Positions 1 to 64,000 of a stretch of DNA of 64,000 nt are shown in pieces (position 1 is the stretch's first letter; each line of letters opens with the position of its first letter). The notes beneath the pieces are model-generated. The model searched no databases. It was given only the letters and a program-made list of their open reading frames with translations, and had not been told where the DNA came from. The stretch is from Chelatococcus asaccharovorans (GTDB taxonomy: Bacteria; Pseudomonadota; Alphaproteobacteria; Rhizobiales; Beijerinckiaceae): contig NZ_QJJK01000006.1 of NCBI RefSeq assembly GCF_003201475.1, forward strand, positions 310,001 to 374,000, written 5' to 3'. Made by a program: the position numbers and the translations under genes.

Positions 1-828
1 TTGCGAATCAAAAGCGGGCTGGGCGTCCGTCAGATCCTCGCCCTCGACGATGACACGCCGCTCGACCGGCACCGGCTGCCCGGCATTGTCGCGCGAGGGA
101 ATCATGTCGACATCGGCCGGGTTGGCGCCGCCTTCCGCGATGAAGCGGAACTGCAGCTTGGCGGTACGGCCGAGAATCTCCTTGAGCCGCTGCGGATCCT
201 GCAGCCCCGGCACCTGCACCAGCACGCGGCCGGCGCCTTCGCGCTGGATGTTCGGCTCGGTCGTGCCGAGCGCATCGACACGACGCCGCAGCACCTCGAT
301 GGTCTGATCGACGGCACGGCGGACCCGATCCGTCACGCCCACGTCGGTCAAGGTGACCTGGATGAGACCGTCCGCCCCTTCTGAAACGTTGATGGTGCTG
401 TTGCCGGGCGTGCCAAGGATGGCATTCCCCGCCGGGCGCGCGAGTTCGTTGAGACGCAGGAGGAGACGTTGCCGGTCCGCCTCGCTCGGCACGCGCATCT
501 GCAGGCCGCGTGGCAAGGCTACGATGCCACCCTGCGGCGCAATGCGCGTCTCGCGTAGGATGCGCCGGACATCTTCGCGCAGGCTGGCGACCTGCGCACG
601 GATCAGGTCGTTCTCGTCGACCTCCAGCACGACATGCGAGCCGCCCTGCAGATCGAGACCGAGCACCATCGCGCGATGCGGCACGATCCAGGCCGGGATC
701 CAGCTTGGCACCGATGCCGCGATGCGCTCGCGTGTCGTCTCCGAAAACAGGTTCGGCGCCGCATAGGCGAAGCCGAGCAGCGTCAACAGGAGAATCGAGA
801 TGATCTTGGCTTTTGAGTAGCGCAGCAT
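1..828 (-). CDS. secD: Protein translocase subunit SecD (partial, 3' end outside the window)
   Basis: SecD is the inner-membrane partner of SecF and YajC that uses the proton gradient to help SecYEG-translocated proteins leave the channel on the periplasmic side. The visible 276 residues start with MLRYSKAKIISILLLTLLGF, a single N-terminal membrane segment, followed about 50 residues later by the family motif GLDLQGGSH at the start of the first periplasmic domain. The frame is open to base 1, so the C-terminal membrane bundle lies outside the window. The ATG at 828 follows the yajC stop by 17 bases, so the two are surely co-transcribed. Confidence 0.95.
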   Translation of the reverse strand, partial: MLRYSKAKIISILLLTLLGFAYAAPNLFSETTRERIAASVPSWIPAWIVPHRAMVLGLDLQGGSHVVLEVDENDLIRAQVASLREDVRRILRETRIAPQGGIVALPRGLQMRVPSEADRQRLLLRLNELARPAGNAILGTPGNSTINVSEGADGLIQVTLTDVGVTDRVRRAVDQTIEVLRRRVDALGTTEPNIQREGAGRVLVQVPGLQDPQRLKEILGRTAKLQFRFIAEGGANPADVDMIPSRDNAGQPVPVERRVIVEGEDLTDAQPAFDSQ

Positions 829-845
829 GGGCGGCGGCCTCCGCC

Positions 846-1175
846 TCAGCTCTTGACCGGCTCGGCCTTGGAACGCACTTCCGAAATCATACCACGCACG
901 ATGCGCACTTTGACCCCTTCGGCGATCTCGGCCTCGACTTCGCCGTCATCGACGACCTTCGTCACCTTGGCGATGAACCCGCCAGAGGTCACGATCGTGT
1001 CGCCGCGACGCACGTTCTTGATCATCTCCTGATGGGCCTTCTGCCGCTTCTGCTGGGGGCGCAGAATCAGGAACCACATGATCACGAAGATGAGAATGAA
1101 GGGGACGAACTGGATGAGCATGTCGCCCCCGCCACCGGCAGGAGCCGTGGACTGGGCGAAGGCTGGCGTGATCAC
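846..1175 (-). CDS. yajC: Preprotein translocase subunit YajC
   Basis: YajC is a small inner-membrane protein bound to SecDF. The 109-residue product has one strongly hydrophobic helix (FVPFILIFVIMWFLILRP), then the family motif LRPQQKRQKAH and a basic/beta cytoplasmic domain with the segment GDTIVTSGG. I chose the GTG at 1175 because GGAGGG lies six bases upstream. An in-frame ATG at 1253 would add 26 residues that do not resemble the family. It lies directly upstream of secD in the usual order yajC-secD-(secF). Confidence 0.93.
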   Translation of the reverse strand: MITPAFAQSTAPAGGGGDMLIQFVPFILIFVIMWFLILRPQQKRQKAHQEMIKNVRRGDTIVTSGGFIAKVTKVVDDGEVEAEIAEGVKVRIVRGMISEVRSKAEPVKS

Positions 1176-1358
1176 GAGAGTTCCCTCCGAAACAAGGTCC
1201 GACCCAAGGTGGGTGAAAGCGTACGGTCTGTATGAGGCGCGGACTATACCCATCGATCGATGGAAAGCAATCCAGCCGTGTGCTTAGAGCATGGACCGTA
1301 CCCGAGAAAGACAATATCCAACGGTCAAGATTTGCGGAGCGAGACGGAGAAGCGGACC

Positions 1359-2279
1359 ATGGCGCCGAAGGACGAGCAGCAACACCAGGATCCGAGCCTT
1401 TCCGACGGCGTGCTCGTCTCCACGCTGGAACGGATCGCCCAGGCGCTCGAGCGCCTTGCGCCGCCGCCGCCGGCACCAACCGATCTCGCCTCCGCCGATG
1501 CCTTCGTCTGGCACCCGCCTGCCCGGCTGCAGCCCGTTCCGCGGGTCAATCGCGTCGAGATGTCCTTGCTGCGCGGAATCGACCGGGTGCGCGATACGCT
1601 GGCTGAAAACACCGAGCGCTTCGCCCGTGGCCTGCCGGCCAACAACGCCCTGCTCTGGGGCGCGCGCGGCATGGGCAAGTCATCGCTCGTCAAGGCCGTC
1701 CATGCCGAGACGAACAAGCGCATCGCCGATCCCCGCCCGTCTGCCGACGACAGCCGGCTGAAGCTCATCGAGATCCACCGCGAGGATATCGAGAGCCTGC
1801 CTAACCTGATGGGGCTCATCCGCTCATCCCAGCACCGCTTCATCATCTTCTGCGACGACCTGTCCTTCGACACCGACGACACCTCCTACAAGTCGCTGAA
1901 GGCGGTGCTCGAGGGAGGCATCGAGGGCCGTCCTGACAATGTCGTGTTCTACGCCACCTCGAACCGCCGGCATCTCCTGCCCCGCGACATGATGGACAAC
2001 GAACGCTCGACGGCCATCAACCCCGGCGAGGCGATCGAGGAAAAGGTGTCCCTGTCCGACCGATTCGGCCTCTGGCTCGGCTTCCACAAATGCAGCCAGG
2101 ATGAGTATCTGGACATGGTGTTCGGCTATGCGAGCCACCTCGGCTTGTCGTACGACCAGGCGAAGCTGCGTGCCGAGGCGCTGGAATGGGCGACGACGCG
2201 CGGAGCACGTTCAGGCCGCACAGCCTGGCAATTCGTCCAGGACCTCGCCGGGCGCACCGGGACCGTGATTGAGGGTTAG
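1359..2279 (+). CDS. ATP-binding protein of the DUF815 family (AAA+ type)
   Basis: A 306-residue P-loop ATPase. The Walker A motif is GARGMGKS (residues 101-108) and the Walker B is FIIFCDDLSFD (161-171), followed by a sensor-like ATSNRRHLLP and an arginine-rich C-terminal segment. These match the DUF815 family of predicted AAA+ ATPases, whose substrate is not known to me. The ATG at 1359 follows the purine-rich stretch gagacggaga. An upstream in-frame ATG at 1260 would add 33 residues with no family look. It is the only plus-strand gene between secD and dgt, divergent from yajC, so it has its own promoter. Confidence 0.88.
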   Translation: MAPKDEQQHQDPSLSDGVLVSTLERIAQALERLAPPPPAPTDLASADAFVWHPPARLQPVPRVNRVEMSLLRGIDRVRDTLAENTERFARGLPANNALLWGARGMGKSSLVKAVHAETNKRIADPRPSADDSRLKLIEIHREDIESLPNLMGLIRSSQHRFIIFCDDLSFDTDDTSYKSLKAVLEGGIEGRPDNVVFYATSNRRHLLPRDMMDNERSTAINPGEAIEEKVSLSDRFGLWLGFHKCSQDEYLDMVFGYASHLGLSYDQAKLRAEALEWATTRGARSGRTAWQFVQDLAGRTGTVIEG

Positions 2280-2617
2280 GCCAATCGACCTTCGGTCATT
2301 GTGTAAATCGCTGGCGTCCCCTCTCCCCCAACGCCGGCAGTTGCCGCAACAGGGCGCCGGCGCCAATCGCTAGCGTCCCCTCTCCCGTTTGGGAGAGGGA
2401 CAGGGTGAGGGCGACTGCCGAATCCGCAAAGCGCCCCCCTCACCCGACACTTCGTGCCGACCTCTCCCCGCCGGGGAGAGGTGAGAGCCCCGGCACCGGC
2501 CGCAGACGCCGACGTCGATCGATTGGGTTCCCTCACCCCCAACGCCGGCAGTTGCCGTGTTGGGCTCTATAAGAATGCCGAGTTGGCAACAGCCAACTTG
2601 GGCTGGAGAGGTGAGAC
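2280..2617. repeat. Gene-free stretch with palindromic and direct intergenic repeats
   Basis: No convincing gene. The 21-base sequence containing AACGCCGGCAGTTGCCG occurs twice, at 2326-2346 and 2537-2557. Between them lie two perfect hairpins: ccctctccc/gggagaggg (2378-2399, loop gttt) and cctctcccc/ggggagagg (2461-2481), plus agttggc/gccaact (2581-2598). This is the C-rich repeat type often scattered between genes in Hyphomicrobiales. It lies between two convergent genes. Confidence 0.7.
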
Positions 2618-2649
2618 AAAAAACCCGGCACGTCGCGCGCGCCGGGTTT
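2618..2649 (-). terminator. Rho-independent terminator of the LysM/M23 gene
   Basis: On the minus strand a 9-bp perfect stem AAACCCGGC/GCCGGGTTT with an 11-base loop runs into a six-T tract. It lies 31 bases past the stop of the LysM/M23 lipoprotein gene and ends the long minus-strand block that starts upstream. Confidence 0.85.
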
Positions 2650-2680
2650 CTTGACAGTGGGGAAGAGAGATTGCCGCCGT

Positions 2681-3988
2681 TCAGAGCCCGGCGAGGTGGT
2701 TCATGGGATCCACCGGGGTCGAGCCCTTGCGCAGCTCGAAATGCAGCTGCGGCGACGAGACATTACCGGTCTGGCCCGATTTCGCGATGGTCTGGCCGCG
2801 CTTCACTTTCTCGCCGCGCTTCACCATAAGCTCGCCATTGTTGGCATAAGCGCTGACCCAGCCGTCCTCATGCCGGATCAGGACGAGATTGCCGTAGCCC
2901 TTCAGCTCACTGCCGGAATAGGCAACGGTGCCGCCTTCGGCCGCCTTGACGGGCGTTCCTTCCGGCACGGCGATATTGATGCCCTCGTTGCCGCCGCGCC
3001 CACCGAAGCCCTGAATCACCCGGCCACGCGCCGGCCAGCGGAACTCGTTGGCGGACGCTCCCGGCTTCGGAATGCTTCCCGTGGTCTCCGGCTCGGTCGG
3101 CTGCGCGACCGCCACCTGCTGCGATGCCGCGGGCTTCGCCGCCTGGGCCGGAGCGGCTGCGGACTTCGCCGCGGCAGCGGGGGCAGCGGCCTGCGTCGGC
3201 TTCACCTCCGGCGCGGCCGGTTTTGCCGCGGTTTTCGACGGCGCGGTCAGAACCTGGGTCTTCGCAGCCTCGACGGCCTGCGTTGCAGGCTTCGTCAGCG
3301 TGGCGCTGCCGAGGCGCGGCGCAGCGGGCGGCTGCACCTTCGCGATCTGCGAGCGCGCGGACTGGTCAACCGCCGCGAGCTGGCGCTGCGGCTGGGCGGC
3401 GAGATTGCCAACCGCCGCGCGGCTGCTGGAGACCGTCGACTGAACCTGATTGCGCTGGGCCGAAATCACCTGGCTCGCGTGCTGCACCGGCGCCGCCGAC
3501 GGGTTATAGACAGGAATGGTGATCTGCTGGCCGGGTGCCACGCTCGTCCCCTTGAGGCCATTGGCCGCGACAAGGGCCGAAACCGGTACGTTGTAGCGGC
3601 CGGAGATGGCGGCGAGCGTGTCGCCGGAACCAACGACGAAGGGCGTTCCGCCCTGCGCCGTCCAGCCGGTGGCGCTGCCTATGACGGCCTCCGCGGGAGC
3701 CGTCGAACGGGGCGCTGTGGCGGGCGCGGCGAGCGGCGCGCTGGCGACCGCCGCCGGCGGGGTGTAGCCACCCTGCGCGTTGTCGTAGCCGCTGACGGGC
3801 GCTGACCCGCCAAGGCTGCCGGTGGTGGCGACCTCATCCTGCCCCTTGGACTTGAAGGGGTCCGCGAAGGGGTTTTGCACGAAGCGCATACTATCCGTGC
3901 CGCAGCCGGACGCGACGCTCGCGAGAAGCCCTACAATAGCCACCCGCGACAACAGCCGCGGCCGCAACGACGCTAGACGTTCACGCAT
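2681..3988 (-). CDS. NlpD-like lipoprotein: LysM plus degenerate LytM/M23 domain
   Basis: A 435-residue envelope protein. The signal sequence ends in a lipobox (LLASVASGC), so it is probably lipid-anchored. A LysM domain (VVGSGDTLAAISGRYNV... to GQQITIP) binds peptidoglycan; a long Ala/Pro-rich linker follows, then a C-terminal M23/LytM domain. In that domain the usual HxxxD zinc motif reads NEGIN and the final HxH reads QLH, so three of four expected ligands are missing. That pattern is known from NlpD/EnvC, which activate amidases during division instead of cutting wall themselves. The ATG at 3988 is preferred over 4051 because it opens directly on the signal peptide. It is the last gene of the surE-pcm unit, as in other proteobacteria. 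Confidence 0.88.
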   Translation of the reverse strand: MRERLASLRPRLLSRVAIVGLLASVASGCGTDSMRFVQNPFADPFKSKGQDEVATTGSLGGSAPVSGYDNAQGGYTPPAAVASAPLAAPATAPRSTAPAEAVIGSATGWTAQGGTPFVVGSGDTLAAISGRYNVPVSALVAANGLKGTSVAPGQQITIPVYNPSAAPVQHASQVISAQRNQVQSTVSSSRAAVGNLAAQPQRQLAAVDQSARSQIAKVQPPAAPRLGSATLTKPATQAVEAAKTQVLTAPSKTAAKPAAPEVKPTQAAAPAAAAKSAAAPAQAAKPAASQQVAVAQPTEPETTGSIPKPGASANEFRWPARGRVIQGFGGRGGNEGINIAVPEGTPVKAAEGGTVAYSGSELKGYGNLVLIRHEDGWVSAYANNGELMVKRGEKVKRGQTIAKSGQTGNVSSPQLHFELRKGSTPVDPMNHLAGL

Positions 3989-4118
3989 CGACACACCCAC
4001 TTCAACGCAACAAATCCGCAGGCTGATTAAAAGCGGATTCAGGTTAAGCAAGCGTTGCTTTGGGGGGTATTATGGATAATTTCTGCTCGTGATTCTCGTG
4101 TGGTTCTCGTTACAATCT

Positions 4119-4850
4119 TCAAAGTGCTTTCGCGACCCCGTGTGCCAAGGGCGGCAGGCGGATGGCGACGCCCAGCTCTTCAGTCAGCGTCCCGTCGGTC
4201 GCCCGCGTCATGCGCAGCAAATGTTGCCGGCCATCGACGTTACGGGCCCCGACAAGGCAACCACCGGGCGCAAGCCTGGCCGTCAGCGCCAACGGCGGCG
4301 GCTCATCAAGCGCGCCGTTCAACAGGATGCGGTCGAAAAGCCCGAGGCCGTCCTCGCCGCCGTCCGTGGTCTCACCGATCGCCAGACCATCGGCCGCCAT
4401 GATCCCGACATTGTCGAGATTGAGCGTGGCGATACGTTCCGTCGCGGCCAGCGCCAGCGTCCTGAAACGCTCGACGGAGGTGACAGAGCGGCCGAGATGC
4501 CCCAGCACCGCAGCCACATAGCCTGAGCCTGTTCCCACTTCGAGAATGCGATGACCGCGCTTGACACCGAGCGAGAGCAGCATCGTGGCGATGGTTGCCG
4601 GCGCCGTCATCGTCTGGCCGCAGGGCAGCGGCAGCGACACGTCGGCGCGGGCGAGATCGCTGAAACGGCGCGGGGCAAACAAGTCGCGCGGCACCATTTC
4701 CATGGCGCGCAGCAAGGTCGTGTCGCGAATGCCCCGCGCCCTGAGGCTCAGCAGGAAGGCAACGGTCTCCTCGGCGCCGGGTTGGGGACCCGCGCGCCCG
4801 GTGTCGGCGCCGAGGCCTGCACCTGGAATGGGAGCCGTCGGTTGTGCCAT
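4119..4850 (-). CDS. pcm: Protein-L-isoaspartate O-methyltransferase
   Basis: Pcm methylates isoaspartyl residues in aged proteins using S-adenosylmethionine so that they can revert to aspartate. The 243-residue product has the family's LPCGQTMTAPATIATMLL segment and the SAM-binding motif LEVGTGSGYVAAVLGHL near residue 105. The N-terminal 25 residues are poorly conserved and rich in Pro/Gly. The start lies four bases past the surE stop, so the two are translated from one message; surE-pcm is a classic pair. Confidence 0.93.
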   Translation of the reverse strand: MAQPTAPIPGAGLGADTGRAGPQPGAEETVAFLLSLRARGIRDTTLLRAMEMVPRDLFAPRRFSDLARADVSLPLPCGQTMTAPATIATMLLSLGVKRGHRILEVGTGSGYVAAVLGHLGRSVTSVERFRTLALAATERIATLNLDNVGIMAADGLAIGETTDGGEDGLGLFDRILLNGALDEPPPLALTARLAPGGCLVGARNVDGRQHLLRMTRATDGTLTEELGVAIRLPPLAHGVAKAL

Positions 4851-4854
4851 ATCG

Positions 4855-5616
4855 TCAGCCGAACAGCCGCGCGAAACGCGTCATGGTCGGCTCGTGGGTC
4901 ATGTTCAGCTGCAGCGGCGTCACCGAGATCCTGTGCTCGGCGAGGGCCTTCAGATCCGTGCCATTGGCGAGATGCGGCGTCCCGCGCGTCGGCGTCAGCC
5001 AGAAATACGGATTGTTGCGACCGTCCATCCGTTCGTCCAGCTTCAGCACATCGAGACCGCGGCGTCCCTGCATGGTCACCGCAACGCCCTTGACGTCCTC
5101 AGGCTGGCAGGCCGGAAAGTTGATATTGACGAGGGTACCTTCGTCGAGGCCGTCGTCGAGCAGCTTGCGGATGAGCGATGCCGCATGGGTCTCAGCGCAG
5201 CCCCAAGGCGTGTTGTCACGCTGGCCCGCCGGGAAGGCCTGCGATAGCGCAATCGCCGGAAGGCCCAGGATGGCGCCTTCCATGGCGCCGGCGATGGTGC
5301 CGGAATAGATGACATCCTCGGCGACGTTCTGCCCGCGATTGACGCCGGACAGCACCAGGTCCGGCGCCTTGTCGGCCAGCACCTTGCGCATGCCCATGAT
5401 GACGCAGTCGGAGGGCGTGCCCTTCACGGCGAACTCGCGCTCGCCGACCTTGCGCAGCCGCAGCGGGTCATGCAGCGACAGGGAGTGCGACACGCCGCTC
5501 TGGTCGGTTTCCGGCGCCACGGTCCACACATCGTCCGACAGCTCATGCGCGATCGCCTGCAGGACCTTCAGCCCCGGCGCTTGAATGCCGTCGTCATTGG
5601 TCACGATGATGCGCAT
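4855..5616 (-). CDS. surE: 5'/3'-nucleotidase SurE
   Basis: SurE removes phosphate from nucleoside monophosphates (and in some species short polyphosphate) and is linked to stationary-phase survival. All metal-site residues are visible: the N-terminal TNDDG with D8 and D9, S40 in TDQSGVSHS, and N93 in SGVNRG. The length of 253 residues is normal. It lies between serS and pcm in the same direction. An isolated hairpin in the 102-base gap after serS may soften read-through. Confidence 0.96.
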   Translation of the reverse strand: MRIIVTNDDGIQAPGLKVLQAIAHELSDDVWTVAPETDQSGVSHSLSLHDPLRLRKVGEREFAVKGTPSDCVIMGMRKVLADKAPDLVLSGVNRGQNVAEDVIYSGTIAGAMEGAILGLPAIALSQAFPAGQRDNTPWGCAETHAASLIRKLLDDGLDEGTLVNINFPACQPEDVKGVAVTMQGRRGLDVLKLDERMDGRNNPYFWLTPTRGTPHLANGTDLKALAEHRISVTPLQLNMTHEPTMTRFARLFG

Positions 5617-5677
5617 GGCTTATCCAGTCCTTCTTATCCTGCAAACGTCACGAATGGCTGGAACGCTATCACGCCCC

Positions 5678-5700
5678 GGGGCCGATATACGATCGGCCCC
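5678..5700. other. Perfect hairpin between serS and surE
   Basis: A 9-bp inverted repeat GGGGCCGAT/ATCGGCCCC with a five-base loop lies in the 102-base gap. No T-run follows on either strand, so it is not a standard terminator. It may be an mRNA processing or stability element, or a chance GC hairpin. Confidence 0.5.
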
Positions 5701-5718
5701 CTGCCGCAAAGCCGTCCC

Positions 5719-7047
5719 TCAGGCGACGGCCTCGACGGTGGTCTGGCCCATCATGTAAGGACGCAGCACGGGCGGAATGGTGACCGATCCATCCGCGTTC
5801 TGCCAGGTCTCCAGCACGGCAACCAGCGCGCGCCCGACCGCCGTGCCCGACCCGTTGAGGGTATGGACAAGCCGCGTCTGCTTGGCGCCGGCCGCACGGA
5901 ACCGCGCCTGCATGCGCCGCGCCTGGAAGTCGCCGCAGACCGAGCAGCTCGAAATCTCGCGATAGGCGTCCTGCCCGGGCAGCCACACCTCGATGTCATA
6001 GGTCTTCTGCGAGGCAAAGCCCATGTCGCCGGTGCACAGGGTCACCACCCGGTAGTGCAGCTCAAGCCGCTTCAGGATCTCCTCGGCGGCGGCCAGCATG
6101 CGCTCGTGCTCCTCGCCGGATGTCTCCGGCGTGGTGATGGAGACGAGCTCGACCTTGGTGAACTGGTGCTGGCGGATCATGCCGCGCGTGTCCCGCCCGG
6201 CGGAGCCCGCCTCGGCGCGGAAACACGGGGTCAGTGCGGTGAATCGCTTTGGCAGCTCTTCCTCGGAAAGGATTGATTCGCGGACCAGATTCGTCAGCGG
6301 CACTTCCGCGGTCGGGATCAGCCAGTGGCTCCCGGCGGCGGCGTCTGCCTGGGCGCGCCCCGCTGTCACACTGAACTGATCGTCCTCGAATTTCGGCAGC
6401 TGCGCCGTGCCGAACATGGCATCGTCACGCACCAGAAGCGGCGGATTGACTTCCGTATAGCCGTGCTCGCCCGTATGGACATCGAGCATGAACTGGCCGA
6501 GCGCCCGCTCCAGCCGCGCGAGCTGCCCCTTGAGCACGACGAAACGCGCGCCGGAAAGCTTGGCCGCCGTCTCGAAATCCATGAGGCCGAGGCCCTCGCC
6601 GATCTCGAAATGCTGCTTCGGCGTGAAGGCATAATTGCGCTTGGCACCGTGCTGGTGGCGCTCGACATTGTCATGCTCGTCGGCGCCGGTCGGCACCGCG
6701 TCGAGCGGCGTGTTGGGGATGGCGGCCAGTTCCCGATCGAGCTCGGCCAGCGCCTCACGCTCCTCCGCCTCGAGTTCGGGCGCCCTGTCTTTCAGCGCCG
6801 CGACCTCGGCCATCAGCGCCTGCGCGCGCGCCTCGTCCTTCGCCTTCTTCGCCTCGCCGACTTCACGCGACAGCGCGTTGCGCCGCTCCTGCACCGATTG
6901 GGCGGCGGCGATGGCCGCACGCCGGCGGTCATCGAGCCCGAGAAGCTTGTCGAGAAGGGCTTGTGCCGCCTCCTTGGAGGAGCCACGGCGGATCAACCCC
7001 GTCACGAAGGGTTCGGGGTTGTCGCGAATGAGGCGAATGTCGTGCAT
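5719..7047 (-). CDS. serS: Seryl-tRNA synthetase
   Basis: Class II synthetase that charges tRNA(Ser) (and tRNA(Sec) where present). The 442-residue product has the N-terminal two-helix coiled-coil arm (about residues 30-110, rich in Ala/Glu/Lys/Arg), motif 2 in [20 protein letters not shown], the serine-specific region near [13 protein letters not shown], and motif 3 in [16 protein letters not shown]. The start ATG at 7047 gives the normal [12 protein letters not shown] opening. It follows tatC by 56 bases on the same strand. Confidence 0.97.
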
Positions 7048-7103
7048 GGGCCTGTGCTATCTCAGCCGCCGGGCAATCATCAACGGCGTGCTTGCGGCAA
7101 GGC

Positions 7104-7928
7104 TCACTCCGCTTCGCGTGCGGCCTCGGCTTCCGCCCGCTTCTTCTCGACCATCCGGACCGAGACGATAGACAGCTCGTAAAGGAGGAGCGTAGGCAGG
7201 GCAAGGGATACCTGGCTGATGATATCCGGCGGGGTCAGCACGGCCGCGACGATGAACACGCCGACGATGGCATAACGCCGCTTGTCCTTCAGGAACTGGC
7301 TGTCGATCAGTCCCGCGCGCGCCAGAAGCGTGAGAATCACCGGCAACTGGAAGCAGATGCCGAAGGCGAAGATCAGCGTCATGATCAGCGAGAGATACTC
7401 GCTGACCTTCGGCAGAAGCTCGATCGCGGCGTGGCCCGGGCTGCCCGCCTGCTGCTGGCCGAGCGAGAAATTCATCACCATCGGCATGGCGATGAAATAG
7501 ACGACAGCCGCGCCCAAGGCGAAAAACAACGGCGTCGCCACGAGATAAGGCAGAAAGGCCTGCCGCTCGTTCTTGTACAGACCCGGCGCGACGAATTTGT
7601 AGATCTGGGTCGCCACCACGGGGAACGACAGGAAGGCCGCGCCGAAGACCGCGATCTTGATCTGCGTGAAGAGATATTCGAGCGGTGCGGTGTAGATCAG
7701 GCGCACGTCTGCGCCCGATCCGGCGGCGAACACATAGGGCCACACCAGGATGTTGTAGATCTGCTTGGCCAGCAGGAAGCAGAGGAAGAACATCACGATA
7801 AAGCTGATCAACGCCTTGATCAGGCGTGAGCGCAGCTCGATGAGATGATCGATCAGGGGCGCCCGTGAGGCCTCGACCTCGTCGAGTTCTTCCTCGACAG
7901 GCGGCACGCTCGTCTGAACCTCGCTCAT
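7104..7928 (-). CDS. tatC: Twin-arginine translocase subunit TatC
   Basis: TatC is the polytopic inner-membrane receptor for twin-arginine signal peptides. The 274-residue product carries the family opening LIDHLIELRSRL, six hydrophobic segments, the FLPYLVATPLFFALGAA region and a C-terminal cytoplasmic Lys/Arg/Glu tail. The start overlaps the tatB stop by four bases (7925-7928), which indicates coupled translation. Confidence 0.97.
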   Translation of the reverse strand: MSEVQTSVPPVEEELDEVEASRAPLIDHLIELRSRLIKALISFIVMFFLCFLLAKQIYNILVWPYVFAAGSGADVRLIYTAPLEYLFTQIKIAVFGAAFLSFPVVATQIYKFVAPGLYKNERQAFLPYLVATPLFFALGAAVVYFIAMPMVMNFSLGQQQAGSPGHAAIELLPKVSEYLSLIMTLIFAFGICFQLPVILTLLARAGLIDSQFLKDKRRYAIVGVFIVAAVLTPPDIISQVSLALPTLLLYELSIVSVRMVEKKRAEAEAAREAE

Positions 7929-9070
7929 GTCAGGCTTCCTTCGCCCGGCACTTCAGGCTTGGTCACAGCGGCTTCGCCCGCCGGGGCCGCCTCGCCCGCG
8001 GCCGCACCGGCCTTCCGCGCCTCCTGAGGTACGGGAGGCGTTTTGGACTTGATGCCCGTCTGGGGCTTAGGGGCGATCTTGGGCTTAGAGGCGATCTTGG
8101 GCTTGGGGGCAATCTTGGGCTTGGGAGCGATCTTGGGCTGGAGAGCGGTCGTGGATTTGGGAGCGGTCGTGGATTTGGAGGCGGCCTTGGCGTTGCCAGA
8201 CGCTACGGCGTCTGCATTGGCCACGTCTGTATTCGCCGCGACAGTCGTCCCGGACCGGGCCGGGGCGGGAGATTTGGCAGCGGCCGGGGAGCGCGGAGCC
8301 CGCGCCTTGGGGGCCGGGGCGACGCCGTCACCCGTTTTTTCGGCTGCGGCTGTCTTGCTTCCGGATCGGACGGCAGGCTTGCGCGTTGCGGCCGGAGCAA
8401 CGGCCCCCACAGGAGCAGGCTCGGCCGACTTGACGGGCTCGGCCGACTTGGCGGGCTCAGCGGCCTTTGCCGCTTCGGCCGACTTGACGGACTTAGCCGA
8501 CTTGGTGGGCTTAGCCGGCTCGGCAGGCCCATGCGCTGCATTCAGAATCGCTGCGGGCTCGGGAGGTGTAGGCAGTTGGGCCAAGCCAAGATCGAGTGGC
8601 GGTGCCGGATGATCCGGATGCGGAGCGGCAACCAGGTCTGAAGCCGACGCGTGGACCGTGCTGGAGGCTCCTCCGCCAATCGTAGCACCGCCCTCGGCCG
8701 CCTCGGTCGTGGCCGACGGGTCCGAAAGCGAGGACGTCGCCGGCGTATCAGGCCCCGCTGTCACGGCCGGCTTGTTCTCGATGCTGCCGCGCAGGTCGTC
8801 GCGCACCGTCTGCAGTTCATCCCGAACCGTCTGGAGCGGATTGAAGGACTTGGTTGCATCCTTCACGCTGTCGACGCTGCGCTTGATGTCGTCGAGCTCG
8901 GCCTCGCGCATCGCCTCGTTGAACTGCGCCTGGAACTCCGCTGCCATGCGCTTGAGCTTGGTGGTGAACTGCCCAACCGTCTTCAGGGCGCGCGGGAGAT
9001 CCTTCGGACCAATGACGACGAGCGCCACCGCACCGACCAGGAGTAATTCGCTCCAACCTATATCGAACAT
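7925..9070 (-). CDS. tatB: Sec-independent translocase protein TatB with a long Ala/Pro/Lys tail
   Basis: TatB works with TatC in substrate recognition. The first ~75 residues are standard: MFDIGWSELLLVGAVALVVIG is the membrane helix with its Pro hinge (PKDLPRAL), followed by an amphipathic helix. The rest, to residue 381, is a low-complexity extension rich in Ala, Pro, Lys and Ser, more than twice the usual TatB length. It includes a tandem repeat of the six-residue type APKPKI encoded by 18-bp units at 8063-8188. Frame and codon use stay coherent throughout, so the tail is probably translated. It lies 78 bases after tatA and overlaps tatC by four bases. Confidence 0.93.
   Translation of the reverse strand: MFDIGWSELLLVGAVALVVIGPKDLPRALKTVGQFTTKLKRMAAEFQAQFNEAMREAELDDIKRSVDSVKDATKSFNPLQTVRDELQTVRDDLRGSIENKPAVTAGPDTPATSSLSDPSATTEAAEGGATIGGGASSTVHASASDLVAAPHPDHPAPPLDLGLAQLPTPPEPAAILNAAHGPAEPAKPTKSAKSVKSAEAAKAAEPAKSAEPVKSAEPAPVGAVAPAATRKPAVRSGSKTAAAEKTGDGVAPAPKARAPRSPAAAKSPAPARSGTTVAANTDVANADAVASGNAKAASKSTTAPKSTTALQPKIAPKPKIAPKPKIASKPKIAPKPQTGIKSKTPPVPQEARKAGAAAGEAAPAGEAAVTKPEVPGEGSLT
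8063..8188 (-). repeat. 18-bp tandem repeat inside tatB (seven units)
   Basis: Seven consecutive 18-bp units (8063, 8081, 8099, 8117, 8135, 8153, 8171). The first four are nearly identical (gggctt followed by a/g-rich and gatctt or aatctt) and the last three are diverged. They encode repeated PKI/A-K-P blocks of the TatB tail. Such repeats can change copy number by slippage without breaking the frame. Confidence 0.85.
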
Positions 9071-9148
9071 GTCAGGCTCAACGGCGTCCGGCGATCCGAT
9101 TGCATCAGGCTCATCAATGCGGCCGGGCCGCCGCGCGCATTATCGTAA

Positions 9149-9403
9149 TCAGCCGGCCTTACGCTCGCCGGCGGGCGACTCGACACCAGCGCCGGCGGAA
9201 GCCTGATGGCCAAGCGGACGCGGCGGCTCCGATACGGCGGGCTGCTGAGCCGCCTTCTCGTCATCCTCGCTCATGCCCTTCTTGAAGGCTTTGATGCCCT
9301 TGGCGACGTCGCCCATCATGTCTGAAATCTTGCCCCGTCCGAACAAGAGCAGCACGATCACGCCAACGACGATCCAGTGCCAAATGCTAGCTCCACCCAT
9401 CAC
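9149..9403 (-). CDS. tatA: Twin-arginine translocase subunit TatA
   Basis: TatA oligomerises to form the passage route for folded Tat substrates. The 84-residue product has the standard short N-terminal helix ([17 protein letters not shown]), the FGRGKI hinge, then the amphipathic helix [16 protein letters not shown] and an acidic tail. It is the first gene of tatABC. The 170-base gap from scpB is the largest in this part and may hold a tat promoter. Confidence 0.96.
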
Positions 9404-9573
9404 TCAATCTCCGCGAGCACCCCAAGGGCGCATCAAACGCCCGCACCGTCAGCAGGCTGTACTTTCCTCGAACCTAGGCGTCCGGAACGGCGAAAACAAG
9501 CATTTCGTCATCGCCATTGCGTGAGCGCTGTGAAGCTCGCGCTACGCCGTGAAGCACCTGAGCCCCAACTCTG

Positions 9574-10311
9574 TCAGGGTGCATCTTCGTCGGGTTCGCC
9601 CCCCTCGCCAAACCTCTCGCCAACCTCCTCGCCAAGCCGTTCGAACAGATTGTCCTCGAGCGGGCCGTCCTCCAGCGGGTCCTCGTCGCCCGTCAGCGCC
9701 GGGCTGTCGCTCGGCAGCGGCACGCTGAAGGCCGAAGGCACGCGGCCGTCGATGAAGCCCGCCCCCTTGAGTTCGTCGAGGCCCGGCAGGTCGTCGATGG
9801 CATCCAATCCGAAATGCGCAAGGAAGGCCGCCGTCGTCCCGTAGGTCACCGGGCGCCCCGGCGTCCGCCGGCGTCCGCGCAGCCGGATCCAGGAGCTCTC
9901 CAGGAGGGTGTCGAGCGTCCCGCGCGAAGTCGCGACGCCACGGATATCCTCGATCTCGGCGCGTGTGACAGGCTGATGATAGGCAATGATGGCAAGCGTC
10001 TCGAGGGCGGCCCGCGACAATTTGCGCGGCTCCTCGACCTCTCGTGCCAGCGAGGCGGCCAGATCCGGCGCGGTCCGAAAGACCCATAGGCCGGCGACGC
10101 GGACAAGATTCACGCCACGGCCGGAATAGGCGGCCTGTAAGCGCGCAAGCACGGCCGGCACATCGGTGGACGGCGGCAGGCGGCCCGCAAGCGCCTGCTC
10201 GCTCACCGGCTCGCGCGACGCAAACAACACCGCCTCGGCTGCGCGCAGGGCCTGCGCGAAGAGGAACGCCTCCTCGTCGTCACCCCGGATGGCCTCGATC
10301 TCGGCGGTCAT
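9574..10311 (-). CDS. scpB: Segregation and condensation protein B
   Basis: ScpB is the winged-helix (kite) subunit that binds ScpA in the bacterial SMC condensin. The 245-residue product contains the diagnostic blocks EAVLFASREPVSEQAL, LETLAIIAYHQPVTRAEIEDIRGV and YGTTAAFLAHFGLDAIDDLPGL. The C-terminus is an acidic tail (GDEDPLEDGPLEDN...), longer than the core family. The start overlaps the scpA stop (10308-10311), the usual arrangement for ScpA-ScpB. Confidence 0.95.
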   Translation of the reverse strand: MTAEIEAIRGDDEEAFLFAQALRAAEAVLFASREPVSEQALAGRLPPSTDVPAVLARLQAAYSGRGVNLVRVAGLWVFRTAPDLAASLAREVEEPRKLSRAALETLAIIAYHQPVTRAEIEDIRGVATSRGTLDTLLESSWIRLRGRRRTPGRPVTYGTTAAFLAHFGLDAIDDLPGLDELKGAGFIDGRVPSAFSVPLPSDSPALTGDEDPLEDGPLEDNLFERLGEEVGERFGEGGEPDEDAP

Positions 10312-11243
10312 GCCGCGTCCTCTTGTGCGTCCCCTTGTGCGTCCTCTTGTGCGGCGCCCTGCGCGATGCCCCTGTCGTGACCGGCGTCGCCCCGCCCAGA
10401 TAAAGCCGCGGCGTCCTCGTCGACCTTCGCCTGAAGGGACGGCGCCACACCGTCGGGCTTTTCACGCTTGCGCACCCAGAGGGGCGTGAAGGCCCCATCC
10501 TGCTGCAGGTCGAGGAGGCCTTCGCGCACCATCTCGAGCGTCGCCGAGAAGGCGGAGGCCCTCACGGTCGCCTTCATGCCCGGATCCACGGCATAATCGA
10601 CGAGAAAATCGTCGAGCTGCGTCCAGTTGGTGGCGACGCCGACCAGCCGCTCCAGGGCTTCGCGGGCATCGACCAGCGACCAGACGAAGCGCTTGCGCAG
10701 CGTCACGCGCGCATTGGCGTTCTTCATGCGCTGACGGGCATAGGCGCTCAGGAGGTCATAGAGTGTCGCCTCCCATTGCGGACGGGAGATATCGCCGATC
10801 GCCTCTGGCTGGCCGCGCGCAAAGAACTCGCGCCCGAGCTGGGGCCGTTCGGCCAGTTTCTTCGCCGCCTCCCGCATGGCCTCGAGGCGCCTGAGCCGCA
10901 AGGCCAGCGCCGTGGCCAGATCAGCCGCGCTCGGCTCATTGCCCTCCCCCTTCGGGGGCTCCGGCAACAGAAGCCGCGATTTCAGATAGGCAAGCCACGC
11001 TGCCATGACGAGATAATCAGCCGCGAGCTCAAGACGCACACGGCGCGCCTCCTCGACGAAGCCGAGATATTGCTCGGCAAGCGCGAGGATGGAGATGCGC
11101 GTCAGATCGACCTTCTGGCGCCTGGCAAGCTCAAGCAACAGGTCGAGTGGACCCTCGAATCCGTCCACATCGACGATCAGGGCCGGATCGTCATCGTCGC
11201 GCTCAGATCGCGCGACATCCTCGAACGCAAGTTCGCGAGTCAC
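10308..11243 (-). CDS. scpA: Segregation and condensation protein A
   Basis: ScpA is the kleisin that bridges the two SMC heads. The N-terminal kleisin motif is clear: VDGFEGPLDLLLELARRQKVDLTRISI. It continues with the helical region containing LVMAAWLAYLKSRLLLPEP and the C-terminal winged helix ending in PLWVRK. The last ~25 residues, AAQEDAQGDAQEDAA-type, are a short Gln/Asp/Ala tail made by a 12-bp tandem repeat. It lies 51 bases after nagZ, overlaps scpB, and is a normal length (311 residues) apart from that tail. Confidence 0.95.
   Translation of the reverse strand: MTRELAFEDVARSERDDDDPALIVDVDGFEGPLDLLLELARRQKVDLTRISILALAEQYLGFVEEARRVRLELAADYLVMAAWLAYLKSRLLLPEPPKGEGNEPSAADLATALALRLRRLEAMREAAKKLAERPQLGREFFARGQPEAIGDISRPQWEATLYDLLSAYARQRMKNANARVTLRKRFVWSLVDAREALERLVGVATNWTQLDDFLVDYAVDPGMKATVRASAFSATLEMVREGLLDLQQDGAFTPLWVRKREKPDGVAPSLQAKVDEDAAALSGRGDAGHDRGIAQGAAQEDAQGDAQEDAA
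10317..10352 (-). repeat. 12-bp tandem repeat at the 3' end of scpA (three units)
   Basis: Three adjacent copies of GTCC(T/C)CTTGTGC at 10317, 10329 and 10341 encode a four-residue period (EDAQ/GDAQ/EDAA) at the ScpA C-terminus. Copy number could vary between strains without a frameshift. Confidence 0.8.
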
Positions 11244-11294
11244 GGCATTTCGCTCCGGAGGCGCTGATTCGTACCAAATGCCAGCTTCAGCGCC

Positions 11295-12311
11295 TCACGC
11301 GGCTGTCGCAAGCGCTAGCGTCAGGCAAGCCATGCCTTCCACAGGATCGAATGGCTCGGCCCCAGCCGCCGACCGTTTCAGCGCGGCGGCCGCGCGGGCC
11401 TTGGCCTCGCCCGCGAGCAATGGGACCTCCGCCGCAACACGACGCATCTCGTCGAGATCGCCGTTGCAATGGAGAACGACGTCGCAGCCCCCGTTCAGCG
11501 ACGCCCTTGCACGCGCCTCGGCCGTGCCGGAGAGCGCATTCATGGACAGATCGTCGCTCATCAGCAAGCCGCCGAAACCGATCGCCTGGCGGATCACGCG
11601 ACTGATGACGACCGACGAGGTCGTTGCGGGATGGCGTTCATCGATGGCCTTGTACACGACGTGCGCCGTCATCGCGAGCGGCAAGTCCGACAGCAGGCGG
11701 AAGGGCACAAAGTCGCACATCTCAAGATCGGACAGGGGCACGTCGACAATGGGCAAGTCGTGGTGGCTGTCGACGCCGGCACGACCGTGGCCAGGGATAT
11801 GCTTGAGCACCGGCAAGACACCGCCCGCCAGCAAGCCGTCGGCGGCCGCCCGGCCGAGATCCGCGACGACGCGCGGCTGCGAACCATAGGCGCGGTCGCC
11901 AATGACCGAGCTCGCCCCCGGGATCGGTATGTCGAGCACTGGCATGCAGTTCACGGTTATGCCGAGCGACAGGAGATCATGGGCGATCAGGCGCGCCCCG
12001 AGCCGTGCGATCTCGCGCCCGAAGGCCTCGTCACGCGCGTAGAGCTCGCCATAGGCCCGGCCGGGCGGATAGTCCGGCCAATGGGGAGGCTTGAGCCTTT
12101 GTACGCGCCCGCCCTCCTGGTCGATGAGGACAGGCGCATCCGCCCGCCCGACAGTCTCGCGCAGCTGCGCCGTCAAGGCCCGCACCTGGTCCGGCGTATC
12201 CACATTCCGCTTGAAGAGAATGAACCCCCACGGCTCCGCGTCGCGGAAGAAACGCGCTTCCTCTGCGCTCAAGCTAAGGCCGGAACAACCAGCGATCATC
12301 GCGCGCGTCAT
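11295..12311 (-). CDS. nagZ: Beta-N-acetylhexosaminidase NagZ (GH3)
   Basis: Cytoplasmic glycosidase that removes GlcNAc from anhydro-muropeptides during wall recycling. The 338-residue product has the GH3 markers LIDQEGGRVQRL, the acid/base loop KHIPGHGRAGVDSHHDLP, and the nucleophile segment MSDDLSMNAL. It lies between the SPOR gene and scpA; nagZ next to a SPOR protein and scpAB is the usual alphaproteobacterial order, tying wall turnover to division genes. Confidence 0.95.
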   Translation of the reverse strand: MTRAMIAGCSGLSLSAEEARFFRDAEPWGFILFKRNVDTPDQVRALTAQLRETVGRADAPVLIDQEGGRVQRLKPPHWPDYPPGRAYGELYARDEAFGREIARLGARLIAHDLLSLGITVNCMPVLDIPIPGASSVIGDRAYGSQPRVVADLGRAAADGLLAGGVLPVLKHIPGHGRAGVDSHHDLPIVDVPLSDLEMCDFVPFRLLSDLPLAMTAHVVYKAIDERHPATTSSVVISRVIRQAIGFGGLLMSDDLSMNALSGTAEARARASLNGGCDVVLHCNGDLDEMRRVAAEVPLLAGEAKARAAAALKRSAAGAEPFDPVEGMACLTLALATAA

Positions 12312-12415
12312 GGCACATCAACCTATTGAAAGGGTAATCTTATGGCGAGAGCAGCGAGCGGCCAACGACGGGCGCTCGGAACGCGACAATTCAATTCGTC
12401 CCCTGAAACGACGAT

Positions 12416-12439
12416 CCCTCGGGCTCGCGTGCCCGAGGG
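12416..12439. other. Hairpin in the SPOR-nagZ gap
   Basis: A perfect 9-bp inverted repeat CCCTCGGGC/GCCCGAGGG with a six-base loop lies in the 192-base gap. No T-tract follows on either strand. It may moderate transcription between the two minus-strand genes. Confidence 0.45.
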
Positions 12440-12503
12440 AGGGACGGTGATGATGAAGGCGTCGTGCGCAGCGATATCGCAGCGATGCCATGACGCCGAT
12501 TAG

Positions 12504-14138
12504 TTAGTTGCGGGCCACGAAGCACTGCCCGCCGGAAGCCTGCAGACGCGTGCACAGCGAGGTCGCATCCTCACGGGAGAACGGCCCGACCCGCAGACGA
12601 TAGATAACACGGTCATTGACTTCCGCGCGCCTGACCTGCGCCCGGTAGCCGGCGAGATCGCCATAGCGGCGCTGAAGGGAAGCGAAGAGGTCGCGCGCTT
12701 CCTTCTCGCTGCCCGGAGCGCCCAGTTGCACGGCGAAGCTGCCGCCGCTTGTGGCCGCGGGCGCCGCTGCTCCCGGGCTCGGGGCCTGGTTGTTCACCGC
12801 GGCGATCTGTTCCGGCTGCGCGGAAGCGGGTTGCGCGGCGCGCTGCTGCTGCGCGGGCGGAGAAATCCGCAGCGGTGCGCGCGTCGGCGGACGCGGCGGT
12901 GCGGGCGGAGCGGCCACGGGCTGGGCTTCCGCCTGGGCCGGCGGCTCGCTGGCCCGCGGCTGCGGTGTCTCGGGTGTCGCATTGACGGGCGTTGGATCAG
13001 CGGCGGCCACCCGTGGCGCCGGCTGCGGCGCCTGTGGCGGGTCCGTCATGATCGTGCCGTCCGGGCGCACCGACACCGTCTTCACCCTGCGGGGTTCTCC
13101 GAGAATCGCGGTCGCCGGGTGCGGAGCCGTCGGCCCGCCCACGCCCATGTCGCTTGATCCCGCGGGCGACAGCGCATTCGGCGGGCCATCGGTGGAACCC
13201 GTCGCGCCCGTAGCCGTCGGCTGCTCCTGACGCAGCGCCTGGTTCACATCGAGCGGTTGCTCCTGACGGCTGACGATCTTCGTCTCCTTCGCGACGGGAT
13301 CGCCGGCGCGTTCATAGATCGCCTTGTTCTGATCCGGCACGACGACACCGCCCGGATTCTCGGGCTGCACCTTGACCGGCTGGTCGTCGGCGGTAATGAC
13401 CGGCGGAGCGTCGGCGGACGTGCCCGAGCCGCCCCTGAAGACGAGCGCCGAGGCAACACCGACCGCGGCCATGCCCAGAATGAGAACGACTGCGATCAAT
13501 CCCTTGCGGGAGCGGCGCTCGGGTATCGTCTCATCGGCATAGGCAGCCTCGTCATAGCCGTCATTCCGCTGGCGATCGTCGCCATCCTGAAAATCGTCAG
13601 GACCGCCATCCTGGTAGCCGGGATAAGCATAAGTGCCGGTGGTCGGATCGAAGCGGGGCTCTGCCCCGATCTCGGGTGCGTAGGATTGATCGTAGTGCCC
13701 TGGCCGGGGCTCCGGACCCCGCTCGTGAAAAGGCTCGTCCGGTTGGGTCTCCCGCGACGGATGGAGCCAGGCCGGTGGCTCGACCGGATCAAAATGATCG
13801 GCGTCGCGCTGCGGAGCTATCCGGTCGTTGGCGGCAAATCCCGGCAGGGTTCCGCGCATCGGCGCCCGCTCATCAGGCTGGCCATAGCCGGGATGCGCAA
13901 AATCGTCGTTCTGTGACTTCTGTGGAAGTCGCTGGCCCGTGTCACCTTCGCCCGCCGAGCGAAAATTCCGGTCATCGGCGAGAAGACCGCGAAAGGGATC
14001 ATCCTGGCCAACGATGCGTGCCAGCTCGGCCAGCGGATCACTGCCGGCAAAGGGCTGCTGGTTGTTCCCTGACGGCCGCACGGGACGATCGTCAAACGCG
14101 GGATCTTCAGCAAAGCGAGCTTTGTTTCTCTCAATCAT
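12504..14138 (-). CDS. SPOR domain-containing membrane protein
   Basis: A 544-residue bitopic protein. A long acidic, Pro/Gln-rich N-terminal cytoplasmic part (start MIERNKARFAEDPAFDDRP) leads to RRSRKGLIAVVLILGMAAVGV, one membrane helix preceded by basic residues. A Pro/Ala-rich periplasmic linker follows, then a C-terminal SPOR domain (GGSFAVQLGAPGSEKEARDL to GGQCFVARN). SPOR domains bind denuded glycan at the division septum, so a role in division or septal wall remodelling is inferred. The ATG at 14138 is preferred to 14189 because the family typically opens with such a KARFAxDPAxDDRP stretch. Confidence 0.85.
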   Translation of the reverse strand: MIERNKARFAEDPAFDDRPVRPSGNNQQPFAGSDPLAELARIVGQDDPFRGLLADDRNFRSAGEGDTGQRLPQKSQNDDFAHPGYGQPDERAPMRGTLPGFAANDRIAPQRDADHFDPVEPPAWLHPSRETQPDEPFHERGPEPRPGHYDQSYAPEIGAEPRFDPTTGTYAYPGYQDGGPDDFQDGDDRQRNDGYDEAAYADETIPERRSRKGLIAVVLILGMAAVGVASALVFRGGSGTSADAPPVITADDQPVKVQPENPGGVVVPDQNKAIYERAGDPVAKETKIVSRQEQPLDVNQALRQEQPTATGATGSTDGPPNALSPAGSSDMGVGGPTAPHPATAILGEPRRVKTVSVRPDGTIMTDPPQAPQPAPRVAAADPTPVNATPETPQPRASEPPAQAEAQPVAAPPAPPRPPTRAPLRISPPAQQQRAAQPASAQPEQIAAVNNQAPSPGAAAPAATSGGSFAVQLGAPGSEKEARDLFASLQRRYGDLAGYRAQVRRAEVNDRVIYRLRVGPFSREDATSLCTRLQASGGQCFVARN

Positions 14139-14205
14139 GGGCGCAGTCCGTACTCGCGGCGCAGCCGAAGGAGCCACCCCTGTCGCCATACTCGCACGCC
14201 GCCTA

Positions 14206-14255
14206 CGGCTTTTTTCGGCAATTGAGCGACATTGTGTCGCGCATAATAAAAGCCG
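14206..14255. other. Nested hairpin between argS and the SPOR gene
   Basis: An outer inverted repeat CGGCTTTT/AAAAGCCG encloses an inner one, GCGAC/GTCGC with a five-base loop at 14226-14240. It begins four bases after the argS stop on the minus strand. The arms contain A/T runs, so weak termination of argS transcription is possible. Confidence 0.45.
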
Positions 14256-14258
14256 CGG

Positions 14259-16016
14259 CTAGCGCATCTCCTCTGGTGCCGCAACCCCAAGAATTGCAAG
14301 ACCAGATGCAAGGACAGACCTGACAGCTAGGACTAGACCCAACCTTGCAGTGGTCAAATCTCGATCGTCAGCATTAATAAATCGTAATTGGGGCGAGTCT
14401 TTGCCTTTATTCCATAAACTATGAAACGCACTAGCCAGCTCATACAGGTAGAATGCGACCCTGTGGGGCTCGTGAGATAAAGCCGATGCCTGCACGACGC
14501 GAGGATACTGGGCCAGACGACGCAGGATCTCGACCTCCGAATCATCATTCAATCGAGAAAAGTCATGAGATGCAAGCGCCTCCCCGACCATCGACGCGCC
14601 CGGGAGCACCTCTGCAGCCTGCCGGAACACTGACGCACAGCGCGCATGGGCGTACTGGACGTAGAAAACCGGGTTGTCCTTAGACTGTTCAACCACCTTG
14701 GCGAGATCGAAATCGAGCGTCGCATCATTCTTGCGGAAAAGCATCATGAAGCGCACGGCATCGCGGCCGACCTCGTCGATCACCTCACGCAACGTCACGA
14801 AATCGCCCGAGCGCTTCGACATTTTCACGGGCTCGCCATCGCGGAGCAGGCGCACGAGCTGGCAGAGCAGCACGATGACCTCCATCTCCTTCCCGCCAAT
14901 CGCGCGGCCCACCGCCTGCAGGCGCTTGACGTAGCCGCCGTGGTCGGCGCCAAGCACATAGATCAGCTCCCGGAAGCCGCGCGCATGCTTGTTCTCGAGA
15001 TAGGCGACGTCAGCCGCAAAATAGGTGTAGCTGCCGTTCGACTTCATCAGGGGGCGGTCGATGTCGTCGCCGACATCGGTTGCCCGGAACAAAAGCTGCT
15101 CGCGGTCCTCCCAATCCTCGGGCAGCTGGCCCTTGGGCGGTGGAACGCGACCACGATAGACGAAGCCGCGCTGCGTCAGCGCATCAATGGCTGCCTTGAT
15201 GGCCCCGCCATTGGCACCATGTAAAGTGCGCTCCGAGAAGAAAACATCGTGATGAATGCCAAGAGCCGCGAGGTCGTCGCGAATCATCGCCATCATCCCC
15301 GCGATGGCGACGTCCCGCGCAATCGGCAACCATTCCGCCTCGGGCTTGGCCTCGAGCGTATCGCCGAAGCGCGCTGCGAGCTCCGCCCCCACCGGCTTCA
15401 GGTAGTCGCCGGGATAAAGCCCCTCCGGGATCTCGCCGATATCCTGCCCGAGCGCCTCGCGATAGCGCAGGAAGGCTGAACGGGCCAGCACGTCGACCTG
15501 CCCGCCGGCGTCGTTGATATAGTATTCGCGCGTCACCTGCCGACCGGCGAAAGCCAGCACATTGGCGAGCGCGTCGCCGAAGACGGCGCCGCGGCCGTGC
15601 CCCACATGCATCGGCCCGGTCGGATTGGCCGACACATATTCCACATTGACCGGCACCCCATCCGCCGCACCGCGGCCGAAATCTTTGCCATCCGTCAGCA
15701 CCGCGCGCATGACATCGCGGTAGACGCCCGGCGCGAGCGTGAGGTTGATGAAGCCAGGCCCGGCGACCGCAACGCCAGCCACCCCGGGGACCGCCGTCAG
15801 CGCTTCACTGAGAAGCTCCGCCAGCGCGCGCGGATTGGTCTTCGCCCCCTTCGCCAGGACCATGGCGGCATTCGTGGCAAGATCCCCCATGGCGGCATCG
15901 CGCGGCGGCTCGACCACCACGCGCGACAGGTCGAGGCCAGCCGGAAGGCGGCCCGCCGCCACCAGGTCCTCGATGACGGCTGACAAATGGCGCTGGTACA
16001 GGTCGAAGATATTCAT
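14259..16016 (-). CDS. argS: Arginyl-tRNA synthetase
   Basis: Class I synthetase charging tRNA(Arg). The 585-residue product starts [18 protein letters not shown] and shows the HIGH-type motif [15 protein letters not shown] and the KMSKS-type motif [10 protein letters not shown]. The C-terminal anticodon-binding domain (DALR type) ends in [20 protein letters not shown] 16016 is preferred over 16058, which would add 14 atypical residues. The last ~320 bases (the anticodon-binding domain) have much lower GC (about 47% over 14281-14460) and AT-ending codons unlike the rest of the gene, a possible sign of recombination. The frame stays intact. Confidence 0.96.
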
Positions 16017-16188
16017 GGTGCGTCCACGGAAATATTGCGGTCGAGGGCCGGCGTTCAATCAGGCCACCGACGGCTTAGGGCACGGCAGAGGCCGGGCAAT
16101 CGCGTCAAGATTGATTGAGAGATCCATCATAACTATCTGAATTCACGCACCAATCCAACAATCATGGAGCGCAGTCAGATCGGTTCCA

Positions 16189-17397
16189 CTAGCGCAAATC
16201 AGGTGTTGCGTCAAACAAGCGCCGATGCTCCTCCAGGGCGTAGCGATCGGTCATGCCTGCGATATAGTCCGCCACGCGGCGCATGAGGCGGCCATCGTCA
16301 GCCCCGGCGAGATCCGCGCACCACTCCGCCGGCATCAGCCCGGGCTCCGCCACGAGGCGCCGGAAGAGATCGCGCACGACATGATCCGCCTGCCGACGCA
16401 CGGCCATCACGGTCGGGTGCCGATACATATGCGGATAGAGGAAGCCCTTTATGCCGGCTTCCGCCTGCGCCATGCCCGGCGAGAAGGCGACCACCGCATC
16501 GCCGGCGGCGCGAATGGCATCGGCATCCGCCGGCGCCAGCGCCGAAAGGCGGCGGTCGCTCTCGGTGATCACATCCTCGACGAAGCGGGTGATGATACGG
16601 CGCACGAGTTCGTGGATGACCCGGCTGCGCTCAAGGCCCGGATAGGCGCGTTCGATCTCATCGAGGATATCGCGCAGGAAAGGCACGCCCGCCAGATCGG
16701 CCAGATCGAACAGCTCCGCCCGCAACCCGTCGTCGATGTCGTGGGCATCATAGGCGATATCATCGGCAATCGCCGCGCATTGCGCTTCGGCGCTGGCGAA
16801 ACTCGCAAGCTTCAGATCCTGCAGCGCAGAATATTCGAGGATGGCGCCGGGCACCCCGTGTTCCCGATAGGCGCCGATCCCGCGACCTGCGGCATCCACC
16901 AGTGGGCCATTATGCTTGACGAGCCCTTCCAGCGTCTCCCAGGTCAGGTTGAGCCCGTCATAGGCCGCATAGCGGCGCTCGAGCCGGGTGACGATACGCA
17001 AGGCCTGCGCGTTGTGGTCGAAACCGCCCTGCCCGGCCATCTCGGCGTCCAGCGCCTCCTCGCCCGTATGGCCGAAGGGCGTGTGGCCGAGATCATGGGA
17101 GAGGGCGAGCGCCTCCGCCAGATCCTCGTCGAGGCCGAGAGCCCGGGCGAGCGCGCGGGCGATCTGGCTGACCTCGATGGTATGGGTCAGGCGCGTCCGA
17201 TAGTGGTCGCCCTCGTGGTAGACGAAGACCTGGGTCTTGTGCTTGAGCCGCCGGAACGCCGTGGAATGGATGATCCGATCACGATCGCGCTGGAAGGGGC
17301 TGCGCGTCGGCGAATCGGCTTCCGGATAAAGCCGGCCCCGGGTCGCACCGGGGTCGCAGGCATAGGGCGCTCGCCAGCGTTCACCATGAGGCCGCAC
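16189..17397 (-). CDS. dgt: Deoxyguanosinetriphosphate triphosphohydrolase-like protein
   Basis: An HD-domain phosphohydrolase that cleaves dNTPs to deoxynucleosides and triphosphate. The 402-residue product has the N-terminal [22 protein letters not shown] and the HD motifs [22 protein letters not shown] and [14 protein letters not shown]. It belongs to the short (type 2) Dgt-like subfamily that is usual in alphaproteobacteria. It is divergent from erpA and lies upstream of argS, the usual erpA/dgt/argS arrangement. Confidence 0.93.
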
Positions 17398-17557
17398 GTC
17401 ACACTCCCCGTTGAACGTCCATTGCCCTGCACTTATCTATGAGGCAGGCGCTTTGCCAAGATTTATCGGCGTGTCAATGTGGGTTCGGCTGGCGGCTGCT
17501 TTTTGCCAACCGGCCGCGCGGCACCGTAAGATGGGCCTTTGGCAATATGACGACGCG

Positions 17558-17905
17558 ATGAGCACGAGTGACATGAGCATGACACCGATTTCGCTGACGG
17601 ACAGGGCCGTGACGCGCATCCAGGAGGTTCTCGCCGCAGAGACGGCGGGGGCGATGTTGCGGATCAGCGTCAACGGGGGCGGCTGCTCGGGCTTCCAATA
17701 TGTGTTCGACGTCGACCATGAGCGCGGGGATGACGATCTCGTTGTCGAGCGCGACGGCGCGACCGTGCTCGTCGACTCCGTGTCGCTGCAATATATGGAT
17801 GGTGCGGTGATCGATTTCGTCGACGACCTGATCGGCCAATCGTTCAAGATCGAGAACCCGCATGCAACAGCCTCCTGCGGCTGCGGAACGTCATTCTCGC
17901 TTTAA
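17558..17905 (+). CDS. erpA: Iron-sulfur cluster insertion protein ErpA
   Basis: A-type carrier that delivers Fe-S clusters to apo-proteins. The core VTRIQEVLAAETAG...RISVNGGGCSGFQY and the C-terminal ASCGCGTSFSL give the three invariant cysteines (C in GGGCSGF, then CxC). The open frame runs upstream to 17411 but those residues do not look like the family. ATG at 17558 is taken as the start; ATG 17573 and 17579 are also possible. It is divergently transcribed from dgt across about 160 bases that must hold both promoters. Confidence 0.93.
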   Translation: MSTSDMSMTPISLTDRAVTRIQEVLAAETAGAMLRISVNGGGCSGFQYVFDVDHERGDDDLVVERDGATVLVDSVSLQYMDGAVIDFVDDLIGQSFKIENPHATASCGCGTSFSL

Positions 17906-18067
17906 GGGCCACAGCCCACGCGCAAACGTCCCGGGGACTATCCAAATCGCCCCGGACTATCGATGACAGGCGCGATCAGTCATAGGGTTGCCACTGCTCA
18001 AGGCTATACGAAATACTGTAGATTAGGGCAGAAGCCACCCATCCCACGGATCTGAGGAAAACGACCC

Positions 18068-19837
18068 ATGGCCCGGCCGCGCGCGAAAGCGATCTTGCTG
18101 TCTGCAGTTTCCCTGGCCGCTCTCGCGGGCGTCGGCGCCCTGGGCGCGAAAGTCACGACGGAGCAAGGCCTTGTCGCGGCCGCCGCGCGGGCTGGCGCCA
18201 CCATCGGCAAGGTCGCGGCCAATCCGCTCAACGGGCGGATCACACTCGGTGACATCCGCCTCGCCGCAGGCGCCGCCATTATCACGATCGGCCAGGTCAG
18301 CACCACCGGCGGCCCGGCGCTGATCGCGCCCGCCTTCGCCGCCGAAGACGTCACACTTGAGAACGTCACCGTGACTGTCGGCCCCATTCGCTACGACATG
18401 CCGCGCATGGTCTTTACCGGCTCGAGCCTCGATCGCGCGGGCCTCGCCGCGCTGTTCGCCGCCAACGCTCCGGACACGCTCGCCAACCGCCTGGCGAAGA
18501 TCTCGGCCAGCAGCGTCGTGATCCCCGAAGTGAAATATGAGTCCAATTTCTCCTTTGATGGGGTGAGCAGTCACACGATCGGCACGTACACCGACATCGC
18601 GTTTCGTGACGTCGTAAACGGCGTCGCTGCGAAATTCACCCAGGCCAGCGGCAGCTACAGCACGACGACGCGCAGGGACAAGCCGGCGAGCCCCTCCCCG
18701 GGCAATGGTGGCGGGGCTAACAGCCAGACCAAGCCGCTGTCGTCGGACGGCACCGCGAGCGGCACATCCGGAGCGTTGCGATACGACGCGTTAGATATCG
18801 CTGCCCTGGCGCGCCTTTTTACGGACAGCGCAGGGACGGGCCCTAACCCGCCCGTGAAGATTCATGGCCCTTTCACCACGTCTGATATGGTGTTCACTGA
18901 GCCGAATGGCACAAAGCTTAGCATCGAGGACATCTCCGGCGATGGTATGGTCGCGCGACTGGGCAGAACATCCCTGCTCTCCCTGGTGGAGAGCCTGCAG
19001 AAATTACCGATGGACGAAGCCCACAAGCAGGACAGCTCGTTCAAGATTCTGACAGAGGCTCTGTCGATGTGGGACAGCATCGTCGCCACGTCTGCAACGA
19101 TCAAGAATGTGAAGGTCGATCTTCCCGAGCCGGCACACTCCACATTCACCATCGGCGATGTCGTTGTGGGCATCGGCAACAACCCGAACCCGCAACAGGC
19201 CAACCCGGCTTATCCCGCGCAGGGGGGGCTACGGGTTTCCATGAACAACGCCGTCTTCACCCTGCCGGCGGACGCGGAGAACGACTTCGCCAAGCGCCTG
19301 ATTGCGATGGGCTACAAGGACCTGTCGCTATCCTTCACCATCGAGGGCCGGTTGAACGAAGCCGGCAAGGAGCTCGTCATCAACGAATTCTCCTTTGGCG
19401 GAAAGGACATGGGCAAGGCCGCCGTGAGCGCGGTCATCGGCAATGTCACGCCCGACCTGCTCTCTTCGGAGGAGGCCGTTCGCAATGCCGCCGGGATGGC
19501 GCTGACCGTGAAAAATCTCGCTGTCACCGTCGACAACGCCGGGCTCGCGGACAAGTTGCTGGCGGAAGAGGCGGCCAAGCAGAACAAGTCGCCGGATACG
19601 CTGAAGACCGAATACGGCATGATCGCAACGGTCGGCGTCCCGAGCTTCCTCGGCGGCAGCCCCGAGAGCAAGGCCCTGGGTGCCGCGGTCGCGCGCTTCA
19701 TCGCCAAGCCCGGTCAGCTCGCCGTGAAGGCGGCCGCCAAGGATGCGGCTGGCTTCGGTCTGGCCGACTATGGCGCGACCGGTGGCCAGCCGGCCGCCAT
19801 TCTCGAGCAGATCAACCTGACGGCCGAAGCGAAATAG
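18068..19837 (+). CDS. Large exported protein of unknown function
   Basis: A 589-residue protein that I do not recognise. The N-terminus (MARPRAKAILLSAVSLAALAG...) is a basic, then hydrophobic signal sequence or membrane anchor. The rest is rich in Ala, Gly, Thr and Val, with repeated alternation of hydrophobic and polar residues (for example ITLGDIRLAAGAAIITIGQV, FTIGDVVVGIG, LSFTIEGRLNEAGKELVI) suggesting beta-rich, lipid-carrier or AsmA-like architecture; that is only inference. No cysteines or catalytic motifs stand out. A good GAGGAAA ribosome site precedes ATG 18068, and a strong terminator follows, so it is a single-gene unit. Confidence 0.85.
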   Translation: MARPRAKAILLSAVSLAALAGVGALGAKVTTEQGLVAAAARAGATIGKVAANPLNGRITLGDIRLAAGAAIITIGQVSTTGGPALIAPAFAAEDVTLENVTVTVGPIRYDMPRMVFTGSSLDRAGLAALFAANAPDTLANRLAKISASSVVIPEVKYESNFSFDGVSSHTIGTYTDIAFRDVVNGVAAKFTQASGSYSTTTRRDKPASPSPGNGGGANSQTKPLSSDGTASGTSGALRYDALDIAALARLFTDSAGTGPNPPVKIHGPFTTSDMVFTEPNGTKLSIEDISGDGMVARLGRTSLLSLVESLQKLPMDEAHKQDSSFKILTEALSMWDSIVATSATIKNVKVDLPEPAHSTFTIGDVVVGIGNNPNPQQANPAYPAQGGLRVSMNNAVFTLPADAENDFAKRLIAMGYKDLSLSFTIEGRLNEAGKELVINEFSFGGKDMGKAAVSAVIGNVTPDLLSSEEAVRNAAGMALTVKNLAVTVDNAGLADKLLAEEAAKQNKSPDTLKTEYGMIATVGVPSFLGGSPESKALGAAVARFIAKPGQLAVKAAAKDAAGFGLADYGATGGQPAAILEQINLTAEAK

Positions 19838-19864
19838 CGCGTCCTCCGACCCTCCCCGTACGCC

Positions 19865-19898
19865 GGCCCGGACGCTTCCCGCGATCCGGGCCTTTTTT
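19865..19898 (+). terminator. Rho-independent terminator after the large exported protein
   Basis: An 8-bp perfect stem GGCCCGGA/TCCGGGCC is followed directly by six T residues on the plus strand, 27 bases after the stop codon. Confidence 0.9.
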
Positions 19899-19922
19899 GT
19901 ATGTCCATTCGGAGGGAGCGCT

Positions 19923-19943
19923 GATCTTCAATTTGTGAAGATC
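19923..19943. other. Small inverted repeat upstream of the 87-residue exported protein
   Basis: GATCTTCA/TGAAGATC, 8 bp with a five-base spacer, lies about 90 bases before the start of the next gene and after the terminator. It could be a regulator site. No protein can be assigned. Confidence 0.4.
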
Positions 19944-20033
19944 GGAAGCGGGTTTGGGCGCAGATGTCGCAGTCTTCAGGCGGCGGCCTGCAGTATAAGG
20001 CGATCGGGGCTGGAGTGATCAGGACATGGAACC

Positions 20034-20297
20034 ATGAAGCCTCGTCTTATCGCGTTGTATGCAGGCATTGGCTTAGCCCTTAGTGCAGGACCTGCTTTTG
20101 CCACTGATCCCGATCTGTTCATATTCCAGCAGCAGGACACCGCCCGAATGCAGCAGGATCACAATCTTTCCGGCATTCGTGACGCTCAGGAGAATGTGAA
20201 AGCCTATCAGCGGCTCTTGAACGAGGAGCAGATGCAGCAGCACGCCGCGCCGGCTCCGCAGACCCACCCGACGATGCGCCAGCATCACACGTCGTAG
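20034..20297 (+). CDS. Small exported protein of unknown function
   Basis: 87 residues with a clear Sec signal peptide (MKPRLIALYAGIGLALSAGPAFA, cleavage after AFA). The mature part is about 64 residues, Gln/His-rich and probably helical (QQQDTARMQQDHNLSGIRDAQENVKAY...), ending in a His-rich tail. I do not recognise a family. Convergent with the malic enzyme gene. High GC at third codon positions supports real coding. Confidence 0.7.
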   Translation: MKPRLIALYAGIGLALSAGPAFATDPDLFIFQQQDTARMQQDHNLSGIRDAQENVKAYQRLLNEEQMQQHAAPAPQTHPTMRQHHTS

Positions 20298-20382
20298 ACG
20301 GCAATGATAAGGGCGGTGAACGCCGAAGAACAGCGCCACACCGCCCTTGCTTAGCCGGCCATCAATGCGCTGAACGCGCGGT

Positions 20383-22689
20383 TCAAGCCTTGGTGCCAGC
20401 CGTTTCGCCGTCGCCGGCCTGCGCTTCCACAACCGCGACGGCCGTCATATTGACGATGCCGCGGGTGGTGACCGACGGCGTGAGGATATGAGCGGGTTTT
20501 GCCGGCCCGAGGATGATGGGCCCGACCGGCAGCGCATCCGCGAGGATCTTGGTGAGTTGATAGGCGATATTGGCCGAATCGAGATTCGGCATGATCAGCA
20601 CATTCGCCGCGCCCTTCAGTCGCGACGTCGGCAGCACCTTTTCGCGGATGACCTGTGACAGGGCCGAGTCGGCCTGCATCTCGCCGTCGACTTCGAGCGA
20701 AGGCGCCCGCTCGCGGATAAGGGACAGGGCCTTGCGCATTTTGACGGCGCTCGCCGTGTCGGCCGAACCGAAATCCGAATCCGCCAAAAGCGCGATCTGC
20801 GGCTCGATGCCGAAACGGCGCACATGCTCGGCGCACATCACCGTCATCTCGGCGATCTCGTCGGCGCTCGGATCGTCGCGCACATGGGTGTCGGCCAGGA
20901 AGTAATGCCCCTTGGAGGTGATGATCAGGCTCATCGCCGAGAGCGCCCTGACGCCGGGCGCGAGCCCCACGATGTCCTCGATATGCTTGATGCGGGAGGA
21001 GAAGCGCCCCTCCAGCCCGCACAGCATGGCGTCCGCTTCACCACGCGCCAAGGCCAGCGCGGCGATGACCGTGGTGTTGGTCCGAACGAGCGTGCGCGCG
21101 ATGTCCGGCGTGATTCCCTTGCGCCCGGCCACATCGAGATAGGTGGCGACATAGTCGCGGTAGCGGGGATCGTCCTCCGGGTTGACGAGCTCGAAGTCGC
21201 GGCCGATCTCGATGGACAGGCCAAACCGCTTGAGGCGCGTCTCGACGACCGCCGGGCGGCCGATCAGCACCGGCTGGGCGATGCCGTCCTCCAGCACCGC
21301 CTGCGCCGCGCGCAGCACGCGCTCGTCTTCCCCCTCCGCATAGATCACGCGCTTCGGCGCCTTGCGCGCCAGCGCAAACACGGGCTTCATGATGAAGCCG
21401 GAGCGGAACACGAAGCGCGACAGCGATTCGGTATAGGCGGCCATGTCGGTGATGGGCTTGCGCGCCACGCCTGATTCCATGGCGGCGCGGGCAACGGCCG
21501 GGGCGATGCGCAGGATCAGGCGCGGGTCGAACGGGTTCGGGATGAGCGAGGTCGGGCCGAAGCCGCTGATATCGCCGCCATAGGCCCGCGCCACGACATC
21601 CGACGGCGCCTCGCGGGCCAGCGCCGCGATGGCCTTGACGGCAGCGGCCTTCATCGCCTCGTTGATCGTCGAGGCCTCGACATCGAGAGCCCCCCGGAAG
21701 ATGTAGGGGAAGCAGAGGACGTTATTGACCTGGTTCGGGAAATCCGACCGCCCGGTGCAAATCATGGCGTCAGGGCGTGCGGCAATGGCCGCGTCCGGCA
21801 TGATCTCCGGATAGGGGTTGGCAAGCGCCAGGATCAGCGGCTTTTCCGCCATGGTCTTGACCATGTCCGCCTTGAGGACACCGCCGGCGGACAAGCCGAG
21901 GAAAACGTCGGCGCCGGGAATAACCTCCGCCAGCCTGCGTGCCTCCGTCTTCTGCGCATAGATGCTCTTCCAGCGATCCATCAGGGCCTCGCGCCCCTCA
22001 TAGACCACGCCCTCGATATCGGTGACGAAGATGTTCTCGCGACGCGCGCCGAGCGTCACCAGCAGGTTGAGGCAGGCGAGCGCCGCCGCGCCCGCGCCCG
22101 ACGTGACGATCTTGACGTCGGAGATCGACTTGCCGGCAAGCTCGAGCGCATTGCTCACCGCCGCGCCGACGATGATCGCCGTGCCGTGCTGGTCATCGTG
22201 GAAGACCGGGATGCCCATGCGGGCTTTCAGGTTCTCTTCGACCTCGAAGCACTCCGGCGCCTTGATGTCCTCGAGGTTGATGCCGCCGAAGGTCGGCTCC
22301 AATGCGGCCACCACATCGACGAGCCGCGCCGCGTCGTTTTCCGCCACCTCGATGTCGAAGACGTCGATGCCGGCGAATTTCTTGAAGAGGACCGCCTTGC
22401 CCTCCATCACCGGCTTGGAGGCGAGCGGCCCGATATTGCCGAGGCCGAGCACTGCCGTGCCGTTGGAAATGACGGCGACGAGGTTCTGGCGCGAGGTAAG
22501 CTGCGAAGCCTCGGCCGGATCGGCGACGATCGCCTCGCAGGCAGCCGCCACGCCCGGCGAATAGGCATGGGCCAGGTCCCGCTGGTTGCCGAGCGGCTTG
22601 GTGGGCTGAATCTCAAGCTTTCCGGGCCGCGGATGACGGTGGTAGTAAAGCGCTCCGGCTTTCAGATCATTCGACATTTCATCGGCCAT
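20383..22689 (-). CDS. maeB: NADP-dependent malic enzyme with phosphotransacetylase-like domain
   Basis: Oxidative decarboxylation of malate to pyruvate, feeding NADPH and gluconeogenesis. The 768-residue product has the malic enzyme domain in the first ~430 residues ([23 protein letters not shown]-like [14 protein letters not shown], nucleotide site [16 protein letters not shown]). The C-terminal ~320 residues resemble phosphate acetyltransferase ([28 protein letters not shown]). That fusion is the standard MaeB/TME form, in which the PTA-like part is regulatory rather than catalytic. Start [20 protein letters not shown] is the normal opening. Confidence 0.95.
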
Positions 22690-22801
22690 CGTCGCGCTCC
22701 CATCCTTCCGCTCAAGTTTGATAAGCCTTGTGCGCGCTAAGGGACGATGGCGTCAATGTCGATTTGGCGCCGCAGGAATGCGCTGAGAGCAGAGCAAGGA
22801 C

Positions 22802-23449
22802 ATGAGGCCGTCAATGCGGATTTTCGAGCGATTGGGGATGAAGCGAAACCCGCACAACGAAACCCGCCTCCACCTCGACAAGCTCGTCCGCAAGCACGGC
22901 GCGGCCATCGGCCCCTATTCCTATGGAAGGCCCAAGGTGCGCTTCGCCGATTGGGGCGCGAGGCTCACGATCGGCTCCTATTGCTCCATCGCGGACCAGG
23001 TCGAGATCATGCTCGGCGGCAACCATCGCGCCGATTTCGTGAGCACCTATCCATTTTCCGCCTTCCCCGCGCAGTGGCCCGAAGCCCCGAAAAGCCTCGA
23101 CCATCAGGGGCCTGCGGGAGATGTGGTGATCGGCCATGACGTGTGGATCGGTTCCGGAGCCCTCATCCTGCCCGGCGTGACGATCGGGTCGGGGGCTGTC
23201 ATCGCGGCGAGGGCCGTCGTCAGCCGCGATGTTCCGCCCTATGCGGTGGTTGGCGGCGTCCCCGCGCGTCTCATCCGCAAACGCTTCGACGACGCGGCGA
23301 TCGCCGCGCTCCTCGACTGCGCCTGGTGGGAATTGCCGCGCCATGACGTCGCGGCGCTCATCCCGCTCCTCCAAAGCGGAGACGTCGCCGCCGTCATCAC
23401 GGCGGTCAAATCGCTGCGGATCGAGGATCCTGCCGCAGGGCGTGGTTGA
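22802..23449 (+). CDS. CatB-like hexapeptide-repeat O-acetyltransferase
   Basis: A 215-residue left-handed beta-helix acetyltransferase of the xenobiotic/CatB type. Visible features are [34 protein letters not shown] with the likely catalytic His in GGNH, and the repeat run [23 protein letters not shown]. Such enzymes transfer acetyl from acetyl-CoA to sugars or drugs. The neighbours (acyltransferase 3 and a glycosyltransferase) favour polysaccharide modification. AAGGA lies five bases before the ATG. Its last 44 bases overlap tail-to-tail with the acyltransferase gene. Confidence 0.88.
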
Positions 23450-24518
23450 GGATGCGGGCCTTGAGGCCGAGCGCCGGCTTCTCCACCACGTGCCAGGAGA
23501 CCATTGCGACCAGGAGCGACAGAACAACGGCGATCGGCAGCATGGCCTCGATCGGCATCTGCGGCGAGAAGGCCTGGAGCGTCTGCTGCACCGGCCAACC
23601 GAGGAGATAGACGCCGTAGGAGAGGTCGGTCTTCAGATCAAAGGCGCGCGACGACAGACCGGGGGCCACCGCCAGCCAGATGATGCCGTAGGCGCCCGTC
23701 GCGAAATTGAGGGCCTTGTAGAATGACGTGTCCTGGGCCAGCCACGTCACAGCAACGAGCATCAGCACAATCCAGGAGGTGATCCGCACCTCGTCCCGGT
23801 ACAGGTAGAACACCGCTCCGATGCCGAACAGAAACGGCAGGCGGAGCGACGTCTGCACGGCTTTCCCGGCCTCAGGATAGAGCACGTCCAGGAGGACGAT
23901 GGCGATGCCGAAGCCGGCGATGATGGCAAGCGCGACGCCCCGGCGGCTGAGACCAATGGCGACCCCGAACAGAAGGACGCCGAGGTAGCACAGTACCTCG
24001 TATTTCAACGTCCAGACCGTACCGAGCGGCGCGCGCAGGGGATTGTCCGCGAAGACGCCAGGAAGCGCGCCGGCGCTCTTGAAGGTCGTCAGCGTCGCGA
24101 CGATGAAGCGGCCGACCTGCGGATCACGCCAATAGTCGGCGAAGCTCAACGTGGTGATGAGGGAACCGAAGACCGCCATCGCCAGGGTCACCACGATGAA
24201 GGCGGGCGCAATCCGCAGCGTACGCGCGACGATATAGTCGCGCCAGCCGCGCCGCGCGAAGCTCATGGTGACGAGAAAGCCGGAGATCGTGAAGAAGCCG
24301 TTGACCGCATATTCGCCGAGGCTGAAGCCCGTCGAAAGGTACAAGGGTTCATGGCCGCCGGTCGAGACGCTGAAGGCATGCGAGACGACGACAGCCAGCG
24401 CCAGGATGAGCCGCAGCACGGAAAAATTGTCATAGGGACGCGCAATGCAGTCAGCCAGGGTCGGCAGCTCGGCCAGAAGCCCGGGCCGGGTGGATGACGG
24501 TGCGGTTGTCGAAGTCAT
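23406..24518 (-). CDS. Acyltransferase 3 family membrane protein
   Basis: A 370-residue polytopic protein of the OafA/NodX type that acylates surface sugars at the inner membrane. The first membrane helix carries the family's active-site His in [20 protein letters not shown], followed by about nine more hydrophobic segments and [30 protein letters not shown], the typical second block. It sits downstream of the glycosyltransferase on the same strand (76-base gap) and converges on the CatB-like gene with a 44-base overlap. Confidence 0.9.
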
Positions 24519-24587
24519 TGCGGCTCTTGTTCACTCGATGCGGCTGACGACGTGCGAGCCCCGGAACGCGAGGCTCCCTCCCCTATG

Positions 24588-24627
24588 TGCCTGTTTAGAA
24601 TCCCTTGCGCCTGTCTAGAATTCCTTG
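24588..24627. repeat. 20-bp tandem duplication at the glycosyltransferase stop codon
   Basis: Two adjacent 20-base copies (24588-24607 and 24608-24627) match at 17 of 20 positions around gcctgtYtagaatYccttg. The reading frame runs through one copy and stops in the second, so the duplication seems to have added the last residues (DRRKGF). Confidence 0.75.
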
Positions 24628-25497
24628 ATAGTCCAGCGCGTCAACGCCGCGCAAGGCGGCGATGGCGCCCGCAGCCGATCCTCCGTAGCGTGCCATGCGG
24701 CCGCGATTGAACAGGAGCGCCGCGCCGAGGGCTTTCACCGCGTTCTTGAGCGCCATGGCCGGCGCCGGGTTCGGCAGCCCGTATTTGCGGCTGACATAGG
24801 CGCGCGACCAGGCCTGATGCCAGCGGCCGCGGAAGATGCGCCCCGGCGCCGGCGCGCTGGAACGCCCGCGCCCATGGCGCGCCACCGCACCGGCCACATG
24901 GACGAGCGCATGGCCGGCATCGGCAATGCGGCGGCAGAGGTCGTCATCCTCGTAGAACAGGAAGATGTTTTCGTCGAAGCCGCCAAGCACCGTGAACAGA
25001 TCCCGCCGCATGAGGAAGACGGCGCCGGACAGGAAAGGCGCGCAGCAATCGCCCTCGGGCAGCCATTCAACCCCCGCGGGATTGCGAAGATAGGGCGCGA
25101 GAAGCGAGCGCGGCTGGAAGAAGACGCGCCCGTCCGGCTCGATCAGCATCGGCGCGAGAAGACCGGCGTCCGGATAGCGCGCGGCGGCATCGAGAAGCGC
25201 CGCGACAGCCCCCGGGTCGAGAATGACATCCGGGTTGATGATCAGCACGAAAGGCGTCGTCGCGGCGGCGACCCCGCGATTATTCGCGCGCCCATAGCCT
25301 TCGTTGACGCCATTGCGGATGACTGCGGCGCCGAGCCGCGCCGCCGCCTCGGCAGAGCCGTCGGTGCTCGCATTGTCGACCACGATCGCCGGCACACCGT
25401 CCCGCGCCAGCGCGCCGAGGCAATCCGGCAACGCATGGGCGCTGTCATAGGCGACGACGACGGCGGTGACGGAGGTGGGAACGGTGGCGGCTCGCAT
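24595..25497 (-). CDS. Glycosyltransferase family 2 protein
   Basis: A 300-residue GT-A fold transferase, rhamnosyl/galactosyl-transferase-like. It shows the nucleotide-sugar start VTAVVVAYDSAHALPDCLGAL, the VVDNASTDGS motif, LIINPDV as the DxD-type metal site, and GGFDENIFLFYEDDDLCRRI as the acceptor/base region. It probably adds a sugar to a surface polysaccharide, with the acyltransferase and acetyltransferase downstream. The exact sugar cannot be told. Confidence 0.9.
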   Translation of the reverse strand: MRAATVPTSVTAVVVAYDSAHALPDCLGALARDGVPAIVVDNASTDGSAEAAARLGAAVIRNGVNEGYGRANNRGVAAATTPFVLIINPDVILDPGAVAALLDAAARYPDAGLLAPMLIEPDGRVFFQPRSLLAPYLRNPAGVEWLPEGDCCAPFLSGAVFLMRRDLFTVLGGFDENIFLFYEDDDLCRRIADAGHALVHVAGAVARHGRGRSSAPAPGRIFRGRWHQAWSRAYVSRKYGLPNPAPAMALKNAVKALGAALLFNRGRMARYGGSAAGAIAALRGVDALDYQGILDRRKGF

Positions 25498-25509
25498 CTA
25501 CAGCTCCCG

Positions 25510-25650
25510 GCCGGCACGCAGGGGGCGCTGATCCCTCCCCCGAGGGGGAGGGTACTCCGCGAAGCGGAGGGGGTGGGGGGGCGCCTCGCGACCCCTCCCG
25601 GCTCCGCGCTCCACGCGGATCCACCCTCCCCTCGCGGGAAGGGATCGGAT
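25510..25650. repeat. G/C-rich palindromic intergenic repeat between aspS and the glycosyltransferase
   Basis: The 155-base gap holds stacked inverted repeats of the type ctcccccgagggggag and ctccgcgaagcggag, followed by a reversed copy ending in cctcgcgggaaggg. This class resembles the cluster at 2280-2617. It lies within a same-strand pair and may attenuate transcription. Confidence 0.6.
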
Positions 25651-25652
25651 CG

Positions 25653-27428
25653 TCACTTCGCGTCCGGCAGATTGAGCCGGATATGGAGTTCCCGCAGCTG
25701 CTTCGCCGTGACGTCGGAGGGAGCGCCCATGGTGAGGTCGAGCGCCTGCTGGTTCATCGGGAACAGCGAGATCTCGCGCAGGTTGGTCACCCCGCAGAGC
25801 AGCATGACGATGCGGTCGACACCCGCCGCCATGCCGCCATGGGGCGGCGCACCATACTGGAACGCGCGATACATGCCGCCGAAGCGTTCGACGACCGTCT
25901 CCTCGCCATAGCCGGCGATCTCGAAGGCCTTGACCATCGCGTCGGGACGATGGTTGCGGATGCCGCCCGAGGCGATCTCATAGCCGTTGCAGGCGATGTC
26001 GTACTGGAAGGCCTTGATGGTCAGGGGATCCTGCCCTTCGAGGGCCTCCAGCCCGCCCTGGGGCATCGAGAACGGGTTGTGCGAGAAATCGACCTTCTTG
26101 TCGTCCTCGTTCCACTCGTACATCGGGAAGTCGACGATCCAGGCGAGCTCGAAGCGATCATGATCGACGAGGTTGAGGTCCTCGCCCACCTTCGTGCGCG
26201 CAGCGCCCGCGAACTTGACGAATTTCTCCGGGTCGCCAGCCACGAAGAACGCGGCGTCACCGTCCTTCAGGCCGAGCTGGGCCTTGATGGCGGCCGTGCG
26301 CTCCGGGCCGATGTTGTTGGCGATGGGCCCCGCGCCCTCCCCGCCTTCGCGCCACATCACGTAGCCGAGGCCGGGCTGACCCTCGCTTTGCGCCCAGGAA
26401 TTCATGCGGTCGCAGAAGGCGCGTGAGCCGCCGCCGGGTCCGGGGATAGCCCAGACCTCGTTCTTCGCGTCCTCGAGCATGCGCGCGAAGACCTTGAAGC
26501 CCGAGCCGCGGAAATGCTCGGAGACGTTCTGCATGACGAGCGGGTTGCGCAGGTCCGGCTTGTCCGAACCGTATTTGCGCAGCGATTCGGCATAGGGAAT
26601 GCGCGGCCAGTTCCGGGTGACGGGCTTGCCCTCGGCGAAATCCTCGAAGACGCCACGGATGACGGGCTCCATCGCCGCGAACACATCCTCCTGCGTCACG
26701 AAGCTCATCTCGAGGTCGAGCTGGTAGAATTCGCCCGGCAGGCGATCGGCGCGCGGATCCTCGTCGCGGAAGCAGGGCGCGATCTGGAAATAGCGATCGA
26801 AGCCCGACATCATGATGAGCTGCTTGTACTGCTGCGGTGCCTGCGGCAGGGCATAGAACTTGCCGGGATGCAGCCGCGACGGCACCAGGAAGTCGCGCGC
26901 GCCCTCAGGCGAGGACGCGGTCAGGATCGGCGTCTGGAACTCGAAGAAGCCCTGGTCCTTCATGCGGCGGCGCATCGAATCGATGACGGCACCGCGCGTC
27001 ATGATGTTCTTGTGCAGCTTCTCGCGCCTGAGGTCGAGGAAGCGATATTTGAGGCGCGTCTCCTCCGGGAAGACCTGGTCGCCGAAGACCTGCAGCGGCA
27101 GCTCGGCGGCGGGACCCAGCACCTCGATCTCGCTCACATAGACCTCGACCTGGCCGGTCGGCAGATCGGCATTCTCCGTCCCGGCGGGACGCGCACGCAC
27201 CAGGCCGTCGATCCGCACCACCCATTCCGCCCGCAGGGCTTCCGCCGCCTTGAAGGCGGGCGAATCCGGATCGATGACGGCCTGCGTCAGCCCATAGTGG
27301 TCGCGCAGGTCGATGAACAGCACACCACCGTGGTCGCGGATGCGGTGGCACCAGCCCGACAGGCGGACCTTTTCACCAATGTCGGTCCCGCGGAGCGCGC
27401 CGCAGGTGTGAGAACGATAGCGATGCAT
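25653..27428 (-). CDS. aspS: Aspartyl-tRNA synthetase
   Basis: Class II synthetase of the bacterial (long) type, 591 residues, starting [19 protein letters not shown]. The N-terminal OB-fold anticodon-binding domain is followed by motif 2 in [19 protein letters not shown], the bacterial GAD insertion in the middle and motif 3 in [16 protein letters not shown]. Since gatCAB is present in the window, this enzyme could be non-discriminating and also make Asp-tRNA(Asn); sequence alone does not settle that. Divergent from rnd. Confidence 0.96.
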
Positions 27429-27506
27429 GGCGAGACCGCCCAAGGCTGAGCGGGGCTCCTGCGGCCCCGCGACTTCAAAGGCCGGAAAAACCCATGAGAT
27501 GCGCTT

Positions 27507-27530
27507 CTTGTCAAGGATAAGCGCGACAAG
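27507..27530. promoter_or_regulatory. Inverted repeat in the aspS-rnd divergent promoter region
   Basis: CTTGTC and GACAAG with a 12-base spacer lie in the 131 bases between the two divergent starts. It is the most symmetrical element there and could be an operator, or part of a promoter with TTGTCA as the -35 box. Assignment is tentative. Confidence 0.35.
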
Positions 27531-27559
27531 TGCGTCCGTCTCGGCTATAGCGCGGTTTC

Positions 27560-28705
27560 ATGGATCTGATCGACTCAACAGAAAAGCTGCAGGCTGCCTG
27601 CGACAGGCTCCGTCAGCACCCCTTCGTCACCGTGGACACCGAGTTCCTGCGGGAGACGACCTTTTATTCCAAGCTGTGCCTGATCCAGCTGGCGAGCCCG
27701 GACGAAGCCATCCTGGTCGATCCCCTGGCGGCAGATCTCGACCTCGCGCCCTTCTTCGCGCTGATGGCGGACGAGGCGGTCGTGAAGGTCTTCCATTCCG
27801 CGCGTCAGGATGTGGAGATCATCTGGCAGAAGGGCGAAGTCATACCCTGCCCGCTGTTTGATACGCAGGTCGCCGCCATGGTCTGCGGCTATGGCGATTC
27901 GGTGTCTTACGAGCAGCTCGCCAACGACATCGCCAAGGCCCGCATCGACAAGTCGTCGCGCTTTACCGACTGGTCGCATCGCCCGCTCAGCGAGCACCAG
28001 CTCGCCTATGCGCTGTCCGATGTGACACATCTCAGGACGCTCTATCTCTCGCTGGCCGAAGAACTGGCCCGGACCGGCCGCGCGAGCTGGGTCGAGGAGG
28101 AAATGGCGGTCCTGACGTCGCCTGCCACCTACGAGATGAAGCCGGAGAACGCCTGGATGCGCCTGCGCGGGCGCGTCAAGAAGACACGCGACCTCGCGGT
28201 TCTGATGGAGGTCGCGGCCTGGCGCGAACAGGAGGCCCAGACCCGCGACGTGCCGCGCTCACGCGTCATGAAAGACGACAGCCTCATCGACATCGCGACC
28301 CACGCGCCCCGCTCCGCCGAGGCCCTGGGCCACCTGCGCTCGGTACCCAACGGCTTTGAGCGTTCACGCGGCGGCACCGACGTGCTCGCGGCGATCGAGC
28401 GCGGCCTGGCGCGTGATCCCAGGACGATCCCGTCGCTGGAGAAGCCGCGCGGCAAGGCCAACAACGGCGCCGTTCTCGAAATGCTGAAGGTGCTCCTGAA
28501 GGCCGTGGCGGAAAATGAGCGCGTCGCGCCAAAGATCCTGGCGACCGTCGATGACCTCGAGGCGATCGCCGCCAGCGATCACGCCGACGTTCCGAGCCTG
28601 CGCGGTTGGCGCTATGAGCTCTTCGGTGAGCGCGCCATCGCCTTGAAGCGCGGCCAGCTCGCGCTGTCCATCGAGCGCGGCCGCGTAGTCACCATCGAAC
28701 GCTGA
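27560..28705 (+). CDS. rnd: Ribonuclease D
   Basis: A 3'-5' exoribonuclease acting in tRNA 3'-end trimming. The 381-residue product has the DEDD exonuclease motifs ([33 protein letters not shown]) and C-terminal HRDC-type helices including [19 protein letters not shown] at 27560 gives [15 protein letters not shown], the usual opening. Convergent with ppx. Confidence 0.95.
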
Positions 28706-28750
28706 CGCCCGCGAGCAGGCTGTGCAAAACGATTTTGTGAGCCGCGCACC

Positions 28751-28872
28751 TGTCACCCCCGGCGCGATTGGCAAAGCCAATCGCGGGAAGGGATCCAGAA
28801 GCGTCAAAAGCTGACGTCTCTTACCTGGATTCCCTTCCCCTCGGGCCTTGCGGCGCTTAGCCGGGAATGACA
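28751..28872. repeat. Imperfect long palindrome downstream of rnd
   Basis: The segment begins tgtcacccccggc and ends gccgggaatgaca, with an inner inverted repeat gcgattggc/gccaatcgc (28764-28783). It is a variant of the alphaproteobacterial intergenic element with gtcat-cccggc ends; a related copy lies at 41292-41381. No gene is seen in 28706-29020. Confidence 0.65.
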
Positions 28873-28874
28873 CC

Positions 28875-28922
28875 GCCCGGACATGGCATTGCCCGGACAT
28901 GGCATTGCCGGGACATGGCATT
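28875..28922. repeat. Three tandem 16-bp repeats
   Basis: GCCCGGACATGGCATT is repeated at 28875 and 28891, and once more with one changed base at 28907. The array abuts the long palindrome after rnd and lies about 100 bases past the ppx stop. Confidence 0.85.
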
Positions 28923-29020
28923 GCCCGCACAACCTCGATAGCGACAACAGCGAGAGCAAGGCCGTGTGTTGCGCGGTTGCCCCCCAAGCGCGCGGGCGCG
29001 TCCGGCCCGACGCCGCGGTC

Positions 29021-30595
29021 CTATTTCCGGATGACGACGGCGGGCTGACAGCCGATCAGGCGCGCGAGCTGTTTCACGCGGTTCTGCAGCTTTTCGCTGG
29101 CAAGATCCGCCAGATCCGACGGCACGAGCAACTGGAGCTTCTGACTGCTCACGACGAGCGGCATCCGCGGCAAGGTGCCCGGCATGGCGGCCGACGCGAT
29201 ATAGGCAATACGCATGGCACCGGCCAGGATACGTGCACGATCCATAAGGCGCGCTGTCATCAATTCCCGCAGGCGGAAGCCGAAATCGACCGACAGGCCG
29301 ATGTGGCGCAGCGAGACGGCGAGCGCCACATAGGCGCGGCCGGGATGATCGATGCCGACGAAGGCCGCCTGGGCGATCGTATCCATGCTCTGCTCGCCGC
29401 GATAATCAGGATGTGAGCGCCAGTTGATATCGGAGAGGAGACAGGCCGTGTGCCGCAGGCGCTTCTCGTCAGCGGTCTCGTCGATATGAAGCGAGGTCAT
29501 CAGCCTGTCGGTCCAGAGGATCAATTCCTCCGCATGGGCCGGTGAGCGCGAACGCAGGGCGTTGAGCTCGCGCGCCGCATAGAGCAGCGGATCGACGATG
29601 CGGCTATCCGCGTCCAGGCGGGTGTGGAGCAATCCCTCGCGCACGCCGGCCGCCGAAATCACGATCTCCTTCGGCTTGCCGCGCCGCACGATCTCCTCGA
29701 GCACGAGCGCGCCATAGGCCAGCAGCGGCTGGCGCGCGTCGGAGACCGCATCGATGGCACTCAAGGCCTCGACGCCCGTGCGCTCGATGATCCTGGCGAA
29801 TTCGATCGCCTCGCCGGCGGTCAGCGTATAGCCATGCAGCACATGCAGCGGATAGCCCTTCTGCCCCATGTGGAGGCGTGCCAGCGCCCGCCAGGTGCCG
29901 CCCACCGCATAGAACGCACGGCCCCGCAGCCCATCCAGCGGTCCGGCCTTCTGCAAGGCCTGGCGCACCACCTTCTTGGCCTTGCGAACCGAACCGCCCG
30001 ACACGTCGCGCAGGTTAAGGCCGCCGATCGGCAGCGTGATGCCGTCGGCCAGCGCCTTTCCCTTGACATTGATCAGTTCCAGGCTGCCCCCGCCGAGGTC
30101 GCCCACGACGCCGTCCGGCCTGTGAAAGCTGGATATGACGCCATAGGCGGAGAGCTCCGCCTCCTCGCGCCCGGAGAGGAGCTCGACCGGCTGGCCGATG
30201 GCCTCCTCTGCCGCGGCCAGAAAGGTGGAGCCGTTGGAGGCATCACGCGCCGCAGCCGTGGCGAGCACATGGACGGACGCGATCCGCATATGCGCGCAGA
30301 TAACCCGGAAGCGGCGCAGCGCCCGCAGCGCCTTGGCCATGGCGCTTTCATCGAGCTTGCCCGTAAGGGCGACGTTATGGCCGAGCCCACACAGGACCTT
30401 CTCGTTGAAAAGGGGCGTCGGTGCGGGGGTCAAGCCATCATAGGCGACAAGACGGACAGAGTTGGACCCGATGTCGACGATGGCCACCGGTTCGAGCACT
30501 TTGCGCAAGCCGGCCGCGACCGCGCGGTCAGCGCTCACCTCGGCTGGACTTCTTGGCAAGGGTGCGAGGGCGGGAGTCTTTGAGGGATTTTCCAC
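29021..30595 (-). CDS. ppx: Exopolyphosphatase (Ppx/GppA family)
   Basis: Releases orthophosphate from polyphosphate ends, or hydrolyses pppGpp. The 524-residue product has the actin-like ATPase fold motifs: [17 protein letters not shown] (phosphate 1), the second [16 protein letters not shown] (phosphate 2), and [15 protein letters not shown]-like [14 protein letters not shown]. The C-terminal ~200 residues form the HD-like helical domain ([24 protein letters not shown]). Its first 68 bases overlap the end of ppk1, so synthesis and breakdown of polyP are encoded on one message. Confidence 0.93.
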
Positions 30596-33359
30596 GTCCG
30601 GATAAGCTCGGGTTCGTCATGAAATATTGGTGAGCGTTGAAATGCAGCTCGTTCGCGGCGGGCTTCACCCGCTGACTGGTTCCATCCGGCAGGATGGTCC
30701 AGCTCTGCTCGTTATCGAGCAGATTGGCCAAGAGGATCTGGTCGAGGATCTGTTGATGCACGGTCTCGTTGGTTATCGGACATAGGCATTCCACTCGCCG
30801 ATCGAGGTTACGCGGCATCAGGTCCGCAGACGATACATACAAGTGCGCCTGCGGATGCGGCAACCCATGGCCGTTTCCGAAAGCGTAGATTCGGCTGTGT
30901 TCGAGAAAGCGGCCCACAATCGATTTGACCCGGATGTTCTCCGACAGCCCCTTCAGGCCCGGCCGCAGGCAGCAGATGCCGCGCACGACGAGATCGATCT
31001 GCACGCCGGCCGAGCTCGCCTCATAGAGCGCGTCGATGATGACCGGATCGACCAGCGAATTGCATTTGCACCAGATCGCCGCCGGACGCCCCGCCTTCGC
31101 ATGCGCGATTTCCTCGGCGATATGCTGCAGGATGCGCGGCTTGAGCGTAACCGGGGAAACCGCCATGCGCTCGAGACCCGCCGGTTCGGCGTAGCCGGTG
31201 ATGTAGTTGAAGATGCGTCCCACATCGCGGGCGATGACCGGATCGGCCGTGAAGAACGACAGGTCCGTGTAGATGCGCGCCGTGACGGGATGATAGTTGC
31301 CCGTACCGACGTGGCAGTAGGTCACGAGTTGGCTCCCCTCGCGCCGCACGACCGACGACAGCTTGGCGTGGGTTTTGAGTTCGATGAAGCCAAAGACGAC
31401 CTGCACGCCGGCCCGCTCGAGATCGCGCGCCCAGCGGATATTGGCTTCCTCATCGAAGCGCGCCTTGAGCTCGACGAGCGCCGTCACCGACTTGCCGGCC
31501 TCGGCCGCCTCGGCGAGCGCCTTGACGATCGGCGAGTTGGAGGACGTGCGATAGAGCGTCTGCTTGATGGCGACCACATCCGGATCCCGCGCCGCCTGAT
31601 GCAGGAACTGCACGACGACATCGAAGGATTCATAGGGGTGATGGACGACGATGTCCTTCTCGCGGATCGCCGCGAAGCAATCTCCGCCATGCTCGCGGAT
31701 GCGCTCGGGGAAGCGCGGATTGTAAGGCTTGAACTTGAGATCAGGCCGTTCGAGGGAGACGAGTTGGCTCAATTCATTGAGGGCGGGCATGCCCTCGACC
31801 AGAAACACCGCGTCCTGCTCGAGCTTGAGCTCCTTCACCACGAAGGCGCGCAAAGGATCGGGCATGGCCACGTCGATTTCGAGGCGGATGACGCTGCCGC
31901 GGCGGCGTTGCTTCAGCGCCGTCTCGAACAGGCGCACAAGATCCTCCGCCTCTTCCTCGACCTCGATGTCGCTGTCGCGGATCACCCGGAAGCCGCCACC
32001 GCCGGTGACGGTGTAGCCGGGGAAGAGCCGCGACGTGAACATGACGATCAGCTGCTCGAGCGTGACGAAGCGCGCAGCCCCCGTTTCCGCGAAATCCGGG
32101 AGCCGCACGAAGCGCTCCACCTTGTTCGGCACGCGGATCAGCGCGTTGAGCGCGCGATTGTCGCTCTGCCGGAACAGGGACAGGGCAATCGAGAAGCCGA
32201 GATTGGGAATGAAGGGGAAGGGGTGGGCCGGGTCGACGGCGAGCGGCGTCAGAACCGGGAATACATGGTCGAGGAAGTAGTCCCCGAGCCAGGCCCATTC
32301 GGCTTTGGTCAGGTTCTCGCCGTCCACGAGGACGATCCCGTTCAGGAGAAGATCATCGCGCAGGTCCCGCCAGCGTTGCTGCTGGTCATTGGCAAGCGAC
32401 GAAACCTCGTTGCCGATCTGCGCGAGTTGCTCGATCGGCGTCAGGCCATCCTGGGAGGCTATCTGGATCCCTGAGCGCACCTGGCCGCGCAGGCCCGCGA
32501 CACGGACCATGAAGAACTCATCGAGATTATTCGCGGAGATCGAGAGAAAGCGCAGGCGTTCAAGCAGCGGGTGGTTCGGATTGGAGGCCTCCTCCAGCAC
32601 CCGGCGATTGAACTGGAGCCACGAGAGCTCGCGGTTGATGAAGCGGGCGGGCGAGTAGCGGAGATCCTGGGCGGGACTGGAGGCGCTTTTTCCGGAGACA
32701 CCTTCACCGACCGGCGTCTCCGTGGCGGTTGTGTCCAAGTCAGCCTTGTCCAAGTCGGCCTTGTCCAGGTCGGCCATGTCCAAGTCGGCCTTATCCAAGT
32801 CGGCCTTATCCGTGGCTGCCTTGTCCAGCACCGCATCACCGGCAAGGACGTCGTCCTCGACCGGCCTATGTTCTGCCTCGACGCTCACCATAACCTCCAC
32901 CGTCTCCAAACCCTTATCGGAGACAATTGTCCCAATGTTGCGCGACGTTTCCAAGACATCCGAAGCCAACGATGCATCGGCCCTCAAAACATCCGACATC
33001 GAGACATCCGACGCCGAGATATCCGGCACCGCGACGGACGGCGGCCGGACCGCCCTGTCCCGACGCTTCGCTTTCGAGGGACGTGTCGCGGAAGCGTCTC
33101 CCGCATTGAAACGCGCTTTCATCGGCTTTGTGGCTTGAGAATGACCTGTTTCGCCTCCAGCAGGAAGCGTTTTGGGGCGTAAACGCTTCTTTTTCGTGGC
33201 CTTGTCTTTCCCCGGGACGGCCTTGTCTTTCCCCGGGAGGACCTTGGCTTTCCCCGGGAGAGCCTTGGCCTTCCCCGGGAGGGCCTCGTCTCCCGCGAGC
33301 GGAGCCTGCCGCTTCGGTGCCCTGCGGCGTGGCGCGCCCGACGAAGGTTTTTGCATCAC
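30528..33359 (-). CDS. ppk1: Polyphosphate kinase 1 with a 240-residue N-terminal extension
   Basis: PPK1 makes polyphosphate from ATP. The canonical enzyme begins near residue 240 ([19 protein letters not shown]). The active-site block FIELKTHAK gives the phospho-histidine and [17 protein letters not shown] the second conserved site. Ahead of it lies a low-complexity region: residues 27-54 are four Lys-rich heptads (LPGKAKA type) and residues 185-209 are five ADLDK-type pentads, both made by DNA tandem repeats. A GGAG five bases before the GTG at 33359 (eight before the next ATG) and overlap with the hdaA stop support the long start. A later start closer to the core is possible. Confidence 0.9.
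32733..32807 (-). repeat. 15-bp tandem repeat in ppk1 (five units)
   Basis: Five 15-bp units (32733, 32748, 32763, 32778, 32793) close to GTCCAAGTCGGCCTT encode A-D-L-D-K/M pentads. A degenerate sixth follows at 32808. The protein pattern A(D)LxX resembles pentapeptide-repeat geometry but only five units are present. Confidence 0.9.
33199..33282 (-). repeat. 21-bp tandem repeat in ppk1 (four units)
   Basis: Four 21-bp units (33199, 33220, 33241, 33262), each containing CTTTCCCCGGGA or CTTCCCCGGGA, encode heptads of the [14 protein letters not shown] type near the PPK1 N-terminus. A fifth, degraded unit follows. Confidence 0.9.
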
Positions 33360-34042
33360 GTCATCTCCTGCAGGACGGCATTGGCCATCACCCGCGTAAT
33401 CCGCCGTCCCCGGCTGAGCGCCTCACGGTCCAGCGCGGCGACGATCCGCTGCGCGGCCGCGAAGGAGCGCTCCATGCGCGTCAACACTGTCTCGACCACC
33501 CCGGCGTCCACCATCAACTGCCGGTCCACGATCAGTTTCACCAGCACGGCCCGCAGCAGCGCATCGTCTGGCGGCCCCGTTTCAGCAAGGGCGGCGAGGC
33601 GCAAACGCGACAGAAGATCCGGCACCGCGAGCCCCCAGGCGCCCGGCAGGCTGCGCGCCGTCAAAAGGGCCGATCCGCGCGCGCGCACGATATTGAGCAG
33701 ATGGAACAGCGCATGTTCGTCAACGCGGCCGCTGTCGCAGTCCTCGATGACGATGGCGTTGCCTGACATGGCGGCGGCGCGCAGGGTGTCTTCGAGGGTC
33801 CGATCGTTGAGATCGCCGGCCGCGATGACAACCGCGCCGGTGCGTTCACGCCAGATCGTGGCCAGATGGGTCTTGCCCGACCCCTCGGGCCCGACGAGGA
33901 GCAGGACCGGGTCAGGCCAGTGGGGCCATGCTTCGACGAGACTATGCGCGGCGGCATTCGCCGGCCCGACCAGGAAATCGTCAGCGCCCTGCCGTGTTTC
34001 GACGGGCAAATCCAGCGTCAATTGGCGCGGTATCTCACTCAT
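33356..34042 (-). CDS. hdaA: DnaA regulatory inactivator HdaA (Hda-like AAA+ protein)
   Basis: Hda-type proteins bind the replication clamp and promote hydrolysis of DnaA-bound ATP, preventing re-initiation. The 228-residue product opens with [10 protein letters not shown]-type sequence ([11 protein letters not shown]), which resembles the clamp-binding QL(T/S)L peptide of Hda, then the Walker A-like [15 protein letters not shown], a Walker B region [10 protein letters not shown], and lid helices. It overlaps the AI-2E transporter by eight bases and ppk1 by four. The neighbourhood hdaA-ppk1-ppx is usual in alphaproteobacteria. Confidence 0.88.
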
Positions 34043-35222
34043 CCCTATCCGTTCTCTGGCGCGGCTCCACCGCCGTCGTCTGGCCGCCCTCGGGCGAGGT
34101 GGTCACCGCGATGACCTTGACCTGCTGGATCTCGCGGGTTTCCTCGGCGGACAGGACCATTCGCCGCGAATCGTAGAACGGGCTGTCCATGTACTGGCGC
34201 AGCGCAAACCGCATGAGCACGCCGATCGCCGCCGCGATCGGCACGGCAAGCAGCAGCCCGAGAAAGCCGAACAGCGACCCGAATGCCAGCAAGGCGAACA
34301 TCAGCCATACAGGATGCACGCCGACCGCGTCACCAACGAGTTTTGGCGAGAGGATGTTGCCCTCGATGAACTGCCCGACGAAAAAGACGGCGAAGGTCGC
34401 GGCAATCCATGTCCAGTCGGGCCAGAACTGGACGATGGCGACGCCGCCTGAGAGAACGAGCCCGGTCAGTGATCCGACATAGGGAATAAAGGTCAGGATG
34501 CCGCTGAGGAGCCCGATCAGGACACCGAAGTTGAGCCCGACGAGCGAAAGACCCACGGCGTAGAACGTGCCGAGAATGAGGCAGACCAACGCCTGGCCTC
34601 TGAGAAAGCCGGCGATCGCGCGGTCCATTTCCCGCGCGAGCTGGCGGATGGTCGCGAGATGACGTCGAGGCAGCCAGCTGTCGACCTTGTTGACCATGCG
34701 CTCCCAGTCGACGAGCAGGTAGAAGGCCACGACCGGCGTGATGACGAGCAGCGAGAAAATCCCGACGAGGGCCTGGCCGCCTGACCAGAGCGACTGCAGG
34801 AATCCGGCGAACCAGCTCGCGCCCTGGCTCATGATATTGCCGAGCGATCCCTCGATATCGCCGATGGCGCCCGGGCCACCCAGGCGCTCGATAAGAGGCC
34901 TGCCATGGTCGACCGCCAGTTGCTGCAGGCGCGCGACGGTCGCCGGCAGCTTGGCCACGAAGGCCGCCAATTGATTGGCGGCAACGGGAACGATGACCAT
35001 CAGCACCAGGATGAACAGCAGCACGAACATGCAGAGGATGATGATCGTCGCAGGCAGCCGCCGGATTCCCATCCGCTCGAAGCGGTTGGCCAGCGGATCC
35101 AAGAGATAGGCGAGCGCAAGCCCGGCGACGAACGGCAACAGAATGCCGCGCAGCAGAACGAGCGCCAGAATGGCGACAGCAAGCGCCGTGACCCAGAAGC
35201 CGACCTGCCGTTGAAAGCTCAT
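34035..35222 (-). CDS. AI-2E family transporter (PerM-type membrane protein)
   Basis: A 395-residue polytopic protein with about eight hydrophobic segments, opening QVGFWVTALAVAILALVLLRGILLPFVAGLALAYLLDPLANRFERMGIRR, the typical PerM/UPF0118 start. It also carries the GSLTGLVLSGGVAIVQF and LVGDAVGVHPVWLMFALLAFGSLFGFLG blocks. Some members export autoinducer-2 or act as Na+/H+ antiporters; the substrate here is unknown. It lies 27 bases after the phosphatidyltransferase and overlaps hdaA. Confidence 0.92.
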   Translation of the reverse strand: MSFQRQVGFWVTALAVAILALVLLRGILLPFVAGLALAYLLDPLANRFERMGIRRLPATIIILCMFVLLFILVLMVIVPVAANQLAAFVAKLPATVARLQQLAVDHGRPLIERLGGPGAIGDIEGSLGNIMSQGASWFAGFLQSLWSGGQALVGIFSLLVITPVVAFYLLVDWERMVNKVDSWLPRRHLATIRQLAREMDRAIAGFLRGQALVCLILGTFYAVGLSLVGLNFGVLIGLLSGILTFIPYVGSLTGLVLSGGVAIVQFWPDWTWIAATFAVFFVGQFIEGNILSPKLVGDAVGVHPVWLMFALLAFGSLFGFLGLLLAVPIAAAIGVLMRFALRQYMDSPFYDSRRMVLSAEETREIQQVKVIAVTTSPEGGQTTAVEPRQRTDRDE

Positions 35223-35249
35223 CGTATACCCGTATCCATTGCCTGCCGC

Positions 35250-35780
35250 CTATTTCGCCATATGGCGCGACCACACCGCGAGATAGGCGCCCGCCGAGGC
35301 CACCGTCAAGCAGGCGACCCCTATCGTCAGGATGTCGATCAATACTCCCCAGTCTAGTCCAAAGCCGCGGGATCCGAGAACGACAGCAGCCAGAGCGAGT
35401 TGCGTGCCTGTGTTCAGTTTGCTGACGATGAGAGGCCGGATTTCCACCGGTCGTCTCAGGAGCCAGGACACAATCACCGCCATCAGGATCATTACGTCGC
35501 GTGACACGACCAATATCGCAAGCCATCCCGGCAGAACGCCCACGATGGCCAGGGACACATAGATCGAGACGAGAAGGGCCTTGTCCGCAAGCGCATCGAT
35601 ATAGGCGCCGAGCTCGGTCTTCATGTTGAAGCGCCGCGCGATAAACCCATCCACCGCGTCGGACACCCCCGCCACGACGAAGAGGACGAAAGCTGTCTGC
35701 CAACGTCCCGCGACGATCATGGCGATAACGACGGGAACAAGCAGCAGGCGCGCGATGGTGATGATATTCGGCAGCGTCAT
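35250..35780 (-). CDS. CDP-alcohol phosphatidyltransferase family protein
   Basis: A 176-residue membrane enzyme of the PgsA type that joins a CDP-activated lipid to an alcohol. The signature DG-x2-AR-x8-G-x3-D-x3-D is present in SDAVDGFIARRFNMKTELGAYIDALADK. The N-terminus MTLPNIITIARLLLVPVV is typical. It could be a second phosphatidylglycerophosphate or cardiolipin synthase-like enzyme; the substrate cannot be fixed. First gene of the minus-strand group ending in ppx, divergent from purM. Confidence 0.9.
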   Translation of the reverse strand: MTLPNIITIARLLLVPVVIAMIVAGRWQTAFVLFVVAGVSDAVDGFIARRFNMKTELGAYIDALADKALLVSIYVSLAIVGVLPGWLAILVVSRDVMILMAVIVSWLLRRPVEIRPLIVSKLNTGTQLALAAVVLGSRGFGLDWGVLIDILTIGVACLTVASAGAYLAVWSRHMAK

Positions 35781-35887
35781 CAGAAATGCAGTCGTATCCA
35801 GGATTTACAGGAGCCTCGTGAGACAGGATGCGCTCCTGCCGCACCTAATCTAGGGTGCGCCCCCCGGGAGTGCGAGGGCGCGTCCCG

Positions 35888-35906
35888 CCGGCGGCAATGC
35901 CGCCGG
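35888..35906. other. GC hairpin in the pgsA-like/purM divergent region
   Basis: CCGGCGGC/GCCGCCGG with the three-base loop aat lies about 120 bases upstream of purM and upstream of the phosphatidyltransferase start. It may be in the leader of one of the two transcripts. No riboswitch is recognised. Confidence 0.4.
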
Positions 35907-36024
35907 TCCCGGGCGATCATCCGCCGTCCCCCCTTGCATGGACGGCGCCGGCGTCGTACTCGCGGGGAGAAGGATCGTGCCGGCTGCGTGCCCGGTGCCC
36001 GATTGAGCCCGTCCGAGTTGCGAG

Positions 36025-37125
36025 ATGCCTGACATGCCCAAGCCGCCCGAGAAGGGGATCAAGAACGGATTGACCTATGCGCAGGCAGGCGTCGACATCG
36101 ATGCCGGCAATGCCATGGTGGAGGCGATCAAACCGCTGGTCCGATCCACGCGTCGCCCGGGCGCAGATGGCGAGATCGGCGGCTTTGGCGGCCTGTTCGA
36201 CCTGAAAGCCGCGGGCTTCAAGGATCCGATCCTCGTTGCCGCCAACGATGGCGTCGGCACCAAGGTGAAGATCGCCATCGAGACCGGCATCAACGACACG
36301 GTCGGTATCGACCTGGTCGCCATGTGCGTGAACGATCTCGTCGTACAGGGCGCCGAGCCTCTCTTCTTTCTGGACTATTATGCGACGGGGCGTCTCGACC
36401 CGGCCGTCGGCACGGCGATTGTCGCGGGGATCGCCGAAGGCTGCCGACAGGCCGGCTGTGCGCTCATCGGCGGCGAGACGGCGGAGATGCCCGGCGTCTA
36501 TGCCGGCACGGACTATGACCTCGCCGGCTTTGCCGTCGGCGCCGCCGAGCGCGGTCGCCTGCTGCCCCGCGGGGACGTGACACCCGGTGATGTCATCATC
36601 GGGCTCGCGTCCTCCGGCGTGCATTCCAACGGCTTCTCCCTGGTGCGCAAGGTCGTGTCCCTGACCGGCCTGGCCTGGGACGCCGCGGCGCCCTTCGCCC
36701 CGGGCAAAACCCTCGGCGAGGCCCTGCTGACACCGACGCGCATCTATGTGAAGACCCTAATCGCCGCGCTGAAGGAAACGGACGCGATCAAGGCGCTCGC
36801 CCATATCACCGGCGGCGGATTTCCGGACAATATCCCGCGCGTGCTGCCCGAGGGTGTCGCGGCCCGGCTCGATCTCGATGCGATCACGGTCCCCCCGGTC
36901 TTCGGCTGGCTCGCGCAGGAAGGTGGTATCGCGGAAGCCGAGATGCTGCGCACCTTCAACTGTGGCGTCGGCATGATCGTCGTCGTCCCGGCGACCGCGA
37001 AGGACGAAGCGCTCGCCGCCCTCGCCCGTCAGGGCGAGCAGGCCTTCGTGCTCGGCGAGATCATCTCGGGCCGCGAAGACGCCCCGCGCGTGACGACGAC
37101 GGGCAGCCTGCGGCACGGCCTCTAG
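36025..37125 (+). CDS. purM: Phosphoribosylformylglycinamidine cyclo-ligase
   Basis: AIR synthetase, step five of purine synthesis: FGAM plus ATP gives aminoimidazole ribotide. The 366-residue product has [19 protein letters not shown] at its start, the VGTDGVGTK-like block [15 protein letters not shown], and [20 protein letters not shown] plus [15 protein letters not shown], all diagnostic. It is followed 12 bases later by purN. Confidence 0.96.
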
Positions 37126-37137
37126 GATCGACCAGCG

Positions 37138-37827
37138 ATGACCTCCACGTCCGACACCGGGGCTGGCAAGGCTCCGGCCCGCCCCAAGACCGCGATTTTC
37201 ATCTCGGGCCGTGGCTCGAACATGGTCGCGCTCGTCGAAGCCGCCAGGACGCCAGGCTTCCCTGCGGACATCGCGCTGGTATTATCCAACCGCGCCGATG
37301 CGGCCGGGCTCGTCTATGCAAGCGAGGCCGGCATCGCGACGGCTGTGGTGGACCACAAGCTCTTCGCCGGCAACCGTGAGGCCTTCGAGCGCGCGATCGA
37401 TGCGGTGCTGGTCGAGCACGGGGTCGAGCTGGTGTGTCTGGCGGGCTTCCTGCGGGTGCTGACGCCGTGGTTCGTCAACCGCTGGGCGGGACGCCTCATC
37501 AATATCCACCCGTCGCTGCTGCCGGCATTCCGGGGCCTCGACACCCATGCACGGGCGCTGGCCGCCAACGTGCGGCTCCACGGCTGCACCGTGCATTTCG
37601 TGACGCCGGAACTGGATGACGGCCCCGTCCTGGCCCAGGCGGCAGTGCCGATCGTCGAGGGGGATACCCCTGAAACATTGGCCGCGCGGGTTCTCGTTCA
37701 AGAACATGTGATCTATCCGGCCGCGCTCGCACGCGTGGCATCCGGGCAGGCAAAACTCGTCGATGGCCGCGTGGTCATTGCGGGCGATACGACGCCAGCG
37801 GATGCCGTTCTGGTCGTGCCTACTTAG
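37138..37827 (+). CDS. purN: Phosphoribosylglycinamide formyltransferase
   Basis: GAR transformylase, step three of purine synthesis, using 10-formyltetrahydrofolate. The 229-residue product opens with a short extra N-terminus, then AIFISGRGSNMVALVEAA. Catalytic residues are in INIHPSLLPAFRGLDTHARAL (Asn and His) and VHFVTPELDDGPVL (Asp). It overlaps nothing but lies close to purM; purMN is the common operon. Confidence 0.96.
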   Translation: MTSTSDTGAGKAPARPKTAIFISGRGSNMVALVEAARTPGFPADIALVLSNRADAAGLVYASEAGIATAVVDHKLFAGNREAFERAIDAVLVEHGVELVCLAGFLRVLTPWFVNRWAGRLINIHPSLLPAFRGLDTHARALAANVRLHGCTVHFVTPELDDGPVLAQAAVPIVEGDTPETLAARVLVQEHVIYPAALARVASGQAKLVDGRVVIAGDTTPADAVLVVPT

Positions 37828-37898
37828 AGCGTGCTGATGTCACGAGGGAACCACGGCGTCATTATGGGGCGGACCTGGCGCGGTATCGCCGTCGTCGG

Positions 37899-38249
37899 TC
37901 AGCGTTTGACCTTGCAGGCAGCCAAGGCTGCCTCGGCCTTCGGGCGCGCGGTATCGTTGAAATAGCCGGTGCGGCGGAAGGCGTTGAATTCATCCGGTGT
38001 CATGCCGGAGGTCACGCGCCGCGCGTAGCAGCCGCACCGGTCGGCATAATTGTCACGTTGGGAGGTTGCGCTCTGCCACTGCGTGACGACGCAGGCATCG
38101 AGGATCGACGTGCGGATCTCGTCCTCGGACATGGTGGCGTAGCTTGCGCTCGCGGTTCCTGCTGGCGGTCGGCCTCCGGCGTGAGCGGAGAGAGCCACAG
38201 CAACCGATAGTGCGCAACCAACCACCGCGACGGTCAAGACACGGATCAT
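37899..38249 (-). CDS. Small exported Cys-containing protein of unknown function
   Basis: 116 residues with a signal peptide (MIRVLTVAVVGCALSVAVALSAHA, cleavage after AHA). The mature protein has four cysteines (one in SILDACVVTQ, the DRCGCYARRV pair, one in LAACKVKR), which could form disulfides in the periplasm. It contains the motif GMTPDEFNAFRRTGYFND. I do not recognise the family. It lies alone, convergent with purN. Confidence 0.75.
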   Translation of the reverse strand: MIRVLTVAVVGCALSVAVALSAHAGGRPPAGTASASYATMSEDEIRTSILDACVVTQWQSATSQRDNYADRCGCYARRVTSGMTPDEFNAFRRTGYFNDTARPKAEAALAACKVKR

Positions 38250-38404
38250 TTCCCCACCTTCGTCCCTGAAACGGCAGGCCGGAGTTCCCGGCTACAGCCA
38301 CGAACATAATTCAAAAAGGTTGATGAGAATTTGCCCGGCGATGCCGGCTGTGGGTCAACAGCCCGGCGCCCGAAGGTCCACCTCGCGCCGCGGCCGAGCC
38401 GGGC

Positions 38405-38447
38405 CGAAAAGGCGATGGCCCGCGCCCGTGGAAGCCGCGGACCATCG
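38405..38447 (-). terminator. Likely terminator of ndk
   Basis: On the minus strand, CGATGGTCCGCG pairs with CGCGGGCCATCG (one mismatch) with a loop of about ten bases, followed by CCTTTTC. It lies 30 bases past the ndk stop. The T-run is short, so termination may be partial. Confidence 0.65.
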
Positions 38448-38476
38448 TACGTCGGGCAAAAGTCCGAACGAACCGA

Positions 38477-38899
38477 TCAGCCGACGATATCGTTGCCGGA
38501 GAAGAACTGCGCGATCTCGACGGCGGCCGTTTCGGGCGCGTCGGAGCCATGCACGGTGTTTTCGCCGACGGAGAGCGCGAACTGCTTGCGGATGGTGCCA
38601 TCGGCCGCATTGGCCGGGTTGGTGGCGCCCATGACTTCGCGGTACTTGGCGATGGCGTTCTCGCCTTCGAGCACCTGCACGACCACGGGGCCGGAGGTCA
38701 TGAAGGAGACGAGCTCACCGAAGAAGGGACGCTCCTTGTGGACCGCGTAGAAGGTCTCGGCCTGCTTCGTGGTCATCTGGATGCGGCGCTGGGCGACGAT
38801 GCGCAGACCGGCAGCCTCGATGACGGCGTTGACGGCACCCGTCAGGTTGCGGGCAGTCGCGTCGGGCTTCAGAATAGAGAAAGTGCGCTCAAGGGCCAT
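38477..38899 (-). CDS. ndk: Nucleoside diphosphate kinase
   Basis: Transfers the gamma phosphate between nucleoside triphosphates and diphosphates through a phospho-histidine. The 140-residue product starts [21 protein letters not shown] and has the active-site signature [16 protein letters not shown] with the catalytic His. Normal length for the family. Single gene with its own terminator. Confidence 0.97.
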
Positions 38900-39021
38900 T
38901 GTTTCATCATCGGTTGTGCGTTGCAGCGATGGCGCGGCTTATAGCGAGCCAAGGCCGCCGAAACAAGCTGGCTGAATGATCTTGATCACCGCATGGCGTC
39001 TCGCAGGCACGGCACGCGCCG

Positions 39022-39687
39022 TCAGGCGTCCTGTTCACTGCGTTTACGACCATCGGCACCGATGGCCAGCGCCCGTTGCACGGCCGGCCGCGCCTTGATC
39101 GCCATCAGCCAGCGCTTGATCGCCGGGAAGCGTTCGATGTCGATGCCCTGCCGGTCCCACAGCTTGACCCAGCCGAAGCTTGCGATATCGGCGATCGTGT
39201 AGTCGTCTCCCGCCAGATAGGGATGCCGCGTCAGGCGATGGTCGAGCACGCCGTAGAGACGCTCGACCTCGGCCGTGAAGCGGTTGATCGCATAGGGGAT
39301 TTTCTCCGGGGCATAGATGCGGAAATGATGCGCCTGGCCCGCCATAGGGCCGAGGCCCGCCACCTGCCAGAACAGCCATTCATCGACGGCAACACGCTGG
39401 CGCTCGTCGCGCGGATAGAACTGGCCGCTCTTGTTGCCGAGATAGCAAAGGATCGCGCCGGATTCGAAGATCGAAATCGGCTCGCCGCCTGGGCCGTCCG
39501 GATCGATGATGGCCGGGATCTTGTTATTGGGGGAGATCGCCAGAAACTCTTCCCGAAATTGCTCGCCTTTGCCGATATGAACGGGGCGAACCACGTAGGG
39601 AAGCCCGCATTCCTCCAGCATGATCGTAATCTTCCAGCCGTTCGGTGTCGGCCAATAAAAGACCTCGATCGGTTTAGGGTCGCTCAT
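39022..39687 (-). CDS. Glutathione S-transferase family protein (YfcG/YghU-like)
   Basis: A 221-residue thioredoxin-fold plus helical protein. The N-terminal domain IEVFYWPTPNGWKITIMLEECGLPYVVRPVHIGKGEQFREEFLAISPNNKIPAIID with the NNKIPAI cis-proline segment and the SxFESGAIL glutathione site (SIFESGAILCYLG) match the nu-class/YfcG group, which often act as disulfide-bond reductases rather than classic conjugases. Substrate unknown. Confidence 0.88.
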   Translation of the reverse strand: MSDPKPIEVFYWPTPNGWKITIMLEECGLPYVVRPVHIGKGEQFREEFLAISPNNKIPAIIDPDGPGGEPISIFESGAILCYLGNKSGQFYPRDERQRVAVDEWLFWQVAGLGPMAGQAHHFRIYAPEKIPYAINRFTAEVERLYGVLDHRLTRHPYLAGDDYTIADIASFGWVKLWDRQGIDIERFPAIKRWLMAIKARPAVQRALAIGADGRKRSEQDA

Positions 39688-39913
39688 GAAAGCTCCATCC
39701 GGCCTGCTGTCCCGTCTCGCGGCAGCACCATGGAGAAACCTATGCCGACAGCGAAACTATACCAAGTGGGATAGCGCACAATCACGCCACAAGCATTAAC
39801 ATGAATTTCCCCGTCGCGTTCAATTGCCGTTCAGCTCACGGGGCGCACCCTGCCGTCGGTGCATTGGGGGTAACCTGAACAGCCGCCTCAGCGCGCTTAT
39901 TGCGAGGAAAAAC

Positions 39914-40297
39914 ATGTTTAAGCCAATTATCCGTTCCATCGCCGCCGTTTCCGTTATCGCGGCCTTCGCGCTGCCTGCCAGCGCCCAAACGTCGCAGCCA
40001 CAGACCCCGCCAGCGACGACGCAGAGCCAGGCGCCGGCAAAAGCCAAGCCTGCACCCGCCAAGCCTGCAACAGCCAAGTCTGTGCCCGACAAGCCTGTGC
40101 CCGACAAGCCTGCACCCGCGACCGCCGCGAAACCCGCGGACGCCCCGACCGCAAAGAAGCCGCCGAGCGAGGCGCAGCTCGCGGCGCAGGCCCGGATGAA
40201 GGACTGCGGCGCCCAATGGCAGAAGGCCAAGGCCGCCAACACCACCGGCGGCAAGACCTGGCGCCAGTTCTCCAGCGAGTGTCTCAAGCAGCGCTGA
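39914..40297 (+). CDS. Small exported protein with a PsiF-like C-terminus
   Basis: 127 residues. MFKPIIRSIAAVSVIAAFALPASA is a signal peptide. A Pro/Lys/Ala-rich linker with repeated KPAP/DKPVP units follows. The C-terminal 35 residues (RMKDCGAQWQKAKAANTTGGKTWRQFSSECLKQR) have two cysteines in a pattern like the PsiF repeat (KxC...SECLK), a phosphate-starvation-linked domain of unknown function. The start at 39914 is set by GAGGAAA seven bases upstream. Confidence 0.8.
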   Translation: MFKPIIRSIAAVSVIAAFALPASAQTSQPQTPPATTQSQAPAKAKPAPAKPATAKSVPDKPVPDKPAPATAAKPADAPTAKKPPSEAQLAAQARMKDCGAQWQKAKAANTTGGKTWRQFSSECLKQR

Positions 40298-40313
40298 CCA
40301 CGCGCCGACGTCG

Positions 40314-40345
40314 TCATGCCTCGGGCTTCAACCCGGGGCATGAGA
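40314..40345. repeat. REP-like hairpin before the methyltransferase gene
   Basis: An imperfect inverted repeat tcatgcctcggg/cccggggcatga lies in the 157-base gap between two plus-strand genes. It resembles the small variant of the gtcat-cccgg element. Confidence 0.55.
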
Positions 40346-40454
40346 CCCGCGCGTGGATCGCGCGCGAGCGCAGCGCCGTCACGCTTATGGCACAGACTGG
40401 CGCTAGAAGCTGTCTGGAGTGCGCAAGGGCAGCCATCAGCGGTAAGGCACAGCA

Positions 40455-41252
40455 ATGAACGATACGGCCTTCAATCCCCACCGCTTCCAGACGACGGTGC
40501 CCTTCTACGCGCGCTTTCGCGTTCCCTATCCGGCCGCGCTCATCCAGTTTGTCGCCGATCATCTCGCGCTGCCGCCGCACGCCCCGATCCTTGATCTCGG
40601 CACGGGCCCCGGCCTCCTGGCGATCGCCTTTGCGCGGCTGGGACATGATGTGACCGCGGTCGATCCCGAACCCGCGATGCTCGATGCGGCCCGGGCCGCT
40701 GCCGAAGAGGCGGGCGTGCCCGTCACCTTCGTGCGGGGCTCGTCGTTCGACCTCGACCGGCTCGGCGGTCCCTTCCAGCTCGCGACAATGGGGCGCTCCT
40801 TTCACTGGATGGATCGCGAAGCAACACTCGCCACCCTCGACCGCATGATCGCCCCTGGCGGTGCCGTCGTCCTGTTCAGCGACGGCCAGCTGCCCTACCC
40901 CGGCCAGGAGTGGCGCAAAGCGGTACTCGAACCCCTCGCATCACACTATGCACCCGAGGAGGCGCGACAGCGCGAGGCGCGGCGCAGTCCTTCGCGTCCG
41001 CCGCATGAGGCCGTGCTTCTCGACTCGCCCTTCCGGCATCTCGAACGCCATAGCGTGATCTTCAAGCAGACCCTCGACGTCGACGCGATCGTCGGGCGCA
41101 CCTTCTCCATGTCGGTGACGTCACCGCAGGCTCTCGGCGCACGCAAGGACGCCTTCGAGGAGGAGCTGCGCCGGGGACTGGCGGCGCTGTCGCCCACCGG
41201 CCGGTTCGACGAAATCGTCGAGGTCAAGGCGCTCATCGCCCGAAGGGGTTAG
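40455..41252 (+). CDS. Class I SAM-dependent methyltransferase
   Basis: A 265-residue methyltransferase of the ubiE/Methyltransf_11 type. The SAM site is ILDLGTGPGLLAIAFARLGHDVTAVDPEPAML (motif I with GTGPG and the acidic ribose-binding D). The post-I segments are VTFVRGSSFDLDRL and QLATMGRSFHWMDREATL. Target molecule unknown; could be a small molecule or lipid. Confidence 0.88.
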   Translation: MNDTAFNPHRFQTTVPFYARFRVPYPAALIQFVADHLALPPHAPILDLGTGPGLLAIAFARLGHDVTAVDPEPAMLDAARAAAEEAGVPVTFVRGSSFDLDRLGGPFQLATMGRSFHWMDREATLATLDRMIAPGGAVVLFSDGQLPYPGQEWRKAVLEPLASHYAPEEARQREARRSPSRPPHEAVLLDSPFRHLERHSVIFKQTLDVDAIVGRTFSMSVTSPQALGARKDAFEEELRRGLAALSPTGRFDEIVEVKALIARRG

Positions 41253-41291
41253 CGCATTGTCCGACGGATGTGACGCGCCTGCCCCCACCGG

Positions 41292-41381
41292 CGTCATCCC
41301 GGCCTTGTGCCGGGGATCCCGATTAGAAGGGCAAGAGCTCTGCGCCTATCGGGATGGCCGGGACAAAGCCCGGCCATGACG
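41292..41381. repeat. Long palindromic intergenic element
   Basis: The arms read cgtcatcccggcc...gatcccgat and atcgggat...ggccatgacg, giving a hairpin of about 90 bases with internal mismatches and an inner short palindrome ccggccttgtgccgg. It is the widespread alphaproteobacterial repeat and lies between two convergent genes, where it may act as a bidirectional terminator. Confidence 0.8.
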
Positions 41382-41429
41382 GCTGAGGCTTCGTGATTCG
41401 ATCAGATTCGAAGCGTGCTCTCGCCGCCG

Positions 41430-41927
41430 TCACAGCGCCTTGTCGAAGCGATATTCGCGCGAATGCGAAATGTCGGCGAGCGCACGCGCTTCCGCGCCCT
41501 GGCTGTAGCCGAGCCGGACATAAAGACGGTGGGCGCTGGTAAAGCGTGTGTCGGACCAGGCCAGCATGGCCGTCGCCCCATGATGCCGGGCATGGGTCTC
41601 GGCATGGGCGACGAGGCGTGCGGCGAGCCCGCGCCGCCTGAGATCGGGCCGGACATAGAGCCGGTGCAACTCGGCAATGCCGGGTTCGGGATAATCCAGC
41701 GCAATGCACGCGCCGACACGCCCATTGTCGTCCTCGATCACCCAGAAGCCGCACCCGTCCGCCCCATAGGCTCCTGCGGGAGACACGAGGTCCGGCAGGT
41801 CGTCATGCGGATCGACATAGCAGCCGGGATAATCTGCGAAACAGAGCGCGATCAGCCCGAACAGGTCCTGCGCGTCGCCGTCGCGCGCAGGACGAAGCAT
41901 AGCGGCGGCCGCCGACACGTCACTCAA
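41430..41927 (-). CDS. GNAT family N-acetyltransferase
   Basis: A 165-residue Gcn5-type acetyltransferase. The acetyl-CoA site is [24 protein letters not shown] (R-x-x-G-x-A type loop). Beta strands and a C-terminal [14 protein letters not shown] follow. Substrate unknown. The start overlaps the end of gatB by eight bases, so it may be translated from the same message as gatCAB. Confidence 0.9.
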
Positions 41928-43416
41928 TGCCGAGCTTGGCCTTCAGCAGCGCGTTCACGGCCTGCGGATTGGCCTTGCCGCCCGTCGATTTCATGACCTG
42001 ACCGACGAACCAGCCGAGCATCGTGGGCTTTGCCTTGACCTGCTCGACCTTGTCGGGATTGGCGGCGATGATGGCATCGATGGCCTGCTCGATGGCGCCG
42101 GTGTCGGTCACCTGCTTCATGCCACGATCCTCGACGATCTGCCGGGGATCACCGCCCTCGCTCCAGACGATCTCGAACAGATCCTTGGCGATCTTGCCGG
42201 AGATCACGTCCTCGCCGATGAGGTCGATAATCGCGCCGAGCTGGGCCGCCGAGACGGGCGAGGCGGTGACCGCCAGGCCCTCCTTGTTCAGCCGGCCGAA
42301 CAGCTCGTTGATCACCCAGTTCGCCACGGCCTTGCCATCGCGGGCGCCACCGTCGGACTTCGCCACGACGGCCTCGAAGAAATCGGCGGTCTCGCGTTCG
42401 GCCACCAGCACCGCCGCGTCATAGGACGACAGGCCGAAGCTCTCGACGAAGCGCGCCTTCTTCTCGTCCGGGAGTTCCGGCAGGCCACGCTTCAATTCCT
42501 CGACATAGGCCTCTTCCAATTCGAGCGGCAGGAGGTCCGGATCGGGGAAATAGCGGTAGTCATGCGCCTCTTCCTTCGAGCGCATGGAGCGGGTCTCGCC
42601 CTTGCCGGCATCGAACAGGCGCGTTTCCTGGTCGATCACGCCGCCATCCTCGAGGATGTCGACCTGACGGCGCGCCTCATACTCGATGGCCTGGCCGATG
42701 AAGCGGATGGAATTGACGTTCTTGATCTCGCAGCGTGTGCCGAGCGGCTCGCCGGGGCGGCGCACCGAGACATTGACGTCGGCGCGCAGGGACCCCTTCT
42801 CCATGTCGCCGTCACAGGTGCCGAGGTAGCGCAGGATGGTCCTGAGCTTCGTCACATAGGCCTTGGCCTCGTCGGCGGAACGCAGATCCGGCCGCGACAC
42901 GATCTCCATGAGCGCGACGCCCGACCGGTTGAGATCGACGAAGCTCATGGTGGGGTGCTGATCGTGCAGCGATTTGCCCGCGTCCTGCTCCAGATGCAGC
43001 CGCTCGATGCCCACCGTGAAGCGCGAGCCGTCGAGCATGTCGACGATCACCTCGCCCTCCCCGACGATCGGGCTCTTGTACTGGCTGATCTGGTAGCCCT
43101 GCGGCAGATCCGGGTAGAAATAATTCTTCCGGTCGAACACCGAGGTCAGGTTGATCTCAGCCTTGAGACCGAGGCCGCTGCGCACCGCCTGGGCCACGCA
43201 TTCGGCATTGATCACCGGCAGCATGCCCGGCATCGCCGCGTCGACGAGCGACACATGGTCATTGGGCTCGCCGCCGAACTCCGTCGAAGCGCCCGAGAAC
43301 AGCTTCGACTTGGAAGACACCTGGGCATGGATCTCCATGCCGATGATGATTTCCCAATCGCCGGTCGCCCCTTTGATGAGCTTGGCCGGATCGGCAGGCC
43401 GCGTGTGCGCATTCAT
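41920..43416 (-). CDS. gatB: Asp-tRNA(Asn)/Glu-tRNA(Gln) amidotransferase subunit B
   Basis: GatB holds the kinase and tRNA-binding part of the GatCAB enzyme that converts Glu-tRNA(Gln), and often Asp-tRNA(Asn), to the amidated form. The 498-residue product has [36 protein letters not shown], the [12 protein letters not shown] metal region and a C-terminal Yqey/GatB tail ending in [16 protein letters not shown] 43416 ([14 protein letters not shown]) is preferred to 43560, where the upstream residues are not family-like. Confidence 0.96.
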
Positions 43417-43531
43417 GGCGTCAGTCTCATCTTGATCAATCGTTCGTGTTTTGGCTTCGCCCACCGCCCCGATGGCGTCAAGAGCCGCGGCGGCTTCGCG
43501 TCGGCGGCCGAACTCTGCCCGCGAGGCAAAC

Positions 43532-45013
<1,482 letters not shown>

Positions 45014-45119
45014 TGGGGCTCTCGTTTCAAAGGGGCAAGGTCATGGACGGATGTGAGCTCCGTCTGGAATGATATGGGTCTGCGGTGGCCGGCAACCGGC
45101 CAGCGCGAAGATGGCGTGC

Positions 45120-45407
45120 CTATTCCACGACCTTGGGCACCATGAAGAAATGGTCCTCCGTCATCGGCGCGTTGGCGACGATGTCATCGGGATAGCCGCC
45201 GTCGGTCACCACGTCCTCGCGTTGGATCAGCGCCATCGGCGTCACCGAGGTCATGGGCTCGACACCCGTGACATCAACGGTATCAAGTTCCTCGACGAAG
45301 GCGAGGATCGCATTCAACTCGCCCTGCAGATGGGGGATGTCGTCATCCGTGACAGCGATGCGCGCGAGATGCGCGATGCGGCGAACAGTGGTGGCGTCGA
45401 CGGACAT
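45120..45407 (-). CDS. gatC: Asp-tRNA(Asn)/Glu-tRNA(Gln) amidotransferase subunit C
   Basis: GatC is the small subunit that stabilises GatA. The 95-residue product starts [19 protein letters not shown] and contains [25 protein letters not shown] and LREDVVTDG-like [10 protein letters not shown], ending [15 protein letters not shown], all typical. ATG 45407 gives the right length; the frame stays open much further upstream, but those residues are unrelated. First gene of gatCAB. Confidence 0.96.
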
Positions 45408-45522
45408 GGGCTCAAGCCGGATCTCGTTGCAGATCATGGGGCTATAGCACCCCGGCATTTCACGCCGCAACCCGCGTGACCACGCCGGGCGGAATTCCTG
45501 GCGGCAGGCCCCCGCCCCCGCG

Positions 45523-46032
45523 TCAGCCGCGCGCGGGATCCGCCGCGGCGCCTGCCGCCGGGGTTTCACCCGGCCGCGAAGGCGCATCCCCTTCGCCAGC
45601 AGGCGCCTGTGCGTCCGCAGAGGCCATCGCCTCGAGTTCACGCTGGCGCAGCCGGGCCGCTTCGGCCCAGGCTTGCGCACGCGGCGACGGGACGAGGTCG
45701 CGGCCAACGCGTACGATGCGGTCCGGGGGGATCTGCGCAGCAACCCCGCGCGCGGGTTTAACCCCGCAAGGCGGATCCTCGGCCGGCTCCGGCAATGGCG
45801 GGCGCGACTGATCCGCAAAGCGCCCTTCGACAGTGCCGCGATATCTCCAGGCCAGCCGCATACGCGTGCTTGCCATGGGAACGAAGGGGAGGTGATCGAT
45901 ATCGACGGCGACCCACCCCCCGCCCAGTTCATCATCATCCACCACAATCGCACGCGCGTCCGCGACGCCGGAGCTGTCTGTGCCCCTGCGTCCCGAGCCG
46001 CCTTGAATGGTATGCAGATGAGGACGCCTCAT
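45523..46032 (-). CDS. Hypothetical protein
   Basis: A 169-residue frame with coherent high GC at third positions and an ordered N-terminal half ([39 protein letters not shown]...). A Glu/Gln/Arg-rich helix ([19 protein letters not shown]) and an Ala/Pro-rich tail follow. I do not recognise a family. It lies upstream of gatC in the same direction. Overlapping plus-strand frames are less coherent. Confidence 0.6.
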
Positions 46033-46116
46033 TTACCGCCTTGGTAAAGACATCGTAAACGACCTTATCGCATCAAATGCCGGCAGATGCGATTCCCGGC
46101 TGGCCTCAGGGTTAAC

Positions 46117-46136
46117 GGCACGCGGGCTCGCGTGCC
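46117..46136. other. Hairpin between two minus-strand genes
   Basis: GGCACGCG/CGCGTGCC with the loop ggct lies in the 231-base gap between the metallo-hydrolase stop and the hypothetical gene. No T-run on either side. Confidence 0.4.
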
Positions 46137-46263
46137 CCCGCCGGAAACGCCGCCATATCCCGGCCAGAGCGCTTCATCTCCAGCCGTTGAGGATGCCCGC
46201 GGGGGGCCGTTCACACGCTGGCGTCCCGAAGCGCGAGCCCGCCGCGTCACCCTCCCCGAGCGA

Positions 46264-46965
46264 TCAGACCACGAATGCCTCGTTCTTGGTGGGAACGATC
46301 ACCCTGGTGTCCTGATCGTGCATGGCCGCGACGAATTTGTCGGCATTCGGCTCGATGATCGGGAAGGTGCCGTAGTGGCAGGGGATCGCGGCCTTGAGCT
46401 TGAAGAAGCGCCGGACGGCGAGCGCGGCGGTCAGCGGGCTCATGGTGAAACGATCGCCGATCGGCACCATGGCGACGTCCGGCTCGTGGATTTCGGCGAT
46501 GAGAGCCATGTCGCTGAAGATATCGGTGTCGCCCATATGATAGACGGTCGGCTCGCCATCCGCCTTGACGATCATGCCATTGGGGCTGCCCAGCGGGCGC
46601 TCCACACCCATCTCGCCGAGGCCCGCGGAATGATCCGCCCGCACAAGGCTCACGCGAAAGCCGCCGACATCGACGGTGCCACCGGTGTTCATCGGCTCGA
46701 ACTTCTCCAGGCCCTGGGACACGAACCACATCCCAAGATCATAGTTCGTGACGACAGTGGCGCCCGTCGCCTTGGCGATCGCCAGGGTATCGCCCACATG
46801 GTCGCCGTGACCATGCGTCACGAGGATGTGGCTCACGCCCTCGGAAACCTCAGCCACATCGGCGGTGAAGGCCGGATTGCCAGTGAAGAAGGGATCGATC
46901 AGCACCCCCTTGTCGGCAAAATCGAGACGGAAGGCGGAATGCCCGAACCAGGTGATCTTCATCAC
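46264..46965 (-). CDS. Metal-dependent hydrolase of the UPF0173 (metallo-beta-lactamase) family
   Basis: A 233-residue YtkL-like protein. The N-terminal [14 protein letters not shown] and the metal motif [10 protein letters not shown] (HxHxDH) are clear. Further ligands are in ADHSAG and [14 protein letters not shown], and the C-terminal His in CHYGTFPI. The real substrate of this family is not established. ATG 46965 or the next codon are both possible starts (MMKIT). Confidence 0.9.
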
Positions 46966-47182
46966 ACTCTCCTCTGCACATGGACCGCCGGCGTGTCAGC
47001 GCCAGGGGATCTAAGAGGCTCGACCATAAGTCAGATCGGGATGGATCCGGAAGCCGTCCTTAGAGCAAATCCCGCTTAGATTGAATCAGCCGATGCGATC
47101 CAAGCCGGTGAGTCTGCTCGTCTAATGTGGAGCGAAGCCAATCCGCAACAGATGGACTTGCTGCGTGCGGCCTGCGTGCGGC

Positions 47183-47725
47183 CTAGACCGGCTCCAGCGG
47201 ACGATGGGGCGGGGACGGACGCTGAATGGCGATGGTATCGCCCGTGCGAACCACACCGTCGCGGAGGACGATCGCCATGACACCGGCTTTCCGGATGAGG
47301 CCACCCTTGGCATCGCGGCCAAGCACCGCCTTCAGGAGGCCCGGCTGGAAGTCGTTGATCTGGCCGCAAGGATTGCGCAGACCCGTGATCTCCACCGCGG
47401 CTTCACCGCCGATCGTCAGCACGGTCCCCGTCGGCAACGACAAGAGATCGACGCCCCGCGTCGCGATGTTCTCGCCCATCGCACCCGGAGTGACGCTGAA
47501 ACCAGCCTGCCGCAGTTCGTCAAAAAGCTCTCCATGAATAAGATGGACCTGGCGCAGATTGGGCTGCGTGGGGTCGACACGCACGCGGGAACGGTGCTTC
47601 ACGGTCTCGCCGCAATGGGCATCGCCCTCCACGCCCTGCCCGACGATGAGTCGGATCTGATCTTGATTGACCTTGCTGAAAGCATGGCCGAGGGCCCGGC
47701 TGACGGCCACGACGATACCACTCAT
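47183..47725 (-). CDS. MOSC domain-containing protein
   Basis: MOSC domains bind sulfur or molybdenum cofactor carriers. The 180-residue product contains VGQGVEGDAHCGE, VHLIHGELFDELRQAGF, GAMGENIATRGVDL and the ITGLRNPCGQINDF segment with the conserved Cys. It belongs to the stand-alone MOSC (YiiM-like) group. ATG 47725 has AGGAG eight bases upstream and is preferred to 47776. Divergent from ruvX. Confidence 0.88.
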   Translation of the reverse strand: MSGIVVAVSRALGHAFSKVNQDQIRLIVGQGVEGDAHCGETVKHRSRVRVDPTQPNLRQVHLIHGELFDELRQAGFSVTPGAMGENIATRGVDLLSLPTGTVLTIGGEAAVEITGLRNPCGQINDFQPGLLKAVLGRDAKGGLIRKAGVMAIVLRDGVVRTGDTIAIQRPSPPHRPLEPV

Positions 47726-47889
47726 CTTCCAATCTCCTGGTCGCCTCCCGGCGTGATGACCCATCTCCCGGATCACAGATCCTCCGGAACGGCAAGGTCA
47801 TCCGGGTGGATATCCGCCGGACCGACAAAAAGCGCGGGCATGACAGTTCCCGCCCGCGACCGCACCGGCAAGCGTGCTAACATGGCACC

Positions 47890-48387
47890 ATGACAACAAT
47901 CGTTCCCATAGACACCTTCGCGGATCTGCCCCGCACCGCGCGCCTCATCGGCATCGACCTCGGCACCAAGACCATCGGCCTCGCCCTGTCCGACGTGCAG
48001 CGCGTCGTCGCCACACCGTTGGAGACGATCCGTCGCGTCAAATTCACAGCTGACGCGGAACGGCTGACTGCGCTTTGCCGTACGCATGCCGTCGCCGGCC
48101 TCGTCGTCGGGCTGCCTCTCAACATGGATGGTTCGGAAGGCCCGCGCGCCCAGGCGACCCGCGCCTTTATCCGCAATCTCGACAAGCATCTCGACCTGCC
48201 CGTCGTCCTATGGGACGAGCGCCTGACCACGGTTGCCGTCAATCGTGCCATGATCGCGGCCGACGCCTCGCGCGCGCGCCGGGCCGAGGTCGTCGACAAG
48301 ATCGCAGCGGGTTACATTCTCCAGGGCGCACTCGACCGATTGTCAGAAATCGCGCGTCAAAATCGCGAACTTACAGAGCTTGGCTGA
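47890..48387 (+). CDS. ruvX: Putative pre-16S rRNA nuclease / Holliday junction resolvase RuvX
   Basis: A YqgF-fold RNase H-like enzyme needed for 16S rRNA 5' maturation. The 165-residue product has [38 protein letters not shown] and [16 protein letters not shown], followed by [15 protein letters not shown]. Those give the usual D/E/D active-site set. Divergent from the MOSC gene, with little space (about 160 bases) for promoters. Confidence 0.94.
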
Positions 48388-48439
48388 TAAGCAAAAAAAC
48401 CTCGCGAAAGCATGGCGGATCAGCATTTTCTTCTCGCGT

Positions 48440-48690
48440 GAGAGCCTGAATTCATGCTAGAATTCTACCATTGCCTGTAGTGTATTTTTATCCTTTTATT
48501 ATACTCTTACATTTCAAATTAGAGATCATTTTTTATCATTTCCACGAATGGATTCATGAATCATGCTTGCCAGCAGCCGCGAAGAAAGCTCAAAAGGAAA
48601 AATTGACAAATATAGAATTCTTGAGAAAAACAACAGCAACTTTGCTGACGCCTGTGAAGTTGCTGAGTATATTGCCCAGCTTTCAGGTGA
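48440..48690. other. AT-rich islet after ruvX
   Basis: A segment of about 250 bases is far richer in A+T than the rest of the window, with runs such as tattatactcttacatttcaaatt. A 12-base-spanning GAATTC...GAATTC pair lies at its left edge (48449-48466). It contains the 5' part of a small gene. Confidence 0.75.
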
Positions 48691-48838
48691 AATGGCTGCG
48701 ATGTCACGCAATGCGCAGCTCGACGTGATCGCCTATTTTCTCGAAATGGTACGCGAGGAAGCGCGCAAGACGGCCAAGCGAAAGCATCCGCCCGCGAGTA
48801 TGCAGCTCACATCACGCAACCATAGAAGCCAGAAATAG
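48563..48838 (+). CDS. Small hypothetical protein
   Basis: 91 residues, cytoplasmic, mostly helical and Lys/Glu-rich. The block EYIAQLSGEMAAMSRNAQLDVIAYFLEMVREEARK resembles a family of ~70-residue uncharacterised proteins I know from Hyphomicrobiales (YIAQL...MA...LD.LAYFLEMAR.EA), whose function is unknown. The first ~30 residues lie in the AT-rich islet and have A/T-ending codons, so the true start may be a later ATG, such as that of MAAMSRN at 48690. Confidence 0.65.
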   Translation: MLASSREESSKGKIDKYRILEKNNSNFADACEVAEYIAQLSGEMAAMSRNAQLDVIAYFLEMVREEARKTAKRKHPPASMQLTSRNHRSQK

Positions 48839-49295
48839 GCCGTGAAGGCGATCCTTCCAGAAGGATTGCGGCGTAGGCACATGTATACTGACAACAACAG
48901 TTTAGAATTGCCCTGGAACAAGTTGATTTGATACGGAACCACCGTGTCGTTCCGGGGCGGGCCGAAAGGCCCGAGCCGGGAACCCATGAACACCGCGCCT
49001 AACCGGGGAGGCACAGTCCGACGCCTCTTCCTGTCCGACGCCGTGTTCATGGGTTGCCGGGCTTCCCGGGTTCCGGGCGCCTCAGGCTCGTGGCTCCTCG
49101 GGCTCCTGGCTCCTCGAGTTCCGGGCGCCTCAGATTCCGGGCTCCTCGCTGACGCGAGGGATTGGCTGCGCATCATCATGCACGGGCACATTCACCGGCT
49201 TTGATGGCCTGGGCTGATGCAATCCAAAGCCGATTCAGTCCAAGCTGGATTTGCTTTAGGATTGATTCTGCTCGGCAGTCGGATAATGAACGTTT
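48839..49295. repeat. Gene-free region with palindromic and direct repeats
   Basis: No gene supported. AACCCATGAACAC at 48981-48993 pairs with GTGTTCATGGGTT at 49043-49055, a 13-bp perfect inverted repeat. After it comes a stretch with near-direct copies of gttccgggcgcctcag (around 49068 and 49119) and repeated ggctcctcg units. The right end (49200-49270) contains a relative of the gatgcaatccaaa/gattcagtcc element of this order. Must also hold the cyclase promoter. Confidence 0.65.
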
Positions 49296-51044
49296 ATGGA
49301 CCTTAGGGGCGCATGGGGCACTGGCACGGCGTGGCTGCTCCAGCCGGTGTCGCGGACGCAGTTGACGATCGCCCGACTGCGTCTGGCTTCCGGTCTCATC
49401 CTCTTCGCATTCGCGCTCATCCACTTTCTGAACAACGCGCTCGGCCTCGTCGATCTCGTATGGATGGAGGCTTTCGATGCCGTGCGGTACGCCTTATGGC
49501 GCTCCTGGCCCGGCAGCATACTGCTCTATGGCGCGTTGGTTGTGCACATGAGCCTCGGCCTGTGGAAGCTCATCCGGCGCACGACATGGCGGATGCCCCC
49601 CGGCGAGGCGCTGCAACTCCTGCTCGGTCTCGCCATTCCGTTCTGGCTCATGCAGCACATCCTGGCCACGCGCGGCATGAGCCTGATCTACGGCCTCGAC
49701 GATCGCTATGCGAATGTGCTGCGGAACATGTGGCCCGGTCTCGCGGTGCAGCAGACGCTTCTGCTCCTGATCGTCTGGCTGCACGGCTGTCTCGGCCTGC
49801 ATTTCTGGCTTTCGACCAAGGCCTTCTACCCCCGCGCGGCACCCTGGCTTCTCTCGGTCGCGGTGCTCGTCCCGACGCTCGGCATCCTCGGTTTCGTCGA
49901 GAGCGCCCGGCGGCTGGAAGCAACCGCCCCTGGTAGCAGCCTCACGGCGAAAGAGGCCCAGGACCTGGAGCAATTGACGAGCACGGGCGTCACAGTGTTC
50001 GTCGTGATCGCCGCCGGTGTCCTGCTCGTCCTCGCCGCGCGGCTCCTCATCGCGCGCATACGTCCCGGCTTCTTCATAACCTATGCGGGATTCAGGACCA
50101 TTCGTGCCCATCCGGGCCCGACGCTGCTCGAGATCAGCCGGGCCAACAGCATACCCCACGCAGCCGCCTGTGGCGGACGCGGGCGTTGCACGACGTGCCG
50201 CGTCCTCATTACCGAAGGGCTCGAAACCCTCCCGCCGCCGCACACCGGCGAAGCGACAGCGTTGGCGCGCATCGGCGCGCCTGCCAACGTGCGCCTCGCC
50301 TGCCAAATTCGGCCCAGCCATTCCCTGACGCTGCGACGTCTGGTGGCGATTGCCGAGCCTGACCCGCCCGGCCAGCCCAGCGATCCCTATCGCTGGGGCG
50401 TGGAGCGCCGCGTGACGGTGATGTTCACCGACCTGCGTGACTTCACCGCGCTCTCGGAACGCGTCTATCCCTATGACACCGTCTTCCTGCTGAACCGCTA
50501 TTTCGAACTGATGTCGGAAGCCATCCGTACCCACGGCGGCATCGTCGACAAATTCCTCGGTGACGGCATCATGGCTCTGTTCGGCATAGCGCCGGCCCAA
50601 GGCGCCGGCAGCCGGGATGCGCTTCTCGCAGCCAGGGCCATGCAGGGCGCCCTCGACGCGCTCAACCGCGAGTTTGCCGCGACCCTGCACCAGCCGCTCC
50701 GCATGGGAATAGGCATCCACACGGGGCCGGCCGTGCTCGGTCGTGTCGGCGCCGCGATAGATCCGGGGATGAACGGGCGCAGCGACGGCGCCCTCACCGC
50801 TCTCGGTGATACCGTCAATACGGCAAGCCGGCTCGAAGCCCTGACGAAGGAGTTCAAGGTACTGGCGGTCATCTCGGAATCCACGCTGACCGGTTCGGGC
50901 CTGGCACTCGACGGCTGCGCGCGACACGAGATCAAGGTGCGGGGCCGCCGCAAGACGGAATATGTCTATGCGGTCGCCGACTTTGCTGTGATGGCCGAAG
51001 GATCGGTCGACAAGCAACTCACGGCCGGGTCGGTGCCGGCGTAG
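49296..51044 (+). CDS. Membrane adenylate cyclase with [2Fe-2S] ferredoxin domain (CyaC-like)
   Basis: A 582-residue three-part protein. Residues ~25-255 hold six hydrophobic segments (near 26-44, 74-92, 106-124, 147-171, 183-202, 231-253). Histidines H43, H84, H121, H163 and H169 lie in the first four, the arrangement expected for b-type haem ligands in quinone-linked anchors. Residues ~258-350 are a plant-type ferredoxin with C292-x5-C298-x2-C301-x34-C336. Residues ~368-560 are a class III cyclase with metal Asp379 and Asp423, adenine-specifying Lys419 and Asp505, and transition-state Asn508 and Arg512, all present. A redox- or quinone-responsive cAMP synthase is inferred; Sinorhizobium CyaC is the nearest precedent known to me. 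Confidence 0.9.
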   Translation: MDLRGAWGTGTAWLLQPVSRTQLTIARLRLASGLILFAFALIHFLNNALGLVDLVWMEAFDAVRYALWRSWPGSILLYGALVVHMSLGLWKLIRRTTWRMPPGEALQLLLGLAIPFWLMQHILATRGMSLIYGLDDRYANVLRNMWPGLAVQQTLLLLIVWLHGCLGLHFWLSTKAFYPRAAPWLLSVAVLVPTLGILGFVESARRLEATAPGSSLTAKEAQDLEQLTSTGVTVFVVIAAGVLLVLAARLLIARIRPGFFITYAGFRTIRAHPGPTLLEISRANSIPHAAACGGRGRCTTCRVLITEGLETLPPPHTGEATALARIGAPANVRLACQIRPSHSLTLRRLVAIAEPDPPGQPSDPYRWGVERRVTVMFTDLRDFTALSERVYPYDTVFLLNRYFELMSEAIRTHGGIVDKFLGDGIMALFGIAPAQGAGSRDALLAARAMQGALDALNREFAATLHQPLRMGIGIHTGPAVLGRVGAAIDPGMNGRSDGALTALGDTVNTASRLEALTKEFKVLAVISESTLTGSGLALDGCARHEIKVRGRRKTEYVYAVADFAVMAEGSVDKQLTAGSVPA

Positions 51045-51051
51045 CGCGCGC

Positions 51052-52299
51052 TCATTTCAGGGAAACGCTGTTGTTGGCGTGGCGCTGCACATAACCGCCG
51101 AGTTCGAGTTCGACGATCGCGCGCTGGATTTCGCGCGCCGCGAGCCCCGACGCGCGGCTGAGATCATCGAGCGGCAGCGGTTGCGGACCAAGCAGCGCAA
51201 GAAGATGCCGGCCGTGAGGTGAGTGGCCCTCGGCGAGCGGTCCAGAAGACGAAAGGCCTTCCGGCGCGCCCTCAGGTCCCAGATCCGGGTCGGTCTCGCC
51301 CGCCGCATAGGCTGGCGGGATCGGCATGGCCGGTGGCGGAGCGACGTCGAGACCTTCAAGCTCGTCCCACAGAGGTTCGCCCCCCCGATCGACCGGATGC
51401 TCGTTCCAGGCGCCGGTGGGCGGAGGCGCCTGCCCGATGAGCGGGGCAAGCGCGCTGACGACGTGGTCAGGATCCGCGCACAGCGTCGCGCCATCGCGGA
51501 TCAGGTCGTTGGTGCCTTCCGCACGCGGATCGAGCGGAGAGCCCGGCACGGCGAAAACCTCGCGCCCCTGTTCCGCCGCGAAGCGTGCGGTGATGAGCGA
51601 GCCGGAACGGCGCGCCGCCTCCACCACGACGACCCCGAAGCAAAGGCCGGACACGATGCGGTTGCGCCGCGGGAAATCCCGTCCCCGCGGTTCATAGCCC
51701 ATCGGCATTTCCGAGAGTACGCCGCCGGATGAGAGAATGCGCGCAAGCAAGCCCTCGTTCTCGGCGGGATAGATGCGGTCATGGCCGCCGGCAAGAACGG
51801 CCACGGTGCCTGACGCGAGGCTCGCCACATGGGCGCGCGTATCGATGCCGCGCGCCAGACCGGAGACGACGACGAATCCCGCTTTCCCCAATCCCGCCGC
51901 CAGGCGCTCGGTGAATTTCAAGCCGGCAGCCGAGGCATTGCGCGAGCCGACGATCGCCACCATCGGCCTGCCGAGCGCCGCGCCCTCGCCGCGCACCGCG
52001 ATGAGCGGAGGCGCCGAGTCGATCTCGCGCAGGAGGGTTGGATACTCCGCCTCGCCGAGAGCGAGGAAGCGGACGCCTAAACGCCGGGCGCTCGCCATCT
52101 CGCGCTCGACCTCCGCCAGCGTGGCGATGCGCAGCGGACGGCCACGGCGCCGGGCGATCTCCGGAAGCGCCGCAAGCGCCGCGTCGGCACTTCCGTAACG
52201 GCTGAGCAACGAGCGAAAACTGCGCGGCCCGATGCTCTCGGACCGCATGAGTCTGAGCCAGCTCAGGCGCTGGTCGTCTGTCAGCCGAAGTCCCCCCAC
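51052..52299 (-). CDS. dprA: DNA-processing protein DprA
   Basis: DprA/Smf loads RecA on incoming single-stranded DNA during natural transformation. The 415-residue product has an N-terminal SAM-like helical domain, a Rossmann-like core with VAIVGSRNASAAGLKFTERLAAGLGKAGFVVVSGLARGIDTRAH and AVLAGGHDRIYPAENEGL, and a C-terminal winged-helix domain (LSRASGLAAREIQRAIVELELGGYVQR). Convergent with the cyclase gene: only seven bases separate the stops. Upstream neighbours on the strand are plsY, pyrC-like and pyrB. Confidence 0.95.
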   Translation of the reverse strand: MGGLRLTDDQRLSWLRLMRSESIGPRSFRSLLSRYGSADAALAALPEIARRRGRPLRIATLAEVEREMASARRLGVRFLALGEAEYPTLLREIDSAPPLIAVRGEGAALGRPMVAIVGSRNASAAGLKFTERLAAGLGKAGFVVVSGLARGIDTRAHVASLASGTVAVLAGGHDRIYPAENEGLLARILSSGGVLSEMPMGYEPRGRDFPRRNRIVSGLCFGVVVVEAARRSGSLITARFAAEQGREVFAVPGSPLDPRAEGTNDLIRDGATLCADPDHVVSALAPLIGQAPPPTGAWNEHPVDRGGEPLWDELEGLDVAPPPAMPIPPAYAAGETDPDLGPEGAPEGLSSSGPLAEGHSPHGRHLLALLGPQPLPLDDLSRASGLAAREIQRAIVELELGGYVQRHANNSVSLK

Positions 52300-52405
52300 C
52301 GATAGCTCCCCCTATCGATCGCCGGTCAAGTCGTCATGCGAGAGCGGCTCCCCAGCCGCCCGAACACGCAATGGCGTACGTGTCTTGGCCGGCTAGACGC
52401 GTTTC

Positions 52406-52424
52406 GATCTGATTGCATCAGATC
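52406..52424. repeat. Short palindrome of the gatctgat type
   Basis: GATCTGAT/ATCAGATC with a three-base spacer, followed by ggcgctctaa. This is one form of the dispersed element ending in 'agagc' that is common in Hyphomicrobiales intergenic regions. It lies between dprA and plsY. Confidence 0.65.
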
Positions 52425-52448
52425 GGCGCTCTAACATCCTCTATTTCA

Positions 52449-52493
52449 AGCATAATCTTATCGATCCTCGTTTCACTCCGGTCGGATTATGCT
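52449..52493. repeat. Inverted repeat abutting the plsY stop
   Basis: AGCATAATC and GATTATGCT, 9 bp perfect with a 27-base loop, end one base before the plsY stop codon. It is a second relative of the 'agagcat' repeat class and may stabilise the end of the plsY message. Confidence 0.65.
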
Positions 52494-53105
52494 CTAACCC
52501 TTGCGGCCGATCCGGCTCTCCTGCCCGGTCATAAGCCGCATAATATTATCGCGGTGCCGTGCCCACAGAATGATGGTCAGGACAGCGAAAAGCGTGGCGG
52601 CAGCGGGCTGATCGGCGATCAGCAGCGCCGGCGCGGCAAGCGCGCTCGCCATCAGCGCCGCCAGCGACGAATATTTGCTGAAATAGGCAACGGCCAGCCA
52701 CACCGCCGCGAAGAACAGCGCAACCCAGATGTTCAGCGCGATGAGGCAGCCGAGGAAGGTGGCAACCCCCTTGCCCCCCTTGAAATTCAACCAGACCGGG
52801 AAGAGATGGCCGATAAAGGCGCCGAAGGCGGCGGCCAGGGCAGCCCCCTCGCCCCAGCGGGCTGCAATGAGGACCGCGACGGTCGCCTTCAGGGCGTCCC
52901 CCAGCAAGGTCGCTGCGGCGAGCCCCTTGTTGCCTGTCCGCAGAACATTGGTCGCGCCGATATTGCCGGAGCCAACCGAGCGGATATCGCCCAGCCCGGC
53001 AAGCCGCGTGAACACGACGCCGAAGGGAATCGACCCCAGACAATAACCAAAAATGGCCGCTACGACGAACGGCCAAAGCTCAGTCAGACCCATGGCCGCT
53101 GCCAA
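52494..53105 (-). CDS. plsY: Acyl-phosphate:glycerol-3-phosphate acyltransferase PlsY
   Basis: First acylation step of phospholipid synthesis, using acyl-phosphate. The 203-residue membrane protein shows the three cytoplasmic motifs: [29 protein letters not shown], and the third loop after [15 protein letters not shown]. Five to six hydrophobic segments. It lies 12 bases after the dihydroorotase-like gene; pyrB-pyrC-plsY-dprA is a common alphaproteobacterial order. Confidence 0.96.
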
Positions 53106-53117
53106 TCCCCCAAAAGA

Positions 53118-54419
53118 TCATTCAACGTAGCGGTGGACGCAACGCCCTGCAACATAAGTCATCAGTACGCGGCCTTCGAGGCGCGCCTCATCGAAGGGCG
53201 AGTTCTTGCTCCGCGACTTGAGCGTGCGCGCGTCAAGTGTATAGGCGAGATCCGGATCCAGCAGGATGAGATCAGCGGGCGCACCGCGCGCAAGCCGCCC
53301 CTGCGGCAGACCGAGCAGGTCGGCCGGACGGCTGGTCATGGCCATGAGGAGCGCGGGCAGCCTGACCTGCTCGTTGTGGACGAGCCGCAAGCCTGCCGAC
53401 AGGAGCGTCTCAAGCCCGATGGCACCGTCGGCCGCATCGGCGAAGGGCAGCCGCTTCGTCTCGACATCCTGCGGATTGTGATCCGAGACGACCACATCGA
53501 TCGTGCCGCGCGCCAGCGCCTCGATCATGGCCGTCCGGTCGTCCTCGTGCCGCAAGGGGGGCGCGAGTTTGAAGAAGGTGCGGTAATCCCCGATATCGAA
53601 TTCGTTCAGCGTGAGATGGTTGATCGATACCCCGCAGGTGACGCCGAGGCCCGCGTCCTTGGCCCTCTCGACCAGGTCAACCGAATCCGCCGTCGAGATC
53701 ATCGCAGCATGATAGCGACCGCCCGTCAGCCGCAGCAGGCGCAGGTCGCGCTCCAGCATGATGACTTCGGCCTCGCGCGGCACGCCCGCGAGCCCCAGCC
53801 GGCTTGCCCGCTCGCCCGCATTCATCACCCCGTCGGCGACGAGGTCGGGGTCCTCGGTATGGTGCAGGATCAAGGCATCGAGATCGCGCGCATAGGTCAG
53901 GGCCCGGCGCATGATCTGCGCATTGGTCACGGAGCGCGCGCCATCGGTAAAGGCGATCGCTCCGGCCTGCTGCAGCAGGCCGAACTCCGTCATCTCCTTG
54001 CCCGCCAGCCCCTTGGTGAGAGCCGCTGCCGGGCAGACATTGACGATCGCCGTCTCGCGTGCGCGCCGCTGCACGAATTCGACGATGGCGGGATCGTCGA
54101 TGATCGGGTTGGTGTCGGGCATGCAGACGATCGTCGTGACGCCGCCGGCCGCGGCCGCCTCGCTCGCCGTCTTCAGCGTCTCGCGATGCTCTGCGCCCGG
54201 TTCGCCGACGAAGGCGCGCATGTCGATGAGCCCGGGACAAAGCACATGCCCGCCGCAATCGACGATCTCGGCGCCTTCCGGCACGCCGGCCACCGCACCC
54301 CAGTCAAGGTCCTTGATGACCGCGCCCTCGACGAGGAGTGAGCCGTGGCCATCCCGCCCCGTCGCGGGATCGACCAGGCGCGCATTGTTGAACAGAATGG
54401 GCGGATGGGCCGTAGCCAT
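53118..54419 (-). CDS. Dihydroorotase-like protein, probably non-catalytic (PyrC')
   Basis: A 433-residue amidohydrolase of the class I dihydroorotase type (PILFNNARLVDPATG; GGVTTIVCMPDTNPIIDDPA; SINHLTLNEFDIG; VVVSDHNPQDVETKRLPF). The metal-binding DxHxH that follows GLI reads D66-M-R68-A-F70, so both histidines are replaced. Other expected sites (His in SINH, Asp in SDHNP) remain. pyrB-linked pseudo-dihydroorotases that serve only to assemble aspartate transcarbamoylase are known in Pseudomonas and relatives, and this protein fits that class. A working dihydroorotase must then be encoded elsewhere. Confidence 0.9.
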   Translation of the reverse strand: MATAHPPILFNNARLVDPATGRDGHGSLLVEGAVIKDLDWGAVAGVPEGAEIVDCGGHVLCPGLIDMRAFVGEPGAEHRETLKTASEAAAAGGVTTIVCMPDTNPIIDDPAIVEFVQRRARETAIVNVCPAAALTKGLAGKEMTEFGLLQQAGAIAFTDGARSVTNAQIMRRALTYARDLDALILHHTEDPDLVADGVMNAGERASRLGLAGVPREAEVIMLERDLRLLRLTGGRYHAAMISTADSVDLVERAKDAGLGVTCGVSINHLTLNEFDIGDYRTFFKLAPPLRHEDDRTAMIEALARGTIDVVVSDHNPQDVETKRLPFADAADGAIGLETLLSAGLRLVHNEQVRLPALLMAMTSRPADLLGLPQGRLARGAPADLILLDPDLAYTLDARTLKSRSKNSPFDEARLEGRVLMTYVAGRCVHRYVE

Positions 54420-54458
54420 GACACACCTCGTGCGGGCGTTGGACGCCGTTGTGCAGAT

Positions 54459-55418
54459 TCACGTATTGGGCAGGTGGCTGCCCAGCGCCTCGAGAACCGC
54501 CATGCGCACGGCGACGCCCATTTCGACCTGCTCACGAATCAGGGATTGCGCACCGTCGGCAACCTCGGAATCGATCTCGACACCGCGGTTCATCGGCCCG
54601 GGATGCATGACGAGCGCGTCGGGCTTGGCAAGCGCCAGCTTCTCGCGGTCAAGACCGTAGAAATGGAAATACTCCTTCACAGACGGCACGAAGGAGCCGT
54701 TCATGCGCTCGCGCTGCAGCCGGAGCATCATGACGATATCGACGCCGTCGAGCCCCTTGCGCATATCCGTGAAGATCTCGACGCCGAAACGGTCGAGCCC
54801 GACCGGCAACAGCGTCGACGGCCCGATGCAGCGGACGCGGGCGCCAAGCGCCTGCAAGAGGAGGATGTTGGAGCGCGCCACCCGGGAATGCAGGATGTCG
54901 CCGCAGATGGCGACGACGAGCCCCTCGATCCGCCCCTTGTTGCGGCGGATGGTGAGCGCATCGAGAAGCGCCTGAGTCGGATGCTCATGAATGCCGTCGC
55001 CGGCGTTCACCACCGAGCAGTCCACCTTGCGGGCAAGCAGATGAACGGCCCCCGCCGCATGGTGGCGGACGACGATGATATCGGGCCGCATGGCGTTGAG
55101 GGTCGCCGCCGTGTCGATGAGCGTCTCGCCCTTCTTCACCGAGGAGGAGGCCACCGACATGTTCATCACGTCGGCGCCGAGCCTTTTCCCGGCGAGCTCG
55201 AAGGACGACTGCGTCCGCGTGGACGGCTCGAAGAACAGATTGATCTGGGTGCGCCCGCGCAGTGTCGCCCGCTTCTTCTCGACCTGGCGGCTGACCTCGA
55301 CGGCGTCTTCCGCCCGATCGAGCAAACCGACGATATCGGCGGGCGACAGCCCCTCGATGCCGAGGAGATGGCGGTGGGGATAATCGCGAGGTCGATCGGC
55401 GGCGCGTGAAGCTGTCAT
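54459..55418 (-). CDS. pyrB: Aspartate carbamoyltransferase catalytic subunit
   Basis: Makes carbamoyl aspartate in pyrimidine synthesis. The 319-residue product has the carbamoyl-phosphate loop [23 protein letters not shown], the [14 protein letters not shown] block, [20 protein letters not shown], and the C-terminal [20 protein letters not shown] 55418 (MTASRAAD) is used; a longer frame to 55679 has unrelated residues. It is followed after 39 bases by the dihydroorotase-like gene, its likely structural partner. Confidence 0.95.
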
Positions 55419-55656
55419 CTTGAAGTCATCGCTATAGGGGGTTCCGACGCCGGCAACAAGATTGTTTGGTATAGAGGCGTTATGAGGCCATGTCGCCTCC
55501 CTGTCACCCGTGCGGCGCGCGGCATCCCCAGCGGGCTTGACTTCCGCACGCGAATGCAGCATCTCCAAGGCACGTTGGAGCCGGCTCCGTCCGGCCTCGC
55601 TCCTATTGCGCGTGCTGAGCAGCCCGGCGCGACAGATTTGCCAAGAGGTTTCCGCT

Positions 55657-55824
55657 ATGGCCAAGGCCACGACCATCAAGATCCGTCTCGTGTCGACGGC
55701 CGATACCGGCCATTTCTACGTGACGAAGAAGAACGCTCGCACGATGACGGACAAGCTGACGATCAAGAAGTACGATCCGGTTGCCCGCAAGCACGTCGAG
55801 TACAAGGAATCGAAGATCAAGTGA
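55657..55824 (+). CDS. rpmG: Large ribosomal subunit protein bL33
   Basis: A 55-residue ribosomal protein: [34 protein letters not shown]...[11 protein letters not shown], all conserved family blocks. It lacks the CxxC zinc pairs of some bL33 forms, as is usual for the Cys-free type. A GAGG-type ribosome site precedes ATG 55657 and a strong terminator follows. Divergent from pyrB. Confidence 0.97.
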
Positions 55825-55883
55825 TCGATTCCCCTTGAGGGGACATCGATGGCGTCGCCACGGCGAACGCAGTCACAAATAAA

Positions 55884-55906
55884 GGGCGCCAGCGGCGCCC
55901 TTTTTT
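55884..55906 (+). terminator. Rho-independent terminator of rpmG
   Basis: GGGCGCC/GGCGCCC with a three-base loop followed by six T residues. The A-run on its left (caaataaa) could also let it serve weakly on the other strand. Confidence 0.92.
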
Positions 55907-55931
55907 GTTGTCTCGACAACGAAGGAATGGT

Positions 55932-55986
55932 GGCCGGTCGGAAGCGGCGTACGAGGAGGCCACAGAACACCGCTTCCAGACCGGCC
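55932..55986. other. Long hairpin downstream of rpmG
   Basis: GGCCGGTCGGAAGCGG (55932-55947) pairs fully with 55970-55986 except for one bulged A; the loop is 22 bases. No ORF fits. The rest of the gap to pleD (55987-56316) has only small GC hairpins and no gene I can support. Confidence 0.6.
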
Positions 55987-56316
55987 GAACCCCACGGGAC
56001 CCAGGAGATGCGGCGGACCTGAGCAATTCCCTAGGGGAATGACGGGGCGGTCACCATGACGGGCCGCCACAGCTGAACAGTAGCGAAGCCGTTGGCGAAA
56101 GCAATGCTCCGCGTATATTCGCGGTGCATAAGTCCGGATGAGGGTTAAGCGCGGGGCTGCGCTCCCTTGACGGAAGCGGATCCGGATACCCGGAATCGCC
56201 GGGCTATCCCCTTATTGTGCCGATACGTCCGCTTCGTCCGAAGACCACATGACGTCCGCCGGTGATGGGCCGCCTGATGCGAATGCTGCCGCGGCGCGCC
56301 AAAGCGCAATTGTCCC

Positions 56317-57690
56317 TCAGGCGGCCGCGGCGACGACGCGATTCCGCCCGGCCTCCTTGGCCTGATAGAGCGCCTGGTCGGCGCGGCGGAGAAGGTCACC
56401 CGGTGTCTGGTCGCTCGGCAGGCGGGCGGCGACACCAATCGACACCGTGACATCGACAGACTGCCGCGCGCCGTTCACGAGGAATGGCTGATGCTCGATC
56501 TCCTCGCGAATGCGTTCGGCCATGACTTCGGCGGCCTCAGAGGTGGCATCTGGCACGATGATCACGATTTCCTCGCCGCCGAAACGCGCCACGATATCGA
56601 TGCCACGTGTCTGGCTGCGAATGCGGTTTGCACATTCCTTCAGCACCTCGTCACCCGCATCGTGCCCGAACTGGTCATTGACAGTCTTGAAATGATCGAG
56701 GTCGAGCATGAGCAGCACGAGCGGACGCGTGCCGAGCGTTGGTGCCTCGAAGGCGGCACCGAGACGCGCGTCAAGAAAGCGCCGGTTGTGCAGCCCGGTC
56801 AGGGAATCGATGACGGCGAGTTCGAGCGAGGCCTGGACGCTGTCACGCAGGCGATCCGCGAAACGCTTACGCCGCATCTGGGTCCGCACGCGCGCCACAA
56901 GCTCGTTGCGATCGACCGGGCGCAGGAGATAGTCGTTCATGCCGATGTCGAGACCGCGCAGGATGCGCTCCTTGTCCTCGGCCCGCGCCATCATCAGGAC
57001 AATGGCGTTCCTGGTCGATTCGAAAGCCCGGAGCTGGCCGCACAGCCTCAGGCCATCGAAACCACCGATGTCGAGATTGACGAGGATGACGTCGTAATTC
57101 TGGAGGGCGGCCCGCGCCAGCGCCTGCTGGGGATCGGCCTCCCAGTCGACATGATGATAGATAGCCAGCGCGGCAGCCAGCCGCTCGGCGGTCGCCGGAC
57201 GATCCTCGATGATGAAGACACGCGCATTCTGCCCGGTCTCGGCCGTCGCCGAGACGAGCGCGTCCTCCAGCCCGAACTCGCGCGAGGCGATCACACGCGT
57301 CCGCAACTCGTCGGTGACGGCCTTGAGCCGCACCAGGCTGCGCACGCGGGCGATAAGGGCCATGTCGTCGACCGGCTTGGTGAGGAAGTCATCGGCACCC
57401 GCGTCGAGACCGCGCAGGCGATCGCTCGGCTGATCGAGCGCCGTCACCATGACAATGGGAATATGCACCGTGCTCGGCTGCGACTTCAGCTTACGGCAGA
57501 CCTCGAAACCGTCCATGCCCGGCATCATCGCGTCGAGCAGCACGATGTCGCAGCGGTTCTGCTCACAGATCTCCAGCGCCTCGCGCCCGTTCGACGCGCT
57601 GATCACGTCGAAATATTCAGCGGACAAACGGGCTTCGAGCAATTTCACATTGATTGGCGTATCATCGACGACGAGTACGCGAGCGGACAT
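56317..57690 (-). CDS. pleD: Response regulator PleD (REC-REC-GGDEF diguanylate cyclase)
   Basis: Makes cyclic di-GMP from GTP and controls polar development. The 457-residue product has a first receiver domain with the phospho-acceptor in VLLDAMMPGMDGF, a second receiver-like adaptor (VILVNLDIGGFDGL), and a GGDEF domain with the active-site RFGGEEIVII. The inhibitory I-site RxxD is in RGIDIVARFGGEE, so product feedback is expected. ATG 57690 (MSARVLVVDDTPINVK) is preferred to 57708. It follows divK by 18 bases, as in Caulobacter. Confidence 0.96.
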   Translation of the reverse strand: MSARVLVVDDTPINVKLLEARLSAEYFDVISASNGREALEICEQNRCDIVLLDAMMPGMDGFEVCRKLKSQPSTVHIPIVMVTALDQPSDRLRGLDAGADDFLTKPVDDMALIARVRSLVRLKAVTDELRTRVIASREFGLEDALVSATAETGQNARVFIIEDRPATAERLAAALAIYHHVDWEADPQQALARAALQNYDVILVNLDIGGFDGLRLCGQLRAFESTRNAIVLMMARAEDKERILRGLDIGMNDYLLRPVDRNELVARVRTQMRRKRFADRLRDSVQASLELAVIDSLTGLHNRRFLDARLGAAFEAPTLGTRPLVLLMLDLDHFKTVNDQFGHDAGDEVLKECANRIRSQTRGIDIVARFGGEEIVIIVPDATSEAAEVMAERIREEIEHQPFLVNGARQSVDVTVSIGVAARLPSDQTPGDLLRRADQALYQAKEAGRNRVVAAAA

Positions 57691-57708
57691 GAATGAGCCC
57701 CCCCACAC

Positions 57709-58080
57709 TCAGGTGGATTCGAGATAAGTACGTACAGTCTCTAGAAAACGTGAAATCGAAATGGGTTTTGAAAGATACGCCTCACAACCACCTTCCCGGA
57801 TTCGCTCCTCATCCCCCTTCATCGCGAAGGCTGTCACGGCGATGACGGGGATCGATTTCAGGTCATCGTCGGCCTTCAGCCAGCGTGTGACCTCGAGCCC
57901 GGACACTTCGGGAAGCTGAATATCCATGATGATGAGATCAGGCCGGTCGCTCCGCGCAAGCTCCATCGCCTCGATGCCGTTCGAGGTCTTGAGCGTCGCA
58001 TAGCCGTGCGCTTCCAGGAGGTCGCTGAAGAGCTTCATATTGAGCTCGTTGTCCTCGACGATCAGCACCGTCTTGCGCAT
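57709..58080 (-). CDS. divK: Single-domain response regulator DivK
   Basis: A 123-residue stand-alone receiver that takes phosphate from the DivJ/PleC kinases and controls CtrA and the cell cycle. The acidic pocket (VEDNELN), phospho-acceptor D53 in [14 protein letters not shown], the Thr/Ala switch [13 protein letters not shown] and the Lys in [13 protein letters not shown] are all present. It is the first gene of divK-pleD. A near-perfect 20-base palindrome lies just upstream. Confidence 0.97.
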
Positions 58081-58103
58081 CAGCCGTTCCCATCATCTAG
58101 AGT

Positions 58104-58123
58104 ACATCCCACATGTGGGGTGT
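58104..58123. promoter_or_regulatory. Near-perfect 20-bp palindrome upstream of divK
   Basis: ACATCCCACATGTGGGGTGT has one mismatch pair; the inner CCCACATGTGGG is perfect. It lies 24 bases before the divK start and about 95 bases before the DUF3572 gene on the other strand, a fitting place for an operator. No known regulator is assigned. Confidence 0.5.
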
Positions 58124-58218
58124 CCACGCGCGCAAAGCCGTAGCCCGGCATCATTACCACCGACCTGTTGACGAAACGCAAATCCACATCCACCCCCCTG
58201 CCATCATCGGACAATGCC

Positions 58219-58527
58219 ATGGCCCCGCAACGCCCCTCACCGCCTCCCGATCCCGAGGAGATAGCCCTCCGCGCTCTCGGCTTCCTCGCCGCGGACGATG
58301 AACGGCTGGAGCGTTTCCTCGGCATCACCGGGCTCGGCCCGGACACGATCCGCGAAAGCGCCAGCCAGCCAGGTTTCCTGGCTGCGGTGCTCGACTATCT
58401 CGCATCGGATGAGGCCCTGCTTTTGACCTTCGCGGCCAACCACAGGCTCGATCCGCAGGCGATATCCCATGCACGGCAAAAAATTGCAGGTCCCGGAGAG
58501 CCCCCAGGTCCCGGAGCCCCCCTATGA
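58219..58527 (+). CDS. DUF3572 family protein
   Basis: 102 residues, acidic and helical: [33 protein letters not shown], then [29 protein letters not shown]. This matches the small DUF3572 family found next to divK in alphaproteobacteria; function unknown. A TTG start at 58168 would add 17 residues. The stop overlaps the dinB start by four bases, so the two are coupled. Confidence 0.85.
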
Positions 58528-59813
58528 CCCCTCCCGGCCAATCGCGCGCCTTATGCCGCGATTGCCTCGTCGATACCGAGGCGGCCCGACGCCCCCCTCG
58601 CTGCCCTTCCTGCGGCAGTCCTCGTCTTCTCGCTCATCCAGAACGCGACACGCTGCACATCGCGCATATCGACTGCGATGCGTTTTATGCGGCGATTGAA
58701 AAGCGAGATGCCCCCGAACTTGCAATAAAGCCGATAATTATCGGCGGCGGCAAGCGCGGTGTTGTGTCAACGGCCTGTTATGTGGCGCGAACCTACGGCG
58801 TGCGCTCGGCAATGCCTATGTTCAAGGCACTTGAGCTGTGCCCGGGTGCCGTCGTCATCAAGCCGGACATGGCCAAATATGTGAGCGTCGGCCGCGAGAT
58901 CCGCCGCATGATGCTCGAGCTGACGCCGCTCGTGGAGCCTCTCTCCATCGACGAGGCCTTCCTTGATCTCGGCGGGACGGAGCGGCTGCACCATGCAAGC
59001 CCCGCCGTCATGCTGGCACGCTTTGCCCGGCGTGTGGAACAGGAGGTCGGCATCACCGTGTCGGTCGGCCTCTCCACCAACAAATTCATGGCCAAGATCG
59101 CCTCCGACCTCGACAAGCCACGCGGCTTTGCGATCATCGGCTCCACGGAGATCGACGGCTTTCTCGCCGACAAGCCCGTCTCGATCATCTTCGGTGTCGG
59201 CGCCGTGACGGTCGAAAAGCTCGAACGCATGGGCATCCGGACCATCCGCGATCTGCGCGCTGCGCCGCCCCATACGCTGATGGCGCTCCTCGGCAGGGAG
59301 GCCGGGCGGCTGCAGCGCCTCGCCCATGGGATCGATGACCGCGCCGTCAGTCCGAACCGGGAAGCCAAGGTCGTCTCCGCCGAGACCACCTTCAACGAAG
59401 ACATCGGCGCGCCCGCCGATCTCCTGCCCATCCTCTGGCGCCTCAGTGAAAAGCTGTCGGCGCGGCTGAAAGCCGCAGGTCTTGCCGCTGGTTCCGTCAC
59501 CCTGAAACTCAAGACCGCCGACTTCAAGCTCAGAAGCCGCTCGCGCAGCGTTCCCACCACCCAGCTTGCCGGTCGCCTGTTCGAGACCGGGAAGGATCTG
59601 CTCATCCCCGAATGCGACGGCACGCGCTTCCGCCTGATCGGCATCGGCACGTCCGATCTTCACCCGGCCGCCGAGGCCGACCAGGGTGACCTCGCCGATC
59701 ACACGGCCAAGCGCCAGGCCCGCATGGAACGCGCTGTGGACGATCTGCGCGCCAAGTTCGGCTCGGGCGCCGTGGTCAAGGGCATCGTCTTCGGTGACCG
59801 TCGCAAACCCTGA
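58524..59813 (+). CDS. dinB: DNA polymerase IV with N-terminal zinc-ribbon motif
   Basis: Y-family translesion polymerase, 429 residues. Ahead of the catalytic palm lies C11-x2-C14-x12-C27-x2-C30, a likely zinc ribbon found on some alphaproteobacterial DinB proteins. Metal-binding residues are D50 in [14 protein letters not shown] and D143/E144 in [24 protein letters not shown] is the typical palm block, and a little-finger domain follows. The C-terminus has no clear beta-clamp peptide of the QLxLF type that I could pick out. Overlaps the DUF3572 gene by four bases. Confidence 0.94.
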
Positions 59814-59822
59814 TCCAACCGC

Positions 59823-60743
59823 CTATTCGCAGGCGGCCGCCTTGAGCAGCACCAGTTCCTTCAACTCCCCCTTCAGGGTGAAGTTGTCATATTTGAGCGC
59901 GAGCGAACGGGCGATGCCGTTCTCGTACAAATCGAAGCTCAGGACATAGACGGGCAGCGCCTCGCCCCGCGCCGTGGCCTGTTTGAAATAGCTGATCGAG
60001 ATCGGCCAATGCGCCGCCGTGCCAAAGAGTTCATCGAACCGGCGCTGACGCTCGGCGAAGGCCTCTTCGCTATCGTCGAACTTGACCGTGTCCTGCTCCC
60101 CGGGAGCGCTTTTGCCGGTACCCTTCTCGCTGGATGGCTTCCCCGCGTTGCCGGCCGGCTTGGCCGCATCTGGCCGCCCGATCACGGCCAGCGTGTCGTA
60201 GAAACTGCGTCCATCCTCAGAACCGTCGAAAACGCGGGCCTCGACGATCGACTTGCCCTCCTTCGCGCCCGCGATCAGAGCCCTGAGATGCGCCGCCGGG
60301 AAAATCGCATCGCCGAGCTTCACCGTCTCGCGGCCGGGCTTGACGAAATTGACCGCAACCGCGCCGTCGCGCCGCACGGCCTCGCCATCGACGAGCTTGG
60401 GCGGCGTGTTCGCGTTGCGGGTTTCCGCCTTGAAGCGGAAGGCGCCCCCCCGTGCGTCCTCGAAAGTCGTCATGCGCATGTCGGTGGTGGTGGCATTGTT
60501 CTCGCCCTCGAGAACGACGACCTGCCGCGAGCGCGAAGCATAGCCGTCACAGGCCGTGCCTGTGATTTCATAGACCACGCGCCCCACGGCGGACTGGATG
60601 GCGCCACTGCTGTCGGCCAGGGACAGGTCATAGATCGCCCTGTGCGGTGCAAGCGAGGCCTCCGGCATCGCTTCGGCCATAGCTCCCGCGGGCCAGAACA
60701 ACGCGAGGGCCATCGCGGTAACGACGACAGGCCTTGTGGCCAT
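59823..60743 (-). CDS. eipB: Cell envelope integrity protein EipB (DUF1849)
   Basis: A 306-residue periplasmic protein of the EipB family, known in Brucella for envelope integrity. The signal peptide is MATRPVVVTAMALALFWPAGAMA; the mature part has the family blocks APHRAIYDLSLADSSGAIQSAVGRVVYEITG, the cysteines in GTACDGY and near the C-terminus (KAAACE), and PISISYFKQ...GEALPVYVLSFDLYENGI. The start at 60743 has GGAGG five bases upstream. Convergent with dinB: nine bases separate the stops. Confidence 0.9.
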   Translation of the reverse strand: MATRPVVVTAMALALFWPAGAMAEAMPEASLAPHRAIYDLSLADSSGAIQSAVGRVVYEITGTACDGYASRSRQVVVLEGENNATTTDMRMTTFEDARGGAFRFKAETRNANTPPKLVDGEAVRRDGAVAVNFVKPGRETVKLGDAIFPAAHLRALIAGAKEGKSIVEARVFDGSEDGRSFYDTLAVIGRPDAAKPAGNAGKPSSEKGTGKSAPGEQDTVKFDDSEEAFAERQRRFDELFGTAAHWPISISYFKQATARGEALPVYVLSFDLYENGIARSLALKYDNFTLKGELKELVLLKAAACE

Positions 60744-60785
60744 GATGACCTCCATCTCACGTGGGTGGGCTGATGCCCAACCCAC

Positions 60786-60861
60786 CTAGTGGAATGAATT
60801 TGACATTCGGTACCCGCTCGATGTCGGCCTCGAGACCGAATGTCAAATTCGAAAATTCCAC
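60786..60861. repeat. Long hairpin repeat R1 (reverse orientation)
   Basis: Inner stem GAATTTGACATTCGGT with its perfect 16-bp complement at 60835-60850; outer stem GTGGAAT/ATTCCAC; a four-base bulge GAAA on the right arm (60851-60854). Left end CTAGTGG. First of four related units; R1, R2 and R3 begin exactly 92 bases apart. Confidence 0.9.
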
Positions 60862-60877
60862 GCGAATCATAAACTTC

Positions 60878-60956
60878 CTAGTGGAGCGAATTTGACATTT
60901 GAGTCCCGCCTGACATCAAGCTCCAGATCAAATGTCAAATTCATAAGCTCCACTAG
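60878..60956. repeat. Long hairpin repeat R2 (reverse orientation)
   Basis: Outer stem CTAGTGGAGC/GCTCCACTAG, 10 bp perfect; inner stem GAATTTGACATTTGA with its perfect complement at 60928-60942; bulge ATAA on the right arm. The flank after it (aaccaataactt) resembles the one after R1 (aatcataaactt). Confidence 0.92.
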
Positions 60957-60969
60957 AACCAATAACTTG

Positions 60970-61046
60970 CTAGTGGTTCTCATGACTCCGACATTGGCTC
61001 CGAGGCCCGTATCAGGCGGATGCAAATGTCGGAGTCGAACCACTAG
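60970..61046. repeat. Long hairpin repeat R3 (forward orientation)
   Basis: Outer stem CTAGTGGTTC/GAACCACTAG, 10 bp perfect; inner stem GACTCCGACATT/AATGTCGGAGTC; bulge TCAT now on the left arm, so the unit is inverted relative to R1 and R2. Its last four bases CTAG are shared with R4. Confidence 0.92.
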
Positions 61047-61119
61047 TGGTTCTCCTGTTTCCAACATTTGCCCTCGTGGCCGATACAAATAGGATGCAAA
61101 TGTTGGAAACGAACCACTA
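61043..61119. repeat. Long hairpin repeat R4 (forward orientation)
   Basis: Outer stem CTAGTGGTTC pairing with GAACCACTA; inner stem GTTTCCAACATTTGC with its perfect 15-bp complement at 61096-61110; bulge TCCT on the left arm. The loop (ccctcgtggccgatac...) is recognisably related to those of R1-R3. Confidence 0.92.
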
Positions 61120-61273
61120 TCACAGCATCAGGCAAGTTTCGCGCCGGATCAATGACTGAGACTCATGATATCGCCGTTGCGATCCCGGCCGGGGTGGGCG
61201 AAAACGCTCATCGGCCGCCCTCCGACGCGAGGGCGGCTCGGCTGTCCCCGCTCGCAAGACAAGGAAACTTTTC

Positions 61274-61744
61274 ATGAGCCGTATCGACTCCAGGCTGGCA
61301 GAACTCGGCATCGTCCTTCCCACGCCGGCGGCACCGATCGCGAACTACGTGCCCTTCGTTCTGAGCGGCCGGTTCCTGTTCACGTCCGGCCAGCTATGCC
61401 TCGGCCCCGACGGCAAGCTCGCTGATGCCCACAAAGGCAAGCTCGGCGGTGAGATTTCGCTGGAAGCCGGCCAGCAGGCCGCGCGTCTCTGCGGCATCAA
61501 TCTGCTCGCCCTGGCCAAGGCCGCGCTCGGCGATCTCGACCGGATCACGCGGGTCGTGCGTCTCGGTGGTTTCATCAATTCGACACCGACTTATGGCTCC
61601 GTACCCGGCGTGATGAACGGCGCATCGGATCTGATGGTCGAGGTCTTCGGCGATCTTGGCCGCCATGCCCGCAGCACCGTCGGCGTGGCGCAGTTGCCGC
61701 TCGACGCCGCCGTCGAAGTCGAAGCCCTGTTCGAAGTTGCCTGA
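61274..61744 (+). CDS. RidA family protein
   Basis: A 156-residue YjgF/YER057c-type protein; RidA enzymes deaminate reactive enamine/imine intermediates. It shows NYVPFVLSGRFLFTSGQLCLGPDGKL, AARLCGINLLALAKAALGDLDRITRVVRLGGFINST and the C-terminal ARSTVGVAQLPLDAAVEVEALFE. The arginine at the position needed for activity in RidA is kept. It belongs to the longer (~150-residue) subgroup. Its start lies only two bases before a GDPD gene at the other end (stop 61744, next start 61747). Confidence 0.9.
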   Translation: MSRIDSRLAELGIVLPTPAAPIANYVPFVLSGRFLFTSGQLCLGPDGKLADAHKGKLGGEISLEAGQQAARLCGINLLALAKAALGDLDRITRVVRLGGFINSTPTYGSVPGVMNGASDLMVEVFGDLGRHARSTVGVAQLPLDAAVEVEALFEVA

Positions 61745-61746
61745 CA

Positions 61747-62487
61747 ATGACTGCTCCCGATTGGCTCAGCATGCGACCGATTGCCCACCGCGGGCTGCAC
61801 AATCGGGTTGATGTGATCGAAAATACCGCTGACGCGGCCGAGGCTGCCATCGCCAGCGGTTTCCCCATCGAATGCGACGTACAGCTGACCGCGGACGGCG
61901 AGGCGGTCGTCTACCACGACTTCGTGCTCGACAGGCTGACGGAGGGTGCGGGACGCCTTGACGCCCACACGGCCGCGGCACTGGCGGCCGTGCCGTTCAA
62001 GGCGACGGAGAACCGCATCGAACCGCTGTCGGTATTCCTCGGCAGGATTGCCGGCCGGGTACCGCTCGTCATCGAGGTGAAGAGCCGCTTCGATGGCAAT
62101 CTCGCGCTCATCCGGCGGACCGCCGCGGTGGTCGGCTGCCGTTCCGAACCCATCGCCGTGATGTCCTTCGATCCGGACGTCATCGCCGCTTTCGGGGATT
62201 TGGCACCGGGCGTGGCGCGCGGGATCGTTGCCGAGAGCGAATATGACGACACGGACTGGTCCCATCTCGATGCCGCCAAACGGCACGAGCTCTCCCAGTT
62301 CCTTCACATCGACCGCTCGCGGCCGGATTTCATCGCCTGGCGGGTCGCGGACCTGCCGTCGACCGCCACCGTCATGGCACGCCATTTCGGCATGCCGGTC
62401 CTGACCTGGACGGTGCGCACACCCCAGGATCGCGAGCGCGCCAGGGCCTATGCCGACCAGATGATCTTCGAGGACTTCGTCCCGTAG
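61747..62487 (+). CDS. ugpQ: Glycerophosphodiester phosphodiesterase
   Basis: Hydrolyses glycerophosphodiesters to glycerol-3-phosphate and an alcohol. The 246-residue TIM-barrel product has IAHRGLHNRVDVIENT, FPIECDVQLTADGEAVVYHDFVLDRLT (catalytic Glu, Asp, His) and VPLVIEVKSRF, the GDPD signature. No signal peptide, so cytoplasmic. Starts two bases after the RidA gene stop and is surely co-transcribed with it. Confidence 0.92.
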   Translation: MTAPDWLSMRPIAHRGLHNRVDVIENTADAAEAAIASGFPIECDVQLTADGEAVVYHDFVLDRLTEGAGRLDAHTAAALAAVPFKATENRIEPLSVFLGRIAGRVPLVIEVKSRFDGNLALIRRTAAVVGCRSEPIAVMSFDPDVIAAFGDLAPGVARGIVAESEYDDTDWSHLDAAKRHELSQFLHIDRSRPDFIAWRVADLPSTATVMARHFGMPVLTWTVRTPQDRERARAYADQMIFEDFVP

Positions 62488-62533
62488 CGCGGTGGGGATT
62501 CCCCGGACGCAGAAAGCGCTCTAGGATCTCCCC

Positions 62534-63898
62534 ATGACCGCAAAAACGCGTGCCGAGACGGGCAGCAAGACGACCATCAGCGTGAGCAACGCGATTGCAG
62601 GCGTCCCGGCGGCGGATTGGGACGCCTGCGCGAACCCTCGCGGGCCTGAAGCATCGCCTCAGCCTCCTTCGATAAGCGATTCACACGACACGATGAATCG
62701 GCACGCCGACGGGCCCGACACCGTTCAACACGACGGGCAGGATGCGCGGCGCGGCGGTGAAGGCCCCTGCAGCCCGGCGACGCCCCCCGGCACCGCTGAC
62801 TCACAATCTCAGGAAGAGCGATTCAACCCTTTCATAAGCCACGCCTTTCTGAGATCGCTCGAAGAATCCGGCTGCGTTGCGCCGCGGACCGGCTGGGCGC
62901 CGGCGCATGTGCTCGTCCATAATGCCGAAGGCCTGCTGGTCGCTGCCGCGCCTGCCTATGCGAAATCCCACAGCCAGGGCGAATATGTCTTCGACCATGC
63001 CTGGGCGGATGCCTATGAGCGTGCGGGCGGGGACTATTACCCGAAGATCCAGGTGAGCGTGCCCTTCACGCCGGCGACGGGCCGCCGGCTCCTGATCCGC
63101 GCGGGGCAGGACCGGGCAACCGCCAGCGCGGCGCTCGTCACCGGCCTGCGCGCCGTGCGTGACCGCATCGGCGCGTCGTCCATCCATGCGACCTTCCTGC
63201 CCCGCGATGAATGGCAGACCCTCGGCGCGGCCGGATTCCTTCAGCGCATCGATCGGCAGTTCCATTGGGCCAATGAAGGCTATGGAACATTCGACGATTT
63301 TCTCGACAGCCTCGCCTCGCGCAAGCGTAAGACCATCCGCCGCGAACGCCGCGACGCCCTGTCCCCCGGCATGACGATCCACCAGCTGACGGGCGCCGCT
63401 ATCACCGAGGCCCATTGGGACGCCTTCTTCGCCTTCTACCAGGATACCGGTTCGCGCAAATGGGGACGCCCCTATCTCAACCGCCGCTTCTTCTCGCTCA
63501 TCGGCGAGGCGATGGCCGACCGCATCCTGCTGGTGATGGCCGAGCGCGCCGGACGCCTCATCGCCGGCGCCATCAATTTCATTGGGGATGATGCCCTTTA
63601 CGGTCGCAACTGGGGGGCGATCGAGGACCACCCGTTTCTGCATTTCGAGGTCTGCTACTATCAGGCCATCGATTTCGCCATCGCCCGCGGCCTCCGGCGC
63701 GTGGAAGCCGGCGCCCAGGGCGAACACAAGCTCGCGCGCGGCTATCGCCCCGTCCTGACCTATTCGGCGCACGACATCGCAGACCCGGCCCTGCGCCGCG
63801 CCGTTGCGCACTTTCTCGAACAGGAGCGGCCCTATGTGGCGGAGGAAGCGCGCGAACTCGACCAGTTCACGCCCTTCCGCCACGCTGACCCGGACTGA
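62534..63898 (+). CDS. FemAB/GNAT-like acetyltransferase family protein (DUF482) with an N-terminal insertion
   Basis: A 454-residue protein of the peptidogalycan-biosynthesis/GNAT-like family (COG3146 type). Core blocks are NPFISHAFLRSLEESGCV, FDHAWADAYERAGGDYYPKIQVSVPFTP, FLQRIDRQFHWANEGYGTFDDFLDSLASRKRKTIRRER and RNWGAIEDHPFLHFEVCYYQAIDFAI. The family normally passes quickly from WDACANP to NPFISHAFL; here about 60 Pro/Gly/Asp-rich residues are inserted there (near 33-95). Biological role not established. Third gene after ridA-ugpQ, with a 46-base gap. Confidence 0.88.
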   Translation: MTAKTRAETGSKTTISVSNAIAGVPAADWDACANPRGPEASPQPPSISDSHDTMNRHADGPDTVQHDGQDARRGGEGPCSPATPPGTADSQSQEERFNPFISHAFLRSLEESGCVAPRTGWAPAHVLVHNAEGLLVAAAPAYAKSHSQGEYVFDHAWADAYERAGGDYYPKIQVSVPFTPATGRRLLIRAGQDRATASAALVTGLRAVRDRIGASSIHATFLPRDEWQTLGAAGFLQRIDRQFHWANEGYGTFDDFLDSLASRKRKTIRRERRDALSPGMTIHQLTGAAITEAHWDAFFAFYQDTGSRKWGRPYLNRRFFSLIGEAMADRILLVMAERAGRLIAGAINFIGDDALYGRNWGAIEDHPFLHFEVCYYQAIDFAIARGLRRVEAGAQGEHKLARGYRPVLTYSAHDIADPALRRAVAHFLEQERPYVAEEARELDQFTPFRHADPD

Positions 63899-63973
63899 TA
63901 GCCTGTCTTGGCATGAAAGCCTGATATCGGCGCTTGATACGCCCCTGGAATCGGCCGACCATCGCACAAGAGC

Positions 63974-63994
63974 AAGTCCGTCTTTTGCGGACTT
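63974..63994. terminator. Possible terminator hairpin at the window end
   Basis: AAGTCCG/CGGACTT with a seven-base loop (tcttttg), 75 bases past the last stop. Only a short T stretch follows, so this is tentative. No other feature is seen in 63899-64000. Confidence 0.4.
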
Positions 63995-64000
63995 TCTCCA

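Follow-up and report, generated by a model that had tools for sequence, protein, structure and literature searches.

The four long hairpins at positions 60786-61119 of the window (the whole 64,000-nucleotide stretch of the Chelatococcus asaccharovorans genome that was analysed) represent two mobile elements, not four, in which one pair of unlike hairpins joined by a linker is nested within another such pair. With a probability that we put at about 85%, the array consists of a non-autonomous transposon (MITE) of the IS630/Tc1-mariner type with a second copy nested inside it. The evidence comprises the composite unit itself, its nesting, empty sites in relatives, a TA duplication at one site, the likeness of its ends to those of IS630-family elements, and covariation of the stems; to judge from the end sequences, the elements would have been moved by an IS630 transposase acting in trans. 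What looked like an odd hairpin array becomes a readable record of two insertions, and a widespread alphaproteobacterial repeat family gains a probable transposase and a target rule.

Two nested composites in the eipB-ridA gap

The array is flanked by genes that, following the initial annotation, we take to be eipB, ridA and ugpQ. Its four hairpins were found where that annotation had placed them and with the stems and bulges that it described. R1 (60786-60864, forward strand, 79 nt) has an inner stem of 60796-60811 paired with 60835-60850 and the bulge GAAA; its inner CTAG reads CGCG, as it does in an intact paralogue on contig C13. A 13-nt linker (60865-60877, forward strand, AATCATAAACTTC) leads to R2 (60878-60956, forward strand, 79 nt), with an inner stem of 60888-60902 paired with 60928-60942 and the bulge ATAA. 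There follow a second 13-nt linker (60957-60969, forward strand, AACCAATAACTTG) and two hairpins on the reverse strand, R3 (60970-61046, 77 nt; bulge TCAT, on the inner arm) and R4 (61043-61119; bulge TCCT). The starts of R1, R2 and R3 are indeed 92 bases apart, the CTAG at 61043-61046 is common to R3 and R4, and each unit has the reported four-base bulge on one arm. As single-stranded DNA, the units fold with -21.8 to -25.4 kcal/mol and z-scores of -8.67, -7.49, -7.97 and -9.18 (R1 to R4), values equalled by 0 of 200 shuffles for each of the four. A scan of 60700-61300 for promoters and terminators gave nothing above shuffled sequence (0 promoter-like and 1 terminator-like match).

Within the window, the pattern CTAGTGG-N50-78-CCACTAG is matched twice, by R2 and R3, against 0.00 expected from 100 shuffles; R1 and R4 deviate from it at one end each. 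The 7.25-Mb genome as a whole contains 110 matches per strand, whereas the reversed control pattern gives 9, and a strict unit pattern occurs in 27 of 397 genomes of the order. The earlier suspicion that a mobile palindromic element had multiplied here is upheld, but the mobile unit is a composite of 169-170 bases and not the single hairpin. This composite consists of a hairpin A of 79 nt, a 13-nt linker and an inverted hairpin B of 77-78 nt, and is short, multicopy and without a transposase gene. Its linker AACCAATAACTTG, or a near-identical one, stands beside most units listed in this genome. In the 1.26 Mb of this genome that were read (approximately 17%, made up of contig C1, the window and the opening 200 kb of C6), a profile search recovered 28 near full-length composites, with the interrupted R1-R4 uncounted. 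In total, 87 composites were found in this and other genomes, of which a first pattern split 56 (22 were unmatched, and 9 were duplicates or had no recognised start), while a looser pattern split 69 (16 unmatched, 2 duplicates) and mis-cut at least four B units. Among the 56, 45 have a linker of 13 nt. The bulge lies on the inner arm, where it adjoins the linker; its length is 4 nt in 44 A units and in 44 B units, and otherwise 3 or 5 nt. The flanks beyond the composite vary from copy to copy.

In the window, R1 and R4 are the ends of an older composite that is interrupted by a younger one, R2-linker-R3. Once R2-R3 is removed, R1-linker-R4 differs from the intact C13 paralogue by a single mismatch over 169 positions; a second intact relative of R1-R4, at C1:132161-132330, has more differences. 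The younger composite is inserted at the CTAG of the junction between the linker and R4 (61043-61046, the inner CTAG of R4). The older composite measures 169 bases to its final TA, and the net interruption amounts to 165 bases; tandem composites with a common CTAG and a period of 165 occur at C23:47865-48366 and C3:559475-559973. The annotated row of four related elements therefore holds for the hairpins, but not for the units that moved, which are two nested A-linker-B pairs. Similarly, R1 and R2 do face opposite to R3 and R4, but these orientations are the two ends of each pair and not independent inversions.

Other genomes also contain solitary hairpins that combine an A-like with a B-like arm (G254:C1:797241, G190:C13:43555 and G315:C5:89448), as if the linker and inner arms had been lost.

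Insertion sites and IS630-type ends

The initial annotation proposed a comparison of the eipB-ridA gap among relatives. None of the four units is present there in any of three other genomes of the genus, in which the empty site reads CCACCTATCACAG, CCACCTAGCACAG and CCACCTAACACAG, that is, CCACCTA followed by TCACAG, GCACAG or ACACAG. The filled site reads CCACCTA-GTGG...CCAC-TATCACAG. At this one resolved locus, the junction is a TA duplication around GTGG...CCAC, with the left copy at 60787-60788 and the right copy at 61118-61119, although a CTA duplication with an asymmetric end is also possible there. A second insertion, in genome G427, is common to G334 and G439 and absent in four other genomes of that genus, with its junction placed approximately. 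This insertion (L093, L350, L351) lies upstream of an ORF that, by eye, resembles an ABC transporter ATPase. When 28 joined-flank queries were compared with 400 kb from three relatives and with seven eipB-ridA loci, none aligned across its junction. Since R1 and R4 had been kept in the join, the two flanks of the window site were matched there separately, and the remaining joined flanks were too diverged or lay outside the stretches compared.

At the outer ends of the 28 composites, CTA precedes GTGG in 24 and TAG follows CCAC in 19. CTAG is scarce in this genome: C1 has 0.33 per kb, versus 3.15 expected from base composition. Of the 456 occurrences in 1.26 Mb, 81 fall inside composites or no more than 6 bases away from one; the composites make up 4,703 bases, or 0.37% of the sequence. 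Since CTAG is rare and each intact element has four, the elements insert into one another; composites supply their own targets at high density. Nests and tandem arrays would be explained in this way, with no need for a special function of the eipB-ridA gap. By crude ORF calls, the 28 composites lie between tandem genes in 17 cases, divergent genes in 4 and convergent genes in 4, and inside genes in 3. Another short repeat adjoins several composites in this genome (flanks of C1:132161, 807635, 807902 and 578015) and is present in a relative (G055, L347:13866-13963). It reads AGCATTTTCG or CGAAAATGCT directly at the CTAG beside some composites, and its CTAG may itself serve as a composite target.

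Through a full-length transposase relative (L148), 79 loci were obtained from named records, and 58 of these were inspected for ends. Ends were present on both sides in 47 of these IS630-family loci, nearly all of them 1151-1156 bp apart, and CTAGTG stands at both the start and the finish in 46 of the 47. The two proteins scanned are IS630 family transposases (NCBIfam NF033545, E values of 5.7e-82 and 1.9e-80). The terminal inverted repeats of the composite match those of these IS630-family elements: after CTAGTGG, A agrees with the best IS left ends at 19 of 23 positions (mean shuffled maximum 9.4), and for B the best IS ends, left and right alike, agree at 17 of 23 (mean shuffled maximum 9.2), each score being reached by 0 of 2000 shuffles. 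For instance, the elements with CTAGTGG ends in Bradyrhizobium sp. ARR65 (L243) and Roseiarcus fermentans (L216) share with the composite the outer arm, CTAG at both ends, and GANTC sites at positions 24 and 11. In contrast, the IS is about 1152 bp long, with one transposase gene and single-arm ends, whereas the composite is 169-170 bp long, has no gene, and forms at each end a full hairpin with a displaced inner copy. Both A and B of the main family resemble left as well as right IS ends; the position of GANTC suggests that A corresponds to the left end and B to the right, and a sister subfamily weakly supports this assignment.

The likely mover was sought in this and other genomes, with results that count in part against the IS630 account. 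A DDE_3 search had no match in this genome and matches in 9 of 21 genomes, and a profile search recovered here no intact IS630 transposase, only one fragment and two short N-terminal matches. The fragment (C1:414361-414687) corresponds to profile positions 118-226 and is possibly a relic of a former mover; around it, C1:413000-416000 contains no CTAGTG or CACTAG. By profile search, near full-length transposases are present in 8 of 33 genomes, and in four genomes (G413, G391, G190 and G014) IS630 transposase remnants adjoin ends such as CTAGTGGAGCGAATCTAACGTTTGG. Among 35 genomes chosen for carrying the matching IS, two have the strict MITE pattern, one Sphingobium and one Mesorhizobium. Outside the Alphaproteobacteria, CTAG lies directly at the predicted end in 7 of 9 sampled IS630 copies and three bases inward in an eighth, while the Paraburkholderia copy has no convincing CTAG ends; CTAG ends thus appear to be general in this IS clade. 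According to the title of a 1991 paper by Tenzen and Ohtsubo (cited in PMC2170065), an IS630-associated transposon prefers the TA in CTAG. The RAYT-type transposase that the initial annotation considered as a possible partner was rejected, as Y1_Tnp is absent here and 3 of the 32 genomes searched (this genome counted among the 32) have a match.

These observations are consistent with the following mechanism. Each copy has two unlike ends, hairpins A and B, joined by the 13-nt linker. In each hairpin the outer arm, beginning GTGG, is a terminal inverted repeat of the IS630 type, while an insertion of 3-5 nt displaces the inner arm, itself an inverted copy of the outer. An IS630 transposase acting in trans would bind the two outer arms and cut at the ends, and the element would then insert at a TA, usually within CTAG, and duplicate the TA; in the window, R2-R3 entered R1-R4 at the CTAG where linker and R4 meet. 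The insertion in the inner arm shifts the binding box away from the inner CTAG and may so spare the inner ends from cutting. The likeness of the inner arms to the outer ones may be maintained through DNA palindrome correction, with the inner arm recopied from the outer, or through symmetric binding of the transposase to both.

Stem symmetry, GANTC sites and rival readings

Pairing of the stems was counted in chosen rows, because the looser split had mis-cut at least four B units. These rows held units of 74-81 nt with TAGT at positions 2-5, with at most two per genome (six for this genome) together with R1 and R4; the mis-split B rows L263 and L259 and the B row L270:220-296 were left out. The counts lean to intact units, the tested structure was drawn from the same sequences, and kinship of the copies is uncorrected. 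With these limits, 99.2% of cells are paired in 44 selected intact A units, in which 5 pairs changed on both sides, and 97.6% in 37 selected intact B units, in which 11 did. Slid structures reduce the paired cells to 22-41%. Between units, loops differ at 46-49% of positions and stem arms at 4-14%. The initial annotation had proposed that matched changes preserve the pairing and had taken a lack of covariation as a sign of mere recent copying. The matched changes recur in the units of this and other genomes, and the covariation score was reached by 0 of 500 shuffles for A and B alike.

Such covariation could suggest a conserved structured RNA (an sRNA, a riboswitch-like element, or mRNA-stability hairpins) under selection, with the copying secondary, and some S. 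meliloti REP elements and repeats, not those described here, are transcriptionally active (PMC2873474). If an RNA were under selection, G.U pairs should be favoured on its strand. The imperfect cells comprise 11 G.T, 15 A.C and 16 others, and neither strand looks favoured as RNA. The 13 Rfam matches in 60400-61500 with E values up to 5 are mostly to microRNAs, and none is at gathering score. In addition, the loops diverge strongly, and the insertions are polymorphic among relatives and occur in all gene contexts. A selected RNA structure, one of the two possibilities raised in the initial annotation, is therefore a poor explanation of the array in spite of the strong pairing and the two-sided changes. 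Without an excess of G.U, an RNA role is unsupported and the stem symmetry is read as a matter of DNA; an origin at the DNA level, through palindrome correction or symmetric end-binding sites, would fit better. The matched arm changes also serve as a warning, since a structured RNA could have been proposed from the covariation alone.

Alternating orientation, short linkers and many copies also recall elements of the REP, BIME or REPIN type, which a RAYT (Y1) transposase moves on single-stranded hairpins. We consider this origin highly improbable, given the distribution of Y1_Tnp and the size of the units (77-79 nt with CTAG ends, versus a 20-40-bp palindrome with a GTAG or CGTC tag for REP; PMC3733652). 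The TA duplication at the window junction also speaks against it, since such a duplication is not a known signature of Y1 transposases. A and B could instead be separate single-hairpin MITEs that came to lie side by side and were co-amplified by recombination or segmental duplication. Most units do have CTAG at both ends and full internal symmetry, and hybrids occur in which a single hairpin has the outer arm of A on one side and that of B on the other (G254:C1:797241 and G190:C13:43555). Yet the A-13 nt-B arrangement with its inner bulge recurs in eight families as well as in Sphingobium and Mesorhizobium, a sister subfamily has the same plan, and the flanks differ between copies, so that this account is also improbable. 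Integron attC sites, to which the hairpin-with-bulge appearance might point, were set aside by inference from the dispersed copies and because the attC core motif was not seen.

A further regularity of the IS630-type MITE concerns GANTC. Among distinct IS ends, it stands at position 24 in 36 of 39 left ends and at position 11 in 32 of 34 right ends, with a varying middle base. In the composites, 51 of 69 A units have a GANTC beginning at position 24, with the stem ending at 25, and 50 of 69 B units have one at position 11; these counts come from the looser split and include mis-cut B units. A cell cycle-regulated methyltransferase methylates GANTC in Alphaproteobacteria (PMC2229807), and the pattern recalls the Dam control of Tn10 and Tn5 (PMC5390034). 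A more ambitious but unlikely proposal is that the two-hairpin plan was itself selected in a class of alphaproteobacterial IS630 MITEs, perhaps including the Caulobacter CIR repeats, with inner sites out of register and transposition timed by CcrM. Each end would then carry two opposed transposase sites, of which the inner is shifted by 3-5 nt and only the outer is cut, and CcrM methylation of GANTC at left position 24 and right position 11, in IS and MITE alike, would time transposition. If true, this would explain the mobility of CIR-type repeats, which a 2007 review left open. As specific evidence for a coupling to CcrM, the sites were rejected, since GANTC at position 11 is also present, outside the Alphaproteobacteria, at both ends of IS630 copies from Streptomyces (2 of 2) and Rhodococcus (1 of 3), and may simply be part of the binding motif. 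Among the 15 loci fetched, GANTC at position 24 of the left end was present only in Sulfitobacter and Martelella; the pairing in Bradyrhizobium NK6 is out of register, and the Paraburkholderia ends are unconvincing.

Known repeats, a sister subfamily and distribution

On the best reading, the composite is an IS630-type MITE with two unlike hairpin ends, belonging to a family that occurs in many alphaproteobacteria and is close in plan to the CIR repeats (CcrM-associated intergenic repeats) of Caulobacter; its mover is probably a bacterial transposase of a known class. As described in a review of 2007 (PMC2229807), CIR elements of Caulobacter and Brucella are about 110 bp long, with two arms, a linker, GANTC near the terminal loop, and TA termini; they are marked there as lacking terminal inverted repeats, and their mobility as needing more information. 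The composite resembles this description in its occurrence in Alphaproteobacteria, its intergenic location, its two long inverted-repeat arms with a linker, its TA termini, and its GANTC at or partly in the terminal loop (as at position 24 in 51 of 69 A units). It differs in its length of 169-170 bp, and in outer arms that are imperfect inverted repeats beginning with CTAGTGG. The comparison with CIR is by described plan, and the mobility of two-arm repeats such as CIR becomes testable.

Other small repeats were likened to the composite by description only. The RUP element of Streptococcus pneumoniae is proposed to be mobilised by the IS630-Spn1 transposase to TA-containing targets, and is presented by Delihas as an exception among bacterial repeats in that its ends resemble an IS, namely IS630 (PMC2229807). 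Like the composite, it is a small intergenic repeat of proposed IS630 origin; unlike it, RUP is 107 bp long and from a Firmicute, and a two-hairpin plan is not part of its description in that account (PMC2229807). The Bru-RS1 and Bru-RS2 palindromes of Brucella, which are reported to be preferred sites of IS711, an element that duplicates TA (PMC2266754, PMC10800456; also listed in PMC2267715), are likewise repeated palindromes of a Hyphomicrobiales genus, but their length of 103-106 bp is unlike that of the composite. The RIME of rhizobia are Rhizobium-specific intergenic mosaic elements (PMC2573895). Prokaryotic MITEs were reviewed in 2024 (PMC10969869); that review describes CIR as strictly intergenic and nowhere mentions IS630. 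Titles and abstract openings of the open-access papers listed by literature searches contained no description of a 169-bp two-hairpin IS630 element. The remark of the initial annotation that no named family was known thus stands as far as sequence is concerned, while the plan is shared with CIR and the proposed IS630 origin with RUP. The RIME, too, are built of two palindromes.

A sister subfamily was recognised from a composite in genome G417 (L270), which has the same two-hairpin plan with different ends, CTAGTGCA. By pattern search, units with these ends occur in 5 of 28 genomes, at 6, 3, 5, 3 and 1 places per strand, and the reversed control gave one place, in a genome without forward matches. 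The listing contains three sister unit pairs, each 13 nt apart; these pairs were read from the listed unit coordinates and the L270 row, and a strict pattern for full sister composites matched none in those loci. A second IS630 group has the same CTAGTGCA ends, with 11 transposase genes of equal score in genome G254. Alignment of seven of these loci defined an element of 1146 bp with the ends CTAGTGCACTGACGC and CTAGTGCACTGACTC and differing flanks, which points to a probably recently active element. The G254 transposase genes lie on its contig C1, for example at 32136, 464729 and 1432105. In 3 of 3 cases, A' agrees better with the left ends of its own IS group than with the right ones (15-17 versus 13-14 of 23), while B' barely favours the right ends in two units (16 versus 15, and 17 versus 17 of 23). 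One A' (G303/G254) scored 16 against main-family left ends and 15 against its own group. The best scores of the five sister units were reached by 0 to 4 of 2000 shuffles. The two-hairpin plan thus accompanies two end sets, with a weak left-right matching in the sister subfamily. Its recurrence with two different sets of IS630-type ends suggests some role of the double hairpin in transposition.

The strict unit pattern is found in 11 of 142 genera and ten families of the order, against 0 for the reversed control, and the A-13 nt-B arrangement with the inner-arm bulge is shared by composites of eight families of the order and by the Sphingobium and Mesorhizobium loci. Among 289 genomes sampled from the class, the strict pattern was present in this genome and in one of another order. 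One A unit is identical over 79 nt between this genome and G400, which belongs to another family, suggesting recent transfer. A search of 72,556 plasmid records for the composite gave 6 with 75-78% identity, among them a Martelella plasmid that carries both a composite (78% identity) and an IS630 copy with CTAGTGG ends. In the draft genome G014, units start 61-64 bases from the starts of contigs C31, C46, C59, C98 and C104; the repeats probably break this assembly.
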